Assembly (NCBI RefSeq): GCF_005435165.1
Contig: NZ_SGUC01000009.1
Location: forward strand, 1-64,000
Origin: Halorubrum sp. GN11_10-6_MGM
GTDB lineage: Archaea; Halobacteriota; Halobacteria; Halobacteriales; Haloferacaceae
Length of the DNA: 64,000 nucleotides
Direction of reading: 5' to 3'
Of this stretch, positions 1 to 64,000 are shown in pieces. The first letter of the stretch is position 1. Each line of letters opens with the position of its first letter. Below the pieces are notes generated by a model. The model saw only the letters and a list, made by a program, of their open reading frames with translations, searched no databases and had not been told where the DNA came from. Made by a program: the position numbers and the translations under genes.

Positions 1-69
1 GGGGTGGAGTGGGTGGGGGCGAGCCCGCCCAGTCGGATCGTTCAATGTCGCCCGGACGGAGGGTGTCGT

Positions 70-753
70 ATGGGAACGCCACGCGATTCGCGCGAGGAGC
101 AGGTCTCCGAGGTCCTCGACCGACTGTACGAGGAGTACCCAGACTCGACCATCTCGCTCAACTACTCGAACCGGCTGGAGCTGCTGATCGCCGTGATCCT
201 CTCGGCGCAGTGCACCGACGAGCGCGTGAACAAGGTGTGCGCCGACCTGTTCGAGACGTACGAGACGCCCGAGGAGTACGCGAACGCCCCGCAGGAGGAG
301 ATGGCTGAGGCGATCAACTCGATCACCTACTACAACAACAAGGCGGAGTACATCCGCTCGGCGTGCGCGGACATCGCGGAGAAGCACGACGGCGAGGTGC
401 CGGACACGATGTCTGAGCTCACCGACCTCGCGGGCGTCGGCCGCAAGACCGCCAACGTCGTCCTCCAGCACGGCCACGACGTCGTCGAGGGGATCGTCGT
501 CGACACCCACGTCCAGCGGCTCACGCGCCGGCTCGGAATCACCGAGGAGGAGCGGCCCGAAGCCATCGAGCGGGACCTCCTCGACGTCGTCCCCGAGAGC
601 GACTGGCAGCAGTTCACGCACCTCATGATCGACCACGGTCGCGCGACGTGCACCGCGATCAACCCCGACTGCGCCGACTGCGTGCTGGCCGACGTCTGTC
701 CCTCCGAGCAGGGCGACGGCGACGTCGACCTCGCGAGCGGCGAGGCGTGGTAG
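70..753 (+). CDS. nth: Endonuclease III (DNA glycosylase/AP lyase)
   Basis: Base-excision-repair glycosylase/AP lyase that removes oxidised pyrimidines. The 227-residue length is normal for the family. Visible motifs: the helix-hairpin-helix LAGVGRKTANV with catalytic Lys126, catalytic Asp145 in VDTHVQRL, and a C-terminal [4Fe-4S] cluster with Cys194, 201, 204 and 210 (C-X6-C-X2-C-X5-C). The ATG at 70 is preferred because the frame upstream reads as non-family sequence up to the window edge. The gene stands alone, with 213 bases before the DoxX gene. The assignment is secure. Confidence 0.95.
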   Translation: MGTPRDSREEQVSEVLDRLYEEYPDSTISLNYSNRLELLIAVILSAQCTDERVNKVCADLFETYETPEEYANAPQEEMAEAINSITYYNNKAEYIRSACADIAEKHDGEVPDTMSELTDLAGVGRKTANVVLQHGHDVVEGIVVDTHVQRLTRRLGITEEERPEAIERDLLDVVPESDWQQFTHLMIDHGRATCTAINPDCADCVLADVCPSEQGDGDVDLASGEAW

Positions 754-966
754 GTCCGGAACCGGGCGGGACCGGTGAGCGGAGCGAACCGACGGACGTG
801 ACGGGCCCCGGCCGCGTGGGACGCGAGTCGGCACCGATATTGTTCGGCAGGTAGTATTTAAAGAACCCTCCGATGAGGGGGATCGGTCGAATCCGTCCCG
901 CTGCGGGGGAACCCGCTCTCCGCTTTATGTGTTCATCCGGCGTATTCGCAAGTGAGGAGAGACACA
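754..966. other. Intergenic region with the doxX promoter
   Basis: 213 bases without a credible gene. A TATA-like element (ctttatgt, 923-930) lies about 26 nt before a GTG at 952 and about 40 nt before the ATG at 967, so it probably drives the DoxX gene. A second AT-rich stretch (tatttaaag, 855-863) has no gene at the right distance on either strand. Confidence 0.5.
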
Positions 967-1521
967 ATGTCCACGAAGACTACAAACGAGTTCGGCGGGG
1001 AGATCGGCGGGATCACGCTGTTGGGGAAGGCGCACTCGCTGTCGGCGCTGTTCATCGTCCTGCTCCGGGCGACCATCGGCGGGATGATCCTGTTCGCGGG
1101 CCTCGGGAAGGTCTCCGAGTGGCCGTTCGACGCCGCGGGCTACCTCGCGAACGTCGGGTCGGCCAGTCCGGTCAGCGGGCTGTACGCCGCGATGGCGTCG
1201 AGTCCGGCGCTGATGGAGTTCGTCAACGTGTTTGTGCCCGCGACGCAGCTGCTCATCGGCGCGGCGCTCATCACCGGCGCGTTCGTCCGGCTGGCCGCGC
1301 TCGGCGGGGCCACCCAGATGATGCTGTTCTACCTCGGCGGGTGGAGCGGCGAGGCGCTCGCGCTGTTCGACTCGACGCTGGTGTACGCGATGGTGTTCCT
1401 CACCGTCGCCGCCTTCGGCGCGGGTCGCGTCCTCGGCCTCGACGCCTACATCGAGCGGATCGAGGTCGGCGGGCAGGCGCTCGTCGAGAAGTTCCCGGCG
1501 CTCCGCTACGTCCTCGGCTGA
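967..1521 (+). CDS. DoxX family membrane protein
   Basis: A 184-residue integral membrane protein of the DoxX/DoxD-like superfamily, relatives of the small subunit of thiosulfate:quinone oxidoreductase. The exact substrate is unknown. Four hydrophobic segments are visible, near residues 26-46, 90-110, 111-127 and 135-156; segment 1 carries the family-like [11 protein letters not shown] stretch. I chose the ATG at 967, with a purine-rich gaggag 6-8 nt upstream. A GTG at 952 in the same frame sits where a leaderless start would fall and would add five residues. It appears monocistronic. Confidence 0.8.
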
Positions 1522-1707
1522 ACGAGAGGGCGTCGGATCGGGTGTCGGGGAACCGGCATATCGGCGTGCGACCGCGCGCCGTCGACTCGTTTTCGATACG
1601 CGGAGTCCGATGCGGCTGTTTCGCTTTTCACGCACGGTTTCGGGAACGGCAGCGACGGCGTTTCGATCGGTGACAAAACCGGACTGCGCCGAACGCTCCC
1701 GAAGCCC

Positions 1708-1804
1708 CAGCCGCGAGGCGGGCGCACGCTCGCTGCGCGCCTCACTCAGTCGCTGTCGCTCCTTCGTTGCGGTGCTTACGTCGCCTGCGCCCGCCTCGCG
1801 GCTG
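1708..1804. repeat. Perfect 19-bp inverted repeat around a 59-nt loop
   Basis: The left arm 1708-1726 (CAGCCGCGAGGCGGGCGCA) is exactly complementary to the right arm 1786-1804. The 59-nt loop is rich in cgctcgctg/cgctgtcgct. The flanks (gaagccc and ccccttc) also nearly match as an inverted pair. It could be a small palindromic or MITE-like element, or a structured RNA. No target-site duplication or transposase is seen. Confidence 0.75.
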
Positions 1805-1934
1805 CCCCTTCGAGTCCCGCCCGCACCGCCCCGCACCTCACGCCTCCCCAGCCTCGTCGCTCGCTGCTCGCGGCTTCGCCGCTCGGGTAGAGGTGCTCGC
1901 TTCGCTCGCACCTCGCACCGCTCGCGACTCCCCC

Positions 1935-1976
1935 GCGCGTGCGACTCGGCCGCGAAGCGGCCTCGCAGGCACGCGC
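1935..1976. repeat. Nested hairpin pair (8-bp outer, 6-bp inner)
   Basis: Outer arms GCGCGTGC (1935-1942) and GCACGCGC (1969-1976) enclose the inner hairpin GGCCGC-gaa-GCGGCC (1948-1962). A further small hairpin with arms GAGGTGC/GCACCTC lies just upstream, around 1890-1914. All belong to the same unusual intergenic block before gshA. Confidence 0.65.
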
Positions 1977-2056
1977 CACCGCCGGAAACGTCCTTCTCCG
2001 TCCTCGACTTCCGCCTTCCAATCCTTATAAGAGCGCGCGACCGGTACGGGGCGGTA

Positions 2057-3136
2057 ATGGAACTGGGCTCGCGAGACGCGTTCTCTCGGATGGGGACGCT
2101 CGGCATCGAGGAGGAGTTCTACATCGTCGACGCCGAGGGCCGCCCGACGTCCGGGACCGACGACCTCGTCTACGGCCGCGACCCGCCAGCTGCGGTGCCG
2201 GAGGGGTTCGACCACGAGCTGTTCGAGTGCACGATCGAGGCGCAGACGGAGACGATCGAGGACCCGGCGGACGCCGCGGACGCGCTCGGGACGGTCCGCG
2301 AGGCGCTCGTCGACCACGCCGCCGCGGACGGGTATCGGATCGCCGCCGCGGGCCTCCACCCCGCCGCGAAGTGGCGCGAGCTCGACCACGTTCGGAAGCC
2401 GCGGTATCAGGCCCAACTGGACCGCATCCAGTACCCGCAACACCGGAACACGACCGCGGGGCTCCACGTCCACGTCGGCGTCGACGACGCGGACAAGGCC
2501 GTCTGGGTCGCGAACCGCCTGCGGTGGCACTGTCCGGTGCTGCTCGCGCTGTCGGCGAACTCTCCGTTCTGGAACGGGTTCGACACCGGCCTCGCCTCGG
2601 CCCGCGCGAAGGTGTTCGAGAACCTCCCGAACACCGGGATTCCGTCGGCGTTCGACGACTTCGACGCGTTCCAGCGGTACGAACGCCGGATGGTGGAGAC
2701 GGACTCCATCGCGGACCGCGGCGAGCTGTGGTTCGACGTGCGCCCGCACACCGGCCACGGCACCGTGGAGGTCCGCGCGCCCGACGCCCAGCAGGACCCG
2801 CAGGTCACGCTCGCGTTGGTCGAGTACGTCCGCGCGCTGGTCGTGGACTACGCCGAGCGGTACGAGGACGGCGAGTCGGTTCCTGCGCTGCGCCGCGAGC
2901 TCCTCGACGAGAACAAGTGGCGCGCGATCCGGCACGGTCACGACGCCGCGTTCGTCGACCGCGACGGCGAGGGGACGACCTCCCTCGGCGATGTCGTCGA
3001 CGCGGAGTGCGACCGCCTCGGCGTCGACGGGATCCGCGAGGTGTACGAGGCGGAGAGCGGCGCCGCGCGCCAGCGCCGGATCCGCGAGGAGTCGGGCGCG
3101 GACGCCCTCCGCGCTGACCTCCTCGTGCGGCCCTGA
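2057..3136 (+). CDS. gshA: Glutamate-cysteine ligase, haloarchaeal type
   Basis: ATP-dependent ligation of glutamate and cysteine to give gamma-glutamylcysteine, the major low-molecular-weight thiol of haloarchaea. The 359-residue protein has the GCS2-family N-terminal GIEEEFY (16-22) and the TAGLHVHVG motif (His137, His139). Later segments [28 protein letters not shown] and the family-typical [10 protein letters not shown] are all present. The start at 2057 fits a leaderless or short-leader transcript from the TATA element near 2027. A longer frame upstream lacks family sequence. It is single-gene, with no GshB neighbour, as expected for organisms using gamma-Glu-Cys itself. Confidence 0.9.
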
Positions 3137-3237
3137 GGCCGACGCGCTCTCCCCGAGACCGGCCGGCCGGTCCGTCAGTTTCGTCGGAACGAAAGCGACG
3201 AGAAACCCTTTTGCCCGCGTAGCCCCCAGTTTCCGGC

Positions 3238-3879
3238 ATGACCACGGACGATTCGCCTTCCGATCCGGTAGAGGACGCACCCGAGACGGAGGAGTCGCCG
3301 ACGGAGCGGACTCGCGAGGAGCTCCGGAAGACGAAAGAGCGGCTCGGCGAGGGCGCCGACCGGGCGGTGAAGGGGTTCGACGACAACGTCGTCGACCTGC
3401 TCGCGTGGCTGCTCGACACCGAGACCCGCGCGCGGATCTACGTCTACCTCCGCGACAACCCGCACAGCACGAGCGACGAGGTCGCCGACGGCACGGGACT
3501 GTACCCGAGCACCGTCCGCGAGGCGCTTGCCGAACTCCACGACGAGGGGACCGTCGAGCGCGGCAAGCGGAAGGCGGAGGGCGCCGGCAACAACCCCTAC
3601 GAGTACGAGGCGATCGCGCCGAGCGACCTGGTCCGCGGCGTCGTCGGCGACGTTCAGGCGGAGCTGAACGCCGTCTTCAACCTCGACCGTCGGCTCGGCG
3701 GCGAGTCGCCCGACGGCGACGCCGAACCCGTCCAGATTTCGGTCGGCGGTGAGGGCGGTGACGAGAGCGAGACGGGCGACGACGCGGAGGCGGACGGAGA
3801 CAACGAGGCCGCGAGTGACGACGAGGCCGCGAGCGACGACGATGCGGACGGCGACGCGGACGACGAGCCGGCGAACTGA
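3238..3879 (+). CDS. Winged-helix DNA-binding protein with acidic tail
   Basis: 213 residues, likely a transcriptional regulator. A charged N-terminus (1-50) precedes a winged helix-turn-helix near residues 58-110 (LLDTETRARIYVYL, HSTSDEVADGTGLYPSTVREALAELHDEGTV, then a wing ending NNPYEYEAI). Residues 165-213 are a low-complexity acidic tail with short repeats (AASDDE twice), probably unstructured. No ligand domain is seen. The target is unknown, and neighbours (gshA before, coaD after) do not identify it. Family-level confidence is good for the wHTH, low for its role. Confidence 0.75.
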   Translation: MTTDDSPSDPVEDAPETEESPTERTREELRKTKERLGEGADRAVKGFDDNVVDLLAWLLDTETRARIYVYLRDNPHSTSDEVADGTGLYPSTVREALAELHDEGTVERGKRKAEGAGNNPYEYEAIAPSDLVRGVVGDVQAELNAVFNLDRRLGGESPDGDAEPVQISVGGEGGDESETGDDAEADGDNEAASDDEAASDDDADGDADDEPAN

Positions 3880-3993
3880 GTCGGTCAACTGAGCCGACAG
3901 CACCGACTGCCGAGCGCGGTCCCGATCAGGCCGACCTCCCCCGCCCGACCGCGGTTCGGGACGTTTTAAGTTCGACCCGCGCAACGGAGAGGC

Positions 3994-4488
3994 ATGAACG
4001 TCGCGCTGGGGGGTACGTTCGACCCCGTTCACGACGGCCACCGGAAGCTGTTCGAACGGGCGTTCGAGCTGGGTGACGTCACCGTCGGCCTCACCTCCGA
4101 CGAGCTGGCGCCGGAGACCCGACACGTCGAGCGGTACGTCCGCCCCTACGAGCGACGCAAGCGCGACCTGGAGGCGGAGCTGGCTCCCCGCGCCGAGGCG
4201 AACGGGCGCGAGTACGAGATCCGCGAGCTGACGGAGCCGACCGGCATCGCCGTCGAGCCGGAGTTCGACGCGCTGATCGTCTCCCCCGAGACGAAGGCGG
4301 GCGGCGAGCGGATCAACGATATCCGCCGCGAGCACGGGCGCGACCCCCTCGATCTGGTCGTCGTCGACCACGTCGCGGCCGAGGACGGCGAGCGCATCTC
4401 CTCGACGCGGATCGTCGCGGGCGAGATCGACGAACACGGCAACCTCACCCCCGACCGCGAGGGGCGGGGCGCGACGCGACCGGAATGA
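3994..4488 (+). CDS. coaD: Phosphopantetheine adenylyltransferase, archaeal type
   Basis: Transfers AMP from ATP to 4'-phosphopantetheine to form dephospho-CoA, the penultimate step of CoA synthesis. The nucleotidyltransferase signature GGTFDPVHDGH (6-16, HxGH at 13-16) and the C-terminal ISSTRI (135-140) are both visible. The 164-residue length fits archaeal PPAT. A TATA-like gttttaag at 3963-3970 lies about 27 nt before the ATG. Its last four bases overlap the start of the next gene (ATGA), suggesting coupled translation. Confidence 0.92.
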   Translation: MNVALGGTFDPVHDGHRKLFERAFELGDVTVGLTSDELAPETRHVERYVRPYERRKRDLEAELAPRAEANGREYEIRELTEPTGIAVEPEFDALIVSPETKAGGERINDIRREHGRDPLDLVVVDHVAAEDGERISSTRIVAGEIDEHGNLTPDREGRGATRPE

Positions 4489-4934
4489 GCGACACGGAGA
4501 CCGCCGGCGACGGGACCGCGGCGCTGCGGCGCCTCGTCCTCGGCGAGACCGGCTTCGAGCGCGCCGTCGTCTGGAGCGCGGTCGGGTTCGCGCTGTCGTA
4601 CCTCGCGTTCGACGTCACGGGCGCGCTCGGCGTCTCCCCCGGGGCGACGGCCGGCGTCCTCGCGGGGGTGACGTCGCTTTGCGCGCTCGGGTTCGCCGCG
4701 ACCGGCGGCGGGGCGCTCCCGACCGCCGTCCTCGCGTCCGGGCCCCTCGCCGGAACGCTCCTTCGAGCCATCGGCCCGGAGCCGTACGTCAGCCCGTTCG
4801 CGGCCGGCGGGCCCGCGCTCACTGCGGTCACCGCTCCGCTGGCGCTCGCCGGCGCCGTCGCGCTCGCGACGGGCGCGATCGCCGCGGCCGTCGGGCTCCT
4901 CGCCCGGCGGATCGCGGCGGCGCGGGAGCGGTAG
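4485..4934 (+). CDS. Small membrane protein coupled to coaD
   Basis: A 149-residue hydrophobic protein of no recognised family. Four to five membrane segments are visible: residues about 26-46, 50-70, 78-98 and 110-140, with an Arg-rich C-terminus (RRIAAARER) expected on the cytoplasmic side. Its start overlaps the coaD stop by 4 nt, so it is very likely co-translated. No catalytic motif is evident. A link to CoA metabolism is only positional. Confidence 0.7.
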   Translation: MSDTETAGDGTAALRRLVLGETGFERAVVWSAVGFALSYLAFDVTGALGVSPGATAGVLAGVTSLCALGFAATGGGALPTAVLASGPLAGTLLRAIGPEPYVSPFAAGGPALTAVTAPLALAGAVALATGAIAAAVGLLARRIAAARER

Positions 4935-5014
4935 ACGGGACGGACGGCGGGGCAGTCCGGGAGAATCGGGGCGGCCCGGGAGGGTCGGGGCGCTCCGGGA
5001 CGGCGGCTGGTTTC

Positions 5015-6460
5015 TCAGCCCTCGAGCGCCCCGTTCAGCACCTTCGCGGCGACCAGTATCGGGTCCCACACCGGGCTGAACGGCGGCGCGTACGCCAGAT
5101 CGAGCCGCTCCACCTCGGAGACGGTCATGTCCGCCTCGATCGCGGTCGCGAGCGTGTCTATCCGGACCGCCGCGCGGTCGGTGCCGACGATGGTGCCACC
5201 GAGCAGGCGCCCGGTGTCGCGGTCGGCGACGAGGGTCACGTCCGTCTCGGCCGCGCCGGGGTAGTACCCGGAGCGCGAGCCCGCGGTCACCGTCTCGCTG
5301 ACGGGGTCGAAGCCGGCCGCTTCCGCCTCCTCGCGGTCGAGGATTCCGACGCGGGCGGCCTCCGCGTCGAACGCCTTCACGGCGGCGGTGCCCGCGATGT
5401 CGCCGACCGGCGTCGGGTCGCCCGCGACCGTCGCGCCGATCGCCCGCCCGGCGCGGTTCGCCGTGAGCCCGAGGGGGAGCCAGTCCGGTTCGCCGGTCAC
5501 CGCGTGGCGCGCGGTCGCGCAGTCGCCCGCGGCGTACACGTCCGGGAGGCTGGTGCGGCCGCGGTCGTCGACCCGGACCGCGCCGCCGGGTCCGAGGTCG
5601 ACTCCGGTGCCGTCGAGCAGGTCGGTGTTCGGGCGGATTCCGACGCCGACGACCGCCATGTCGACCGGCACCCGTTCGGGGTCGCCGTCGTCGTCGCCTC
5701 CGATCTCGACCGCCTCGATCCGGTCGTCGCCGCCGAGCGCCTCGACCGGCGCGTCGGTGCGAACGGTCACGCCCTCGGATTCGAGGGCCTCCTCGACGCG
5801 GTTCCCCACCGTCTCGCCGAACGGGCGGAGGAGGTGCCCGGAGCGGTGGAAGACCGTGACCTCCAGCCCGCGCTCCGAAAGCGCCTCGGCGACCTCGACG
5901 CCGACGTATCCGCCGCCGACGACCGCGGCGGTCTCGGGGGCCGACATCGCCGCGTTGCGCTCGACCCGGTCGCGGTCGACCGCACTCACGTCCGCGCGGT
6001 CGGGGTCGTAGGCGTCTGGGTCGGCGACGTACGCGTCGATCGCGGCCGCCGCGTCCATGTCGTGGAGCGTGAACGCCCCGTCGAGCCCGCGCACGTCGAA
6101 CGGACCGGGGTCCGCGCGCGCGCCGGTCGCGACGAGGAGGTCGCCGTACGACTGCTCGAAGCGCTCGCCCGCGGCCGTCTCGACCGTGACGCGCTTCGCG
6201 TCCGGGTCGACGGCGACGACCGTCGACTCGCGCCGGAGGTCGATCCCGCGCTCGTCGACCTCGCCCGGCGACAGCGAGAGGAGGTTCGACATGCGGTCGA
6301 CGTAACCGGCGATGAAGTAGGGCATTCCGCAGTAGGCGTACGAGATCCACCGGCCCTTCTCGAAGACGACGACCTCGCGGTCGGGCGCCTCGCGACGGAA
6401 CTTACTGGCCGCGCTCAACCCCGCCGCGTCGGCGCCGACGACCACGAACGGATCGTTCAT
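5015..6460 (-). CDS. CoA-disulfide reductase/NADH oxidase-like flavoprotein
   Basis: A 481-residue FAD- and NAD(P)-dependent oxidoreductase of the pyridine nucleotide-disulfide family. The N-terminal FAD site VVVGADAAGLSAA is followed by SYAYCGMPYF, where Cys44 occupies the active-site cysteine of CoA-disulfide reductase and NADH oxidase/peroxidase. The second dinucleotide fold has AAVVGGGYVGVEVAEAL, then the FAD-binding DVYAAGDCA. The C-terminal dimerisation domain is complete. A TATA-like element (on the minus strand) around 6484-6493 would give a leaderless message. It may act in CoA thiol redox balance. Substrate choice (CoA disulfide, polysulfide or O2) cannot be decided from sequence. 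Confidence 0.85.
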   Translation of the reverse strand: MNDPFVVVGADAAGLSAASKFRREAPDREVVVFEKGRWISYAYCGMPYFIAGYVDRMSNLLSLSPGEVDERGIDLRRESTVVAVDPDAKRVTVETAAGERFEQSYGDLLVATGARADPGPFDVRGLDGAFTLHDMDAAAAIDAYVADPDAYDPDRADVSAVDRDRVERNAAMSAPETAAVVGGGYVGVEVAEALSERGLEVTVFHRSGHLLRPFGETVGNRVEEALESEGVTVRTDAPVEALGGDDRIEAVEIGGDDDGDPERVPVDMAVVGVGIRPNTDLLDGTGVDLGPGGAVRVDDRGRTSLPDVYAAGDCATARHAVTGEPDWLPLGLTANRAGRAIGATVAGDPTPVGDIAGTAAVKAFDAEAARVGILDREEAEAAGFDPVSETVTAGSRSGYYPGAAETDVTLVADRDTGRLLGGTIVGTDRAAVRIDTLATAIEADMTVSEVERLDLAYAPPFSPVWDPILVAAKVLNGALEG

Positions 6461-6583
6461 GGACGGACATCGACGGGCCGGGTGAAAAAGTCACGCCGCG
6501 GGTGCGTCCCGGAAACGCACCCGGGCACTCCGACGGCGGTCGCCCCTCCCGGTGTCGTTTGGGCGGGTCGACGCGGTCGGCGT

Positions 6584-7021
6584 TCAGTCCTCGTCCGCCA
6601 GCCGCGAGAGCGTCTCGCGGGCGTTCGCGACCGCCTTCTCCTTTTTCGCCGGGTACGCCTCGACCTTCGTGCGGACGGTGATCCCGGGGCCGAGGCGCAC
6701 CTCGCCGCGGAAGGCCGCCTGCTTGTCGAGGCGGAGGAACAGCGCGCAGTTGTCGTCGACCCGCTCGTCGAGCTCGCCGAGGACGCGGTCGAGGTCCTCC
6801 AGCTCGGCGAGCCGGTCCAACACGTGGCGCATCTCGTCGGCCCGCTCGACGCGGGCCGAGAGCACGACGATCCGGTCCCCGTGGTGGCCCACGTTCTCGA
6901 CGCGGTCGAGCTCGACGTCCTCGGGCAGCAGGGAGTACAGCGCCTGCTCGACGCGTTTCTCGTCCTCCGTGGCGTACGAGAACGCGCGGAGGTCGACGTA
7001 GTGGAAGGGGACTTTCGGCAT
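6584..7021 (-). CDS. Predicted RNA-binding protein, COG1325 type
   Basis: A 145-residue archaeal protein matching the small RNA-binding/exosome-associated family (COG1325) in length and sequence style: an N-terminal FHYVDLRAFSYATEDEKRVEQAL, a central coiled region, then LFLRLDKQAAFRGEVRLG with a conserved basic/aromatic patch and a C-terminal VKVEAYPAKKEKAV-like stretch. It probably binds structured RNA. It lies just downstream of a small conserved gene on the same strand (20-nt gap) and may share its transcript. Confidence 0.75.
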   Translation of the reverse strand: MPKVPFHYVDLRAFSYATEDEKRVEQALYSLLPEDVELDRVENVGHHGDRIVVLSARVERADEMRHVLDRLAELEDLDRVLGELDERVDDNCALFLRLDKQAAFRGEVRLGPGITVRTKVEAYPAKKEKAVANARETLSRLADED

Positions 7022-7041
7022 GCGGGACGAAGGGGGGGCCG

Positions 7042-7230
7042 TTACTCCTCGCTCTCGACGGCGTCAAGCGAGTTCTCGGGGACGCCCGTCTCCTGCCCGT
7101 CCTCGAAGCTGACCGTGTACGTCGCGTCGCCGAACATCGTCTCCATCACCTGCGTGATCGTGCCCGTCTCACCGTCGTACTCGCTGTGTTTGTCGTGGAG
7201 GACGACCTCGTCTTCCTTCTCGAAGCTCAT
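7042..7230 (-). CDS. Small SH3/KOW-like conserved protein
   Basis: A 62-residue acidic protein (MSFEKEDEVVLHDKHSEYDG...) with beta-strand pattern and the core GTITQVMETMFGDATYTVSFEDG, resembling small KOW/SH3-barrel proteins. The ATG at 7230 is chosen over longer frames because a TATA element (cttttaac on the minus strand, about 7243-7250) lies just upstream, and the longer N-terminus is basic, unlike the protein. No function is known to me. Confidence 0.7.
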   Translation of the reverse strand: MSFEKEDEVVLHDKHSEYDGETGTITQVMETMFGDATYTVSFEDGQETGVPENSLDAVESEE

Positions 7231-7356
7231 GGCGTTTCGTTCCGGTGGGACGGTTAAAAGCGCGCGGATCCCGGGCGAGCCGACGAGAGCGAAGCGAGGG
7301 AACCGAGGCAACGGGGTTGTAGGGCCGGGAACCGGTCGGGCGTCGACTCGCTCGCC

Positions 7357-7938
7357 TCACGTCACGGCGAGCAGCGCCGCGCCGAACGCGATCAGCAGCG
7401 CGAGCCCCACCGCGACCCAGACGACGACGCTGTCGACGATGACCGCGACCGCGACCGCGGCGGCGACCGCGAGGAGCCCGACGGCCGCGCCCGCAGCCCC
7501 CCCGCGTCGAACCAAGCGGTCGAGCGCGTTCACCGCCTGCTGGCGGGGCGGAACGTCGGGCGCGCGCTCCGGGGGCGCCGCGAAGCGCTCGTCGACGGCG
7601 ACCGACTCGTCGGGGGTCTCGGGCGACGGGTCGATCCGCACGTCGACGTAGCGCGTGTTCGACCCGTAGCCGGTGACGATCTTCAGCTTGCCGCGGACCG
7701 GTTCGTCGACGTCTGCCGTCCTGACGTGGACGTGGCGGGTGGCCTCGTCGCCGACGAAGTGGTTCCCCTCGTCGACCGTGGCCACCCGGTCGAGGTCGTC
7801 GTCGAAGTGGAGGTGGACGTGCGTCGAGCGCCCCATGTTCTCGAACACGACCGGAAACGGTCCGTCGGTGACGAACGACTCCGGGGCGTCGATGTCGTGG
7901 ACCGTCTCCCCGTTCAGTTCGACGTCGAGTGTCGGCAC
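7357..7938 (-). CDS. Haloarchaeal membrane-anchored protein, unknown function
   Basis: A 193-residue protein with an N-terminal beta-rich soluble domain (about 1-110), a linker rich in Pro/Glu/Asp, and two hydrophobic segments near 135-160 and 163-190. The soluble part contains THVHLHFDDDLDRVA and KLKIVTGYG. The GTG at 7938 is preferred over the GTG at 7950 because the AT-rich TATA element (aaaaaaa on the plus strand, 7962-7968) lies about 26 nt upstream, giving a leaderless start. Family function is unknown. Topology suggests a domain tethered to the membrane by its C-terminus. Confidence 0.65.
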   Translation of the reverse strand: MPTLDVELNGETVHDIDAPESFVTDGPFPVVFENMGRSTHVHLHFDDDLDRVATVDEGNHFVGDEATRHVHVRTADVDEPVRGKLKIVTGYGSNTRYVDVRIDPSPETPDESVAVDERFAAPPERAPDVPPRQQAVNALDRLVRRGGAAGAAVGLLAVAAAVAVAVIVDSVVVWVAVGLALLIAFGAALLAVT

Positions 7939-8039
7939 GGTCGAGACCACAACCCCACACTAAAAAAAGATTGACACGAGCGGGGGAGTTCCGTGTCGGT
8001 GTCTCCGCCGCCGTCGCGGCCCGCCAGCGTCGGAGAGCC

Positions 8040-8234
8040 CTACGCCGTCGCCTCTTCGCGCATGTCCGGCGGGAGGAGGTTCGGGATCCCGTCCTCGATC
8101 GGGTACGACTCACCGCACTCGGTACAGGTGAGCGTCCCGGCGAGGACCTCGTCGTCGTCCTCCTCGTCGACGTCGAGTTCGAGGGCCGCCTTGTCGAGCG
8201 GGCAGCAGATCACGTCCATCAGGGATTCCTTCAT
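8040..8234 (-). CDS. Trm112-family methyltransferase activator
   Basis: A 64-residue zinc-finger protein. Cys10/Cys11 (MDVICCPLDK) and Cys37/Cys40 (CTECGESYPIEDGIPNLLP) form the Trm112/YcaR zinc site. In archaea this small subunit binds and activates several tRNA, rRNA and protein methyltransferases. The start at 8234 matches a leaderless transcript from the minus-strand TATA element near 8256-8265 (cttttttatc). The IEDGIPNLLP signature makes the assignment firm. Confidence 0.88.
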   Translation of the reverse strand: MKESLMDVICCPLDKAALELDVDEEDDDEVLAGTLTCTECGESYPIEDGIPNLLPPDMREEATA

Positions 8235-8376
8235 ACCGCTCGGTTGGATCGGACCGATAAAAAAGCGTGCGGGTCGGGACCGCCGCGGCGCGCTCGGGGT
8301 GGCGGCGCGGTCCGAGTGGCCGCCGCGTCCGACCGGGATAACAACCCATTTGCCGACGCGCCCCGCCACCCGTGAC

Positions 8377-8661
8377 ATGGGAATCCCGGCGGAGCGGATC
8401 GAGCGGCTGTTCGCGCTCGCCCGCGAGGCGGTCGTCGACGACGAGTACGACCGGGGGCGCGAGTACGTCGCCCGCGCCCGCCGGGTCGCCGAGCGCAACC
8501 GCTGCGGCGTTCCGGCCGAACTCTCCAGGCGCGCCTGCGACGACTGCGCCGTCTACCTCCGCCCCGGGAAGACGAGTCGCGTCCGGACGCGCCCCGGGCG
8601 CGTCGTCGTCCGCTGTACCGAGTGCGGGGCGACCGCGCGGTACCCGTACGGCGAGGAGTAG
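8377..8661 (+). CDS. rnp4: RNase P protein subunit Rpp21/Rnp4
   Basis: A 94-residue subunit of archaeal RNase P, which trims the 5' leader of tRNA precursors. An N-terminal helical pair (residues 1-45, RIERLFALAREAV and VARARRVAERN) precedes a zinc ribbon with Cys54, Cys57, Cys80 and Cys83. The basic segment PGKTSRVRTRPGRVVVRC between the Cys pairs is typical. An ataacaacc TATA-like element at about 8338-8346 is upstream. Length and motifs fit the archaeal family well. Confidence 0.85.
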   Translation: MGIPAERIERLFALAREAVVDDEYDRGREYVARARRVAERNRCGVPAELSRRACDDCAVYLRPGKTSRVRTRPGRVVVRCTECGATARYPYGEE

Positions 8662-8753
8662 CGAGGGCGAGAGGTAGCGAGAGCGAGGGCTGACTGCGAG
8701 GAAGAGGGCTGACTGCGATGGAGAAGTCCAACTGCGGCGGAGCCGGTTCGGGA

Positions 8754-9437
8754 CTACTCGGCCCGCTCGCGAAGTTCGTCGAGGACGGAGACCGTTCCGT
8801 CCATGAACCCCTCCGCGACCACTACGTCTGCCGCCTCTCGGGCGGCGGCGTCCGCGTTGGCGACGGCGTACGACTCGCCGGCGACGCCGAACGTCGAGAC
8901 GTCGTTCTCGCTGTCGCCGATCGCGACGAAGTCGTCGGTGGCGAGGCCGAGGGCGTCGGCGACGACGCCGAGCGCCCGGCCCTTGCTCACGCCCGTCGAC
9001 TTGACGTGGTAGGCGTAGCCGGTGTCGACGACCTCCACGTCGCCGCCGGCGGCCGCGGCGACCTCGCGCAGGAGCGTCACGTCCGCGTCGGGCGAGAGCG
9101 CGACCTCCGTCTCGCGCCAGCGGTTCACCGTGTCGCCCTCGCCCCAGCCGACCTCGCCGCCGCGCTCGCGGAACGCCTCGACGACGGCCCACGCGGCGTC
9201 CGGGTCGCCGACGATTGCGGTCTCGCCGTCGACGTACGCGACGCCACCGTTCTCCGCTATCACCGTCTCCTCGCGGCCGAGGAAGTGCGCGAGCGCGACC
9301 GGGTACGGGAACGCCTTCCCGGTGGCGAAGGCGACCGGCGCGTCCCACGCGGGCAGTAGCTCGAAGACTCGCGGGTCGATCCGGCCGGTCGGCGTCGTGA
9401 GGGTGCCGTCGATGTCGAGCGCGAGGGGCGGAACCAT
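8754..9437 (-). CDS. Phosphoglycolate phosphatase, archaeal HAD type
   Basis: A HAD-superfamily phosphatase of 227 residues hydrolysing phosphoglycolate or a related small phosphate ester. Motif I is DIDGT (8-12), motif II FATGKAFP near 38-45, the catalytic Lys lies in YHVKSTGVSKG, and motif IV is GDSENDVS (about 173-180). The mid cap region and length match archaeal type IIB PGPases. The gene is isolated; the 92 bases before it hold a short duplicated gagggctgactgcga repeat and no gene. Confidence 0.82.
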   Translation of the reverse strand: MVPPLALDIDGTLTTPTGRIDPRVFELLPAWDAPVAFATGKAFPYPVALAHFLGREETVIAENGGVAYVDGETAIVGDPDAAWAVVEAFRERGGEVGWGEGDTVNRWRETEVALSPDADVTLLREVAAAAGGDVEVVDTGYAYHVKSTGVSKGRALGVVADALGLATDDFVAIGDSENDVSTFGVAGESYAVANADAAAREAADVVVAEGFMDGTVSVLDELRERAE

Positions 9438-9521
9438 ACCCCGAATCGGCGACTCGGCGCCAACTGTCTTCCGTTCGGCGGCGGGGCGGCCGGGTCCCGC
9501 GCGTAGCGGTCCGCGCGGCGG

Positions 9522-10730
9522 CTATCCGGTCCGGACCCGCCGGTCGAACAGCTCGCGGAAGACGACCGTCGGGAACAGCGGCACGAGGCGACTCGGCGGC
9601 CGCCCCTTGCCGTCGCTCTGGTGGACGGTGACGCGTTCGAGCAGGCCGGCGTCGGCCAGCTCGTACAGCACGCGCCGCACGGTCGACGCCGAGAGGTCGA
9701 CGCCCGGCCGCGCGGCGATGCGCTCCGTCGCCACGCCGACGGTCGACCGCTCGTCCTCGGAGAGTCCGGCGAGCTCGTAGAGGAGCCGCTGGCGGCTCTC
9801 GGGGAGCGAGAGCACCCGACCCAGCGCCACGCACGGTCGGGGCACGCTGTCGATGCCGGCGTCGAGATCGCCGGAGCGGATCGTCGACGCGCCCGCCCGC
9901 TCCGCGTTGACCGCCGCGCCCATCACGGCCGCGAGCGCGTCGTGGGCGTCGCCCGCGGCCCACTCGACGATCTCGCGGATCTGGTCGTGAGAGAGCGCGT
10001 CGCGGCCGAGTCCGGTCGAACACCGGCTCGTCAGCAGTTCGACGAGCACGTGCCGGCGGTACTTCGCGAACTCGACGGTGGTCGCCGGCTCCCAGTCGAT
10101 CGCGTCCGGCGGGTCGCGGCCGATACAGGCCGGCGTGACCCGGTCGCCGACGTCCGTGAGCCAGTCGATCAGCGTCGCCGCCGTCGGCGTCTCGGTCTCG
10201 TTCGTGTGGTCGGCCGCGACGACGAGCTCGGGGCCGGTACGCATCGCGTCTCGGAGCGAGTCGGCCAGCTCCTCGGTCCCGATCCCGTGGTCCGGAACGG
10301 GCTCGTCGCTCATCGCGGCCAACATCGCGTGGTACAGCCGAAATCGGGTCGACGCCTTCCGAGCGTCGACGTAGACGAATCCGGGGATCGTCGGCTCGAC
10401 CGCCCGCGTGGTCGTCTGGATGGCGCGCCGCGGTCCGCTGTGGCTCGCTAACCGGTCGAACAGCGCGGAGACGACAGCCGATTTCCCGCTTCCCTTCGGG
10501 CCGTACACGTAGACGCTCGGCGGGAGCGACCCGGAGAAGGCGGGCTCGAACACGTCGAGGAGCCGCTCTATCGCCGGCCCCCGGCCGACCGGCGAGTCGA
10601 CGTGTCTGACCGGCGAGACGGCCTCGAAGTCGGCGAGAACGCTCATGCCGGCGTCGTAGCCGAGCCGTCGTTCGATCCGGTCGTCGATATTCACGGTCGA
10701 CCCTCCGATATCGGCGAACAAAACTGGCAC
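9522..10730 (-). CDS. Orc1/Cdc6-like AAA+ protein, atypical
   Basis: A 402-residue AAA+ protein resembling archaeal Orc1/Cdc6 origin-binding initiators. Walker A is GPKGSGKS (77-84, Lys83). The Walker B position reads ELVVAADHTNE (about 168-178), where the usual DE pair is replaced by D-H, so hydrolysis may be weak. A lid region (residues 235-290) is followed by a C-terminal winged helix (about 310-395) with RLLYELAGLSEDE and STVRRVLYELADAGLLERV. No origin-recognition-box repeats were recognised in the flanks. It could be a diverged paralogue not tied to an active origin. Confidence 0.75.
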   Translation of the reverse strand: MPVLFADIGGSTVNIDDRIERRLGYDAGMSVLADFEAVSPVRHVDSPVGRGPAIERLLDVFEPAFSGSLPPSVYVYGPKGSGKSAVVSALFDRLASHSGPRRAIQTTTRAVEPTIPGFVYVDARKASTRFRLYHAMLAAMSDEPVPDHGIGTEELADSLRDAMRTGPELVVAADHTNETETPTAATLIDWLTDVGDRVTPACIGRDPPDAIDWEPATTVEFAKYRRHVLVELLTSRCSTGLGRDALSHDQIREIVEWAAGDAHDALAAVMGAAVNAERAGASTIRSGDLDAGIDSVPRPCVALGRVLSLPESRQRLLYELAGLSEDERSTVGVATERIAARPGVDLSASTVRRVLYELADAGLLERVTVHQSDGKGRPPSRLVPLFPTVVFRELFDRRVRTG

Positions 10731-10975
10731 GAAGCGGAGGCGATGCGAGCTCGATCGCGGGCGGAGCGGTCGTCGTCGTCGCGCGCGACGGCGGTGCGAG
10801 CGGCGGCGGCGCCGGCCGTGCGACGGCCGTCGCTCTCGAACCGAGCGCGTCGGCGATCGCGTGTCCGGTCTGGTCTCATTGGTGTCCGGCGGCTTGGTCA
10901 GAGGGTGGTTCGCGCGCGGAACGACCCCGGGCCGCTACGGGGGAACCGACGCCGCGTCGGTCCCCGCGAGCGGGC
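10731..10975. other. Spacer between Orc1/Cdc6 and GlpX-like genes
   Basis: 245 bases without a gene. It contains low-complexity cgtcgtcgtcg runs and, at 10940-10965, an 11-bp imperfect hairpin just past the stop of the GlpX-like gene (ACCGACG pairing with CGTCGGT, extended by a GGGG/CCCC pair with one bulge). No origin-like AT-rich unwinding element is seen. Confidence 0.5.
10940..10965 (-). terminator. Hairpin after the glpK-glpX transcription unit
   Basis: Arms GGGGaACCGACG and CGTCGGTCCCC form a 7-bp stem, an A bulge, then 4 more base pairs, with a 3-nt loop. It begins about 11 nt beyond the stop codon. There is no T-run, which archaeal terminators usually have, so termination is only a suggestion. 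Confidence 0.3.
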
Positions 10976-12064
10976 TCAGAGGTACCCGGCGTTCGGCAGG
11001 ACGCCGAGGATGCCGAGGATGCCGACGACGAGCATCATGATCGCGATGGCCATCGCGGGCGGGTCCACGTGGGTCCCGGAGTGCGAGTAGAACAGCCGCT
11101 GCGTGACTTCGCCGACGAGGCCGCTGAGGGCCCCGAGGACGCCGCCGGCGAGCAGCGCGACGACGCTGCCCGCGACGGGGTCGATGACGACCGCGCCGAC
11201 CGCACCGAGCAGCGTGATGTGGTGGGTCACCGGGATCTTCTCCACGCCGAGGTTCAAGAACAGCAGGCTCATCGCGGAGATGGCGTACCCGAGGAAGATG
11301 CTCCCCGTCTGGAGCCAGATGTAGCCGCCGAGGATGCCGCCGACGAGACCGATAGCGGTGACGCCCGACCACTTGTACTGGTGGGGAAGCCACGGCTCGG
11401 TCGCCGGTCGCCCGGCGTGTTCCTCGTCCGTGTCGGCCTTCGGGTGGTCCTCGCCGCGCTCGAACGGCGACATGTCCAAGAGCCCGTCGCCCGCCGGCTT
11501 CCCGACGATCGGGTAGCCGAAGACGGGGCGCGCGAGGAACGCGGTCGCGAACACGGACACCGCGATGAAGTCGGTCGGCGGCGTCATCTCCAAGACGTTG
11601 AGGAAGAGGCCGTTGGCGACCCGCGTGATCAGCATCCCGAGAACGCCGAATATCGCACCCACGGCGAGGATGTCGGGCTTCGTGCCGAACGCGTACGTGA
11701 TGTCCTTCCCGAAGTGGTACCCGCCGTCGGCGGGGTTCATCTCGGGATACTTCTTGCCGGCGTACGCCGAGGCCGCGACGCCCCCTGCGAAGGCGATGTG
11801 CGGGCCGGTGATCGCTCCGAAGCCGATGACGCCGGTGATCCCCGCCGCGAGCTCGCCAGCGGGGATACCTTCGACCGCGCCGATCTGTCGTTGGAGGATC
11901 CCGATACCCTCACCGAGGAAGACGACGAACCCGGTGAAGATGAACGCCGGGAGCGCGCCGATGGCGGCACCGAAGGCGCCGCCGGCCAGCGCCGTGATGA
12001 GGAGCAGGAGGAACGGCTCAAGCTCCATCCCGATGACCGGGACCTGTAGCAACAGTTCGTTCAT
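10976..12064 (-). CDS. GlpX-like membrane protein, putative glycerol transport
   Basis: A 362-residue polytopic membrane protein with roughly eight to nine hydrophobic segments; a long hydrophilic loop (about 205-235) splits the two halves. The stop codon of glpK lies one base from its start, so the two genes are cotranscribed. In other haloarchaea a membrane protein named GlpX (unrelated to the bacterial fructose-bisphosphatase) follows glpK and is proposed to admit glycerol; this gene occupies that place. No NPA boxes of aquaglyceroporins are present. Function is inferred from context. Confidence 0.7.
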   Translation of the reverse strand: MNELLLQVPVIGMELEPFLLLLITALAGGAFGAAIGALPAFIFTGFVVFLGEGIGILQRQIGAVEGIPAGELAAGITGVIGFGAITGPHIAFAGGVAASAYAGKKYPEMNPADGGYHFGKDITYAFGTKPDILAVGAIFGVLGMLITRVANGLFLNVLEMTPPTDFIAVSVFATAFLARPVFGYPIVGKPAGDGLLDMSPFERGEDHPKADTDEEHAGRPATEPWLPHQYKWSGVTAIGLVGGILGGYIWLQTGSIFLGYAISAMSLLFLNLGVEKIPVTHHITLLGAVGAVVIDPVAGSVVALLAGGVLGALSGLVGEVTQRLFYSHSGTHVDPPAMAIAIMMLVVGILGILGVLPNAGYL

Positions 12065-13606
<1,542 letters not shown>

Positions 13607-13986
13607 GTTGTGGATCCCTCCTGTGGCGCTGGTCCGTGTCCGGCGGCATCGGAATCGCGCTCGCCGTCGAGCGCGACCCCGGAACCGCGTCCGCTACCGC
13701 GTCGCCGAATCGCTGCGTCCGACCCGTCCGGAGCCGGACTGGGGCGACCGCGACGCGCGTCGCGACCGCCGCGACATATCTTCACGGAAGCTACCACGCC
13801 AATCGTGAACATAATGTACTACCATAATAATCTTCCTGTTAAAATCCGCATATCGGCGTGAGTGAAAAAGTCAAATATATAAATATACCGGCGCGGGCAG
13901 CGATTACACTACTTGAATGTCTCTGATAGTTATGGACAGGTCGCACCGGGAGGTAAAGTAAAGTGGTCGGGGTCCAAGGGGCTCGC
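13607..13986. promoter_or_regulatory. glpK/glpABC divergent control region
   Basis: 380 bases. For glpABC a strong TATA element (aaatatataaatata, 13874-13888) would start RNA near 13914, leaving a leader of about 75 nt. For glpK the minus-strand TATA candidates attttaac (about 13838-13845) or gattattatgg (about 13820-13832) imply a leader of roughly 200 nt. Between them lie direct repeats of cataat (13813 and 13826) that could bind a regulator. A 16-nt GC palindrome (13749-13764) sits in the glpK leader. Haloarchaea control glp genes by GlpR-type repressors, but I cannot identify its site here. Confidence 0.55.
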
Positions 13987-15924
13987 ATGGACAGACAAGT
14001 GGACGTCGTCGTCGTCGGTGGGGGGTCGACGGGCTGCGGCGTCGTCAGGGATCTGGCGCGACGGGGGCTCGACGCGGTCCTCGTCGAGAAGGGGAACCTG
14101 ACGCACGGCACGACCGGGCGGATGCACGGGCTCCTCCACAGCGGGGGGCGCTACGCGGTCTCCGACCAGAAGAGCGCGAGGGAGTGTATCGAGGAGAATC
14201 GGGTGCTCCGCGACATCGCGGCCCACTGTGTCGAGGAGACCGGCGGGCTGTTCGTCAAGCGGCCGGAGGACTCGGAGGAGTACTTCCAGGAGAAGCTGGA
14301 GGGGTGTAAGGCGTGTGACATCCCCGTCGAGGTGATCGACGGCGAGGAGGCGCGACGCCGCGAGCCGTACCTCGCGCGCGACGTGGAGAAGGCGATCGCC
14401 TTACCCGACGGCGCGGTCGACCCCTTCCGGCTCTGCGTGTCGAACGCCGCCGACGCCCGCGAACACGGCGCGCGGATCGAGACGCACGCCCCGGTGACCG
14501 ACGTGCTCGTCGAGGACGGCGAGGTCGTCGGCGTCGAGATCGAACACGAGACGGGCCCGGGCAAGCGCGTCCACCGAGAGCCCGGAACCACCGAGGAGAT
14601 CCGCGCGCGCCACGTGGTCAACGCGACCGGCGCGTGGGCGGGGAACGTCGGCGAGATGGCCGGCGTCGACGTGGAGGTGCGCCCCTCGAAGGGCGTGATG
14701 ACGGTGATGAACACCCGGCAGGTCGACACCGTGATCAACCGCTGCCGGCCGAAGGGCGACGCCGACATCATCGTCCCCCACGAGACGGCCTGTATCCTCG
14801 GCACGACCGACGAGGAGGTGGACGACCCCGAGGACTACCCGGAGGAGGAGTGGGAGGTCGACCTGATGATCGAGACGCTCTCGGAGCTGGTCCCCGCGCT
14901 CGAAGACGCGCGGACGCTCCGCTCCTTCTGGGGCGTCAGGCCGCTGTACGAGCCGCCGGGAACGGGCACGGAAGACCCGACGGACATCACGCGCGACTAC
15001 TTCCTCTTGGACCACGGCGACCGCGACGACCTCCCCGGGATGACCACCATCGTCGGCGGGAAGCTCACCACCTACCGGATGATGGCCGAGTCCATCTCCG
15101 ACCACGTCTGCGACGCGCTCGGCCACGAGGCGACCTGCGACACCGCCGAGGCGCCGCTGCCGGGCTCGGAGAATCCCGCTCGCATGGAGGCGCTGATGGA
15201 CGAGTTCGGGCTCCGGTCGCCTGTCGCGCGGCGCTCCGGCCAGCGGCTCGGCTCCCGCGCCGACGACGTGCTCGGCGAGTACGACCCGAACCCGATCGTC
15301 TGTAACTGCGAGAGCGTGACCCGCGCCGAGGTACAGGACGCGATCGGCGAGGCCGGCTCCGACCTCAACGCGGTCCGCCTGCGGACCCGCGCCTCGATGG
15401 GGAACTGTCAGGGCGGCTTCTGTACGCACCGGATCGCGTCGGAGCTGGCGGAGGAGTACCCCGAGCCGGTCGTCCGCGACGCGGAGGACGAGCTGTATCA
15501 GGAGCGGTGGAAGGGGCAGCGGCACGCGCTGTGGGGCGAGCAGCTCTCGCAGGCGATGCTGAACCACCTGCTCCACGCGACGACGATGAACCGCGACGGC
15601 GACCCCGCGAACCTCGACGGCGAGGTCGACTTCGGCGCGTTCGACGCCGGCGCGGATGCGGGCGACGCCGGCGTCGACGGCTCCGGCGGGGAGACCGGAA
15701 CCGCAGCGGCGGACGGTGGCCGCGCAAGTGACGACGCAGCGACCGACGGTGGCCGGGCAGACGGCGACGCGGCGACCGACGGGGGCCGCGCAGATGACGA
15801 CGCGGCGACCGACGGGGGCCGCGCAGATGACGACGCGGCGACCGACGGGGGCCGCGCAGATGACGACGCGGCGACCGACGGGGGCCGCGCAAGCGACGAC
15901 GCGGCGACCGACGGAGGGCGCTGA
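13987..15924 (+). CDS. glpA: Anaerobic-type glycerol-3-phosphate dehydrogenase subunit A
   Basis: FAD subunit oxidising glycerol-3-phosphate to dihydroxyacetone phosphate. The FAD site is [16 protein letters not shown] (5-20), followed by [22 protein letters not shown]-like [2Fe-2S] domain has Cys439, Cys441, Cys474 and Cys479. The 645-residue protein is longer than the bacterial form because the C-terminus carries about six copies of an 11-residue Asp/Ala/Gly repeat. The ATG at 13987 is preferred over one at 13963, since family sequence begins there. glpB starts at its stop codon (TGATG). Confidence 0.93.
15712..15921. repeat. 33-bp tandem repeat inside glpA (6.4 copies)
   Basis: Units begin at 15712, 15745, 15778, 15811, 15844 and 15877, with a 12-bp partial at 15910. 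Each encodes 11 residues of the type [11 protein letters not shown]. Copies three to five are identical at the DNA level and the outer copies differ by a few bases, which suggests recent expansion by slippage. The repeat stays in frame up to the stop codon. Confidence 0.95.
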
Positions 15925-17303
15925 TGGCGATAACCAGCGACGTCCTCGTGATCGGCGGCGGGCTCTCCGCGGTCACGGCCGCGGTGTCGGCTGCGCGCGA
16001 GGGCGCGGACGTGCGACTCGTCTCCCACAAGGCGAGCACGCTGCGGCAGGCCTCGGGGCTGATCGACGCGCTCGGCTACGTCCCGGCGACGGAGCCGGCG
16101 AAGCCGCTGCGCGACGGGCCGCCGACCGCGGGGCGCGAGCTCGACCCCGACGAGTGGCCCGACCCGGAGGGGCCGCTCGCCGACCCGTTCGAGGGGATCG
16201 ACCGGCTTCCGGAGTCGCATCCGTACCGGATCGTCGGAAGCGACGCGCTCCGCGAGGGCCTCGCGCTGTTCGACGATCTCGTCGGCGACGCGTACCGCGG
16301 GAGCCACACCGACCGCAACGCCCTCGTCCCGACGTTCGGCGGCGCGGTGAAGCCCACCGCGCGGTACCCCGCGGCGGCCGAGGCCGGGCTCGCGAGCGAC
16401 CACCGGCCCATGCTCGTCGTCGGCTTCCGGTCGCTCACGGAGTACGACGCGCGCGCCTTCGCCGGGCGGCTGGAGGCCGCGGGCGTCCCGTTCGACGTGG
16501 CGGGGGCCGAGGTCGAGTTCGCGGAGGCGTTCCGCGCCGACGCGAAGATCACGCGGCTCGCGAAGGCGCTCGACCACGACGAGGAGATCGACGGCGTTCC
16601 CGCCCGCGAGGCGCTGGCCAAGGCGGTCGCTCCCCACCTCCACGACGCGGTCGACGCGGACGGCGGCGTCGAGCGCGTCGAGCGCGTCGGCTTCCCGGCG
16701 TTCCTCGGCGACGACCGCGGCGGCGAGGTCCGCGACGAGCTCGCGGACCGGCTCGGCGCCGACGTGTTCGAGATCCCGATGGGGCCGCCGAGCCTCCCCG
16801 GCCTGCGGCTCGAAGACCGGCTGTTCGACGCGCTCGACGCGGAGGGAGTCCGGTTCGAGACCGGCAACCCCGTGGTCGGCGTCGAGTCCGCGAGCGACGG
16901 CCGCGTGGAGGCGGTGGCGGTCGATCGCAAGGGGCGGACGGCGCCGTACGGCGCCGACGCGTTCGTGTTGGCGACCGGGGGGCTCGTCGGGAAGGGGCTC
17001 GACTCGGACCGCGAGGGCGTCCGCGAGCCGGTGTTCGACCTCCACGTCGACCAGCCCGACGACCGGTACGAGTGGTTCGTCGACGACGCGTTCGGCGACC
17101 AGCCGTACGCGCGGTTCGGGGTCCGCCCCGACGAGCGGTGTCGGCCCACGGACGCCGACGGAGCGGTACAGTACGAGAACGTGTTCGCCGCCGGCGGGGT
17201 CGTCGGCGGCGCGGACGCGGCGAGGGAGAAGTCCGCGAGCGGGGTGTCGCTCGCGACCGGCCTCGCGGCCGGGCGACAGGCGGCGACGGAGGCCAATCAA
17301 TGA
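15924..17303 (+). CDS. glpB: Glycerol-3-phosphate dehydrogenase subunit B
   Basis: The second flavin-linked subunit of the membrane-associated GlpABC complex. The 459-residue protein starts with the dinucleotide motif SDVLVIGGGLSAVTAAVSAA. A later FVLATGGLVGKGL segment and the C-terminal NVFAAGGVVGGADAAREKSASGVSL are typical. Its ATG shares one base with the glpA TGA, and its own stop overlaps the glpC start (ATGA). The three subunits are therefore translated as a coupled unit. Confidence 0.92.
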   Translation: MAITSDVLVIGGGLSAVTAAVSAAREGADVRLVSHKASTLRQASGLIDALGYVPATEPAKPLRDGPPTAGRELDPDEWPDPEGPLADPFEGIDRLPESHPYRIVGSDALREGLALFDDLVGDAYRGSHTDRNALVPTFGGAVKPTARYPAAAEAGLASDHRPMLVVGFRSLTEYDARAFAGRLEAAGVPFDVAGAEVEFAEAFRADAKITRLAKALDHDEEIDGVPAREALAKAVAPHLHDAVDADGGVERVERVGFPAFLGDDRGGEVRDELADRLGADVFEIPMGPPSLPGLRLEDRLFDALDAEGVRFETGNPVVGVESASDGRVEAVAVDRKGRTAPYGADAFVLATGGLVGKGLDSDREGVREPVFDLHVDQPDDRYEWFVDDAFGDQPYARFGVRPDERCRPTDADGAVQYENVFAAGGVVGGADAAREKSASGVSLATGLAAGRQAATEANQ

Positions 17304-18850
17304 CACGACACACGGACGACGACGCGGAGGGCGCAGGCCGGACGAACGAAGCCAGCGGCGGTTGCGGCGACTGCGGCTGCGGGGAGCCGTCCCCGGGCGT
17401 TCCGGAAGCCGGGCGCGACGAGCAGCCGTCCGTCTTCGTCCCCGACGAAGGGGAGATCCCGGAGACGGACGCGGCCGACGCCCCCGACCCGACGCGGGCC
17501 GACGGAGCGGGGGCGGCCGACCGCGCCGCCACCGACGGCGGCGTCGAGAGCGCCTCCGGCGGGACCGACTCGACCGAGCTCGACCCCGACGCGTACGACC
17601 CGGTCGACGTGTTCCCGGGCGGCGACCTCGACCTCCGCGAGGGGGCCGACTCCTGTTACAAGTGTACGAGCTGCGACACCTCCTGTCCGGTGGCGGAGGT
17701 CGACGACGAGTTCCCCGGGCCGAAGTTCCAAGGGCCCGAGCAGTGGCGGCTCAAGCGGAAGGACGACCACGACATCGACGAGTCGATCACCTCCTGTTCG
17801 AACTGCATGCGCTGCGACGACGCCTGTCCCTCCTCGGTGCCGCTCTCGCAGATGCACAACGAGGCGCGCGGGCAGTTCGTCGAGCGGCAGATGGAGAAGC
17901 TCTCCGTCGAGTACGTCCGGAACCGGATCTTAGCCAACTACCGCACGTCGGCGAGCCTCGCGAGCAAGTTCCCGCGGACGGCGTCGTTCGCGATGAACTT
18001 CGGACCGGCGCGGTGGGCGATGGAGAAGGTGATGGGCATTCCCAAGGAGCGCGACTTCCCGGAGTTCGCCACGGAGACGTTCCGCGAGTGGTGGAAGGCC
18101 CGCGGCGGCGCGCAGGTGGAGAACCCCGACAAGCGCGTGGCGTACTTCCACGGCTGCTACTCCAACTACAACACGCCCGAGGTGGGGAAGGCGATGGTCC
18201 GAGTGTACGAGCACTTCGGCTACGAGGTGATGGTGCCGCCCCAGAAGTGTTCGGGGACGCCGATGTTCGCGAACGGCATGCTGGACGACGCCCGCCGGCA
18301 CGCGGAGACGAACGTCGAGAATCTCGTCGAGGCGATCGGCGACGGCGCCGACGTGATCGCCTCCTGTACCTCCTGTTCGATGTCGCTGCGACAGGAGTAC
18401 CCCGAGCTGTTCGACCTCCACGGGATCGAAGACGTCGCCGAACACACCTTCGAGGCACTGGAGTACCTCCGGATTCACGAGGACCTCGAAGGCGAACTCG
18501 ACGCCGCCGGCGGGCTCGACGACGAGCGCGCGTTCGCGTACCACGCGCCGTGTCACGCCCGCAACCAGGGGCTCTCACGACAGGCGGTCGAGACGTTCCG
18601 CGACGTCGACGGCGTGAAAATGGAGGACGTCGGCGACTCCTGTTCCGGCATCTCCGGCACGTACGGCTGGAAGGAGGAGAAGTACGAGAAGTCGATGGAG
18701 ATCGGCGCCGAGATGTTCGAGCACATGGAGGACGCCGAGGGCGAGGTCGGCATGACCGAGTGCCCCACCTGCGCGATGCAGATGGAACACGGCACGGGCT
18801 ACGAGATCGAACACCCCCTCCAGCTGCTCGAAGACACGCTCGGGGCGTAG
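17300..18850 (+). CDS. glpC: Glycerol-3-phosphate dehydrogenase subunit C (Fe-S)
   Basis: An iron-sulfur subunit that anchors the GlpAB dimer and passes electrons to quinone. Two ferredoxin-like motifs are visible: CYKCTSCDTSCP from Cys119 and CSNCMRCDDACP from Cys166. They are followed by two CCG-type domains (FHGCYSNYNTPEV, PPQKCSGTP; then APCHARNQG and DSCSGISGTYGWK). The 516-residue protein has an extra 110-residue acidic N-terminus that begins with a small Cys cluster (GGCGDCGCGE, residues 20-29), not present in E. coli GlpC. The gene ends the operon. Confidence 0.92.
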   Translation: MTRHTDDDAEGAGRTNEASGGCGDCGCGEPSPGVPEAGRDEQPSVFVPDEGEIPETDAADAPDPTRADGAGAADRAATDGGVESASGGTDSTELDPDAYDPVDVFPGGDLDLREGADSCYKCTSCDTSCPVAEVDDEFPGPKFQGPEQWRLKRKDDHDIDESITSCSNCMRCDDACPSSVPLSQMHNEARGQFVERQMEKLSVEYVRNRILANYRTSASLASKFPRTASFAMNFGPARWAMEKVMGIPKERDFPEFATETFREWWKARGGAQVENPDKRVAYFHGCYSNYNTPEVGKAMVRVYEHFGYEVMVPPQKCSGTPMFANGMLDDARRHAETNVENLVEAIGDGADVIASCTSCSMSLRQEYPELFDLHGIEDVAEHTFEALEYLRIHEDLEGELDAAGGLDDERAFAYHAPCHARNQGLSRQAVETFRDVDGVKMEDVGDSCSGISGTYGWKEEKYEKSMEIGAEMFEHMEDAEGEVGMTECPTCAMQMEHGTGYEIEHPLQLLEDTLGA

Positions 18851-18956
18851 GCGACTCGGGCATTCTCTCGCCCGCTTCCGCTCCCGAACGCGTTCATTCT
18901 CAGCGGCGATAACCGCGTGGGAATCCTTATGAACCGAACTCGCTCAGTCGGGGTAC

Positions 18957-19937
18957 GTGACGCTCGAACAGTTCCTCGATCGCTTCCGCGGCCCCGAGCG
19001 GTCCGTGGTGGTCGTCAACCGAACCGACCCGGACCCCGTTTTAAATATGCTCGTGGACACGTTCGGCGACGACGCGGTTCGGGTCGTCGACGGTCGCGTG
19101 ACGACCGAGTCGAGCGATCGGCGGCTGACCGACGGCGCCGGGGCCGCCGAGACTGACGGGGCCGTCGGTCTCACCGCCCGAGAGCTGACGACTGAGGTTG
19201 TCGACGGCGACGGCGAGGCGGTTCCGTCGATCGACGTCGGGGTGCTCCGCCGCCACGAGGACGTGCCGTTCGACGGCGGCGACCCCGCGGAGATCGAGAA
19301 CCTCGTGCTGCTCATGGAGGACGACGAGGTGGTCGCCGGCTCGACGCTCGGCGAGCTCGGCGACGCGGTGCTTTTCGTCAACTCCGACCTGTACATCACC
19401 GGCAGTCGATCGCTCGAAGACGTCGACCTCCCGTCGGTGATCAGCGGCCTCGACGACGCGACGTTCACGCTCCGCGGGTACCCCGAGTCGAACCGACAGA
19501 AGCTGCTGCTCATCACGATCTCGCGGTTCATCGAGCGCGCGGCGTGGACGGCGGGCGACGGGACCCTGCGCTCGTCGTTCCAGCGGCTCTCGCGCATCGA
19601 CGACGAGGTGGGAACGCGGGAGGTGTACGAACGCGTCACCGAGAGCGGCGTCGACACGCACCTCTACGGCGTCCCGGACGAACTCCCCAGAGACCTCGAC
19701 GCGGTGATCCACGCCGGCGACGGCTCCGACTTCACCGACAGCTGGTTCGTTGTGTATCGGCCGCCCGAGGGACCGCACTCGGCCGAGAGCGACCCGGACA
19801 GCGACCTCATGCGAGGGATAGAAGGGGGCGTCGGGCTCCTCGCGGTGGAGACGGAACCGCGAACGTGGCGCGGGCTCTGGACGTTCGATTCGGACCGGGT
19901 GTCGCGGGTGAATCGCTACATCGAGCGGAACCTGTAG
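18957..19937 (+). CDS. DICT-domain sensory protein
   Basis: A 326-residue soluble protein. The central part (about 100-200, ENLVLLMEDDEVVAGSTLGELGDAVLFVNSDLYITGSRSL) resembles the DICT sensor domain. The C-terminus has VDTHLYGVPD and SDFTDSWFVVYRPP, a pattern also seen in haloarchaeal DICT proteins. No kinase, GGDEF or HTH module is attached. The GTG at 18957 lies about 30 nt after a TATA-like ccttatg (18923-18929), consistent with a leaderless start. The ligand is unknown, possibly light- or redox-related as for other DICT proteins. Confidence 0.65.
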   Translation: MTLEQFLDRFRGPERSVVVVNRTDPDPVLNMLVDTFGDDAVRVVDGRVTTESSDRRLTDGAGAAETDGAVGLTARELTTEVVDGDGEAVPSIDVGVLRRHEDVPFDGGDPAEIENLVLLMEDDEVVAGSTLGELGDAVLFVNSDLYITGSRSLEDVDLPSVISGLDDATFTLRGYPESNRQKLLLITISRFIERAAWTAGDGTLRSSFQRLSRIDDEVGTREVYERVTESGVDTHLYGVPDELPRDLDAVIHAGDGSDFTDSWFVVYRPPEGPHSAESDPDSDLMRGIEGGVGLLAVETEPRTWRGLWTFDSDRVSRVNRYIERNL

Positions 19938-20041
19938 CGTCGCCGGCGGACCGGACGCCTCGCCGCGGTCGATTTCCTCCCGCCGATCGCCGCCCGTATC
20001 CAACCCGTGCGTTCATATTCGCGGAGCGGTGACGGGCAGCC

Positions 20042-21448
20042 ATGTTCACGGAGCGGTCCGGGCTCGTCGACGACGAACGCCCGATGCGCGGGTACGGCGT
20101 CGCGGTGACGCCCGGCCGCGACGGCCCGCTCGTCTTCGTCGCCGGGTACGGCGAGCCGAACCGCCTGTACGCCCGAGCGGGCGACCGCTTTTCCGACACC
20201 GCCTGCGGCATCGTCGCCGACGGGACGCGCCACGGGATGGGCGTGTGCGCCGCCGACCTCGACGCCGACGGCTGCGAGGAGGTGTACGTCCACAACTGCG
20301 CGCGCGGCGTCGACGGCGGCGACCCGGACCTCCTCTTGAGCCGGCTGGAGGCCGACCGATACCGCTGGACCGACGTGTTCGCCCGCGAGGTGAACGCCGA
20401 CCGCATCGACGTCCGCGCCGGTCGGTCGGTCGCGGCGCTCGACCGGCTGGGGACCGGTCGGTACGGCGTCGCCGTCTCCGGCTACGCCGCGCCGCTCGCG
20501 TTCTACGAGCTCGGCGACGACGGCGAAGTGACGGACATGGCCGAGACGGTCGGCCTGGAGGTCGACGGCGGCTGCCGGTCGCTGCTCGCGGTCCCGTACC
20601 GCTCCCGCGAGGGCGACCTGTTCGCGGGCGTCGAGGGGGGCCCGAACCGCCTGTTCAGCAACCGGGGTGGCCACTACGACCGGACGGACGGCGGCCCCGC
20701 CCTCTCCGACCCCGGCGGTGACACGCGCGGCGCCGCGCTCGTCGACGAGGGTGGCACGTTCGCGCTCGCGGTCGGCAACGAGTCGGCCCCGAGCCGACTC
20801 CTGCGCTGTTCGCCCGACGGCGGCTACGGCGACGTGGCCCCGCCGGCGCTCCGCGACGTCGGGGCGGTCCGGACGGTGGTCGCCGCGGACTTCGACAACG
20901 ACGGGCGCGAGGAGCTCTTCTTCAACGTCTGCGGCGCCGAGAACAGGCTGTTCGAGCGCGTGGACCGTGCCGACGGGCCGCCGGCGTGGGAGCCCGTCGA
21001 CCTCGGCGCGGCCGCGGAGCCGGACGGGTTCGGCACCGGCGCGGTCGCGGCGGACCTCGACGGCGACGGCGCGCTCGAACTCCTCGTCGTCCACGGCGAG
21101 GTCGCCGCGCAGCCGGTGACGGCCTACGCCGACCCGAGCGCGCCGGACGCCGGGTGGCTCCGCGTGCGCCCGACGACGCGCCACGGCGCGCCGGCGCGGG
21201 GGGCAGTCGTCACGCTGGAGACCGCCGACGGCGTTCAGCGGCGGACGGTCGACGCGGGCGGCGGCTGCCTCTGCCAGACGGAACCGGCCGCGCACTTCGG
21301 GCTGGGCGGCGCGGAACCGCTGCGCGTGGACGTGCGGTGGCCCGACGGTCGCGAGCGGACCGTCGTCGGGCCGAGCGCCGACCGGACGATCACGGTCAGA
21401 CATCCCTCTCGCAAGACGACCGACCGCGACGCCCGGACGCGGCGGTAG
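20042..21448 (+). CDS. FG-GAP/VCBS repeat protein with ASPIC/UnbV end
   Basis: A 468-residue protein with several calcium-binding-like FG-GAP/VCBS blades: CAADLDADGCEEVYVHN, AADFDNDGREELFFNV and AADLDGDGALELLVVH. These suggest a seven-blade beta-propeller. The C-terminal 90 residues (ARGAVVTLETADGVQRRTVDAGGGCLCQTEP...HFGLGG...RVDVRWPDGRE) match the ASPIC/UnbV module. Unlike most relatives it has no signal peptide or Tat motif, so it seems cytoplasmic. It stands alone between unrelated genes. No enzyme function can be assigned. Confidence 0.8.
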   Translation: MFTERSGLVDDERPMRGYGVAVTPGRDGPLVFVAGYGEPNRLYARAGDRFSDTACGIVADGTRHGMGVCAADLDADGCEEVYVHNCARGVDGGDPDLLLSRLEADRYRWTDVFAREVNADRIDVRAGRSVAALDRLGTGRYGVAVSGYAAPLAFYELGDDGEVTDMAETVGLEVDGGCRSLLAVPYRSREGDLFAGVEGGPNRLFSNRGGHYDRTDGGPALSDPGGDTRGAALVDEGGTFALAVGNESAPSRLLRCSPDGGYGDVAPPALRDVGAVRTVVAADFDNDGREELFFNVCGAENRLFERVDRADGPPAWEPVDLGAAAEPDGFGTGAVAADLDGDGALELLVVHGEVAAQPVTAYADPSAPDAGWLRVRPTTRHGAPARGAVVTLETADGVQRRTVDAGGGCLCQTEPAAHFGLGGAEPLRVDVRWPDGRERTVVGPSADRTITVRHPSRKTTDRDARTRR

Positions 21449-21587
21449 CGCTCTGGAGAGTTCGAGCAGCCGACGGCGACCGCGACGGCCGCGGCCGGTG
21501 ACGCCTCGCCGTCGAGGAGAGTCGCACCGCCGCGGCCAGAACTGCCGCCCTTCGCGGGTTCAAGTGTCCCCGGAGGTACGGGGAAGT

Positions 21588-21788
21588 ATGGTGGATCCGA
21601 CCTCGGACCTCGAGGAGGACGTCGACGAGGAGTCCGCACCGAGCTGCGCGACCTGCGGCGAACCGGCGCTGGGAACCGGGCACCGAACGGTCACGTGGGT
21701 CGACGGCGACGACGTCGTCCACCGGCACTTCTGTTCGGAGTCCTGTCGCGCCGACTGGGACGACGAACGGCCGTCTGCGGGCGGCTGA
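21588..21788 (+). CDS. Small zinc-finger protein
   Basis: A 66-residue acidic protein with the pattern SCATCGEPA...VVHRHFCSESCRADW. The C-X2-C and H-X-FC-X3-C elements indicate one zinc site, similar to TRASH/MYM-like knuckles found in many haloarchaeal mini-proteins. The ATG at 21588 is chosen because the residues before it in the frame are Arg-rich and unlike the protein. Target unknown; it could bind nucleic acid or protein. Confidence 0.7.
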   Translation: MVDPTSDLEEDVDEESAPSCATCGEPALGTGHRTVTWVDGDDVVHRHFCSESCRADWDDERPSAGG

Positions 21789-21886
21789 TCGGTAGGGAGC
21801 AGCGGCGCGGCGCCCGGACGGGGAGGGTTGCCGCGAGGCCGGGGACGGCGGGAGGCTTTTTGCCTGCGGGGGTGGTACCTTTCGGT

Positions 21887-22612
21887 ATGATATCGCTCGA
21901 CGAGGCCGTGACGGCCCGACTGGAGTCGCACGGGGAGCGCTTCGAAGTCCTGATCGACCCCGACGCCGCGCTCGCGATCAAGCGCGGGGAGTTCGACGGC
22001 GACTTGGAGGAGGTCATCGCCGCGGAGGACGTCTTCGAGAACGCCTCGCGGGGGGACCGCCCCGCGGAGGAGGACCTAGAGACCGTCTTCGGCACTACGG
22101 ACCCGCTCGCCATCATCCCGGAGGTCGTCGAGCGCGGGGAGATCCAAGTCACCGCCGAGCAGCGCGCGGAGATGCAAGAGCGGAAGCACAACCAGCTGGT
22201 GAACACCATCACGCGCAACGCCGTGAACCCGCAGATGGACGACTCGCCGCACCCGCCCGAGCGGATCGAGCGCGCCCTCGAAGAGGCCGGGTTCCAGGTC
22301 GATCCGATGGAGCCGGTGGAAAACCAGGTCGACGACGCGCTCGACGCGCTCCGCCCCGTCATCCCGATCCGGTTCGAGGAGGTGACGATGGCGGTCCAAC
22401 TCCCCGCGGACTACGCCGGGTCCGGGCAGGCGCGAATCAGGGAGTTCGGCGACCTCGAACGCGAGGAGTGGCAGAACGACGGCTCGTGGGTCGGCGTGCT
22501 CACCTTCCCGGCCGGCCTCCAGAACGATCTCTACGACCTCGTCAACGAGGTCACGTCCGGCGAGGGCGACGCCCGCGTGATCAAGGACAAAGACGAGCTT
22601 CGGACCCGCTGA
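21887..22612 (+). CDS. Ribosome maturation protein SBDS
   Basis: The archaeal Shwachman-Bodian-Diamond homologue, which acts in 60S-type large-subunit maturation (release of the anti-association factor aIF6) with EF-2 family GTPase. The 241-residue length is standard. Domain I contains RFEVLIDPDAALAIKRGE and FENASRGDRP; domain II QLVNTITRNAVNPQMDDSPHPPERIERALEEA; domain III carries the ferredoxin-like fold. A gctttttgcc TATA-like element (21855-21864) is about 27 nt upstream of the ATG. In many archaea this gene sits near exosome genes, but not here. Confidence 0.93.
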   Translation: MISLDEAVTARLESHGERFEVLIDPDAALAIKRGEFDGDLEEVIAAEDVFENASRGDRPAEEDLETVFGTTDPLAIIPEVVERGEIQVTAEQRAEMQERKHNQLVNTITRNAVNPQMDDSPHPPERIERALEEAGFQVDPMEPVENQVDDALDALRPVIPIRFEEVTMAVQLPADYAGSGQARIREFGDLEREEWQNDGSWVGVLTFPAGLQNDLYDLVNEVTSGEGDARVIKDKDELRTR

Positions 22613-22685
22613 CGGCGCCCCGGCTCGCCGACGTATTTTCACCGCCTCCGAGGGGTTGATACCGGCGGGACGCGCCCCGCATAGC

Positions 22686-23171
22686 ATGCACCAACGCGCG
22701 GCGGAGTTCGAAACGCGGGCGGGAGAGCGGTACGGCGTCGACGTCGACGTGCTGGAGTTCGACGCCGGCACGAAGACGGCGGCCGCCGCGGCCGACGCGG
22801 TGGGCTGTGAGACGGCCGCGATAGCCTCGACCATCGTCGTCTCGCTCTCGGGCGGCGAGCGAGACGGCGAGCTCGTCGCCGCGATCACGAGCGGCGCGAA
22901 CCGACTGGACCTCGACGCGGTCGCCGACCACTTCGACGCCGACGACGCGGAGATGGGCGATCCGAGCCGGATCCGCGAGGTCGTCGGCTGGAGCATCGGC
23001 GGCGTTCCGCCGATCGGCCACGACGCCGCGCTGCCGACCGTCTTCGACCCGACGCTCGCCGAGTTTGACACCGTCTACGGCGCGGCCGGAACGCCGAGCG
23101 CGGTGTTCGCCGTCGAGCCCGAGACCCTCGCCGACCTCGCGGACGCGACCGTCGTCGATCTCACGGAGTGA
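22686..23171 (+). CDS. YbaK/EbsC-type aminoacyl-tRNA deacylase
   Basis: A 161-residue protein of the YbaK/ProXp family, which clears mischarged aminoacyl-tRNAs (for example Cys- or Ala-tRNA(Pro)). The core signatures are IASTIVVSL (YbaK Lys position replaced by Thr/Ile context), GANRLDL, VVGWSIGGVPPIGHD and YGAAGTPSAVFAV. The ATG at 22686 is preferred because residues before it lack family similarity. Which misacylated tRNA it edits cannot be told from sequence. Confidence 0.82.
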   Translation: MHQRAAEFETRAGERYGVDVDVLEFDAGTKTAAAAADAVGCETAAIASTIVVSLSGGERDGELVAAITSGANRLDLDAVADHFDADDAEMGDPSRIREVVGWSIGGVPPIGHDAALPTVFDPTLAEFDTVYGAAGTPSAVFAVEPETLADLADATVVDLTE

Positions 23172-23264
23172 GGCGCCCGCCCGGAGTGCGCCCAGTCCTC
23201 GCGCCCGGAGTTCGCCACGTCCCCGCGTCCGGCGTTGTTAACAGACCCCCGTCTCACGCGGCGG

Positions 23265-23310
23265 GTTATTAATCAGTAGTTGTGAAATAATAACTTTTTT
23301 CTATTAATCC
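23265..23310 (+). promoter_or_regulatory. znuA promoter with candidate metal-regulator operator
   Basis: A 7-bp perfect inverted repeat, GTTATTA (23265-23271) and TAATAAC (23288-23294) with a 16-bp spacer, abuts AT-rich TATA candidates (aacttttttctattaat, 23292-23308). The ATG at 23326 is about 25 nt from the TATA centre, so the message is probably leaderless. Position and symmetry suit a DtxR- or Fur/Zur-type repressor, but the identity is inferred. Confidence 0.5.
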
Positions 23311-23325
23311 CTGTTACCGATCGGT

Positions 23326-24378
23326 ATGACTCACTCACGGCGGTCGGTGTTGCGGCGCGGGGCCGGGCTCGCGGTCGCGGGAACGGCGGCCTCGCTGGCG
23401 GGCTGTTCGGGCGGTGCGGACGGCGGGTCCGGTGGGTTCGATTCGGGGTACGCCGCCTTCTTCACCCTCAACGACTGGGCGAACGAGGTCGCGGGCGAGA
23501 ACGCGAGCTTCGAGGACCCGGTCGACGTGGGGCAGCTCGGTCACGGGTGGACGCCGGACGGGACCCTCGCCGCGGACGTCGCCGCGACGGACGCGTTCGT
23601 CTACCTCGACAGCCCGGAGTTCTCGTGGGCGCAGGACCTCGCCGCGACGCTGGAGGCGGACTACGACTCCGTCGCCGTGGTCGACGTGCTCGACGGGCTG
23701 GAAGGCGATCTGCTCGAATGGGACCACAGCCACGGCGGGGAGGAGGGAACCCACGACGGCGAAAGTCACGACGGCGAAAGTCACGACGGCGAAAGTCATG
23801 ACGGCGAAAGTCATGACGGCGAAAACCACGGCGGTGAAACCCGACACGACCCCCACGTCTGGGTCGATCCGGTCCTCGCGGCCGACATGGTCGAGACGAT
23901 CGCGACGGGGCTCGGCGAGGCGGACCCCGATAACGCCGACGCGTACGCGGCCAACGCCGACGCGTACGCCGACGAGCTCGACGCGGTCGACGCCGCCTTC
24001 GAGTCGATCGCCGAGAGCGCCGCCCGCGACGTGGCGGTGCTGGCGGGCCACAACTCCTTCCAGTACCTGGAGGCGCGCTACGGGTTCCGACTCCACTCGC
24101 CGGTCGGCGTCTCGCCGCAGAACGAGCCGACCCAGTCCGAGATCGCCGACACGATCGAGCTCGTCGATTCGGAGGGGATCGACGTCGTGCTGTACGACCG
24201 CTTCCAGTCGCCCCGGCTCGCCGAGTCGATCGTCGAGAACAGCGACGCGACGGAGGCGGTCCCCGTCACGCCCGCCGGGGGAACGACGCGCGAGTGGAAC
24301 GACGCCGGGTACGGCTACCTCGAACAGATGACCGAGATCAACGTCCCCGCCTTCGAGCGGGCGTTCGGCGCGCAGTGA
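23326..24378 (+). CDS. znuA: Zinc ABC transporter substrate-binding lipoprotein
   Basis: A 350-residue cluster A-I metal-binding protein. The N-terminus has a Tat pair (SRRSVLRRGAG) and a lipobox ending at Cys27 (SLAGC). A histidine-rich loop (about residues 130-175) has repeats of HDGES, followed by DPHVWVDPVLAADMV. The later GHNSFQYLEARYGF contributes a His ligand, and the C-terminal DVVLYDRFQSPRLAE fits the family. It is followed by znuC and znuB. The His-rich loop is typical of zinc-specific ZnuA rather than manganese homologues. Upstream is a palindromic candidate operator. Confidence 0.9.
   Translation: MTHSRRSVLRRGAGLAVAGTAASLAGCSGGADGGSGGFDSGYAAFFTLNDWANEVAGENASFEDPVDVGQLGHGWTPDGTLAADVAATDAFVYLDSPEFSWAQDLAATLEADYDSVAVVDVLDGLEGDLLEWDHSHGGEEGTHDGESHDGESHDGESHDGESHDGENHGGETRHDPHVWVDPVLAADMVETIATGLGEADPDNADAYAANADAYADELDAVDAAFESIAESAARDVAVLAGHNSFQYLEARYGFRLHSPVGVSPQNEPTQSEIADTIELVDSEGIDVVLYDRFQSPRLAESIVENSDATEAVPVTPAGGTTREWNDAGYGYLEQMTEINVPAFERAFGAQ
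23752..23841. repeat. 15-bp tandem repeat encoding HDGES in znuA
   Basis: Six units (starting 23752, 23767, 23782, 23797, 23812, 23827), consensus cacgacggcgaaagt, give His-Asp-Gly-Glu-Ser repeats. The last two units have diverged (HDGEN, HGGET). The array supplies the metal-buffering loop and could vary in length by slippage. Confidence 0.92.
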
Positions 24379-24508
24379 GCGGAGCGGTCGACCGCGCGCC
24401 GACCGGCACCCCGACGGGTCGACGGAGCGTGGCGGCGCAACGGGACCTGGCGGCGCGACGCGGAGTAAAAGAGCTAAACGTGCGGCCGACCCATACCGGA
24501 GACACGCA

Positions 24509-25249
24509 GTGAGCGCAATCGTCGACCTCGACGGCGTGACGTTCGCCTACGGCGACACGGTCGCCGTGAGCGACGTCTCCCTGACGGTCGAGGCGGGCGA
24601 CTTCCTCGGGCTCGTCGGGCCGAACGGCTCCGGGAAGACGACGCTGCTCCACCTCATGCTCGGGCTCCACGAGCCCGACGAGGGGACGGTGGAGCTGTTC
24701 GGGCGTCCGGTCGAGGAGTTCGACGACGGCGGCCGGCTCGGCTACGTCTCCCAGAAGGCGACGAGCCGCGGCGGCGCGATGCCCGTCACCGTCCGCGAGT
24801 GCGTCACGATGGGGCGGTTCGCGCACGCCGGACGGGGGCGGCTCTCCGACGCCGACCGCGCCGCCGTCGCGGACGCGATCGAGACGGTCGGAATCGAGGA
24901 TCTGGCCGACCGACTCGTCTCGGAGCTGTCTGGCGGACAGAAGCAGCGCGCCTACATCGCTCGGGCGCTCGCGAGCGACGCGGACCTGCTCGCGCTCGAC
25001 GAGCCGACGGTCGGCGTCGACGCCGAGTCGCGAGACGCCTTCTACGCCCTCCTCGACGATCTCAACGACGAGGGGATCACGATCATCCTCATCGAACACG
25101 ACATCGGCGTCGTCACCGACCGCGCGGACCGAATCGCCTGTATCAACACCGAGCTGTACCACCACGGCGACACCGAGTCGTTCGTCGAGAGCGACGCCCT
25201 CGCAGAGGCGTACGGCGCGACCGGACAGGTCGTCCACCACCACCACTGA
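24509..25249 (+). CDS. znuC: Zinc ABC transporter ATP-binding protein
   Basis: The 246-residue ATPase of the zinc importer. Walker A GPNGSGKTT (about 37-45), signature LSGGQKQR, Walker B LLALDEPT and the H-loop LIEHD are all present. It starts with GTG, preceded by a possible TATA element (gtaaaagagcta, 24465-24476). The C-terminus ends QVVHHHH, a four-histidine tail unusual for an ABC ATPase and possibly zinc-sensing. The stop overlaps the permease start (TGATG). Confidence 0.92.
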   Translation: MSAIVDLDGVTFAYGDTVAVSDVSLTVEAGDFLGLVGPNGSGKTTLLHLMLGLHEPDEGTVELFGRPVEEFDDGGRLGYVSQKATSRGGAMPVTVRECVTMGRFAHAGRGRLSDADRAAVADAIETVGIEDLADRLVSELSGGQKQRAYIARALASDADLLALDEPTVGVDAESRDAFYALLDDLNDEGITIILIEHDIGVVTDRADRIACINTELYHHGDTESFVESDALAEAYGATGQVVHHHH

Positions 25250-26307
25250 TGAGCGATCGAGAACGCTCGGACGACGGCGATCGACTCCAGACCGGCCGAG
25301 GACTCCGCCGAACCGCGGAGCTCGTCGGCGTCGGGATCACGGGCGTCGTCGCGGCCGGGATGCTCGGGTTCCTCCTGCTCTACTGGACGCAGGATCTCCC
25401 CGTCGCGAGCGAGCTGTACGCCGCGTTCCGCTCGCTCGGGCGGGGGATGGACGCCGCGTTCGGCACGAACGTGTTCCGGCACCCGATCATGTGGCAGTCG
25501 ATGGCGGTGGGCGTGCTCGTCGGGATCGTCGCGCCGCTCGTCGGCGCGTTCCTCGTCCACCGCGAGATGGCGCTGATCGGCGAGACGCTCGCGCACACCG
25601 CGTTCGCCGGGGTCGCGGTCGGGATACTCGTCACCTCTTCGACCGGGTGGAACGGCTCCCTGCTGCTCGTCGCGCTCGCGGTCGGCATCCTCGGCGCGCT
25701 CGCGGTCCAGTGGCTCACCGAGCGCACCGACGCCTACGGGGACGTGCCCATCGCGATCATGCTCAGCGGGAGCTTCGCCGTCGGAACCCTGATCATCAGC
25801 TACGGCGACGGGCTCACCGGGGTCAACATCCAGGGGTACCTGTTCGGGAACCTCGCCGTGGTCACGCCGGAGGGCGCGCGCCTGATGGGCGCGCTCTCGC
25901 TCGTCGTCGTCGCGGGCGTGGCGCTGACGTACAAACAGCTCCTCTTCATCACCTTCGACGAGCAGGCCGCGCGGGTCGCCCAACTGAACGTCACCGGCTA
26001 CAACACGCTGCTCGTGGTTCTGACGGCGGTCGTCGTCGTCGGCGCGATGCAGGTGCTCGGCGTCATCCTCGTCGCCGCGATGTTGGTCGTCCCCGTCGCG
26101 GCCGCCTCGCAGGTCGCTCGGAGCTTCCGCGAGACCATGTACCTCGGGGTGATATTCGGTCAGGTGTCGGTGATCGGCGGCTTCGCTGTCTCGGTCGGAC
26201 TCGGGCTTCCCTCCGGCGGGTCGATCGTCGTCACGGCCATCGCGGTGTACCTCGCGACCGTCGCCGGCTCCGGCTTCTCCGTGAAGGCCATCTCCTCGCA
26301 CGGGTAG
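25249..26307 (+). CDS. znuB: Zinc ABC transporter permease
   Basis: A 352-residue ABC-3 family permease with about eight to nine membrane segments. The coupling-helix region GAFLVHREMALIGETLAHTAFAGVA is characteristic. The MLSGSFAVGTLIIS, NLAVVT and QVLGVILVAAMLVVPVAAA segments fit the ZnuB/TroC family. The 70-residue N-terminal extension before the first core helix (with an extra hydrophobic segment at about 25-47) is longer than the bacterial form. It is coupled to znuC by a one-base overlap of start and stop. Confidence 0.9.
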   Translation: MSDRERSDDGDRLQTGRGLRRTAELVGVGITGVVAAGMLGFLLLYWTQDLPVASELYAAFRSLGRGMDAAFGTNVFRHPIMWQSMAVGVLVGIVAPLVGAFLVHREMALIGETLAHTAFAGVAVGILVTSSTGWNGSLLLVALAVGILGALAVQWLTERTDAYGDVPIAIMLSGSFAVGTLIISYGDGLTGVNIQGYLFGNLAVVTPEGARLMGALSLVVVAGVALTYKQLLFITFDEQAARVAQLNVTGYNTLLVVLTAVVVVGAMQVLGVILVAAMLVVPVAAASQVARSFRETMYLGVIFGQVSVIGGFAVSVGLGLPSGGSIVVTAIAVYLATVAGSGFSVKAISSHG

Positions 26308-26404
26308 CGGGTCGACCCGGAGCCTCGGCGCTCGCAGACGACGGTCGTGCCCGGCTCGCGTCCGGTTTCCACAGACCCTTATGTCGCGGCCGCGACCGAC
26401 GGGT

Positions 26405-26689
26405 ATGGGAGAGACAGAGACCTACACGATCACCGGTCCCGACGGTGACGAAGAGTCGTTCGAACTGCCCGCCGGCCTCGTCGACGTGCTCAGCGAGCAG
26501 GGCGAGCCCGCGACCGCCGTCGTCTCCGACGTGGTCGTTCAGGCGATGGCCCAGCAGGCGCACGTCATCGTCCACCACAGCGAGGGCGACGTGCCCGAGG
26601 ACATCGCGGAGATGAACGAGACGGCCGCGGAGCTGTTCGAGGAGCGGTTCGGGCAGTCGCTCGAAGACGCGCTCGGCCACTCGCACTGA
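26405..26689 (+). CDS. Small conserved haloarchaeal protein
   Basis: A 94-residue acidic protein (MGETETYTITGPDGDEESFELPAG...). Predicted helix 55-90 contains SEGDVPEDIAEMNETAAELFEERFG, and the protein ends in HSH. No known domain is recognised, and there are no Cys residues. The ATG at 26405 is chosen because the frame upstream is basic, and a ccttatg element (26373-26379) lies about 28 nt before it. It follows the zinc transporter, but a separate promoter suggests independent expression. Confidence 0.65.
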   Translation: MGETETYTITGPDGDEESFELPAGLVDVLSEQGEPATAVVSDVVVQAMAQQAHVIVHHSEGDVPEDIAEMNETAAELFEERFGQSLEDALGHSH

Positions 26690-26693
26690 GCCG

Positions 26694-26785
26694 GTTCGAC
26701 GCCCGCTTTCGAGCCGACTCGACGTTCGCTTTCCGATCGGCTCGGCGTCCGCTTTCCGACCGATCCGACGTCCGCCGACCGGCCG
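26694..26785. repeat. Degenerate tandem repeat downstream of 26689
   Basis: Four diverged copies of a 23-26 bp unit with the core tcgacgtccgctttccgac occupy most of the spacer between two genes on the same strand. The last copy is truncated. It has no ORF of interest and no strong hairpin. Confidence 0.55.
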
Positions 26786-26815
26786 CTTAAGCCGGTCGAG
26801 ACCCTACCTTCTCGC

Positions 26816-27259
26816 ATGCCTACCGACCCGGACGGCGCGGACGCTCCGGTGTTGATCTTCGACGGCGACTGCCCGTACTGCTCGGTCGCGGCGGTCGCGC
26901 TGCGCCGGCTCGACGGCGTCGTCGCGGTCCCGTGGGAGGCCGACCCCGTCGGCCCGTTCCTCGACGCGCAGTTCGGCTCGCGCCCGTTCGCGATGGTGCT
27001 CGTCGACCCCGTCGAGCGTCGCGTGTACGCCGGCCGGTCGGCCGCCGAGGAGCTGGCCGACCGCGCGGGTACCCCCGGGATCGTCGGCGGGCTCGTCCGC
27101 GACAACTACGACCGCATCGCCGACGTGGTCGGAACGCTCTCCGGTCGCGGCCGCGACCCGGCCGACTTCCACGACACCTACCGCCTCGACGACGACGCGA
27201 GCGAGATGGTCGGGTCGCTCCGGGCGGCTGCCGACGAGGCGCCGGCGGCGCTGTCGTGA
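26816..27259 (+). CDS. DCC family thiol-disulfide oxidoreductase-like protein
   Basis: A 147-residue member of the DCC family (DUF393). The signature FDGDCPYCS places a redox-type CxxC at Cys19 and Cys22, just after the first beta strand, as in thioredoxin-like folds. The middle FAMVLVDPVERRVYAGRSAA and the C-terminal helices follow the family. No partner is identified, and the substrate is unknown. TATA-like gcttaagc (26787-26793) precedes the ATG by about 27 nt. Confidence 0.78.
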   Translation: MPTDPDGADAPVLIFDGDCPYCSVAAVALRRLDGVVAVPWEADPVGPFLDAQFGSRPFAMVLVDPVERRVYAGRSAAEELADRAGTPGIVGGLVRDNYDRIADVVGTLSGRGRDPADFHDTYRLDDDASEMVGSLRAAADEAPAALS

Positions 27260-27305
27260 GCGCGGCGTCGACCGCGGCCGACGCCGCTCGCGCGGTGATC
27301 GATCG

Positions 27306-27809
27306 ATGAGCGACGCCGCGGGCGGCAGCTACACGCTCGTCGTCGACCTCGCGAGCGACGCCGCTCTGACCGCGGGCGCGCTCGGCGACCGGCGCCTCCC
27401 GGCGGGGGCGTACGCGTACACGGGAAGCGCGCTCGGTTCCGGGGGGTTCTCGCGCGTCGACAGGCACCGCCGGACCGCGCGCGGCGACCACGACGTCCGC
27501 CACTGGCACGTCGACTACCTGCTCGGTCACCCGGCCGCGCGGATCGACCGCGTCGTGCGCAGCGTCGGCGTCGACGTCGAGTGTCGGGTCGCGGAGCGTC
27601 TCCCGGCCGGACCGGTGGACGGGTTCGGCGCCTCCGACTGCGACTGCCCGAGCCACCTCGCCGCCGGGAGCCAGTACGGGAGCGACGACCCCGCCCGAGC
27701 CGCGCTCGACGCCCTCGCGGAGCGGGCTCTGGCGGCGCACGAGGCGGCGGTCAGGGCCTCGGACGAGCCGGACGCGACCGTCGAGGTCGTCGCGGGCTCG
27801 GCGGAGTGA
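27306..27809 (+). CDS. DUF123 protein, GIY-YIG-related
   Basis: A 167-residue protein of the DUF123 group (COG1833), related to GIY-YIG nucleases. N-terminal YTLVVDLASD and PAGAYAYTGSALGSGGF (the GIY/YIG-like strands with a conserved Gly), then RVDRHRR and HWHVDYLL with conserved His, and SDCDCPSHLA with Cys residues. Some archaea fuse this domain to endonuclease III; here it is a separate gene 26 kb away from nth. A role in DNA metabolism is likely but undefined. Confidence 0.8.
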   Translation: MSDAAGGSYTLVVDLASDAALTAGALGDRRLPAGAYAYTGSALGSGGFSRVDRHRRTARGDHDVRHWHVDYLLGHPAARIDRVVRSVGVDVECRVAERLPAGPVDGFGASDCDCPSHLAAGSQYGSDDPARAALDALAERALAAHEAAVRASDEPDATVEVVAGSAE

Positions 27810-27824
27810 GATCCGGCCCTCCGC

Positions 27825-28307
27825 TCAGAGGTCGTACCGGTCGACGACCTGCCGCAGCTGTTCTCGTCGCCCCTCCAAGGCGTCGTCGCGGAGCGCAGCC
27901 TCGTCGTCGGTGGGACAGTCGAGGGCGGGGACCGGCGTGGGGCGCCCGTCGTCGTCGAGCGCGACGAACGTGAAGTAGGAGGTGGTCGTCCGGCGGGTCT
28001 CGTCGGTGCGGGGGTTCTCGGCGCGTACGTCGACTTTCACGTCGACGCTCGTCCGGCCGGTGTTGAACACGTACCCCTCGATGATGGCGACCTCGCCCAT
28101 CTCGATGGGGGAGATGAAGTCGACGTGGTCCATCGAGGCGGTGACGACCTGCCTGTTCGAGAAGCGCATGCCGGCGATGGCCCCGCAGATGTCCATCCAG
28201 TGTAACACGGCGCCCCCGAGCGCGCGGCCGAGGTTGTTCGTGTCGTTCGGGAGCAGCATCTCCGTCATCTCGGTGTGCGAGGAGGCGAGCGTGGCCGTCT
28301 CGTCCAT
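27825..28307 (-). CDS. Acyl-CoA thioesterase (hotdog fold)
   Basis: A 160-residue hotdog-fold hydrolase of the BACH/YciA type. Features: the catalytic region NNLGRALGGAVLHWMDICGAIAGMRF with an Asn and Asp, then VVTASMDHVDFISPIEMGEVAIIEGYV (typical of the second strand set). The C-terminus (residues 120-160) is helical and acidic. It likely hydrolyses medium or long acyl-CoA. The start at 28307 is the first ATG with family similarity. No operon partner. Confidence 0.85.
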   Translation of the reverse strand: MDETATLASSHTEMTEMLLPNDTNNLGRALGGAVLHWMDICGAIAGMRFSNRQVVTASMDHVDFISPIEMGEVAIIEGYVFNTGRTSVDVKVDVRAENPRTDETRRTTTSYFTFVALDDDGRPTPVPALDCPTDDEAALRDDALEGRREQLRQVVDRYDL

Positions 28308-28393
28308 GCCCGTCGTGGGAGGGCCGACGACTTGAACGGCCGGCTTCCGCGTCGCCGCGGCGGACGGGTCGCTCGACGCCGGAGCGGGAGGTC

Positions 28394-28852
28394 TCAGCGC
28401 TCTTCGGATGGATCCCCGTCGCCGCCGAACCGGATCGAGTCTCGCGGACGGCCCGCCTCGTCGATCACCTCGTCGGTCACGACGACCGGACAGTCGACGC
28501 GCACGGCGAGCGCGAGGGCGTCCGAGGGGCGGGCGTCGAAGACGAACCGCTCGGGCTCGCCGTCGTCGTAGCGCTCGGCGTCGACCTTCGCGTAGAACGT
28601 GCCGTCGTGGAGGTCGTCGACCCGGACGCGGTCGATCGCGCCGCCGAACTCGGTGAGGATGTCGACGAGGAGGTCGTGGGTGAGCGGTCGGTCGAACGGT
28701 TCGCCCTCTAACGCCAGTCCGATCGAACGGGCCTGATCGCCGCTGACGAAGATCGGGACGTACTCGCCGCGCGCGGAGAGGATCACCGCCGGGACGTCGC
28801 CGCTCGGCGCAGACCCCGCACCGACCCCGACGACCTCGGCTTCGTGTTCCAT
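28394..28852 (-). CDS. Bifunctional nuclease domain protein (DUF151)
   Basis: A 152-residue protein of the BFN/DUF151 family. The core VPAVILSARGEYVPIFVSGDQARSIGLAL (about 21-50), RPLTHDLLVDILTEFGG and FVFDARPSDALALAVRVDCPVVV are diagnostic. Plant and bacterial relatives have been reported to have RNase/DNase activity; in archaea the role is unclear. The ATG at 28852 is chosen rather than the earlier one at 28891, as the extra residues are basic and Pro-rich. Confidence 0.85.
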   Translation of the reverse strand: MEHEAEVVGVGAGSAPSGDVPAVILSARGEYVPIFVSGDQARSIGLALEGEPFDRPLTHDLLVDILTEFGGAIDRVRVDDLHDGTFYAKVDAERYDDGEPERFVFDARPSDALALAVRVDCPVVVTDEVIDEAGRPRDSIRFGGDGDPSEER

Positions 28853-28912
28853 ACGCGAACGTGGTGGCGGCGGCTTGAATAGCTGTCCCACGTCGCGGCC
28901 GAGGGGAGCGGC

Positions 28913-29632
28913 TCAGCGGGACGACCGGTACCAGTACGCCCACGCGAGCGTGAAGACGAGCGCGGCGGCGACGAAGAAAACGACTCCGGGCTCGACGAGC
29001 GACACCGCGTACTCCGCGAGCGGGTCGCCGACGAGGTCGATCGCGCCGTCGGCGCCCCCGGCCGCGGTGTCTTGGTCGGGGACGCTCTCGATCGTCGGGC
29101 CGCCGCCGCCCGTCGCGCTCCCGTCGCCGCCCTCCACGCCGGCCGTTCCGACGTCGCCGCCGCCGGACGCGTCCGCTTGGTAGTCGCCCGGCGAGCCGAC
29201 CGCGAGCAGGCGCTGGGCCGCGACCGCGGCGAGTCCGATGACCCCGTAGCCGCCAAGCAGGCGCATGAGCGCGGTCTTGATCCCGGTCGACTCCTCGGAG
29301 CCGCCCGAGAACAACACGAGCGGCTCGTCCGCGGCGGCGTACACGTCCATCTCGCGCCCCTTCTCGGAGTAGGCGGTGTCGACGACGTCGACGAGGTCCG
29401 CCTCTTCGAGCCGCGAGAGGTGGTACTGGACGTTCTGAAGCGAGGTGTCGACCGCCTCGGCGATCTCCGACTTCGTCGCCGGACGGTCGTGGAGCGTCGA
29501 GAGGATCGCGCGCGCCGTCTCGGAGCCGAGGGCCGCGATGAGGTCGTCGGCCTCGTCGTCGTCGACGCCGACCACCCGGGGCTCGCGCTCCTCCGGGCTC
29601 GCGTCCGGCAGGGAGGGCAACAGCCGGGACAT
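28913..29632 (-). CDS. ArsR-like HTH protein with membrane segments
   Basis: A 239-residue protein. Residues 25-95 form an ArsR-type winged helix (IAALGSETARAILSTLHDRPATKSEIAEAVDTSLQNVQYHLSRLEEADLVDVV, then a wing to MDVYA). Two hydrophobic segments follow: about 118-140 (MRLLGGYGVIGLAAVAA) and 210-232 (VSLVEPGVVFFVAAALVFTLAWAYWY), separated by a Gly/Asp-rich linker. It therefore appears to be a membrane-bound transcription regulator. No metal-binding Cys is present. The stimulus is unknown. Confidence 0.75.
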   Translation of the reverse strand: MSRLLPSLPDASPEEREPRVVGVDDDEADDLIAALGSETARAILSTLHDRPATKSEIAEAVDTSLQNVQYHLSRLEEADLVDVVDTAYSEKGREMDVYAAADEPLVLFSGGSEESTGIKTALMRLLGGYGVIGLAAVAAQRLLAVGSPGDYQADASGGGDVGTAGVEGGDGSATGGGGPTIESVPDQDTAAGGADGAIDLVGDPLAEYAVSLVEPGVVFFVAAALVFTLAWAYWYRSSR

Positions 29633-29776
29633 GACGAGACATGGAAGGCGTGAGAATACAAACTTGTTGGATCGCTGGGAACGGGTCCCGCGGGGCGCCA
29701 GCGAGACGCCGGCGTTCGCGCCGAACTCCCCTACCGACTCACAAACCCTAAACGCGGTGACCGAGTACGACGGGTG

Positions 29777-31582
29777 ATGACAGAGACGTCACGGGGGAGC
29801 GAGGGCGAAGCGCCCCCGTCGACCGACCGGCCGCCGCGGACGGACGGCGGCGGTATCGCCGAGAGCGACGGCGTCGAGGTCGCTGGCGCACCGCGGCGCG
29901 CCCCCGCCGACGGCGAGGGGAGCGTCACGGTCGTCGGAACCGCCCACGTGTCGGAGCGCTCCGTCGACGAGGTCGAGGAGACGATCGAGCGGGAGCGCCC
30001 GGACGTCGTCGCCGTCGAGCTCGACGAGGGGCGCTACCGCCAGCTCAACGGCGAGACGCCGGACGACCTCGACGCCGGCGACTTACTCAAGGGGAACACC
30101 GTCTTCCAGTTCCTCGCGTACTGGATGCTCTCGTACGTCCAGACGCAGCTCGGCGAGCGGTTCGACATCGAGCCGGGCGCCGACATGAAGGCCGCCGTCG
30201 ACATCGCCGAGTCCCTCGGCATCGACGTCGCCTTAGTCGACCGGGACATCCAGACCACGATCCAGCGGTTCTGGGCCCGGATGACGATAACCGAAAAACT
30301 CCGGCTCGTCGGCGGACTCGCTTTCGGCGTCAGCGACCCGCGCGTCGCCGGCGTGATCGGCGGCCTCGTCGTCGGGATCCTCGCGGGGCCGGCGATCGGC
30401 CTCTTCGGCGGCGCCGTGGGGATCACGAACGCGATCCTGACGAGCGTCGCCGCGGGCGTCCTCGTCGCGCTCGTCGTCGGCATCGCCGTCGATCAGCTCG
30501 GCACGCTCGCGCTCTCGCCCGACCAGCGGCTCTACGCCGCGGTCGGCACCGGCCTGTCTCTCGGCGTCGCGGCCGCGGTCACCGGCGTCGCCGACGGGCT
30601 CGTCTCGACGTACCTCGGCGGGTTCGCCGTCACGGCGATCGGCGGCTTCGGGATCGGTATCGGCCTCGGCCTCGTCGTCGGCGCCGTCCTCGCGGTCGCG
30701 GTGGGCGCGTTCGCCGGCGGCGACGTCGACCCCGAGGCCGGCGGGATCGAGGAGCTCGACGCCGCGGACCTCACCGACACCGACGTGGTGACGATGATGA
30801 TGGAGGAGTTCCGGCAGTTCTCCCCGGGCGGCGCGGAGGCGCTCATCGACGAGCGCGACGCCTTCATCGCCCACAAGCTCGTCGCGCTCCGCGACTCCGG
30901 CCGCGACGTGGTCGCCGTCGTCGGCGCCGGCCACCGGGCGGGGATCGAGGGCTACCTCGCGAACCCCGCGACCCTCCCCCCGATGGCGGACTTGGTCGGG
31001 CAGGAGTCCGGCCGCGGGCTCCCGTGGAAGAAGGCGATCGGCTACGCGATCACGGTCGGCTTCGTCGGGTTCTTCGTCCTGCTGGCGCTGGGCGGCGCCG
31101 GGAACGCGTTCCTGCTCCGGCTGTTCGGCGCGTGGTTCCTGATCAACGGGATCTTCGCGTTCGCGTTCGCGAAGGTCGCCGGCGCGCGCTGGCTCTCGGC
31201 CGGCGTCGGCGGCGCCGTCGCGTGGCTGACCTCGATCAACCCGCTGCTCGCGCCCGGCTGGTTCACCGGCTACGTCGAGCTCCGGAGCCTGACGGTGAAC
31301 GTCGCAGACATCGGCGCGCTCAACGAGTTGCTCGCCGACGAGACGCGCTCCGCGGCGGAGCTGGTCTCCGCGATGCTCGACGTCCCGCTGTTCCGGCTCA
31401 TCGTCGTCGTCGCGATGACGAACGTCGGGAGCATCGTCGCCAGCTTCCTCTTCGCGGCGTACGTCATCCCGGCGATGTTCGGCGCCGAGGTGGGCGGCGT
31501 CGAGGACGTCGGGCGGCTGCTCGTGGAGGGCGCGCTCAACGGCGTCGACCTCGTTCGCGGCGCCGTGGGGGGTCTCGCATGA
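29777..31582 (+). CDS. TraB family multi-pass membrane protein
   Basis: A 601-residue protein. The TraB domain (about residues 48-200 and 330-400) has VTVVGTAHVSERSVDEV with His57, VAVELDEGRYRQL and VVAVVGAGHRAGI with His386; these are the conserved GTAH and GxGH signatures. Between and after them are many hydrophobic segments (two to four at 190-320, and five or six from 415 to 590). Its stop overlaps the next gene (ATGA), a site-2 protease homologue, implying joint function. TraB/PrgY proteins down-regulate peptide pheromones in Enterococcus. The archaeal role is unknown. Confidence 0.85.
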   Translation: MTETSRGSEGEAPPSTDRPPRTDGGGIAESDGVEVAGAPRRAPADGEGSVTVVGTAHVSERSVDEVEETIERERPDVVAVELDEGRYRQLNGETPDDLDAGDLLKGNTVFQFLAYWMLSYVQTQLGERFDIEPGADMKAAVDIAESLGIDVALVDRDIQTTIQRFWARMTITEKLRLVGGLAFGVSDPRVAGVIGGLVVGILAGPAIGLFGGAVGITNAILTSVAAGVLVALVVGIAVDQLGTLALSPDQRLYAAVGTGLSLGVAAAVTGVADGLVSTYLGGFAVTAIGGFGIGIGLGLVVGAVLAVAVGAFAGGDVDPEAGGIEELDAADLTDTDVVTMMMEEFRQFSPGGAEALIDERDAFIAHKLVALRDSGRDVVAVVGAGHRAGIEGYLANPATLPPMADLVGQESGRGLPWKKAIGYAITVGFVGFFVLLALGGAGNAFLLRLFGAWFLINGIFAFAFAKVAGARWLSAGVGGAVAWLTSINPLLAPGWFTGYVELRSLTVNVADIGALNELLADETRSAAELVSAMLDVPLFRLIVVVAMTNVGSIVASFLFAAYVIPAMFGAEVGGVEDVGRLLVEGALNGVDLVRGAVGGLA

Positions 31583-32253
31583 GCGCGGACGCGACCTTCT
31601 CCGGGCGGCGCATCGCGGGGCTCTACTTCAGCGGGAGCGAGATCCGCGACCTGCTCGTCGCGTGGCTCGCGCTCGGCGTGGCGTTCACCCTGTTCTTCGT
31701 CGGCGGCTCCGGCGGGATCGGGCGCATCCTCGCTGCGGGCGTCGTCCCGCCGCTCCTCGTCGCGCTCGCGACCGCGGGCGTCGCCTTCCTCCTCCACGAG
31801 GTTGCCCACAAGGTCGTCGCGGTCCACTACGACCAAGTCGCCGAGTTCCGCGCGGACAACAGCATGCTGTTCCTCGCGGTGATGAGCTCGCTTTTGGGCT
31901 TCATCTTCGCGGCCCCCGGTGCCGTTCACCACCGCGGCCGGCTGACCGCGCGCGAGCACGGCCACATCGCGCTGGCCGGCCCGGTCGTCAACCTCGGACT
32001 GATGGTCGCGTTCGCCCCGATCCTCTTCGTCGGCGGACTCGTCGGCAGCCCGATCGTCTCGCTCGTCGGCGCGCGCGGCGTCGCGATCAACGCGTTCCTC
32101 GCGGCGTTCAACCTCGTCCCGTACGGTCCGCTCGACGGGAAGACGGTGATGAATTGGAGCAAACCGGTGTGGGCGGCCGTCTTCGTCCCGTCGGTACTGC
32201 TCGCGCTCGGGCTGGTGTTCGTCGGCGGGCTGGGCTTCGGCGGCCCGTTCTGA
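31579..32253 (+). CDS. Site-2 protease family (M50-like) membrane peptidase
   Basis: A 224-residue intramembrane metalloprotease homologue with the zinc motif HEVAH (His73, Glu74, His77) in a hydrophobic helix and the second motif YGPLDGKTVMNW with Asp186. Five to six membrane segments are predicted. No PDZ or CBS domain is attached. The gene overlaps the TraB-family gene by 4 nt, a strong sign of coupled translation. Substrates are unknown. Confidence 0.85.
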   Translation: MSADATFSGRRIAGLYFSGSEIRDLLVAWLALGVAFTLFFVGGSGGIGRILAAGVVPPLLVALATAGVAFLLHEVAHKVVAVHYDQVAEFRADNSMLFLAVMSSLLGFIFAAPGAVHHRGRLTAREHGHIALAGPVVNLGLMVAFAPILFVGGLVGSPIVSLVGARGVAINAFLAAFNLVPYGPLDGKTVMNWSKPVWAAVFVPSVLLALGLVFVGGLGFGGPF

Positions 32254-32352
32254 GCGCCGGTCCGTCGCGGCCGCCCCCGACGCACGGGGAGAGCGGTCGC
32301 GACCGCCGGGCGGAACGGTGCGCTTTTGCTCCGCGGGCGAGGCCCCACAGAC

Positions 32353-33426
32353 ATGAGCGAGGGCGACGGCGGCGACAGGGGACCGGAGGGCACCGACGGC
32401 AAGTCCGGCGACGGCGACGAACTCACCTACGCGGACGCGGGCGTCGACATCGACGCGAGCGAGGCCGCGACCGCGGCGCTGATCGGCGCGGTGGGGGCGG
32501 ACACGGCAGCCGAGGGCTCCGAGAGCGAGTACGCCGGCCTGCTCGACATCGGCGACCGCTACCTCGCGCTCGCGACCGACGGCGTCGGGACGAAGCTGCT
32601 CGTCGCGGAGGCGCTCGGCGACTACTCGACCGTCGGGATCGACTGTATCGCGATGAACGTCAACGACCTCGTCGCGGCCGGCGTCCGTCCCGTCGCGTTC
32701 GTCGACTACCTCGCGGTCGACGAGCCGGACGAGCGCTTCGCCGAGCAGGTCGGTGAAGGGCTCGCGCGCGGCGCCGAACTCGCAGACATGGCGCTCGTCG
32801 GCGGCGAAACGGCCGTGATGCCGGAGGTGGTCCGCGGGCTCGATCTGGCCGGCACCTGCGCGGGCCTCGCCGCGAAGGACGGCGTGTTCGACGGGCGGGC
32901 GGAGCCGGGCGACGCCTTGGTCGGCTGGCGCTCGTCGGGGATCCACTCGAACGGGCTCACGCTGGCGCGCGAGGCGGTCACGCGCGACCACGCCTACACC
33001 GACTCCTGTCCGTTCGACGAGTACGACACCCTCGGCGACGCTCTCTTGGAGCCGACCCGGATCTACACCGACCTGCTCGACCCGATGCGCGAGCGGGGCG
33101 TCCGCGGCGCGGCCCACGTCACCGGCGGCGGCTGGACGAACCTCGAACGCCTCGGCGGCCACCGCTACGTGATCGACGACGCCTTCGACCCGCAGCCGGT
33201 CTTCGATTTCGTCCAGTCTGAGGGGAACGTCTCCGACGAGGAGATGTACCGGACGTTCAACATGGGGACCGGCTTCGTGGCGGCGCTCGATCCCGACGAC
33301 GCCGACGCCCTCGCCGACGCGACCGACGGCCGCGTGATCGGGCGGGTCGAGGCCGCCGATTCGGCCGACGGCGACGGCGAGGGCGCTGACGAGGCGACGG
33401 TCGCCATCCGCGGACTGGAGCTGTAG
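32353..33426 (+). CDS. purM: Phosphoribosylformylglycinamidine cyclo-ligase
   Basis: AIR synthetase, the fifth step of purine biosynthesis, forming 5-aminoimidazole ribotide with ATP. The 357-residue protein has LTYADAGVDIDA, the ATP-site YLALATDGVGTKLLVA, GIDCIAMNVNDLVAAGVRPVAFVDYLA, the active-site GGETAVMP and WRSSGIHSNGLTLAR. The ATG at 32353 starts an acidic, haloarchaeal-type N-terminus. It has no other purine gene beside it. Confidence 0.94.
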   Translation: MSEGDGGDRGPEGTDGKSGDGDELTYADAGVDIDASEAATAALIGAVGADTAAEGSESEYAGLLDIGDRYLALATDGVGTKLLVAEALGDYSTVGIDCIAMNVNDLVAAGVRPVAFVDYLAVDEPDERFAEQVGEGLARGAELADMALVGGETAVMPEVVRGLDLAGTCAGLAAKDGVFDGRAEPGDALVGWRSSGIHSNGLTLAREAVTRDHAYTDSCPFDEYDTLGDALLEPTRIYTDLLDPMRERGVRGAAHVTGGGWTNLERLGGHRYVIDDAFDPQPVFDFVQSEGNVSDEEMYRTFNMGTGFVAALDPDDADALADATDGRVIGRVEAADSADGDGEGADEATVAIRGLEL

Positions 33427-33531
33427 GCGGTCGCGTCCGAGGAACCGGTGAGCGTTGCGGCCGCCGGAGAGCGGCGGCGTGTCGTGCCGTCGAATAGCCC
33501 CTTATCACCGGCGTCGGCCTACGTCCGGCAG

Positions 33532-33708
33532 ATGACAGACGGGGCCGCGGCGGACGACGAGACGGGAGAGACCGGGAGCGACGGCTCCGGACGGGGCGAC
33601 GAGCGCGACGGCGACGCGGACGGCGACTCCGAGCACCTCGCCGACGTCGAGGACGGTGCGGGCTGTACGGAGATCTGGGAGCGGCTCTCGGAGCGACGGG
33701 AGGAGTGA
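33532..33708 (+). CDS. Small acidic protein
   Basis: A 58-residue protein of very acidic, Gly/Ser/Asp-rich sequence that ends in a distinct motif GCTEIWERLSERREE, which resembles C-termini of small haloarchaeal proteins. A ccttatcac element (33503-33511) about 25 nt upstream supports a leaderless ATG at 33532. The acidic region has internal DG/DGDA repeats. Function unknown. Confidence 0.55.
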   Translation: MTDGAAADDETGETGSDGSGRGDERDGDADGDSEHLADVEDGAGCTEIWERLSERREE

Positions 33709-33728
33709 GCGTCGGTGAACGCGCGGTT

Positions 33729-34268
33729 CTACGACAGCTGCGCGGCGATGTCGGCTTCCGTGATGATCCCGACCGTCTCGCCGCCGTCGGTCACCATCAC
33801 GGCCTTGTAGTGGTCGAGGAGGTTCCGGACCTCGTCGACGGTCGCCGACGGCGCGACCGTCGGGAACGACTCGCTCATCACCTCGCTGACGGGGTGGTCG
33901 CCGACGTTCTCGCCCGCGTGGACGACGTCGCCCTGACTGATCGAGCCGACCGGTACGCCGCTCTGGAGGACGGGGAGCTGCGAGTACGCCTCCGCCTCCA
34001 TCAGCTCGACGGCCGCGCTCACGGCGTCGTCCGGCGCGACGCTGATAACGGTCTCGTTCATCAGGTCGGCCGCGCGCACGACCTCGCCTTCCGCCTCCTG
34101 GAGGGCGTTGACGATCCGGCGCAGCGTCGAGAGCCGGGGGTCGACGTCGCCGCCTTCGATCCGCGCGATGAGCGGCTGCGAGACGTCCGCTGCGTCGGCG
34201 AGCTCGCTCTGGGTCAGATCCAGCCCGGTCCGGCGCTCGCGGAGGTCCTGTGGCGTCGGCAGTTCCAT
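33729..34268 (-). CDS. HTH-CBS fusion regulator
   Basis: A 179-residue protein that joins an N-terminal XRE-type helix-turn-helix (residues 8-62, DLRERRTGLDLTQSELADAADVSQPLIARIEGG) to a pair of CBS domains (about 65-179, VISVAPDDAVSAAVELMEAEAYSQLPVL and FPTVAPSATVDEVRNLLDHYKAVMVTDGG). The CBS pair likely binds an adenine nucleotide or SAM and controls DNA binding. The AT-rich cttttctaataacc (minus strand, about 34283-34296) would give a leaderless message. Such fusions are common in archaea, with targets unknown. Confidence 0.85.
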   Translation of the reverse strand: MELPTPQDLRERRTGLDLTQSELADAADVSQPLIARIEGGDVDPRLSTLRRIVNALQEAEGEVVRAADLMNETVISVAPDDAVSAAVELMEAEAYSQLPVLQSGVPVGSISQGDVVHAGENVGDHPVSEVMSESFPTVAPSATVDEVRNLLDHYKAVMVTDGGETVGIITEADIAAQLS

Positions 34269-34343
34269 ACCGGCCGATTACTTACGGTTATTAGAAAAGC
34301 TTTCGGCAGCGACCCGATCCGCGCCGCCGGGTCGCGGTCGCGT

Positions 34344-34718
34344 CTATCGGTCCGAGGCGTCCTCGTCTTCGTCCGCCTCGGTCTCGAAGACGTCGATGAC
34401 TTCGAGGGGGACGTCACGGAGCGCGCCGCCGACCTCGCTTTTCGCGATCCGCTCCGCGTGTTCCTCGCTGTCGGCGTTGAAGATGTCGATCTCCAAGAGG
34501 AGTCCCACGAGCGCCGTGTTCGCCGCGAGGAACGCGGCGTCGAACGGCTCGCCGCAGGCCGGACAGCCGGTGACGCCGGGCTCGACCTCGACGTACTGCT
34601 TGTCCGTCTCGTTGAGTCGCTTGCCGGCTTCGCTGACCGCGACGCCGATGGCGTCGTCGGTCTCCTCGACGTCTCGGACCAACCAGGCGGCTTCCATCGC
34701 GACTTCGTAGTTGCTCAT
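34344..34718 (-). CDS. UPF0212 (DUF555) family protein
   Basis: A 124-residue archaeal-specific protein. Signature: NYEVAMEAAWLVRDVEETDDAIGVAVSEAGKRLN, with a CPAC pair (Cys52, Cys55) that could bind zinc, then ALVGLLLEIDIFNADSEEHAERIAKSEVGGALRDVPLEVIDV. The start at 34718 is the family start. The function of this family is unknown. It lies 90 bases downstream of leuB but has a separate promoter. Confidence 0.82.
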   Translation of the reverse strand: MSNYEVAMEAAWLVRDVEETDDAIGVAVSEAGKRLNETDKQYVEVEPGVTGCPACGEPFDAAFLAANTALVGLLLEIDIFNADSEEHAERIAKSEVGGALRDVPLEVIDVFETEADEDEDASDR

Positions 34719-34808
34719 ACTCGGCCGAAGGGGCCGCAGGGTTTCTTGTCTTGTGGTTCGCCCGCGTTCGCGGACGGCGCGTCGCCGAGAGAGTTCCGGC
34801 AGGGGCAC

Positions 34809-35807
34809 CTACAGGCGGTCGACGATAGCCGCGGTGACCTCGGCGGTCGTCGCCGAGCCGCCGAGATCACCGGTGCGGGGGCCGTCCGACAGCATGCTCT
34901 CCACGGCGTCACGCACTCGCTGTCCCTCGTCGACGTGCCCGAGGTACTCCAACAGCATGGCGGCCGACAGGATCGCCGCCGTCGGGTTCGCGATCCCGTC
35001 GCCCGCGATGTCGGGCGCGGTCCCGTGGACCGGCTCGAACAGCGCGTTGTCGTGGCCGACGTTCGCGGAGGGGAGCAGACCGAGCCCGCCGACGAGCCCG
35101 GCGGCGAGGTCGGAGAGCACGTCGCCCGCGAGGTTCGGGCAGACGATCACGCCGTACTGCGTCGGGTCGAGCGGGAGCTTCGTCGCGAACGCGTCCATCA
35201 GCTCCTCGTCGGCGTCGACGCCGCGTTCGTCGGCGACAGAGAGGACCTCCTCGCGGAACCGGCCGTCCGTCTCGCGCATCACGTTCGCCTTGTGCGCGAC
35301 GGTGAACCCCTCGTCGGGGTCGCCGGCGGGACCGCGTCCGTCCGCGACGAACTCGCAGGCGTACGCCGCCAGCTCCTGCGAGGCCGACGAGGTGACGACG
35401 CGCGTCAGCGTCGAGAGGTCGTCGGAGAGGCGGTCCTCGTGCCCCGAGTACACGCCCTCCGTGTTCTCACGGAGGAACACCACGTCCGTCTCCGGCCGGA
35501 GCGCGTCGACGCCGGGGTACGCCTTCGCGGGGCGGACGTTGACGAACGAGTCCACCGCCTCCCGCAGCGGGAGGATGACGTCGGCGGCGGTCTCGCCCGC
35601 CGCGCCGAACAGCGTCGCGTCCGCGCCGGCGACGCGCTCGTACGTCTCCGCCGGGAGCGCGTCGCCGGTCGCCTCCTTCGTCGCGTCGCCGGCCTCGGCC
35701 TCGACGAACTCGAACGCCGGTCCGAGCGCCTCCAACACCTCGACGGCGGCGGGCACGACCTCGCGGCCGATCCCGTCGCCCTCGATGACGACGACCTCGT
35801 GGCTCAC
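34809..35807 (-). CDS. leuB: 3-Isopropylmalate dehydrogenase
   Basis: NAD-dependent oxidative decarboxylation of 3-isopropylmalate, the third leucine step. The 332-residue protein has [16 protein letters not shown] (N-terminus), the substrate-binding [12 protein letters not shown], the metal-binding region [32 protein letters not shown], and [20 protein letters not shown]. It starts with GTG overlapping the leuD stop (GTGA), so it is the last gene of the ilv-leu operon. Some homologues also act on methylmalate in the isoleucine route. Confidence 0.92.
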
Positions 35808-36460
35808 GCCTCGTCCTCCGGGATATGCTCGGCGGGGACGTACGGCAGCGATCGGGCGGTCTCGCGGACCGCGCCCGCGTTCGCGCCCATCAGCGCCGTG
35901 GTGTCCCAGACGCCCTCGACGAGCGCCTTCCGCTGGGCGTCGTGGACCGTCGCGTCGATCTCGGTGTCGCCGTACGTGACCGTCTCCGCCGCCACGTCGA
36001 TGTCGACCTCGGCGTCGGGGTTGGCCTCGACGTAGTCCTGCAGCGCCTCGATGTCGGCCTGATCGGCCGTGACCGTGGGGATACCGAGCGCGAGGCAGTT
36101 CCCCGCGAAGATCTCCGCGAACGATTCGCCGACGACGGCGTCGATCCCCCACCGCATCAACGCCTGCGGGGCGTGCTCGCGCGACGAGCCGCAGCCGAAG
36201 TTGGCGTTGACGACCAGGACGTTGGCGCCCCGGTACTTCTCCTCGTTGAACGGGTGGTCCTTCTCGTTGTCCTCGTCGTCGAACCGCTGGTCGAAAAACG
36301 AGAACTGTCCCAACCCGTCGAAGGTGACGACCTTCATGAACCGCGCCGGGATGATCTGGTCGGTGTCGATGTCGTTGCCCCGGACCGGGATTCCGGTGCC
36401 GGAGACCTCGGTGACCTTCTCCGCCGGCGCCTCGCCGGCGCTGAACTCGGGAGAGCTCAT
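35804..36460 (-). CDS. leuD: 3-Isopropylmalate dehydratase small subunit
   Basis: The swivelling-domain subunit of isopropylmalate isomerase (aconitase family). The 218-residue protein starts with an acidic segment, then [36 protein letters not shown], then [38 protein letters not shown], the diagnostic substrate-binding motif. It overlaps leuC upstream (ATGA) and leuB downstream (GTGA). Together with LeuC it forms the active 4Fe-4S enzyme. Confidence 0.94.
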
Positions 36461-37923
36461 ACGGTCGCCACCTCCTCCATCTCGCGGACGTCGGTGACCT
36501 CGCCGGTCACCGCCGCGGCTGCGACCATGATCGGACTCATCAGCACGGTGCGCCCGTCCTTCGAGCCCTGCCGGCCGACGAAGTTCCGGTTCGACGAGGA
36601 GGCGCTCGCCTCGTCGCCCTCCAGCTGATCGTCGTTCATGCCGAGACACATCGAACAGCCGGGCTCGCGCCAGTCGAAGCCGGCCTCCTTGAACACCTCG
36701 TCGAGTCCCTCGGCCTCGGCGGCGTCGCGGACGCGCTGGCTGCCGGGGACGACCATCGCGCGCACGTCGTCGTCGACCTCGCGGCCCTCGACGAACGCCG
36801 CGGCCTCGCGGAGGTCCTTCAGCCGCGCGTTGGTACACGAGCCGAGGAACGCCACGTCGATGTCGTACCCCTCCATCGTGTCGCCGGGCTCGACGCGCAT
36901 GTGCTTCTGCGCGCGCCGCGCCGTGTCGCGGTCCTCCTCCGGGAGATCGTCGGGGTCCGGGATGGGTTCGGTGATGCCGGCCGTCTGTCCGGGCGTCGTC
37001 CCCCACGTCACGGTCGGCTCGATCGCCGAGCCGTCGACGGTGACCACGTCGTCGTACTCGGCGTCGTCGTCGGTGGCGATCGACTCCCAGTAGGGTTTCA
37101 GCCGCTCGAACTTCTCGGGGTCGTCGCCGGACTCCGTCCGGCTGCCAGAGGCGCTTTGCGCCTCGCTGTCTTCGAAGGCGTCGGTCCCCTTCAGCCACTC
37201 GTAGGTCGTCTCGTCGGGGTTGACGTACCCCGCGCGGGCGCCGCCCTCGATCGACATGTTACAGATGGACATCCGTCCCTCCATCCCGAGGTCCTCGATC
37301 GCTTCGCCGGCGTATTCGTACACGTAGCCGACGCCGCCGTCGGTGCCGAGCTTCCCGATGATCGTCAGGATGACGTCCTTCGCGGTGACGCCCTCGCCAA
37401 GCTCGCCCGTGACCTCGATCTTGCGGACCTTCTGTTTCTCCATCGCGACGCAGCCCGTCGCCAGCACGTCGCGGATCTGCGAGGTGCCGATGCCGAACGC
37501 CAGCGCGCCGAACGCGCCGTGCGTCGACGTGTGCGAATCGCCGCAGACGATCGTCATTCCCGGCTGGGTGAGCCCCTGCTCCGGGCCGATGACGTGGACG
37601 ATCCCCTGATCGCCGGAGTCCGGATCGGAGAAGTCGATCCCCGAGCCGCGGACGTTCTCCTCTAGCTCCGCCATCATGTTCTCTGCGGCGTCGTCGCGGT
37701 AGGGGCGGTCGCGGTTGCCGGTCGGCACGATGTGGTCGACCGTCGCGTGCGTGCGCTCCGGGAACGCGACTCCCTGCTCCCGCTCTTTCAGCATGCCGAA
37801 CGCCTGCGGGCTGGTGACCTCGTGGACGAGGTGGAGCCCGACGAACAGCTGGTCCTGTCCGGTGGGCAGCGCCGTCACTTTGTGGCGGTCCCACACCTTG
37901 TCGTACAGCGTTCCCTCGCTCAT
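36457..37923 (-). CDS. leuC: 3-Isopropylmalate dehydratase large subunit
   Basis: The Fe-S subunit of isopropylmalate isomerase. The 488-residue protein has [13 protein letters not shown] at its start, [33 protein letters not shown] (Cys ligand 1), and the C-terminal [17 protein letters not shown] and [10 protein letters not shown] with the other two Cys ligands. The 4Fe-4S ligands Cys-Cys-Cys are in place. It starts at the end of the mini-ORF at 37920-37994 with a 4-nt overlap. Confidence 0.95.
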
Positions 37924-37994
37924 CGGGACTCACCCGCTGACGGTACCGTCCGCGCGGTCTCACGGCCCCGGTTCGCGTCGCCGCGTCCGCCCAT
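37920..37994 (-). CDS. 24-codon mini-ORF bridging ilvC and leuC
   Basis: A 24-residue reading frame, too short for usual gene finders. Its ATG shares one base with the ilvC stop (TGATG) and its TGA overlaps the leuC ATG by 4 nt. The peptide is basic and Gly/Arg-rich (starts MGGRGDANR, ends PSAGESR). The double overlap suggests either a real peptide or a coupling segment that carries ribosomes from ilvC to leuC. No family is recognised. Confidence 0.5.
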
Positions 37995-39049
37995 CACGCG
38001 GTCACCTCGGCGCTCTCCTCCTCCTCTTCGCCCGACTCCTCCCACGCGAACAGCCCGCGCAGCTCGTCGCCGACGGCCTCGATCTCGTGGTTCTTCTCGG
38101 CGTTCCGGAGCTGGGTGTACGAGGGGCGTCCCGCCTGGTTCTCCGCGATCCACTCGCGGGCGAACTGCCCGTTCTGGACCTTCTCCAGCACCTCCTCCAT
38201 GTTCTCGCGGGCGTGCTCGTCGACGACGACGTCGCCCTGCGTGAGCCCGCCGTACTCGGCGGTGTCGGAGACGGAGTCCCACATCTCGCCGAGCCCGCCC
38301 TCGTACATCAGGTCGACGATGAGCTTCAGCTCGTTGAGACACTCGAAGTACGCCATCTCGGGGGAGTAGCCCGCGTCGACGAGCGTCTCGTACCCCTGTT
38401 TGACGAGCGACGTGACGCCGCCACAGAGGACGGCCTGCTCGCCGAACAGGTCGGTCTCGGTCTCCTCGCGGAACGACGTCTCGACGACGCCGGCGCGGGT
38501 ACAGCCGATCGCGGCCGCGTACGCCAGCCCCTCGTCGTGGGCGTCGCCGGTCGCGTCCTGGTACACCGCCAGCAGGCCGGGCGTCCCCTGGTCGTTCTCG
38601 TAGTTGCGGCGGACGAGGTGGCCCGGCGACTTCGGGGCGACCATCGTCACGTCGACGTCCTCGGGCGGCTGGATCTGGTTGTAGTGGATGTTGAACCCGT
38701 GCGCGAACTGGAGCGTGTCGCCCGCATCTAGGTTCGGTTCGATCGCGTTCTCGTACACGTCCGGCTGGACCGTGTCGGGAACGAGGACGCTCACCACGTC
38801 GGCCTCGGCGACCGCCTCCGCGGGCGTCTCGACGCGGAGCCCGTCGCTCTCGGCGGCGGCCCGCGAGGAGCTGCTCTCGCGGAGGCCGACGATCACGTCG
38901 ACCCCGCTGTCGGCGAGGTTCTGTGCGTGCGCGTGGCCCTGCGAGCCGTAGCCGAGGACGGCCACCGTCTTGTGAGCGATGGCCTCCTCGTCCGCGTCGT
39001 CGTCGTAGTATACTGTCGAATCGAACGTCTGGGTGTCGTCTTCGGTCAT
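37994..39049 (-). CDS. ilvC: Ketol-acid reductoisomerase (NADP+)
   Basis: Converts acetolactate and acetohydroxybutyrate to the dihydroxy acids by isomerisation and NADPH reduction. The 351-residue class I protein has the Rossmann site [17 protein letters not shown]. The catalytic domain has [41 protein letters not shown] (with acidic Mg ligands) and [20 protein letters not shown]. It lies 31 nt downstream of ilvN and precedes the mini-ORF. The acidic C-terminus is haloarchaeal. Confidence 0.95.
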
Positions 39050-39080
39050 GTGTATCGTGTGGGTTCGCGTGTGTGTCGCG

Positions 39081-39779
39081 TCAGTCGTCGTGCGTCGTCG
39101 GTTCGCCGGCCGTTCCGGGTTTCTCTCCGGGCGCCGTCGGGGTGTCGCCGCGCGCGAGGGCGGTCGGCCCGGTCCGCGCGATCTCGACGATGCCGAACCG
39201 CTCGAAGGCGCCGATCGCGTTGTCGATGCTCGCCTTGTCGCCGGTGAGCTCGACGGTGATCGTCTCCGGGCCGGCGTCGACCGTCCGGCCGTCGTACATC
39301 TCGGAGACGGCGTGAACCGCGGCGGGGTCGTCGGCCTCGACCTTCAGCAGGACGAGCTCCGACGTGTTCGCGTCGCCGGCGACCTCGCCGACCGAGATGA
39401 CCGGCTTCAGCTTCGCCATCTGCTTTTCTATCTGGTCGATACCGGGGTCGGTCTCCTCGACGACCATCGTGATCCGCGAGTGGCCGTCGACCGTCGTCGG
39501 CCCGACGGTGAGGCTCTCGATGTTGAACTGGCGGCGGGAGACGAGTCCGGAGACGCGCGCGAGCACGCCCGGCTCGTCCTCGACGAGCGCGGAGATGACC
39601 GCGCGCCGCGACTCGTGTTCGGCCTCGAGGACGGGATCGATCCGGATCCCTTCGAGGTTCCGTCGCCCCTCCGGATGCTCGCGCTCGTCCGGACCGGGCT
39701 GTTCGCCCGGGAGCGGCCGGGAGTCGGCCTCCGGCGTCGTGCGCGAGTCGCCGTCGGCATCGGCGGCGTCGCCGCTCAT
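39081..39779 (-). CDS. ilvN: Acetolactate synthase small (regulatory) subunit
   Basis: The regulatory subunit that confers branched-chain feedback on IlvB. The 232-residue protein has an ACT domain (about 60-135, [69 protein letters not shown]) and the C-terminal domain typical of IlvN. Both ends carry long acidic or Pro/Thr-rich extensions absent from the bacterial protein. The start overlaps ilvB (ATGA). Confidence 0.93.
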
Positions 39780-41590
39780 AGCTGGTCCTCCGCGGCCGCG
39801 AACTTCCCGTTCGCGCCGCCGCTCGGCACCATCGGCAGGACGTTCTCCTCGGGGTCGACGTGGAAGTCGATCACGGCCGGCCCCTCGTAGTCGAGCGCTT
39901 CCTCGACCGCGGGCGCGACCTCGTCGTAGTCGTCCACGCGGAGGCCGAGCGCGCCGAACGCCTCCGCGAGCTTGTCGAACTCGGGCATCCACGTGTAGTC
40001 GGACGCCATGTGGCGCCCCTCGTAGAAGGCGTCCTGCCACTGCCGCACCATGCCGATGTACTCGTTGTTCAGCACGGCGATGGTGACGTCCAGCTCCTCG
40101 CGGACCGCGACCGACAGCTCCTGCATCGTCATCAGGAAGGAGCCGTCGCCGTCGAAACACACCACGTCGCGGTCCTCCTCGCCCATCGTGTCCGCGGCGA
40201 CGCGCGCGCCGACCGCGGCGGGCACGCCGTACCCCATCGTGCCGAGGCCGTGCGAGGAGACCCACGTCCGCGGCTCCGAGTACGTCCAGAACTGGGAGGC
40301 CCACATCTGGTGTTGCCCGACGCCGGTCGTGACGATGGTGTCGTCGTCGGTCGCCTCGTCGAACGCCTCGACGACGAACTGCGGCTTCAGCGGCTCGTCG
40401 TCGGGCGTCGCGTACGTGAGCGGATACGTCTCTTTCCACTCCGCGCAGCGCTCGCGCCACGCCTCCGTACTCGGCGCCTCGCGGACCGCCACGGTCAGCT
40501 GGTCTAACACGCGTCCGGCGTCGCCGATGAGCGGATAGTCGGCGTGGACGTTCTTGCTGATCTCCGCGGGGTCGATGTCGACGTGGATCACCTCGGCCTC
40601 GGGCGCGAACGTGTCGATCCCGCCCGTGAGCCGGTCGTCGAAGCGGGTGCCGACCGCGATCAGGCAGTCGGTGTGGGTGATCGCGAGGTTCGCGTAGCCG
40701 GTTCCGTGCATCCCCGCCCACGAGAGCGAGAGCTCGTCGTCCTCGGGGAACGAGCCGATGCCCGGCATCGTCGTCGTGACGGGGATATCGAAGCTCCGGG
40801 CGAACGTCCGCGCCTCGTCGCTCGCGTCGGCCTTGATCACGCCGCCTCCGAACAGGCAGACGGGGCGCTCGGCCGACTCGATGGCGCGTGCGGCCTCCTC
40901 GACCGCGTCCGCGTCGGCGTTCGGGTCGGGATCGGTTCCCGCCGGCGGCGTCGCCGGACCGGGCGTCCGGTCGGTCTCGTCCTGCGTCACGTCTTTCGGG
41001 AGGTCGACGAGCGTCGGCCCGGGACGCCCGGCCCGCGACAGCTCGAACGCCTCGCCGACGGTGTCGCCGACGGTGTCCGCGCCGCCCGCGAAGTAGTTGT
41101 GCTTCGTGATGGGGCGGGTGACGCCGACCGTGTCGGTCTCCTGGAACGCGTCGTTGCCGACGAACTCCGTCGGGACCTGTCCCGTCAACGCCAGCATCGC
41201 GTCCGAGTCCATGTCGGCGTCGGCGATGCCGGTGACGAGGTTCGTCGCGCCCGGGCCGGAGGTGGCCATACAGAGGCCCGGCTCGCCCGCGACGACGCCG
41301 TACGCGTCGGCGGCGTGGGCGGCGCCCTGCTCGTGGGCCATCGTCACGTGCCGGATCGAGGAGTCGTACAGGGCGTCGTAGACGGGCATTATCGCGCCGC
41401 CCTGAACGCCGAAGGCGGTCTTCGCGCCCGCGGCCTCGAGGGCGGCGACGACCGACTCGGCGCCGGTCGAGACGGGCCCGGCGGCCTGTTCGTGGTCCGG
41501 GTCGGTCGGTTCGTCTGTCGCGGCCGCGTCGGCCGAGGCGTCGTCCGACTCGTCCGCGTCGGATCGCGGCTGTGCTGCTGTGTCGCTCAT
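39776..41590 (-). CDS. ilvB: Acetolactate synthase large (catalytic) subunit
   Basis: ThDP-dependent condensation of two pyruvates, or pyruvate and 2-oxobutyrate, to acetohydroxy acids. The 604-residue protein has the catalytic Glu in MAHEQGAAHAADAYG, the FAD-binding region and the ThDP/Mg motif (GDGSFLMTMQEL to LNNEYIGMV). A 50-residue acidic N-terminal extension precedes the conserved core. It heads the ilvBNC-leuCDB cluster. An AT-containing palindrome, 160 bases upstream, could be the promoter. Confidence 0.95.
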   Translation of the reverse strand: MSDTAAQPRSDADESDDASADAAATDEPTDPDHEQAAGPVSTGAESVVAALEAAGAKTAFGVQGGAIMPVYDALYDSSIRHVTMAHEQGAAHAADAYGVVAGEPGLCMATSGPGATNLVTGIADADMDSDAMLALTGQVPTEFVGNDAFQETDTVGVTRPITKHNYFAGGADTVGDTVGEAFELSRAGRPGPTLVDLPKDVTQDETDRTPGPATPPAGTDPDPNADADAVEEAARAIESAERPVCLFGGGVIKADASDEARTFARSFDIPVTTTMPGIGSFPEDDELSLSWAGMHGTGYANLAITHTDCLIAVGTRFDDRLTGGIDTFAPEAEVIHVDIDPAEISKNVHADYPLIGDAGRVLDQLTVAVREAPSTEAWRERCAEWKETYPLTYATPDDEPLKPQFVVEAFDEATDDDTIVTTGVGQHQMWASQFWTYSEPRTWVSSHGLGTMGYGVPAAVGARVAADTMGEEDRDVVCFDGDGSFLMTMQELSVAVREELDVTIAVLNNEYIGMVRQWQDAFYEGRHMASDYTWMPEFDKLAEAFGALGLRVDDYDEVAPAVEEALDYEGPAVIDFHVDPEENVLPMVPSGGANGKFAAAEDQL

Positions 41591-41990
41591 TGTCGTGGTG
41601 GTGTGCGGTGTGGCATCTGGCGGGTTGTCGTGTCGGTCGCTGCGAACGCGGGACGGGTCGAATTCTCGTCTCGGGTACAGGTCTCCGCGGGTCGGAGACG
41701 CCCCCGTCGCCGGCGTTCGGCGGTGCGTCGCGTCGGTGAGGAAAGGGTAGTGTAGGGGGTTATACCCCTACAATGATCGGCGCGACGGCTCCGGGAGCGC
41801 TCGCGAGCTCCGCGACCGTGGTGCGCCGTCGCATCTCGCTCGGAGCAACGCGGTCGGGGTATAAATTCCTGTCGGGGAACGGGACGCGCCTCGACCCGAC
41901 GGACGCCGGCCGTTCGGGGACGGCGCCCGGACCGCTCTCTCGACCGCCCTCGCGGTCGCTCGGAGGGCGCTCCGGTCGGCGAGGGAGTCA
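41591..41990. promoter_or_regulatory. ilvB leader and promoter region
   Basis: 400 bases between leuA and ilvB (both minus). On the minus strand the TATA box at about 41759-41765 predicts RNA from near 41736 and a leader of about 146 nt. Within the leader is a hairpin with arms GTCTCC and GGAGAC (41682-41700 on the plus strand). The last nine codons before ilvB form a short frame MPHRTPPRQ whose TGA overlaps the ilvB ATG. The remainder (41780-41990) holds nothing recognisable; a small R/P-rich frame is not coding-like. Confidence 0.5.
41751..41772 (-). promoter_or_regulatory. 22-nt palindrome enclosing the ilvB TATA box
   Basis: Arms TGTAGGGG (41751-41758) and CCCCTACA (41765-41772) pair perfectly across a 6-nt GTTATA centre, which doubles as the minus-strand TATA element. 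A protein bound here would block TBP, making it a good operator candidate for the ilv-leu operon, although the regulator is unknown. Confidence 0.6.
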
Positions 41991-43212
41991 TCAGACCCGG
42001 ACCTCCTCCTCGCGCGTGACGTCCGCCTCCTCGGCGAACCGCTCGACGTCGCCCGCGGTCACCTGCCGCTTGCCGGCGCCGTACTCCTTGACCCGCTTGG
42101 TTATCTTCCGGACCTCGGAGTCGGTCGGGTCGAAGCCGGCCTCCACTAGGTGCTTACGCACGCTGTGGGTGCCGGTGTGTTTGCCCAGCACGAACTCGCG
42201 CTCGGCGCCCACCATCTCCGGGGTCATCACGCCGGTCTCGAACGTGTCGGCGTTCTCGATGACACCGGCGGCGTGGATGCCCGACTCGTGGGCGAACGCG
42301 TTCCGCCCGGTGACGGGCTTGTTCGCCGGCACCGGGATGTCCGACGCCTCCTCGACGATCCGGGCCAGCTTGGTGATCTGAGTCGTGTCGATGCCGGTGT
42401 CGACGCCGTACACCGACTCGACCGCCATCACGACCTCCTCGTAGGCGGCGTTGCCGGCGCGCTCGCCGATCCCGTTGACCGACACCTGCGCCTGCTCCGC
42501 GCCGTTCTCGAAGCCCATTATCGCGTTGGCCGCTGCCATGCCGAAGTCGTCGTGGGTGTGGACGTCGACGCGGGCGTCGGTCGCCTCGACCACGGCGTTC
42601 ACCGTCTCGCCGAAGCTGGTCGGCATCCCGACGCCGCAGGTGTCGGGGATGTTGATCCAGTCGGTGCCGGCCTCGGAGACGGCCTCGACGATGTCGATCA
42701 GGTACTCCGGGTCCGTCCGGGTGGCGTCCATCGGCGAGAACATGCACTCGACGCCGGCGTCTTTTACCTGTTTGACGGCGTCGACCGCGCGCCCCATCGC
42801 CTCCTCGCGGGTCGCGTGCATCGAATCCTCCAGCTGAACGTCGCTGGTGGAGACGAACACGTGGACCATCTCGACGCCGGAGTCGATGGCGGCGTCGATG
42901 TCGCCCTCGACGACCCGCGCCAGCCCGCAGACGGTGGTGTCCGTCGCGGCGGCGATGTCGCTGACGGCCTCGAACTCGGCGTCCGAGTTGACCGGGAACC
43001 CCGCCTCGATGACGTGGGTGTTCATGTCGTCCAGCGTCGCCGCTATGCGGCGTTTCTCGTCGTAGCTGAACGAAGTCCGTGGTGACTGTTCTCCGTCTCG
43101 CAGGGTCGTGTCGAAGATCCTGACAGGACCTATATCGACGTTAGAAGCTATTGTGCCCTGGAAGAACTCGATCCGCCGGGGTGTCCGACGAAGCCTCCGT
43201 GATGTCTGTCAT
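41991..43212 (-). CDS. leuA: 2-Isopropylmalate synthase (frameshifted near start)
   Basis: A DRE-TIM-metallolyase synthase condensing acetyl-CoA with 2-oxoisovalerate; (R)-citramalate synthase is an alternative. The downstream frame holds NTHVIEAGFPVNSDAEFE, DTCGVGMPT, DVHTHDDFGMAAANA and GIGERAGNA. The first strand, RIFDTTLRDGEQSPR, lies upstream of the first in-frame ATG (43025), and that frame has no ATG, GTG or TTG back to a TGA. A second frame starts at ATG 43212, leaderless behind a TATA element at about 43236-43243, and reads MTDITEASSDTPADRV. The two join if five bases (a second CGAGT) are restored near 43165-43172. The 344-residue part alone would lack catalytic residues. The full protein would be 408 residues, without the C-terminal regulatory domain. 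Confidence 0.8.
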
Positions 43213-43515
43213 CGACTCACAGCAAGACGGTCGAACACTTAACAGTTTGGACGATCGCAAAATCGGGGCGGACCGGCAGTTCGGACGCGACCGACCGGTG
43301 CTCGAAGAATCACACGACTGCGGTGGTGTCTATACACCTTAAGGAGGTTATACGCACACCGATGATCCGGCGGGTATGCTGATTCGGAAGTGGGTTAATA
43401 AGTAGATTCGACGTTCGTTTCGTTCGGATCCGGGCCGGCGCGCGGTGCGTGCCAGCCACCCGCGCCGGGGGTCGCGGACGCTGCTACCGACCGAGAACGC
43501 TACCGACCGAGAACG
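43213..43515. other. AT-rich spacer between leuA and ABC operon
   Basis: 303 bases, no recognised gene. It contains the leuA promoter at about 43236-43243 (minus strand), a 14-nt palindrome GGTGT-CTAT-ACACC (43325-43338), and on the plus strand a perfect Shine-Dalgarno-like aaggaggt (43341-43348) about 13 nt before an ATG that opens only six codons. A second ATG nearby opens nine. At the right end a 16-bp tandem repeat overlaps the stop of the ATPase gene. Confidence 0.5.
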
Positions 43516-43526
43516 CTACCGACCGA
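43483..43526. repeat. 16-bp tandem repeat at the 3' end of the ATPase gene
   Basis: The unit gctaccgaccgagaac occurs at 43483-43498 and 43499-43514 and partly at 43515-43526. The repeat starts outside and runs into the last codons and stop of the minus-strand ATPase gene. Each copy contains cta, which read on the minus strand is a TAG stop. Confidence 0.85.
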
Positions 43527-44298
43527 GCGCCGTCGTCACCTCGCGTCGGAGCGCGACCAGTTCGGGGTCCGCCCGCTCGCGGGGCCGGTCGATGTCGACG
43601 TCGACCACCGACGCCACCGATCCCGGCTGGCCGCCGAGGACGACCACGCGGTCCGCGAGGTAGACGGCCTCCTCGACGTCGTGGGTGACGAGGACGACGG
43701 TGGTGTCCCGCGCCTCCCACACGTCGAGCAGGTGATCCTGCTGGTCCGCCTTCGTCAACCGGTCGAGCGCCGAGAACGGCTCGTCGAGCAGCAGGACCGA
43801 GGGGTCGTACGCCAGCCCGCGAGCGAGCGCGACGCGCTGGGCCATCCCCCCGGAGAGCTCGTCGGGGTGGCTCTCGGCGAACCCGTCGAGCCCGATCGTC
43901 TCGATCAGGTCGTCGACGCGGTCGCGGGCCGCCGGGCTCTGCGGGTCGACGTCGGCCGGGAGCCCGACGGCGACGTTCTCTCGCACGTCCGCCCAGTCGA
44001 GCAGCCGCGGCTCCTGGAACACCATCCCGACGGCGTCGCTTCCCCCGTCGCGGACGTCCGTCCCGTCGACGGCGACGCGCCCGTCGAACTCCGCTTCGAG
44101 CCCGGAGAGCACGCGCAACAGCGTGGACTTCCCGCAGCCGGAGGGGCCGACGACCGCGACGAACTCGCCGTCCGCGACCGCGAGGTCGACGCCGTCGAGC
44201 GCGACGGTGTCGTCGTACCGCTTCCGGAGGCCGTCGACCGCGAGGACGGGGTCCGCCGATTCGGTCGGCGTCGCGGGACCATCAGCGTCCGACGACAC
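43516..44298 (-). CDS. Nitrate/sulfonate-type ABC transporter ATPase
   Basis: A 260-residue ATPase of the SsuB/TauB/NrtD group. Walker A GPSGCGKST (about 53-61), Q-loop VFQEPRLLDWADVRENV, signature LSGGMAQRVALARGL and Walker B LLLDEPFSALD are intact. The Q-loop region FQEPRLLPW-like is typical of the sulfonate/nitrate subfamily. Its ATG end overlaps the permease gene by 17 nt. The substrate may be nitrate, taurine, alkanesulfonate or an organic cofactor precursor. Confidence 0.87.
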   Translation of the reverse strand: MSSDADGPATPTESADPVLAVDGLRKRYDDTVALDGVDLAVADGEFVAVVGPSGCGKSTLLRVLSGLEAEFDGRVAVDGTDVRDGGSDAVGMVFQEPRLLDWADVRENVAVGLPADVDPQSPAARDRVDDLIETIGLDGFAESHPDELSGGMAQRVALARGLAYDPSVLLLDEPFSALDRLTKADQQDHLLDVWEARDTTVVLVTHDVEEAVYLADRVVVLGGQPGSVASVVDVDIDRPRERADPELVALRREVTTALGR

Positions 44299-45082
44299 GG
44301 TCTCTCACCTCCTTCACCGCGACGTCCGAACAGTTCCCGAGGAAGGCGAAAAGCAGGATCGAGCCGACGATGATGTCCGGCCGGGCGAGGGTCCGCCCGT
44401 CGCTGAGGAGGAACCCGATCCCCTGGCTCGCCGCGATCAGCTCGGCCGCGACGACGAACATCCACGCCAGCCCGACGCCGCCGCGGATTCCCACGAGCAA
44501 GTCCGGGAGCGCGGCCGGGAACACGACCCGGCGCAGCGATTCGATGCGCCCGAGGTCGTACACCTCGGCGACCTCCAGCAGCTCCTCGTCGACGGCCGCG
44601 ATCCCCGTCGAGAGGTTGAGGTACACCGGGAAGAACGCGCCGACGGCGATGAGCAGCACCTTCGCGGTCTCGCCGATGCCGAACCAGAGGAGGAACAGCG
44701 GCACCCACGCCAGCGACGGGATGTTCTTCAGGCTCTGGAGCAGCGGGTCGAGCAGGTCGCTCGCCGTCCGCGAGAGCCCGGTGGCGGTCCCGAAGACGAC
44801 ACCGACCGCGATCCCGAGCCCCGCGCCGAGGACGACGCGCTGGAGCGTGATGGCGACGTGGCCCCACAGCTCGCCGGACGCGGCCAGCCCGTAGAGCGTC
44901 TCGGCGACGCGCAGCGGGGTCGGAAGCTGGTACGCCGCGATGACGCCGGTCGCGACGACGACGTGCCAGACGACGACGAGGGCCGCCGGGACAACGAGTC
45001 CGAGCAGCGGTCGGAAACGGTCGATCGAGGGGGCCGCCACCGGCCCGATCGTCCGGGTCTCCGTCCCTGCGTCGGTCGCCAT
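44282..45082 (-). CDS. Nitrate/sulfonate-type ABC transporter permease
   Basis: A 266-residue permease with about six membrane segments. The BPD-transport signature EVAEVYDLGRIESLRRVVFPAALPDLLVGIRGGVGLAWMFVVAAEL is present. It is the middle gene of a binding protein-permease-ATPase operon, separated by one base from the binding-protein stop and overlapping the ATPase by 17 nt. Confidence 0.88.
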   Translation of the reverse strand: MATDAGTETRTIGPVAAPSIDRFRPLLGLVVPAALVVVWHVVVATGVIAAYQLPTPLRVAETLYGLAASGELWGHVAITLQRVVLGAGLGIAVGVVFGTATGLSRTASDLLDPLLQSLKNIPSLAWVPLFLLWFGIGETAKVLLIAVGAFFPVYLNLSTGIAAVDEELLEVAEVYDLGRIESLRRVVFPAALPDLLVGIRGGVGLAWMFVVAAELIAASQGIGFLLSDGRTLARPDIIVGSILLFAFLGNCSDVAVKEVRDRVVGR

Positions 45083-45083
45083 C

Positions 45084-46067
45084 TCAGACGACCTCCCCCG
45101 CGAACTCGGCGTCGATCAGCTCGTCGACGTGTCCGGCGGGGTCGGCGTCGTCGGTGACGAGCCCCTCGCGTTCGAGGATCGGCGAGAGGTCGGTGAGCAG
45201 CTCCCGGTGCGGCTCGCCCGGGATCGGCTGCGAGAGGTCGTTCCGTTGGGTGAACACGCGCTCCGCGACCGGCCCCGACATCTCGGAGGCGTCCGCGAGG
45301 ATCCCCGCCGTCGCCTCGGGGTTCTCGACGGCCCACTGGCGGCCGCGCTCGTAGGCTTCGATCACGCGGCGGGCGTCCTCGGTGTGGTCCGCGAGGAAGC
45401 CGTCGAGGAAGTTCAGGAACCCGTAGGTGTTGTACCGGGGCTCGCGGAAGAACAGCTCCGCTCCGTCGTGTTCGAGCTCCAGCTCCGCCATGTGGGGGTC
45501 GAGCCCCGCCCACGCGTCGACGTCGCCGCGGACCAGCGCGGACTGCCCCTCCGGGTGCTGGAGGTTGATCACCTCGACGTCCTCCTCGCCCAGCCCGGCG
45601 TCGTCGAGCGCCTGAAGCAGGAAGAAGTACGGGTCGGTCCCGCGGGTGGCGGCGACCCGCTGCCCCTCCAAGTCCGCGACCGACTCGATGCCGGTCTCTT
45701 CGAAGGTAACGAGCGCGGTCCACTCGGGTTCGGAGTAGATGTACGGCGTCGTGATCGGTACGCCGTTCGTGCGGGCCATCAGCGCCGCGATGCCAGCGGT
45801 CGAGGAGACGTCGGCCTCGCCGCTCTGCGCGTACTCGTTCGCCTGATTGCTCCCGAGGCTCAGCACCCACTCGACGTCGGTGCCGGTGTCCGCGAACGCT
45901 TCTTCGAGCCAGCCTTTCTCGCGTAACACGAGGCTGACCGGGTTGTAGTACGCGTAATCCACCGTCACCGTCTCGAGTCCGTCGCCGCCTCCGCCCCCGA
46001 CGCACCCGGCGACGAGCGAGCCGCCGATCGCCGCGCCGGTACCGCGCAGGAACTGTCTTCGCTTCAT
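45084..46067 (-). CDS. ABC transporter substrate-binding lipoprotein (SsuA/NMT1-like)
   Basis: A 327-residue periplasmic-type binding protein. The Tat signal KRRQFLRGTGA is followed by a lipobox SLVAGC (Cys22), so it is lipid-anchored outside the membrane. The mature part has VDYAYYNPVSLVLREKGWLEEAF, GEADVSSTAGIAALMARTNGVPI and GDVDAWAGLDPHMAELE, as in NMT1/SsuA proteins binding aliphatic sulfonates, nitrate or thiamine precursors. The ATG at 46067 is chosen because the twin Arg lies just after it. Confidence 0.87.
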   Translation of the reverse strand: MKRRQFLRGTGAAIGGSLVAGCVGGGGGDGLETVTVDYAYYNPVSLVLREKGWLEEAFADTGTDVEWVLSLGSNQANEYAQSGEADVSSTAGIAALMARTNGVPITTPYIYSEPEWTALVTFEETGIESVADLEGQRVAATRGTDPYFFLLQALDDAGLGEEDVEVINLQHPEGQSALVRGDVDAWAGLDPHMAELELEHDGAELFFREPRYNTYGFLNFLDGFLADHTEDARRVIEAYERGRQWAVENPEATAGILADASEMSGPVAERVFTQRNDLSQPIPGEPHRELLTDLSPILEREGLVTDDADPAGHVDELIDAEFAGEVV

Positions 46068-46366
46068 CGTGACTCCGCCTACCGGTCCCACTCATAAGGT
46101 GATATGGCTATGGAGAATATTCAACTACGGCCATGATGCTTTGTAGTTATTTAATTTCGGTAGTGTAACTGGATCACACGGAGTGAGACCGGCGGGACGC
46201 GGCCCCTGACGGCCGATCGAGCGCTCTCGATCCGATCCGGTTCACCGGGGAAGGCGTTCGGGTCGCGTTCCGTATACCGGATCATGCTGCTGGTTGTCCG
46301 GCGCGACTCCCACGTCGAGGCCGGAGTCGGGTCGGACCGCGGGCTCTCGGTGGTCCGAGTCCGCGG
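46068..46366. promoter_or_regulatory. Promoter region of the SsuA-type operon
   Basis: 299 bases. The minus-strand TATA/BRE (ccgaaattaaata, about 46147-46159) predicts transcription from about 46126 and a 59-nt leader. Inside that window a 6-bp inverted repeat AACTAC (46123-46128) / GTAGTT (46143-46148) with a 14-bp spacer lies between TATA and start, a good repressor site. The part 46190-46366 has no gene; short frames there look random. Confidence 0.5.
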
Positions 46367-46645
46367 CTACATCCCCATGTCCGCCGCGGCGTCCGGCACC
46401 GGAAGGTCGGGGACGTCGACGCCGAGCAGCTCCGCGGCGTGGTCGAGCGCCATGTCGAACCCGTAGTACCGTTCGAGTTCGTCGCCCTCGGGGCCGGTAC
46501 GGACTTTCAGCATCGCGTACCCCTCGGCGTTCTGCGCGACGGTCGCCTCGCGGCCGTCCCGCGAGAAGGTGAGCAGGCGCTCGCCGTCGGTCTCTTCGTA
46601 GCGCGCCGCGACCCCGTTCGCCGACGCGGTCTCGGTGTCGGTCAT
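46367..46645 (-). CDS. Small conserved haloarchaeal protein
   Basis: A 92-residue acidic protein (MTDTETASANGVAARYEETDGERLLTFSRDGREATVAQNAEGYAMLKVRTG...). The pattern suggests four to five beta strands followed by a helix (YYGFDMALDHAAELLGVDVPDLPVPDAA). It has no Cys and no signal. It looks like a haloarchaeal DUF, and I cannot assign a function. It faces the ABC operon start across 299 bases. Confidence 0.65.
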   Translation of the reverse strand: MTDTETASANGVAARYEETDGERLLTFSRDGREATVAQNAEGYAMLKVRTGPEGDELERYYGFDMALDHAAELLGVDVPDLPVPDAAADMGM

Positions 46646-46718
46646 ACGCGTCGTACGGGCCGCCCCCTGTCGAACCTGTCGGTCGTCGGGGCGAGTCGGC
46701 GGGCGGTCGACCGCCCCG

Positions 46719-47261
46719 CTACCGCGGGTCCCAGCCGTGGAACTCGGTCCCCGACTCCAGTTCGAGATCGAACGCGTCGATCATCCCGCCGAGCGCGTCG
46801 TACCCCTCGGCCGCCGCGGCGATGCCGACGATCGTTTCGTCGTCGTACAGCGCCGAGATCTCGTCGTGTGCGACCGCGTCGACCTCGCCGCGGACGACCG
46901 CGAGCGCGTACTCGATCAGGGTCGTCTCGTCGTCGCCGAAGGGGGCGGTGTCGCCGCGTCCGAGCGCCGCGATCTCGTCGTCGTCGACCCCGACGCCGCG
47001 GGCGATGTTGACGTGCTGGTGCCACTCGTAGCGGTTGGTGACCTCGCTCGCGACCGCCAGAATGACGAGCTCGCGCTCCCGATCGGTGAGGCCGCTATCG
47101 GTCCACAGCGAGCCGAGGAACGACCGGAGCCCCGCCAGCACCTCCGGGTTGTTGCCGATCGACTGGTACACGTGGAGCGGTTTCCCCTGAAGCGACGACT
47201 CCAGGAGGTCCTCGTACTCGTCCGGCACGTCCGCCGCCTCGGCGTAGGGAACGCGGGCCAT
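46719..47261 (-). CDS. Carboxymuconolactone decarboxylase-like protein
   Basis: A 180-residue CMD/AhpD-type protein (all-helical). The core has SLQGKPLHVYQSIGNNPEVLAGLRSFLGSLW, RERELVILAVASEVTNRYEWHQHVNIARGVGV and EYALAVVRGEVD. The CXXC of true AhpD is missing: the motif reads EVTNRYEWHQH, with the Glu/His pattern of decarboxylase-like members. So peroxidase activity is unlikely and the function is uncertain. The ATG at 47261 begins MARVPYAEA. Confidence 0.8.
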   Translation of the reverse strand: MARVPYAEAADVPDEYEDLLESSLQGKPLHVYQSIGNNPEVLAGLRSFLGSLWTDSGLTDRERELVILAVASEVTNRYEWHQHVNIARGVGVDDDEIAALGRGDTAPFGDDETTLIEYALAVVRGEVDAVAHDEISALYDDETIVGIAAAAEGYDALGGMIDAFDLELESGTEFHGWDPR

Positions 47262-47411
47262 GGCGAGCGGTCGCGCCGGCGCGGCATAGATGTACGCCAC
47301 TCGGTATCGTTCGCCGCGATCGGTGTCCCGACAGACCGGACGGGAACCGCGCGTCGTCGCCGACGATCCGCGATGGCAACCTTAAGGGACGCCACGCACC
47401 AACTGGAGGCA

Positions 47412-48341
47412 ATGAGTACCGAGGTGACCCGCCGGCGGGCGTGGGTGATCGCCGCCCGCCCCCAGACGCTCCCGGCCGCGGCCGCGCCGGTGATCGTCGG
47501 CGTCGGACTGGCGCTCGCCGACGGCGTGTTCGCACCGCTGCCCGCGCTCGCGGCGCTCGTCGGTGCGGCGCTGATCCAAGTCGGCACGAACTTCGCGAAC
47601 GACTACTACGACGCGATTCAGGGCGCCGACACCGACGACCGCGAGGGGTTCACCCGGGTCGTCGCCAGCGGCCTCATCGAGCCCGCCGAGGTGAAGCGAG
47701 CCATGTGGCTCACCTTCGCGGCCGCGATCCTGGTGGGAACCTACCTCGTCGCCGTCGGCGGCGTTCCGATCCTCGTCGTCGGCCTCGCCTCCGTCGCGGC
47801 CGGGATCGCCTACACCGGCGGCCCGTACCCCCTCGGCTACCACGGGCTCGGCGACCTCTTCGTGTTCGCCTTCTTCGGCGTGATCGCCGTGACGGGGACC
47901 TACTACGTCCAGGCCGCCGCGCTCCTCTCCGGGTGGTTCCCGTTGGGCGTCCCCGACGGGACCGTCACGCTCGCGGCGGTCGTCGCGAGCCTCCCGATCG
48001 CCGCGCTCTCGACGAACATCCTCGTCGTCAACAACCTCCGCGACCGCGAGGAGGACGCCTCGACCGGCAAGCGCACGCTCGCCGTCCGGTTCGGCTACCG
48101 GTTCGCGCGCGCCGAGTACCTCGCGATGCTCGCCCTCGCGTACCTCGCCCCGCTCTGGTTCGTCGCCCGCGGCGGCGGGATCGCGGCGCTGCTCCCGCTC
48201 GTCACCCTCCCGCTGGCCGCCGCCGTCGCCCGGACCGTCTTGACCGAGACGTCGGGCGAGGCGCTCAACCCCGCGCTCGAATCGACCGGCAAACTCCTCG
48301 CGGCGTACGCCGTCGCGTTCGCCGTCGGGCTGGCGGCGTGA
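47412..48341 (+). CDS. menA: 1,4-Dihydroxy-2-naphthoate polyprenyltransferase
   Basis: A UbiA-superfamily prenyltransferase that attaches the polyprenyl chain to DHNA in menaquinone synthesis. The 309-residue protein has about eight membrane segments. The Asp-rich motifs are NFANDYYDAIQGADTDDR and NNLRDREEDASTGKRT. A TATA element (ccttaaggg, 47380-47388) is about 26 nt upstream of ATG 47412, so it is leaderless. Its stop overlaps menC (GTGA). Confidence 0.92.
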   Translation: MSTEVTRRRAWVIAARPQTLPAAAAPVIVGVGLALADGVFAPLPALAALVGAALIQVGTNFANDYYDAIQGADTDDREGFTRVVASGLIEPAEVKRAMWLTFAAAILVGTYLVAVGGVPILVVGLASVAAGIAYTGGPYPLGYHGLGDLFVFAFFGVIAVTGTYYVQAAALLSGWFPLGVPDGTVTLAAVVASLPIAALSTNILVVNNLRDREEDASTGKRTLAVRFGYRFARAEYLAMLALAYLAPLWFVARGGGIAALLPLVTLPLAAAVARTVLTETSGEALNPALESTGKLLAAYAVAFAVGLAA

Positions 48342-49492
48342 CCGACGAGGACCCTCGCGGCGGCGGTTCGGTCCGCGCGGTGCGACACCGATCGTTCGCC
48401 CTCGAGCTGGTCCGCCCGCTCGGCACCGCGCGCGGCGACATCGGCCGCCGAGAGGGGTTCCTGATTGCGGTGGACCGCGAGAGCGACGGGGCCGGCGCGG
48501 TCGGCCTCGGCGAGGCGACGCCGCTCCCGGGGTGGACGGAGTCGCACGAGGCCTGCGCGACGGCGCTGGAGGGGCTCCCCGAGCGGAGCCGACCAGAGTC
48601 GCTCCGAGAGGCGTTGGACGCCGGCTCGACGCCGGCCGCGCGGCACGGGGTCGCCCTCGCGCTCGCCGACGCCGCCGCCCGCGACGACGGGGAGCGCCTC
48701 GCGGATCGGCTTGCCGGCGGCGTCGGCGAGGCGAGACGAGCCGTCGACGCGACTCCCGCGGCGTCGGTCCCGGTCAACGCGACCGTCGGGGACGGCGACC
48801 CGGACGAGACCGCCGCCGAGGCGAGGCGAGCCGTCGACGAGGGGTTCGGCTGCCTGAAGCTGAAGGTCGGCGCGCGCGGCGTCGACGCCGACGTCGAGCG
48901 CGTCCGCGCGGTCCGCGAGGCGGTCGGGGACGCCGCCGCGCTCCGCGCCGACGCGAACGGCGCGTGGGACCGAGAGACGGCGCGGCGCGCGCTCGACGCG
49001 CTGGCCCCGTTCGACCTCGCGTACGTCGAGCAGCCGCTCCCGGCGGGCGACCTCGACGGGCTGGCGGCCATCCGCCGAGGCGACGGGAGCGAGGACACCG
49101 ACGGCGCCGGCGACGAGGTCCCGGTCGCCGTCGACGAGTCGGTCGCGGCGCACGGGATCGGCGCGGTGTTGGACGCGGGCGCCGCCGACGCGGTGGTCCT
49201 CAAACCCATGGCGCTCGGCGGGCCCGACCGGGCGCTGGCGGCCGCGCTGCGGGCGCGGTCGGCCGGCGTCGAGCCGGTCGTTACGACCACGATCGACGCG
49301 GTCGTCGCGCGGACGGCCGCCGTCCACGTCGCGGCCGCGATCCCCGACGTGGCCCCCTGCGGGCTGGCCACCGGATCGCTGCTCGCCGAGGACCTCGCGC
49401 CCGACCCCTGTCCGGTCGCCGACGGGCGGATAGCGGTCCCGTCCGGCCCGGGACTCGCGGGCGGCGCGTTCGACGAGCTGCGTCGGTCGTGA
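48338..49492 (+). CDS. menC: o-Succinylbenzoate synthase
   Basis: An enolase-superfamily dehydratase forming o-succinylbenzoate from SHCHC in menaquinone synthesis. Catalytic residues visible: Lys174 and Lys176 (LKLK), Mg ligands Asp205 (DANGAW), Glu231 (VEQPL) and Asp266 (DES), and Lys289 (VVLKPM). The 384-residue protein starts at GTG overlapping the menA stop. Related enzymes act as N-succinylamino acid racemases, but the neighbour menA favours MenC. Confidence 0.9.
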   Translation: MTDEDPRGGGSVRAVRHRSFALELVRPLGTARGDIGRREGFLIAVDRESDGAGAVGLGEATPLPGWTESHEACATALEGLPERSRPESLREALDAGSTPAARHGVALALADAAARDDGERLADRLAGGVGEARRAVDATPAASVPVNATVGDGDPDETAAEARRAVDEGFGCLKLKVGARGVDADVERVRAVREAVGDAAALRADANGAWDRETARRALDALAPFDLAYVEQPLPAGDLDGLAAIRRGDGSEDTDGAGDEVPVAVDESVAAHGIGAVLDAGAADAVVLKPMALGGPDRALAAALRARSAGVEPVVTTTIDAVVARTAAVHVAAAIPDVAPCGLATGSLLAEDLAPDPCPVADGRIAVPSGPGLAGGAFDELRRS

Positions 49493-49519
49493 ACGGTCGG
49501 CGGGTTTGCTGTCGAGAGG

Positions 49520-49942
49520 TCACTCGTCGCCGGCGGGACCGACCGCCACCGTGCCCCGCATCCCGCGGGTCTGATGCGGCGTACAGACGTATTCGCGCGT
49601 CCCGGGCGCCTCGAAGGTGCGCTCGAAGGTGTGGCCCGACCCGGCGACGAGGTCGGAGGCGAACGAGCCGTCGACGGCGTACACGTTGTGGCCGCCCCCG
49701 TACCCGGTCCACTCCCAGACGACGGTCGTCCCGGCGTCGATCCGGACGTGTGCCGGCGCGAACGAGAATCCGCCGTCCGCGCCGACGGCGACGGTGACGG
49801 TCGCCTCGCCCGTGCGGTCGACCCGTTCCTCGGCCGACGTTTCCCCGTCGCCGCCCGGGAACGCCGCGCCGGTACAGCCGGCGAGCGCGGCGACGGTCGC
49901 GCTCCCGGAGGCGAGGAGGGCGCGACGGCTGCTGTCGGTCAT
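49520..49942 (-). CDS. Halocyanin-type blue copper protein
   Basis: A 140-residue Tat- and lipobox-bearing cupredoxin. N-terminal SSRRALLASG and lipobox ALAGC (Cys23), then a plastocyanin-like fold with copper ligands His85 (GGHNV), Cys120, His123 and Met128 (CTPHQTRGM). It mediates electron transfer at the outer membrane face in haloarchaea. A second, longer halocyanin is at 60475. The gene is isolated, on the strand opposite to menAC. Confidence 0.9.
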   Translation of the reverse strand: MTDSSRRALLASGSATVAALAGCTGAAFPGGDGETSAEERVDRTGEATVTVAVGADGGFSFAPAHVRIDAGTTVVWEWTGYGGGHNVYAVDGSFASDLVAGSGHTFERTFEAPGTREYVCTPHQTRGMRGTVAVGPAGDE

Positions 49943-50065
49943 GACTGGAGGGAGGCCGGCGGTCGTCTAAACCCCTCCGTGTCGGCTTGGCGGGGAGACC
50001 ACTCGGAAGCGACCGCCTCGCCGCGGGGGGACGGACTTTTCACCGCGACCGTCGAACGGAGGCGT

Positions 50066-50527
50066 ATGAGCGAGTGGACCGACGCCATCGTCGGGGAGCG
50101 GATGACCGTCGACAACCAGTTCAACGAGCGCGTCGCGGCGTCGCGCTTCTCCAGCCAAGAGTGGGGACTGATCATGACGGCGACCGAGTTCGAGATCGAG
50201 AACGCCGACGACGCCGAGGCAGCGCGCGTCGTCGCGGACACGTCGAGCCTCCCCGCGATCATGCCCGAACTGGAGAACCTCCGGTCGCAGATGGGGGCGA
50301 TGGGCGGCGCTCCCGGGGGCGGTGCCGGCGACTCCGGCGGATCGGGCGGCGGTCTCGTCGATTCGATTAAGGGCGCGCTCGGCCTCGGCGGGGACGGCGG
50401 CGGCGGCCCCTCCGACGAGGAACTGGAGGCCGCAGAGCGGCTCGTCCAAGAGTACGCCGACGAGCTACAGGCCCACCTAGAGGAGGTCGGGAAGTGGGAC
50501 CAGGTCCGCGTCGCGTACCAGGAGTAG
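50066..50527 (+). CDS. Haloarchaeal protein with Gly-rich linker
   Basis: A 153-residue protein. The N-terminal part (residues 1-75) has MTVDNQFNERVAASRFSSQEWGLIMTATEFEIENADD, the middle is a Gly/Ser/Ala linker (about 80-120), and the C-terminal helix is DEELEAAERLVQEYADELQAHLEEVGKWDQV. It seems a haloarchaeal family of unknown function. A TATA element acttttcacc (50034-50043) about 27 nt before ATG 50066 supports the start. Confidence 0.65.
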   Translation: MSEWTDAIVGERMTVDNQFNERVAASRFSSQEWGLIMTATEFEIENADDAEAARVVADTSSLPAIMPELENLRSQMGAMGGAPGGGAGDSGGSGGGLVDSIKGALGLGGDGGGGPSDEELEAAERLVQEYADELQAHLEEVGKWDQVRVAYQE

Positions 50528-50554
50528 CGAAGCGGCGCCGCGGAGGCGACCGGG

Positions 50555-50704
50555 TTACTCCAGATCGCTACCGCGGAACAGCGTCAGTTCCTCGGCCTCG
50601 TAGATGTTGATGAGTTCGGTGACGATCTCGTCGTACTCCTCGTCGTCGACCCGGAGCGCGTCGAGCCGTTCGACCGTCTCCTCGTCGAGGTGGATCTGGG
50701 GCAT
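50555..50704 (-). CDS. Small ribbon-helix-like conserved protein
   Basis: A 49-residue protein MPQIHLDEETVERLDALRVDDEEYDEIVTELINIY..., the beta strand plus two helices of antitoxin/ribbon-helix-helix proteins. An AT-rich TATA (attttttattcc, minus strand, 50728-50739) supports leaderless start 50704. No toxin gene is adjacent, so an antitoxin role is doubtful; it may be a DNA-binding regulator. Confidence 0.6.
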   Translation of the reverse strand: MPQIHLDEETVERLDALRVDDEEYDEIVTELINIYEAEELTLFRGSDLE

Positions 50705-50802
50705 ACGCCGCGGTTCGTCATCCGGGGAATAAAAAATGTCGACGAGTGTCGTCGGCGACAGCGTCATCGAAGCGGACTCGGTTCTCGGCTCTCAGCGTAA
50801 CG

Positions 50803-53016
50803 TCAGTTGTGGTACTCAGACCTGCCGCGGAGTTCGGTCGATTCGTCGGCATCGGCTTCGTCGGTCGCGAGCGCCTTCCGGGCCGATTCTTCAACCTCTT
50901 CGACCGTAAGATCGACATTCGGCGGTACGAACCGACCGTTGAGGAACAGCGTAGTGTCGGGTTCGGTCGACCAATCGGCCATCACTTCGGAAGAGATGGT
51001 CGGTCGGTCCGTTGGGTCGCGTCCGACGAGCCGGGTCTTATCGTCGAAGCAGTCGTAAACGATCTGATACTCCGTCCCGAGCCACGAAGCCGGTGAAAGC
51101 ACCATTCGCCAGGTGACCCGGTGTTGCGACTCCGAGACCGACTCAGCGAAGACGAGCCTCGGCGTCGGAGGATTCGGAGGCATCACGTTGGCCGAGCAGT
51201 TCCCCGCGAAGCGGACCGGAGGGTGACTGGGAAGCCGTAGCACTGCGAGGGTCGTGTCGAGCGGGAGGCCTTCCGCGGCGAGCAGTTCGATCGCCGTTCG
51301 AATCTGATCCGCTGGGATGTGACCGTCAATCACCGCGGCACCGGTGCCGCCGCGGCGGACCGCGTCGACAGCGACGGCGGGACGTGGGCTTCGCTCGAAG
51401 ATGCTAACGGCCGGAGCCGGTCGTCCGTCTGCCGTCGGGTAACGAGGGAGATCGTGCGCGACCGGTGAACCTTCGTCGAAAGGAAGATCAGTGTACAGCA
51501 GGTCGACCGACGAGTCCGACAACACGTCCGCGACGGTGTCTGCGGTCGGCGTTCCGAGAATCGAGAGCGACCCGACGCCGACGGGAGGCGACGGCCTCGT
51601 GAGCGCCTCGCGCAGTCGCTTCGCTCGCTCCTCGGATCGGATGAGGAGGGTAACATTCGCTTCTCCGGCGTTCGGGGGCGTCCGCCGAAGCTCGTGTTCG
51701 TACGCCGCGGGTAGCGCCGCAGCGGTCCACTCCGGTATCGGATCCGGGGTGGGTACCGAGCCGCCTTCGTGGGAGGAAAGCAATTGATTGCGGGTCGGCC
51801 GGTCCGCCGTCGTGATCCCGACCGGATCCCCCGAGCGAATCCCCTCGGCGGAGCCACGGACTCGAACCGGCGCGAGCACGCGGGCGAGGTGCGGCAGGAG
51901 TTCCGCCCCTTCGGGGCCGGGGCGGAGTACAGCTTCCATCGCCCAATCGGGAGCATACGGCTCGACGATCCCCGGGTCGACCTCCAGAAATTCCATCAGC
52001 CGTTCGCTCAGCGAGAGACCGTCTAGGTTCGGCGGGTAAAACGGCAGTTGCGGGCCGACTTGTTCGTACTCTTCCCTGTCGGAGATCAGGTACCCGTCGG
52101 TCCGAACGAGCGTGTCGAGGAAGAACCACGTCCGCAGCAGCTCTAGAGCTCGTTCTTCGAGTTCGCGACCGTCTGTGGGAAGCCGCTCCGTGTAGCCGGT
52201 GTCGAGTCGGACGGCCGGTACCTCCCCCACCGTCATCGGCGCACCGAGGTAGTAGGCAAGCGTCGAGAGCCGGTACACGTCGGCGTAGGTCGGTCGGACG
52301 ACGACCTCGACGCCCGTATCGGGGACGGTCAACGGGCTCGGGATATCGAGCGACTCCCCTCGGCGAATGCGGGGCGGGTACCCTCGTAGCGTTGGCCAAG
52401 AGCGCTCCGCGGAAAACTCTCTGATGGATGATCCTAGCATCGACACCGCCTCTGCGAGGGATTCCGGGTCGTCCGGGACGGTAATTGTCGCCTCCGGACG
52501 GGTATGGAGCGAGCGGGCACCGAGGGAGACGGTCGCCGGACGATCAAGCGATAGTTCGACCGACTGGGGTCCCACAACTCCGCTGACCGACAGCTCCGCG
52601 TCTTCGATCCTAACGGTCGACTTCATTGGGCCCGTGATCTCGATACAGTACGATCCCAGTGGGAACTCCGTCGAGTCATTCGGGCGCTCGATGAACTCGC
52701 CCTCGCCATCGCGCACGACGATCGACGTGTACTCCGGGACAATGAGTGACTTCGCCTCGAAACTGACGGCGTTGTCGACCGGAGAGGGGAACAGCGCCGG
52801 GAGCGCCGGTGAGAGCTCCGGTTCGCGGTCGACGCGGAACTCCATCTGCTCGCTCTCGATCACGTCGCGGACGCCGAGCGTCGTCCCGTCGACCCCGAAC
52901 TCTATACGTCCATCAGTTGACTCATCGTTCACTGAACCGTTCTGGTTCGCCAACACGTATGAAGTTGACGCCAATCGCCATAGTTCGGAACGCTGAATCG
53001 TGCTGGCTGTCGTCAC
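50803..53016 (-). CDS. Large haloarchaeal protein with possible degenerate CHAT domain
   Basis: 737 residues from GTG at 53016, placed about 30 nt after a TATA-like gttaagatta (53043-53052). There is no signal and no clear membrane segment. The N-terminal 200 residues look beta-rich (repeated VELSLDRPATVSLGA-type strands). The middle (about 225-430) has PPRIRRGESLDIP, YRLSTLAYYLGAPM and TWFFLDTLVRTDGYL. The C-terminal part (about 430-640) has VDLLYTDLPF and DAVRRGGTGAAVIDGHIP, a layout like CHAT/caspase-like domains I recall in haloarchaeal proteins, but without the catalytic His and Cys. Base composition is less GC-rich than neighbours. Function unknown. Confidence 0.7.
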   Translation of the reverse strand: MTTASTIQRSELWRLASTSYVLANQNGSVNDESTDGRIEFGVDGTTLGVRDVIESEQMEFRVDREPELSPALPALFPSPVDNAVSFEAKSLIVPEYTSIVVRDGEGEFIERPNDSTEFPLGSYCIEITGPMKSTVRIEDAELSVSGVVGPQSVELSLDRPATVSLGARSLHTRPEATITVPDDPESLAEAVSMLGSSIREFSAERSWPTLRGYPPRIRRGESLDIPSPLTVPDTGVEVVVRPTYADVYRLSTLAYYLGAPMTVGEVPAVRLDTGYTERLPTDGRELEERALELLRTWFFLDTLVRTDGYLISDREEYEQVGPQLPFYPPNLDGLSLSERLMEFLEVDPGIVEPYAPDWAMEAVLRPGPEGAELLPHLARVLAPVRVRGSAEGIRSGDPVGITTADRPTRNQLLSSHEGGSVPTPDPIPEWTAAALPAAYEHELRRTPPNAGEANVTLLIRSEERAKRLREALTRPSPPVGVGSLSILGTPTADTVADVLSDSSVDLLYTDLPFDEGSPVAHDLPRYPTADGRPAPAVSIFERSPRPAVAVDAVRRGGTGAAVIDGHIPADQIRTAIELLAAEGLPLDTTLAVLRLPSHPPVRFAGNCSANVMPPNPPTPRLVFAESVSESQHRVTWRMVLSPASWLGTEYQIVYDCFDDKTRLVGRDPTDRPTISSEVMADWSTEPDTTLFLNGRFVPPNVDLTVEEVEESARKALATDEADADESTELRGRSEYHN

Positions 53017-53076
53017 GAGACACGAGAGAGCGTCCCTGACAATAATCTTAACATCGATCGAACCGGACGTGAACGC
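53017..53076. promoter_or_regulatory. Shared bidirectional promoter
   Basis: A single AT-rich element (aataatcttaaca, 53041-53053) lies 30 nt from the GTG at 53016 on the minus strand and 31 nt from the ATG at 53077 on the plus strand. Both messages would be leaderless, possibly from one symmetric TATA site. Confidence 0.55.
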
Positions 53077-54135
53077 ATGGACGGCGCCGAATCGGAGCCG
53101 ATCAAGCGCGCCCTCGACGCGGCGTTTCCGGACCGAACAGTCGATCGACTGACCGGCGTCGGCCCCTCCTGGAACGGCGCCAACGAGACGGTCGGCGTGG
53201 TCTTCGCCGACGGTGACCGGGCGTTCCTCAAGATCGCGCTCGCGGACGAGAGCCATCGGCTCCGCCGTGAGCGCGCCGTGCTTCGGTACGTTCGAGCGCA
53301 CGGCCCGCTGTCGGTCCCCGAGGTCCTCGCGGCCGACCCCGGGGGTGACCCCTCGTACCTCGCGACGGCGCCGGCGCCGGGTCGCGGTCTCCTCGGAGCC
53401 TACGAGGCGGCGAGCGACGGGGTGCGCGAACGCCTGCTCCGACGCGTCGGGAGCGCACTCGCCGCGCTCCACGCCGATCGCTTCGAGAGCCACGGGGAGA
53501 TTGTCGGCGCCGGAACCGTGACCGGAACGGCCGTAGCGGGGGGCACTACGGCCGGCGGCGAGGGGGCGCCGACCGGGCTCTCGATCGAGTCCGCACCGTG
53601 GTCGGACGTGCTGCTCGCGACGATCGAGCGGACCCGGGAGATCGGCACCTCCGAGCGGCTCGCGGACCACTACGACGCCGTGATCGACTGCGTTCGAGAC
53701 AACCGAGGGCTGCTCGACGACGCGCCGGCGGCGCTGCTTCACGGCGACGTCACCAAGCCGAACCTCTTCGTGACGACCGCGGAAGGGGCTCCGGCGGCGG
53801 CAGCTTCCGGCGAGGCCGGGGTCGCGGCGATCGACTGGGAGCTCTCCCACGTCGGCGACCCGGCGCGGGACCTCGTCCGCGCGGAGGACCAGCTGCTCAA
53901 CAGCTTCGACTCGACCGGGCCGGAGCGGTTCGCCGCGGCGCTCCGGGCCGGCTACCGCGATCGCGCCGGCGGGCTCCCGGAGGGGTTCGAGCGCCGCCGC
54001 CCGGTGTACGAGGTCGTTAGAATGCTCGGGCGCTCGGGGTTCGTCGATCAGTGGACGACGTACCTCGACGAGCCGATCGACTCGCTCGTCGAGCGCGCCG
54101 ACGCGGAGCTACGGGCGCGGCTCGACGCGGTCTGA
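53077..54135 (+). CDS. APH/fructosamine-kinase family phosphotransferase
   Basis: A 352-residue kinase of the aminoglycoside-phosphotransferase superfamily. It has a nucleotide-binding N-lobe (FADGDRAFLKIAL with Lys), the catalytic HGDVTKPNLF (His222, Asp224) and the metal-binding DWE (Asp253, Glu255). An Ala/Gly-rich low-complexity insert (about 150-170) is seen. Relatives phosphorylate ketosamines, choline or antibiotics; substrate cannot be told. It diverges from the 737-residue gene, whose product may act with it. Confidence 0.82.
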   Translation: MDGAESEPIKRALDAAFPDRTVDRLTGVGPSWNGANETVGVVFADGDRAFLKIALADESHRLRRERAVLRYVRAHGPLSVPEVLAADPGGDPSYLATAPAPGRGLLGAYEAASDGVRERLLRRVGSALAALHADRFESHGEIVGAGTVTGTAVAGGTTAGGEGAPTGLSIESAPWSDVLLATIERTREIGTSERLADHYDAVIDCVRDNRGLLDDAPAALLHGDVTKPNLFVTTAEGAPAAAASGEAGVAAIDWELSHVGDPARDLVRAEDQLLNSFDSTGPERFAAALRAGYRDRAGGLPEGFERRRPVYEVVRMLGRSGFVDQWTTYLDEPIDSLVERADAELRARLDAV

Positions 54136-54161
54136 CCGCCAGACGCGGGGCGGGTCGCTCG

Positions 54162-54959
54162 TCAGCGGTTCCACGCCGCGTCGTCGGGGTCGATCTGGCG
54201 CTCTCCGGGGTCGAGCGAGTCGATCGCGTCGAGGTCGGCGTCGGGGAGGTCGAGGTCGACCGCGCGCAGGTTCTCGCGGACGTGGTCGCCGCGCGCCTTC
54301 GGGATGGGCACGACGCCGCGGTCGAGCGCCCACGTGAGCGCGACGACCGCTGGCGAGCAGTCGTTTCGGTCGGCGATCTCGTCGATCGCCGGATCGTCGA
54401 GAATCTCGCCGCGGCCGAGCGGCGAGTAGCCGACGAGCCGGTGGTCGAACTCGGCGGCGAGGGCGCGCAGTTCCGGCTGTCGGAACCGCGGGTGACACTC
54501 CACCTGATGGGCCGCGATCGGCGCGTCGAGTATCTCTCGGGCCTCCCGCAGCAGGTCGGGGGTGAAGTTCGAGACGCCGACGTGGTCGGTCACCCCGGCG
54601 TCGCGGAGGTCGTCGAAGGCGGGCAGCGTCGTCTCGGGATCGTACGCTCGGATCGGCCAGTGGACGTACAGGAGGTCGACGCGGTCGAGTCCGAGTCGGT
54701 CGAGACTCTCGCGGGCGGTCTCGCGTACGTCCTCGGGCGCGAGGTTCTCGGGGTGGACCTTCGTGGCGACGACCACGTCGTCGCGGTCGACGTCGCTCGC
54801 GGCGATCCCCTCGCCGACGGCGGCCTCGTTGTCGTACATCTGCGCGGTGTCGACGTGGCGGTAGCCCGCGTCCAGCGCCGCGGCGACGGTGTCGGTACAG
54901 GTCGTGGGGTCGTCGAGCCCGGAGGTACCGAGCCCGATCGACAGGTCCAGCGGTGGCAC
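54162..54959 (-). CDS. Aldo/keto reductase
   Basis: A 265-residue NADPH-dependent (beta/alpha)8 reductase. The catalytic tetrad Asp37 (DTA), Tyr42, Lys67 and His100 is complete (HVDTAQMYDNE, ATKVH, LLYVHWP). Later features are GVSNFTPDLLREA, HQVECHPRFRQPEL and PIPKARGDHVRENL. It starts with GTG at 54959; the longer upstream frame is an unrelated shadow. Related to 2,5-diketogluconate reductases. Substrate unknown. Confidence 0.88.
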   Translation of the reverse strand: MPPLDLSIGLGTSGLDDPTTCTDTVAAALDAGYRHVDTAQMYDNEAAVGEGIAASDVDRDDVVVATKVHPENLAPEDVRETARESLDRLGLDRVDLLYVHWPIRAYDPETTLPAFDDLRDAGVTDHVGVSNFTPDLLREAREILDAPIAAHQVECHPRFRQPELRALAAEFDHRLVGYSPLGRGEILDDPAIDEIADRNDCSPAVVALTWALDRGVVPIPKARGDHVRENLRAVDLDLPDADLDAIDSLDPGERQIDPDDAAWNR

Positions 54960-55070
54960 GGACGCCGGTTTCGGCCGCGGGGGCAAAAAGGCGCGCGAGC
55001 CGGCACGCAGCGATCCGGCGACACCGTGCGTCCCCCCACGCTTACTCCGTCGCGTCCGTAGGGTCGCTCG

Positions 55071-55982
55071 ATGGCGACCGGCCCCGCGCTCCCCTTGGCC
55101 CCGGAACCGATCCCGCTGGGCGCGCTCTCCGATCCGATCCTCGTCGACCCCGCGCCGCGGCTGCTCGGGGCGGTCGTCGAGGCGTACCGCGAGGCCGCCC
55201 CTGAGTTCGTCGCCCCGAGCGTCGCCGATCTGGCGGGAGCGGCGGACGGAGACCGCGGTCCGGACCCCTCGGGCCTCCCGACGCTGAGGGTGCTCGCGGG
55301 CGAGCGAGCGAGCGACGCCGCGACGGCCGGCTTCCGGGCGGCGAGCCGGCTCGCGGCGCTGCTCGACGCCGACCTCGTCGACCTCCGGACCCTCGACGTG
55401 CCGCAGCCGAACCCGGTGCTGGCCGGCGAGGAGACGGGATTCGCGCTGATCGAAGGGGTTGACGGCGGCGAGGGCGAACGCGACGGTGCGAGACCGACGA
55501 GGCGGTGGCACCGCGTCGGCGCCGACGCCTCGCTCCGCGAGCGGTACGCCTCGACGTTCGCGGACGCCGAGCGGTACCGGCTCCGGACGCCCAGTCGGCG
55601 ACGAGCGTACGAGGGGTTCGCGGCGCGGTGCGACGAGGCGGTCGCCGCCGCGGTGCTCCGCGCGCTCGACGCCGAGGTCGACGCCGATTCGCCCGGCGTC
55701 GGTCCCGAGCCCGAAGCGACGCGGGTCCGCGCCTACGCGGTCGGCGCCCGCGAGGGCGTCTCCGACCACGCGCTCCGCCGGGCCTGTGAGGACGCGGGAC
55801 TCGGCAGCCCGTCGACGTTCACGCGGATAAAGCGACTCCTCCGCGAGGCCGACCTGATCGAGACGGTGTCCGAGCCGCAGCCGGTCGGTCGGCCGCGGGA
55901 GCGGCTCGCGGCTCGCGGCGCGCTCGAATCAGCCGAGACGCCGGCGGAGACGGTCGCGGCAGTTCGCGGCGTGACGGAGTGA
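55071..55982 (+). CDS. TbsP-like haloarchaeal transcription regulator
   Basis: A 303-residue soluble protein with an N-terminal alpha/beta region (TLRVLAGERASDAATAGFRAASRLAALLDADLVDLRTL), a helical middle and a C-terminal winged HTH (about 235-285) with LRRACEDAGLGSPSTFTRIKRLLREADLIETVSEPQPVGRPRERL. This layout and the GRPRxRL ending match haloarchaeal DUF5821/TbsP proteins, known to work with TrmB in gluconeogenesis control. That family link is from memory, so the function is tentative. It is bounded by aldo/keto reductase and an ALDH gene. Confidence 0.55.
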   Translation: MATGPALPLAPEPIPLGALSDPILVDPAPRLLGAVVEAYREAAPEFVAPSVADLAGAADGDRGPDPSGLPTLRVLAGERASDAATAGFRAASRLAALLDADLVDLRTLDVPQPNPVLAGEETGFALIEGVDGGEGERDGARPTRRWHRVGADASLRERYASTFADAERYRLRTPSRRRAYEGFAARCDEAVAAAVLRALDAEVDADSPGVGPEPEATRVRAYAVGAREGVSDHALRRACEDAGLGSPSTFTRIKRLLREADLIETVSEPQPVGRPRERLAARGALESAETPAETVAAVRGVTE

Positions 55983-56018
55983 AACGCGCCGGAGCGTCCG
56001 GGGCCTCGGGACCGATCT

Positions 56019-57539
56019 TCAGTCGTCCTTCGTCTTGATGTCCGCGGAGAGCCCCTGCGCCATCTCGATCTCCGTGGAGTTGTTCAGGGTCCACGCGGTG
56101 CGGTCGGTGACGGCCTCGATCGCCTCGCGGGCGGAGGGGTAGCCGTTGCCGGACTTCTTCACGCCGCCGAACGGGAGCTGGACCTCCGCGCCGATACACG
56201 GGAGGTTCCCGTACGCGAGCCCCACCTCGGCGCGGTCGCGGTAGTAGTTGATCTGGCGGTAGTCCTCGGAGATGACCGCACCGGCGAGGCCGTACGCGGT
56301 GTCGTTCTGGATCTCGACCGCGCGCTCGATGTCACCGTCGTACTCCAAGAGCGCGACGTGAGGGCCGAACACCTCCTCGTGGGTACACCGGAGGTCGGCG
56401 TCCGGGTCCGCCTCGTAGACGAACGGGCCGACCCAGTGACCGTCCTCGTGGCCGTCCGGGATCTCCTCGGCGTCGAGCTCGGTCCGGTCGACGAGGACGT
56501 TCACGCCCTCCTCGCGCGCGAGCTCGTTGTACTCGGTGACCTTCTCGACGTGCTCCGGTTCGATGAGCGGCCCCATGAACGTGTCCTCGTCCAGCGGGTC
56601 GCCGACCGCGACCGACTCCGCGACCTCGACGAACCGCTCTTTGAACTCGTCGTACACGTCGGTGTGGACGATCAGGCGCTCCGAGGAGACGCAGCGCTGC
56701 CCGGTCGTCTTGAACGAGGACATCACCGCGGAGTGGACCGCGATGTCGAGGTCCGCCTTCTCCGTGACCACGATCGCGTTCTTCCCGCCCATCTCGCAGG
56801 CCGCACGCTTGCCGGGGACGCCGCCGAGCTTGTCCTGGATGTGGTGACCGACCTCGGCAGAGCCGGTGAAAAGCACCGTCGAGACGTCGTCGTTCTCGAC
56901 GATCGCGTTGCCGGCGTCGCCGAACCCCTGAACCATGTTGAACACGCCGTCGGGGATGCCGGCGTCGTCGAACATCTCCGCGACGATCTGCGCGCACCAC
57001 GGGGTCTGCTCGGCGGGCTTGAACACGACGGGGTTCCCCTCGACCAGCGCGATGGCCATGTGCCAGTAGGGGATCGCGACCGGGAAGTTCCACGGCGTGA
57101 TACAGCCGGTGACGCCGCGGGGCTTCCGGCGCATGTACGCGTCCTTCGAGGGGATCTCGGAGGGGACGATGTCGCCCTTCGGGTGTCGGGCGTCGCCCGC
57201 GGCCCACTCGACCATGTGCGCGGCCTCGACCACGTCGGCTTTCCCTTCCGATATCTCCTTGCCGCACTCCTTCGAGACGACCTCCCCGAGCTCGTCCGTG
57301 CGCTCGCGGAGCTCGTGATACACGTCCCAGAGGTACTCCGCGCGCTGGACCCGCGAGAGCTCGCGCCACTCCTCGAACGCCGCGGACGCGGCGTCGACCG
57401 CGCGGTCGACGTCGTCGGGCGTCGCGCGCCGGAACTCGCCGAGGGACTCGCCGGTCGCGGGGTTCTCGCTCTCGAACGTCTCGGAGCCGTCGCCGTCGAC
57501 CCACTCGCCGTCGATGTAGTGCTGGTAGGGCTGCGCCAT
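56019..57539 (-). CDS. NAD(P)-dependent aldehyde dehydrogenase
   Basis: A 506-residue ALDH-superfamily enzyme oxidising an aldehyde to the acid. The oxyanion/activating Glu249 (CEMGGKN) and catalytic Cys283 (TTGQRCVSSE) are intact. The NAD-binding PWNFP and FTGSAEVG motifs are present. The aspartate/Gly-rich end (FGGVKKSGNGYPSAREAIEAVT) resembles alpha-ketoglutaric semialdehyde or aminoadipic semialdehyde-type enzymes. A minus-strand TATA (actttttacc, about 57562-57571) gives a leaderless start. Confidence 0.88.
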   Translation of the reverse strand: MAQPYQHYIDGEWVDGDGSETFESENPATGESLGEFRRATPDDVDRAVDAASAAFEEWRELSRVQRAEYLWDVYHELRERTDELGEVVSKECGKEISEGKADVVEAAHMVEWAAGDARHPKGDIVPSEIPSKDAYMRRKPRGVTGCITPWNFPVAIPYWHMAIALVEGNPVVFKPAEQTPWCAQIVAEMFDDAGIPDGVFNMVQGFGDAGNAIVENDDVSTVLFTGSAEVGHHIQDKLGGVPGKRAACEMGGKNAIVVTEKADLDIAVHSAVMSSFKTTGQRCVSSERLIVHTDVYDEFKERFVEVAESVAVGDPLDEDTFMGPLIEPEHVEKVTEYNELAREEGVNVLVDRTELDAEEIPDGHEDGHWVGPFVYEADPDADLRCTHEEVFGPHVALLEYDGDIERAVEIQNDTAYGLAGAVISEDYRQINYYRDRAEVGLAYGNLPCIGAEVQLPFGGVKKSGNGYPSAREAIEAVTDRTAWTLNNSTEIEMAQGLSADIKTKDD

Positions 57540-57610
57540 GGACGCAATATTTGCGGGTCTCGGTAAAAAGTCACCTCTCCGTCGGCGCCGAGCCCGCCGA
57601 CGGGCCGCGA

Positions 57611-58444
57611 CTATTCCCCGCGCGGCTCGCCGTCGGACCGGCGCCCGCCGTCGGCGCGCTTCTCGAGCTCGCCGGTCAGCTCCGCGGCGTCGAAGTCGTG
57701 GTCCGGCCGGATCGCGACGAAGTCGAGGAACCGACGCGCCGCGAGGAGCTCCTCGGTCGAGTAGGCCGTGAGCGCGGCGTCGACGGCGTCGGCCGCGCCG
57801 ATCAGCGGCTCCAGGGCCGCGAGCGCGCTCGCGAGGTCGTAGGCGTGGGCCGCCTCGCGGCCGTCCTCGCTCACGCGGGTCGCGTCGATGACGTACAGCT
57901 CGCCGTCGGCGACGAGAACGTTCTCGGCCCGGAGGTCGCCGTGGGCGAGCCCCGCGTCGTGAACCGTCCGCAGGGTCGCGAACAGGTCGGGCGCGAAGCC
58001 GGCGACCGTCTCGGCGTCGAGTTCGCCGAGGGTCCGGAACTCGGGGAGGTACTCCAACACGAGGACGCCGAGGTCGCCGACCTCGAACGCCTCGATCGGC
58101 TCGGGCGCGTTGACGCCGAGCTCGCGGACCCGACGGGTCGCCTCCAGCTCGTGGCGCGCCATCTCGTACGGGGTCTCGTGGCGCTCGAAGAAGCCCTCGG
58201 TCCCGGCCGAGAACGCGCCGAGGTTCCGCCCCGTAGTGAACAGCGCGTGAACGAGCGTGTTCTGCCGGGTGATCACCTTCACGAAGAGGTCGTCGTCCAC
58301 GACCATCGGCGTCGACAGCCAGTTGTCGGCGTCGAGGAACCGCACGCCGACCTCGTCGCGGTCGTACCGGTCCGCCAGCTCGCGGACGACCCGCTCGACG
58401 TCGGGCCAGTCGACGCGACCGCGGACGAGGTCGCGGAACTCCAT
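57611..58444 (-). CDS. RIO/Bud32-like protein kinase
   Basis: A 277-residue kinase. The catalytic segment is LAHGDLRAENVLV (about 168-180), and the metal-binding IDATR stands in place of DFG/DxD near 190. The N-lobe has VDDDLFVKVITR with the ATP-binding Lys. The family resembles RIO-type or archaeal lipopolysaccharide-kinase-like proteins without an attached HTH. Target unknown. It precedes the acyl-CoA dehydrogenase gene divergently, with separate promoters. Confidence 0.75.
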   Translation of the reverse strand: MEFRDLVRGRVDWPDVERVVRELADRYDRDEVGVRFLDADNWLSTPMVVDDDLFVKVITRQNTLVHALFTTGRNLGAFSAGTEGFFERHETPYEMARHELEATRRVRELGVNAPEPIEAFEVGDLGVLVLEYLPEFRTLGELDAETVAGFAPDLFATLRTVHDAGLAHGDLRAENVLVADGELYVIDATRVSEDGREAAHAYDLASALAALEPLIGAADAVDAALTAYSTEELLAARRFLDFVAIRPDHDFDAAELTGELEKRADGGRRSDGEPRGE

Positions 58445-58558
58445 ACCGGCGGGACGCGGCGACGCCTGATAAGTCGTCGGCTCGCGGCCGCCGCCGCCGA
58501 GGACACGTCTGTCACGGTCGTTCGCATCGTTTATGCCCGCGGGTCGCAATTCTTGCCC

Positions 58559-59707
58559 ATGGACTTCGAGGTACCCGCCGAACACCGGATGATACGCGAC
58601 ACCGTCCGGGAGTTCTGCGAGGAGGAGATCGCGCCGGTCGCGCAGGAGATCGAGGACGAACACCGATTCCCCGAGGAGGTGTTCGACGCCCTCGCGGAGC
58701 TCGACATGATGGGGGTCCCGGTCTCCGAGGAGTACGGCGGCCTCGGCGGTGACCAGCTGATGTACGCCCTGGTCACGGAGGAGCTCGGGCGCGTCTCCGG
58801 CGGGATCGGGCTGTCGTACGCCGCCCACACCTCGCTGGGCGCGAAGCCGATCGAGCTGTTCGGCACCGACGAGCAGAAGGCGGAGTGGCTCCGTCCGCTG
58901 GCGGAAGGCGAGGGGCTCGGCGCGTGGGCGCTCACGGAGCCGGGCAGCGGCTCCGACGCCTCCGACATGGACACGACCGCCGAGTACGACGCCGACGCCG
59001 GCGAGTACGTGCTGAACGGCACCAAACAGTTCATCACGAACGCGAACGTCGCGAACTCGATACTCGTGAAGGCCGTGACGGACCCCGAGGCCGGCTACGA
59101 CGGGATCTCGACGTTCATCGTCGACCCCGACGCCGACGACGGGTTCGAGGTGACGACCGTCTGGGACAAGATGGGCCTCAACAGCTCGCCGACCTGCGAG
59201 ATCAGCTTCGACGACGTGCGGGTCCCGGAAGACCGGCTGCTCGGCGAGGAGGGCGAGGGATGGAAACAGACTATGAAGACGCTCGACGGGGGACGCATCT
59301 CGATCGCCGCGCTCTCCGTGGGGCTTGCGCAGGGCGCCTACGAGGCCGCGAAGGAGTACTCCGGCGAGCGCGAGCAGTTCGGGAAGCCGATCGCGAAGTT
59401 CGACGCGGTCCGCGACAAGGTGGTCCACATGCACCGACAGATCGAGCGCGCCCGACTGTTGACCCACCGGGCGGCCTCGAAGTACGACGCCGGCGAGTCG
59501 GTCACCAGGGAGTCGGCGCTCGCGAAGCTCGACGCCAGCGAGGCGGCCCGCGAGGTCGCCGAGGAAGCGGTCCAGACGCTCGGGGGCTACGGCTACACCA
59601 CCGACTTCGCGCCCCAGCGCTTCTATCGCGACGCGAAGCTCATGGAGATCGGCGAGGGGACCAGCGAGATCCAACACGTCGTCATCGGGCGCGAACTCGG
59701 ACTCTGA
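58559..59707 (+). CDS. Acyl-CoA dehydrogenase
   Basis: FAD-dependent alpha,beta-oxidation of acyl-CoA in fatty-acid or branched-chain catabolism. The 382-residue protein has [24 protein letters not shown] (FAD/substrate signature 1), [17 protein letters not shown], and signature 2 [22 protein letters not shown]. The catalytic base corresponds to Glu366 in GEGTSEIQ. The chain-length preference is unknown; similarity is to short/medium-chain types. TATA-like cgtttatgcc (58526-58535) is about 28 nt upstream. Confidence 0.9.
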
Positions 59708-59737
59708 CCGGCTGTTTCGCCTTCTCGATCCCCGAAC

Positions 59738-60328
59738 TCAGGGGAACTCGATCAGGTCGTCGTCGACGGCGCGCAGGCTCTCGGCGAGCCGCGACCCCTC
59801 CGGCACCGCACGGCGGAACGGCTCGGAGCCGAACTCGACGTCCCCGTTGACGGAGACGAGCCCGAGGTCGGCCGGATCGCCGTCGAGTCCCGTCAGGAAC
59901 GCGACCGTCCGAACGGCGGGCACGTCGCCCGCCCGCGCGTCGGGATCGACGGAGCCGTAGAGGGTGCGGTTAACGGCGACATGGTGGACGCAGGTCGGCG
60001 TCGGCGCGAAACACAGCAGGTAGCGGGCGCCCGGCTCGGTGCGACCGAGCTTGGGGCGGAGCGCGTGGCGCTCGTCGGCGTGGAAGTACCGCTCCATCCG
60101 ACGGTACTGTCTGAGAACCTCGTTCGCGCCGGTAGCGCGGCGGACGGCGGCGTCGGACTTGAGCTCGATCACGCGGTCGACGGCCTCGGGCGTCCGCGTC
60201 CGGACGAACAGGTCGACGACCCCCCGTCGCCCGTCGGCGTCGTACGGCTCTTCGAGCCGGATCGCCGGCGACTCGGTCGTCGCCTCGTAGTGTTCGACGA
60301 GTCGGGTCGCCAGCGCGTCTTCGCGCAT
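59738..60328 (-). CDS. Possible PD-(D/E)XK nuclease-fold protein
   Basis: A 196-residue protein. The segment GVVDLFVRTRTPEAVDRVIELKSDA gives the D...ExK pattern of the PD-(D/E)XK fold (Asp39, Glu55, Lys57). The next helix (VLRQYRRMERYF) is as in nuclease folds. The last half (RYLLCFAPTP...AFLTGLDGDPAD) is less typical. No methylase, helicase or toxin neighbour. A restriction-like role cannot be claimed; it may be an inactive or repair-related nuclease. Confidence 0.5.
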   Translation of the reverse strand: MREDALATRLVEHYEATTESPAIRLEEPYDADGRRGVVDLFVRTRTPEAVDRVIELKSDAAVRRATGANEVLRQYRRMERYFHADERHALRPKLGRTEPGARYLLCFAPTPTCVHHVAVNRTLYGSVDPDARAGDVPAVRTVAFLTGLDGDPADLGLVSVNGDVEFGSEPFRRAVPEGSRLAESLRAVDDDLIEFP

Positions 60329-60474
60329 GGATCCCGGGAGGCGTCGGAGCGCGATAAACCCGCCCCTCGCGGTCCGGATCGGCGCGCGTCGAGCGGTCGG
60401 GTCACCCCCGGGCGCGTTCCCGCGAACCGAGAGACGTCACGGGGTTTGTAAGGCTGTAGCCCCTACGATCGGTG

Positions 60475-61008
60475 ATGTCTGATAACCTGTCCAGACGGCG
60501 GTATCTCGCCGGAACCGGAGCCGCGCTGACCATCGGAACGCTCGCCGGCTGTTCGGGCGGCGGCGACGGTGGGGACGGCGGAGACGGGTCGGACGGATCC
60601 GACGGTGGGGACGGGGGAGACGGCGGGTCCACCATCGAGGACGTCCCGAGCGCGATCGACGACTACCTCTCGGACGCTCGGCTGTACGAGGGGACGATGG
60701 TCGACGCCACGGGCCAAGACGAGGTGACCATCGAGGTCGGGGCCGGCGACATCGGGTACGCCTTCTCGCCGCCGGCGGTCCGCATCGACTCCAGCACGAC
60801 CGTCGTCTGGGAGTGGACCGGGGCGGGCGGCGCGCACAACGTCGCCTCCGTCGAGGACTCCGAGTCCGACTTCAACAGCGGGAACGCGGTCTCCGAGGAG
60901 GGGGCCACCTTCGAGCAGTCGTTCGACAACACGGGGATTCAGCTGTACCAGTGTACGCCCCATCAGGCGAACGGGATGCTCGGCGCGATTGAAGTCGTCG
61001 AGGCCTAG
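60475..61008 (+). CDS. Halocyanin with extended Gly/Asp linker
   Basis: A 177-residue lipoprotein cupredoxin. Tat motif SRRRYLAGTG, lipobox TLAGC (Cys26), then a GGDGGDGSDGSD linker. The copper ligands His121, Cys160, His163 and Met168 are conserved (YQCTPHQANGM). Compared with the halocyanin at 49520 it has a 37-residue longer N-terminus. ATG 60475 is chosen over GTG 60472, as a gtttgtaag TATA-like element (60443-60451) precedes by about 28 nt. Confidence 0.9.
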   Translation: MSDNLSRRRYLAGTGAALTIGTLAGCSGGGDGGDGGDGSDGSDGGDGGDGGSTIEDVPSAIDDYLSDARLYEGTMVDATGQDEVTIEVGAGDIGYAFSPPAVRIDSSTTVVWEWTGAGGAHNVASVEDSESDFNSGNAVSEEGATFEQSFDNTGIQLYQCTPHQANGMLGAIEVVEA

Positions 61009-61064
61009 ACACCCCACGGCGGGCCGTTCCGTCGCAACGTAGATTTTTCGAGCGCAGACGCAGC

Positions 61065-61583
61065 TCAAGAGAGGAACGACCAGCGAACGTCGACGAGCCG
61101 GTCGCGCTCGCTGGTGACAGTCGGCCGCGCGAGGTGGTCGTTGGCGTTGGCGCCGACCTCGGCGAGCCGCGACAGCGCCTCTTCGAGCGTGCGATCCGAG
61201 CGCTCCACGGCGGGGTCGCGCTCGTAGGGGGCGTCGATGGGGTTCGCTCGCGAGTTCGAGATCGCGATCGCGTCGGTGAGATCGCCGCCGATCGCGTGGG
61301 GCGGCTGGTGGAAGTGCCAGTCGGCGACCGTGAGGAACAGCCACACGTCGCCGTTGATGGCGTGATACTCGCCGGTGACCCGATCGGCGTCGTACGCGAC
61401 GACTCGCGAGAGGACGGCGGTCTTGAGCCGGTAGAGCGCGTCCTTTCGCGCAGAGCGGACGTTGCTCTCGGTGACGTCGCCGCGCTCGTAGGCCGCGGTG
61501 GCCTCGTCGGCGAACTGCTTCGCGACCTTGTTGACGACGTACAGCGATTCGAGCAGGTCGTCCGTCGGTTCGAGGGGAGTCAC
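61065..61583 (-). CDS. Conserved haloarchaeal protein, unknown function
   Basis: A 172-residue soluble protein, mostly helical, with the segments LYVVNKVAKQFADEATAAYERGD, VRSARKDALYRLKTAVLSRVVA and HAINGDVWLFLTVADWHFHQPPHAIGG. The His/Trp-rich WHFHQPPHA patch could bind metal or nucleotide. It starts at GTG 61583. No known domain; it looks like a haloarchaeal family. Confidence 0.6.
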   Translation of the reverse strand: MTPLEPTDDLLESLYVVNKVAKQFADEATAAYERGDVTESNVRSARKDALYRLKTAVLSRVVAYDADRVTGEYHAINGDVWLFLTVADWHFHQPPHAIGGDLTDAIAISNSRANPIDAPYERDPAVERSDRTLEEALSRLAEVGANANDHLARPTVTSERDRLVDVRWSFLS

Positions 61584-61757
61584 GGCGAATGTCGGTCGGG
61601 CTGCGACCAGCAGCAGGTCCGGCCGTCGCGCGGATAGGCGTTTCGGGCTCGCGGCGTCGGCCGTTCGAGACCGGCACCGTCGGCGCGCCGGACCGCGTCC
61701 GGGCGAGCGACCCCCGATGGTTAATTCTTTAAGCGCAGGGACGAAGTGAGGTGTAAG

Positions 61758-62033
61758 ATGGCGCACGACTCCGTGAAACTGTACTCGGCGATATACGTCG
61801 CCCTCCTCGTCGCGGCGACGTTGAACTTCGCGCTCTTCGAGACGTCGTTCGTCGAGTTCACGTACACACAGGCGATCGTCGGGACGCTGGTGATCGCGAC
61901 GGTCAAGACGCTGCTTATCGTCGCGTACTTCCAGCACCTCCGGTGGGAGAACCGCTCGCTGACCTACCTGATGGGGCTCGCGCTCGCCCTCACCATGCTG
62001 CTGATGGCGGCCGCGACGTACTCCATCTCGTAA
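61758..62033 (+). CDS. Cytochrome c oxidase subunit IV-like protein
   Basis: A 91-residue protein with three membrane segments (about 10-30, 40-62, 70-90), of the prokaryotic COX4/CyoD-like type. The motif VIATVKTLLIVAYFQHLRWENRSLTYL (Lys and His in the second helix) is typical. It is a small accessory subunit of a terminal oxidase; no other cox gene is in this window. TATA tctttaagcg (61728-61737) is about 26 nt before the ATG. Confidence 0.82.
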   Translation: MAHDSVKLYSAIYVALLVAATLNFALFETSFVEFTYTQAIVGTLVIATVKTLLIVAYFQHLRWENRSLTYLMGLALALTMLLMAAATYSIS

Positions 62034-62191
62034 CGCTCCCGCACTCTCAGGCCGGTTCTCTTCCCCGACGGGGCTCTCTTTCCGCGAAACTCCAGCCTCC
62101 CGCGAAGCTCCTCGCCTTCCTCGAAGCTCCCCGGCTCTCTCGACGTACCCGTGTCGTCCCAAGTCCCGGCGCCTATCCCCTGTCTGACGTA

Positions 62192-62226
62192 GTGTATAAT
62201 CAAGTGGTATTAGTTAGTTATAACAC
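62192..62226 (+). promoter_or_regulatory. Imperfect palindrome and promoter before tenA
   Basis: Arms GTGTATAA (62192-62199) and TTATAACAC (62218-62226) are inverted with a one-base difference, around an AT-rich spacer that also contains TATA-like sites. It is centred about 40 bases upstream of the tenA ATG at 62251. No TPP riboswitch consensus is visible, so control may be protein-based (for example ThiR). Confidence 0.4.
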
Positions 62227-62250
62227 GCGTCGCAACGTCGCCCCGATCCG

Positions 62251-62910
62251 ATGGGGTTCAGCGACCGACTGCTCGACGACGGCGCGGAGATCTGGGCGGC
62301 ACAGAAGGAACACCCGTTCGTCACCGAACTCGCCGACGGGAGCCTCGACGAGGCGGCGTTCAGACACTGGGTGAAACAGGACTACCGGTACCTGCTCGAC
62401 TACGCGCGCGTCTTCGCGCTCGCGGGGACGAAGGCGGACGACGAGGAGACGACCCGCCGGCTGACGGCGACCGCGCACGCGACCCTCGACGACGAACTCG
62501 ACCTCCACCGGTCGTTCGCCGCCGACTACGGGCTCTCGGTCGACGACCTCGAAGCCGTCGAGAAGGCGCCGACCTGCGGCGCGTACACCGACTTCCTCGT
62601 TCGGACGGCCCACGAGGGGTCGATCGCAGAGATCGCGGCCGCCGTCTACCCCTGCGGACAGGGGTACCTCGACGCCGCGGACCACATGGCCACCCTCGCG
62701 ACCGAGGACCACCGGTACACCCCGTTCATCGAGAAGTACACGAGCGACCCGTTCCGCGAGACGGTCGCGTGGCTGCGCGACCTCGTGGACCGATACGCCG
62801 AGGCGTTCCCGGGGGAACGCGACGCGATGCGGGCGGCGTTCCTCCGGAGCGCTCGGCTCGAACACGCCTTCTGGGAGATGTGTTACACCCGGGAGACGTG
62901 GGACGTCTGA
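62251..62910 (+). CDS. tenA: Thiaminase II (aminopyrimidine aminohydrolase)
   Basis: Hydrolyses 4-amino-5-aminomethyl-2-methylpyrimidine to salvage thiamine degradation products. The 219-residue TenA has the full active-site set numbered as in the well-studied enzyme: Asp44, Tyr47, Tyr112, Cys135 (YPCGQ), Tyr139 and Glu204 (LEHAFWEM). This is a TenA of the Cys type. No other thi gene is adjacent. Confidence 0.92.
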   Translation: MGFSDRLLDDGAEIWAAQKEHPFVTELADGSLDEAAFRHWVKQDYRYLLDYARVFALAGTKADDEETTRRLTATAHATLDDELDLHRSFAADYGLSVDDLEAVEKAPTCGAYTDFLVRTAHEGSIAEIAAAVYPCGQGYLDAADHMATLATEDHRYTPFIEKYTSDPFRETVAWLRDLVDRYAEAFPGERDAMRAAFLRSARLEHAFWEMCYTRETWDV

Positions 62911-62940
62911 GGCGGGGCCGGGCGACTGATTCGGTAGTGA

Positions 62941-63003
62941 GCGGTCTCGGAAGTGAGCGGTCCGGAGGTGGGCGGTCTCGGAGGTTGGCGGTCTCGGAGG
63001 TGG
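62941..63003. repeat. Degenerate 16-bp tandem repeat after tenA
   Basis: Four copies of gcggtctcggaggtgg-like units (62941, 62957, 62972, 62988) fill the spacer downstream of tenA, with a partial copy before. One copy lacks a base. It has no coding or hairpin signature. Confidence 0.7.
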
Positions 63004-63065
63004 AAGCAACGACTGCTGGTTACAGAAGCGGATACCGTGAGCGGACCCTACCGTCGAGCGAACCA

Positions 63066-63704
63066 ATGGACGTGCTACTCTTGGGCGCGAGCGGTCGTAT
63101 CGGACAGCGGGTCGCGACGGAGCTGCTCTCCCGCGGGCACTCGGTCACGGGAGTCTCTCGGAGCGGGAGCGTCGAGGGAATCGACGACGACGCGTTCGTC
63201 GCGGTCGCGGGGGACGCGACCGACGCGGACCAGGTGGCCCGGCTCGCGGCCGGTCACGACACGGTCGCGTCGGCGCTCGGTCCGGGCGAGGGCGACGACC
63301 CGGAGGTCCTCACCGAGATGATCGAGGCGGTCGTCGAGGGGCTTCGACGCGCGTCGGTCGACCGGCTCGTCTGGACCGGCGGCGCCGGCGGCCTCAGCGT
63401 CGGACCCGACACGCGGCTCGTGGAGACGGCGGAGTTCCCCGACGAGTGGGAGCCCGTCGCCCGGGCGGCCATCGAGGCCTACGAGATCCTCGCGGCGGCC
63501 GACGACCTGCGGTGGACCTACCTCGCCCCCGCCGCCCTCATCGAACCGGGCGAACGGACGGGCGAGTACCGGACGGCCGACGGCGAACTCGTCGCCGACG
63601 ACTCCGGGGACAGCTACATCTCGATGGAGGACTTCGCGGTCGCGCTCGTCGACGAACTCGACTCCGGCGACGGCGTTCACACGTACGTCGGCACCGGCTA
63701 CTGA
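63066..63704 (+). CDS. NAD(P)-binding (atypical SDR) protein
   Basis: A 212-residue Rossmann-fold protein related to atypical SDRs/NmrA-like NAD(P)H-binding proteins. The dinucleotide motif LLLGASGRIGQRV (about 4-16) is clear, then VAVAGDATDADQVARLAAGHDTVASALG and RLVWTGGAGGL, and a C-terminal YISMEDFAVALVDEL. The usual YxxxK is not visible. Substrate unknown. It is convergent with the ALDH gene at the window's end. Confidence 0.82.
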   Translation: MDVLLLGASGRIGQRVATELLSRGHSVTGVSRSGSVEGIDDDAFVAVAGDATDADQVARLAAGHDTVASALGPGEGDDPEVLTEMIEAVVEGLRRASVDRLVWTGGAGGLSVGPDTRLVETAEFPDEWEPVARAAIEAYEILAAADDLRWTYLAPAALIEPGERTGEYRTADGELVADDSGDSYISMEDFAVALVDELDSGDGVHTYVGTGY

Positions 63705-63836
63705 GCCGGACCGCGGAAAGCGCCGGGCGAAACCGTCGGACGATCGTCCCGGCGAACCGACGCGATTCTCTTTCTGTCGCTCGCGGAGCCGACGACGAAA
63801 GAAGGAGGCCGACGCGGCCGACCAGCGGCTCGCTCG

Positions 63837-64000
63837 TTAGAACGGGTACTCGCGCGGCTCGTGCTGGATCGAGATCCACTTCGTCTCGGTGATCTCGTCG
63901 AGGAACGCGTCGCTGTTGTAGTGGCCGACGCCGGAGGCGCCGATCCCGCTGAACGGGACGTGCGCCTCGTCGTTGATCGGCTGGTCGTTGATGTGGACGT
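63837..64000 (-). CDS. Aldehyde dehydrogenase, C-terminal end (partial)
   Basis: The last 53 codons of a minus-strand ALDH whose 5' part lies beyond the window. The translation VHINDQPINDEAHVPFSGIG is followed by ASGVGHYNSDAFLDEITETKW, as at the C-terminus of benzaldehyde/vanillin-type ALDHs. It ends with TAA at 63837. The catalytic residues are outside the window. Confidence 0.8.
   Translation of the reverse strand, partial: VHINDQPINDEAHVPFSGIGASGVGHYNSDAFLDEITETKWISIQHEPREYPF

Follow-up and report, generated by a model that had tools for sequence, protein, structure and literature searches.

A haloarchaeal CHAT homologue that has lost its catalytic dyad, and the exchange of its C-terminal half between Halorubrum species

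Why would a haloarchaeon retain a caspase-like protein that is devoid of catalytic residues? The question is raised by a gene in a 64,000-nucleotide stretch of DNA from Halorubrum sp. GN11_10-6_MGM (positions 1 to 64,000 of contig NZ_SGUC01000009.1, assembly GCF_005435165.1; hereafter the window), for which an original prediction proposed a 737-residue protein with a possible inactive CHAT domain, encoded at 50803-53016. The end at 50803 and the minus strand hold, while the start does not: relatives carry stop codons within the first 28 codons and have a conserved GTG start equivalent to V29 of the longer ORF, and for these reasons we placed the start at that codon, 84 bp inside the predicted ORF (Table 1). 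The motifs quoted in support of the prediction (LAYYLGAP, WFFLDTL, VDLLYTDLPF and RRGGTGAAVIDG) are all read in the minus-strand ORF, and the GC content of the gene is indeed lower than that of its neighbours (0.61-0.69 versus about 0.70-0.80 nearby). The single promoter envisaged for the gene and the divergent kinase is conjectural, the 144-bp intergenic region having separate A/T-rich candidates for each gene: the TATA-like TTCATACG on the minus strand, about 25-30 nt before the GTG of the pseudo-CHAT gene, and AATAATCTTA before the ATG of the kinase. In leaderless haloarchaeal transcripts a TATA-like box is expected ~25-30 nt before the start, and the spacing of TTCATACG to the GTG thus matches the expectation for such a transcript. 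Throughout, copies bearing the His-Cys dyad are termed live, their activity being one that we infer from the dyad, and copies without it are termed dead.

Table 1. Features of the pseudo-CHAT gene, its neighbours and the peptide beside the live paralogue (positions in the window unless a contig is named)
Feature	Coordinates	Strand	Remarks
Whole gene, pseudo-CHAT protein	50803..52932	-	GTG start, 709 aa; orthologues in 43/52 genomes of the genus
Conserved chassis, residues 1-375	51808..52932	-	71% mean within-genus identity; AlphaFold2 model; common to live CHAT branch
Motif ERSWPTLRG, residues 176-184	52381..52407	-	Common to dead and live branches
Linker, residues 376-394	51751..51807	-	Usual start of the cassette exchange; pLDDT under 50 at 380-390
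Dead CHAT (caspase-like) domain, residues 395-587	51172..51750	-	hhalign of C halves; VIA-align
Pro484 (CCT) at catalytic His position	51481..51483	-	Alignment to live copies
Ser515 (AGC) at catalytic Cys position	51388..51390	-	Alignment to live copies
C-terminal extension, residues 588-709	50806..51171	-	Most variable part; exchanged together with dead CHAT domain
Divergent intergenic region, gene/kinase	52933..53076	.	Relatives have stops here
APH-family kinase	53077..54135	+	PF01636, E 1e-17; divergent neighbour conserved within genus
49-aa ORF MPQIHLDEETVERLD..., downstream neighbour	50555..50704	-	Conserved in genus; outside the cassette
DUF7503 peptide	G000:C135:24580-24702	+	Beside live CHAT (-)

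A CHAT homologue without the catalytic dyad

The pseudo-CHAT protein matches no family in Pfam, NCBIfam or PADLOC. A scan of contigs with the single window protein as query likewise gave no match, and a search of whole genomes was required. The presence of orthologues in 43 of the 52 genomes of the genus rules out a chance ORF. Its ancestry emerges from a live-type paralogue in the same genome (G000:C135:24705-26867, minus strand), which has an intact dyad in the motifs HYIGHVDDRG and LLNACQSY, corresponding to the His and Cys motifs of CHAT, and touches PF12770; its closest relatives are from Halorubrum species. While PF12770 is matched by 13 of 20 live relatives (best 6e-7), neither the window protein nor 52 relatives of the dead branch show a direct match to it. 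Nevertheless, a comparison of whole-protein profiles aligns the dead branch with the live one over 661 columns (E 2e-112), and the C halves alone are matched by hhalign with a probability of 99.8 (E 6e-28). A literature search on haloarchaeal CHAT proteins found no paper.

The structural comparison agrees with this ancestry. The original prediction had staked its case on a caspase-like fold in the C-terminal half, and the AlphaFold2 model of the window protein (pLDDT 89, pTM 0.89) has such a fold: with VIA-align, roughly residues 345-587 match separase (Z 10.8), gingipain (9.4), Csx29/TPR-CHAT (9.1) and SAVED-CHAT (9.0), with the unrelated entries that follow the CHAT and separase matches scoring about 7 or less. 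Sequence profile searches against the PDB recovered no convincing relative of the pseudo-CHAT protein; some were found by the fold comparison only. The anti-sigma factor DdvA (8rot, 8rw5) also matches the dead CHAT domain, over residues 345-577 with Z 10.4; a literature search on DdvA found no paper.

The absence of the catalytic residues, as originally predicted, is borne out by alignment to the live paralogue of the same genome, in which Pro484 and Ser515 take the places of His and Cys. A comparison with relatives that keep both residues, which the prediction had recommended, extends this beyond the window protein: the dyad is present in 34/34 live copies and missing from all 53 sampled members of the dead branch. 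Specifically, the His position holds His in none of 54 dead copies and Pro in 42 of them, whereas the Cys position retains Cys in just one of the 54, never together with His. A tree of the N half separates 55 dead rows from 20 live rows on one fully supported branch; upon addition of 15 loci, 53 dead copies stay in one clade and one long-branched dead copy lies among the live ones. The catalytic dyad was lost once, in the ancestor of the dead branch, a conclusion that holds for 53 copies, with the direction of change in this unrooted tree (loss, not gain) resting on the dyad being a shared feature of CHAT proteins generally, and with the dead copies from outside the genus, picked by similarity to the window protein, being a sample rather than a census. 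The dead copy L106 (G101:C1:783000-791000), which keeps HYVG without the catalytic His and Cys, is found among live copies and probably represents a second, independent loss of the dyad; a single dead clade including L106 is not rejected (AU p 0.14).

Although homologous to CHAT, the window protein is no CHAT peptidase but a pseudo-protease: it is the paralogue of a CHAT protease widespread in haloarchaea, has lost the dyad and has been kept as a folded, non-enzymatic protein.

Unequal histories of the two halves in Halorubrum

In the AlphaFold2 model the chassis consists of a beta-sandwich at about residues 10-142 followed by an alpha/beta region, and within it the columns E176, R177, S178, P180, R183 and G184 are invariant or nearly so in the alignments of both branches. 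Beyond residue 360 few invariant residues are seen in the dead branch. Mean within-genus identity of the dead copies falls from 71% in the N half to 42% in the CHAT domain and 32% in the extension, whereas the live copies, which serve as a control, show the opposite, with 88% in the N half and 93% in CHAT. Hence, no part of the live protein is better conserved than the CHAT core, which is among the most variable parts of the dead one. Pairwise dN/dS is about 0.1 in both halves of the live branch; in the dead branch the N half has about 0.2 and the CHAT half about 0.4, a value showing that the dead half is still under constraint.

Comparison of closely related species shows that the dead half has been replaced. 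Across 14 kb, G206 and G201 are 80-95% identical nearly throughout, while the 3' half of the gene is about 50-60% identical. A survey of 52 close pairs found this pattern in G206/G201, G176/G006, G293/G224, G065 versus its sisters and G292 versus its sisters: the front halves are 87-91% identical and the flanks conserved, with the C halves at about 45-65%. Both the upstream and the downstream flank are conserved in G293/G224, G065/G300, G292/G193 and G176/G006, and the downstream flank of the exchanged pairs is 82-92% identical. The identity breaks are sharp, occurring at residue ~376 in three of five pairs, at about 361 in one and at about 316 in another; the usual break adjoins the low-confidence linker of the model (residues 380-390). 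An assembly artefact was rejected as the cause of these differences, given that G206, G201 and G065 carry the gene on contigs of 2.7-3.5 Mb.

Synonymous sites tell the same story. In the exchanged pairs dS is 0.24-0.43 in the N half versus 1.0-2.1 in the C half, while unexchanged pairs, among them that of the window species and G147, have the same dS in the two halves. In AU tests the clades of the N half are rejected by the C half (p 6e-4 and 4e-6; the third test, on G206+G201 alone, gives 0.056); these p-values are indicative, since the groups were tested once the pattern had already been noticed. We conclude that the dead half has been swapped as a cassette repeatedly, in independent lineages, between Halorubrum species. 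In the few close pairs of other families no exchange was seen.

This pattern bears on the notion that the gene is a relaxed remnant, of which only the N half works, with ordinary homologous recombination replacing the weakly constrained C half to no functional effect. The higher dN/dS of the C half (about 0.4 vs 0.2) and the paucity of invariant residues after 360 would fit such a remnant, as would the two of the 43 genus copies that look frameshifted (L025/L067 in G006 and L030 in G072; 568 and 595 aa), reflecting either decay or assembly error. However, relaxed constraint cannot cause a difference in dS between the halves, since synonymous sites are affected, and their unequal synonymous divergence needs separate histories. 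Moreover, the C half retains its length, a confident fold and, even when alleles are compared, a dN far lower than dS, and the breaks recur near the domain boundary in independent lineages. We therefore regard a remnant as improbable.

A conserved N-terminal part joined to an exchanged C-terminal part also recalls polymorphic toxins, of which this is a hallmark (PMC3482391), with the C half here being the toxic module. Yet the protein matches no toxin family, the fold of its C half is that of a degenerate CHAT, and no conspicuous hydrophobic segment was noted. An immunity gene, which a toxin would require, is not co-exchanged with the cassette, as the downstream flank and the 49-aa ORF are conserved in the exchanged pairs. 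We regard a toxin as highly improbable.

The cassette-wise exchange of the dead CHAT half in Halorubrum is new. Inactive caspase-like domains are already known; what is distinct here is a separate dead branch kept across a genus, in which the dead domain itself is the part diversified by exchange. Recombination is common in Halorubrum and affects many loci (PMC3990103, PMC11078007), so that exchange by itself is no proof of a role in recognition.

The live paralogue and the gene neighbourhoods

The comparison also exposes dyad-intact CHAT proteases, widespread in haloarchaea, whose tail is hypervariable and to which a membrane peptide is linked. For most of the Halorubrum pairs compared, the last 88 or so residues of the live paralogue (about 632-721) show ~50% nucleotide identity, while in the same pairs the core reaches about 90% or higher and the downstream flank is conserved. 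The tail has a GC of 0.43 and a GC3 of 0.43 as against 0.71 and 0.94 in the core. These tails (L157-L186) are hypervariable and exchanged, with saturated synonymous sites and a conserved protein motif, PNGPYG...W. AT-rich tails of live CHAT recur in several genera; Haloplanus and one Halorubrum clade differ in that their tails are mostly inherited. Accordingly, a general hypervariability of the live tail, not seen in Haloplanus, was discarded in favour of a lineage-dependent one. A search with a profile of live tails found no silent tail cassettes in the own genome.

The linked peptide, DUF7503 (PF24335), is a 42-residue hydrophobic (membrane) peptide encoded convergently to the stop of live CHAT, usually within about 130 bp. 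In 16/16 genomes with this peptide it lies beside live CHAT and only there; it is present at 71 of 78 named live loci (nearly all directly adjoining CHAT; L199-L276) and at none of 60 dead loci. It is a candidate substrate or effector of live CHAT. A literature search on DUF7503 found no paper. A DUF7504 (PF24336) gene lies directly upstream of, or divergent from, four live CHAT copies (L081, L084, L085 and L087). At L085, from the genus Haloplanus and without DUF7503, a tandem-repeat ORF (8383-8949, minus strand; TADGNSGGISGP) occupies the same place, convergent to live CHAT.

The divergent pairing of the dead gene with an APH kinase, noted in the original prediction, is confirmed, and a survey of homologous neighbourhoods finds the kinase beside the gene in most loci of the genus; the association does not extend to other families, whose neighbourhoods differ. 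The kinase is syntenic with the gene at the genus level without being a conserved partner, and no partner of the dead gene is conserved across families. There is no PADLOC match that would indicate a defence context, the inspected neighbours being housekeeping or unrelated genes, and a search of viral contigs found no relatives of the dead or the live branch. About 30 of the 43 genus genomes have the 49-aa ORF downstream of the gene, and the ORF is conserved despite the exchange of the C half. In tandem pairs of dead copies within one genome (L035, L045, L047 and L048) the N half is more alike than the C half.

A dead homologue of a dyad-bearing enzyme in the same cell, homologous to it from end to end and sharing its invariant N-half motif, might be a cFLIP-like regulator that dampens or licenses the live CHAT paralogue, either by pairing with it or by competing for its activator through the common N half, with the variation of the C half being secondary. 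A pseudo-caspase CHAT1 and an active CHAT2 do occur together in one chain in Csx29 (PMC10028731), and within the genus the dead gene is found almost only alongside the live one (42/43 genomes, a count confounded by incomplete genomes). This co-occurrence is, however, weakened by the live protein being near-universal, and in other genera several of the genomes sampled carry a live gene but no dead one. Furthermore, a CHAT pairing interface should be conserved, yet this is the most variable half. On these grounds we consider such a regulator rather unlikely.

A possible receptor and the closest known systems

The reading that we tentatively prefer, with a confidence somewhat short of even, is that the pseudo-protease serves as an intracellular receptor in which a recognition half diversifies on a conserved chassis. 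A conserved chassis coupled to an exchanged, folded and non-catalytic half fits a receptor that tracks a changing ligand, and the exchange, set beside the stable front half and neighbours, is suggestive of a module for recognition and not of an enzyme in decay. The original prediction envisaged a sensor or scaffold, either of which a pseudo-protease may be; the cassette exchange favours recognition over a scaffold. The dead CHAT domain and tail behave as a replaceable cassette on the N-terminal chassis, swapped between species via homologous recombination that may be anchored in the N half and the downstream gene. In such a receptor the variable dead CHAT groove and tail might bind a fast-changing ligand, e.g. 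a viral protein or a self/non-self marker, while the N half, common to the live paralogue, could connect ligand binding with the same pathway, possibly through contact with the partners of the live CHAT protease or competition for them. The diversified dead domain would thereby mark a binding surface under changing demands, for which the exchanged pairs give a concrete list of alleles.

A broader and more speculative proposition, which we deem doubtful, is that of a haloarchaeal polymorphic recognition family on the CHAT chassis, comprising live proteases with exchangeable AT-rich tails and dead sisters with the protease half turned into a variable receptor, with the convergent DUF7503 as possible substrate or effector. 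If true, live and dead CHAT together would constitute an archaeal innate-immune or self/non-self system, and the CHAT family would supply a gene for archaeal caspase-like activity. Such activity has been reported in Haloferax volcanii, with archaea said to lack gene homologues (PMC3615174), and live haloarchaeal CHAT is a candidate for its source. Live CHAT genes are present in Haloferax (loci L268 and L269).

The nearest known relatives of the window protein are the live haloarchaeal CHAT proteins (the G000:C135 paralogue and its relatives), which share the N half with ERS[WF]PTLRG, the domain order and the homologous C half. Unlike the dead protein, they keep the dyad in H[YF][IV]GH and N[AG]C, have the CHAT core as their most conserved part with only the last 88 or so residues varying, and are usually convergent to DUF7503. 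Separase, whose protease region is the top fold match of the C half, is by contrast an active protease, and the window protein has no sequence-level match to PDB entries. Csx29/TPR-CHAT of Craspase has the same caspase/separase-like fold and offers a precedent for an inactive CHAT (PMC10028731), but its dead and live CHAT domains share one chain bound to Cas7-11 (PMC10028731), whereas the pseudo-CHAT protein is encoded by a separate gene, lacks TPR and has no CRISPR neighbour. Sensors diversified by DGRs, with CHAT or trypsin effectors, resemble it in being CHAT-related, in having a diversifying part and in their proposed sensor role (PMC10907252); they differ in that diversity there arises from adenine-directed point mutation in a lectin domain (PMC10907252), while in the window gene it comes from allelic exchange in which the whole C half changes, synonymous sites included. 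Closest in the mode of variation are the homeocassettes of Halorubrum ezzemoulense, mutually exclusive divergent alleles at one locus for which a swap through the conserved surroundings has been proposed (PMC11078007). The homeocassettes are islands of whole genes (PMC11078007), whereas here only half of a single protein is exchanged, and the edge of the exchanged unit lies close to a domain linker.
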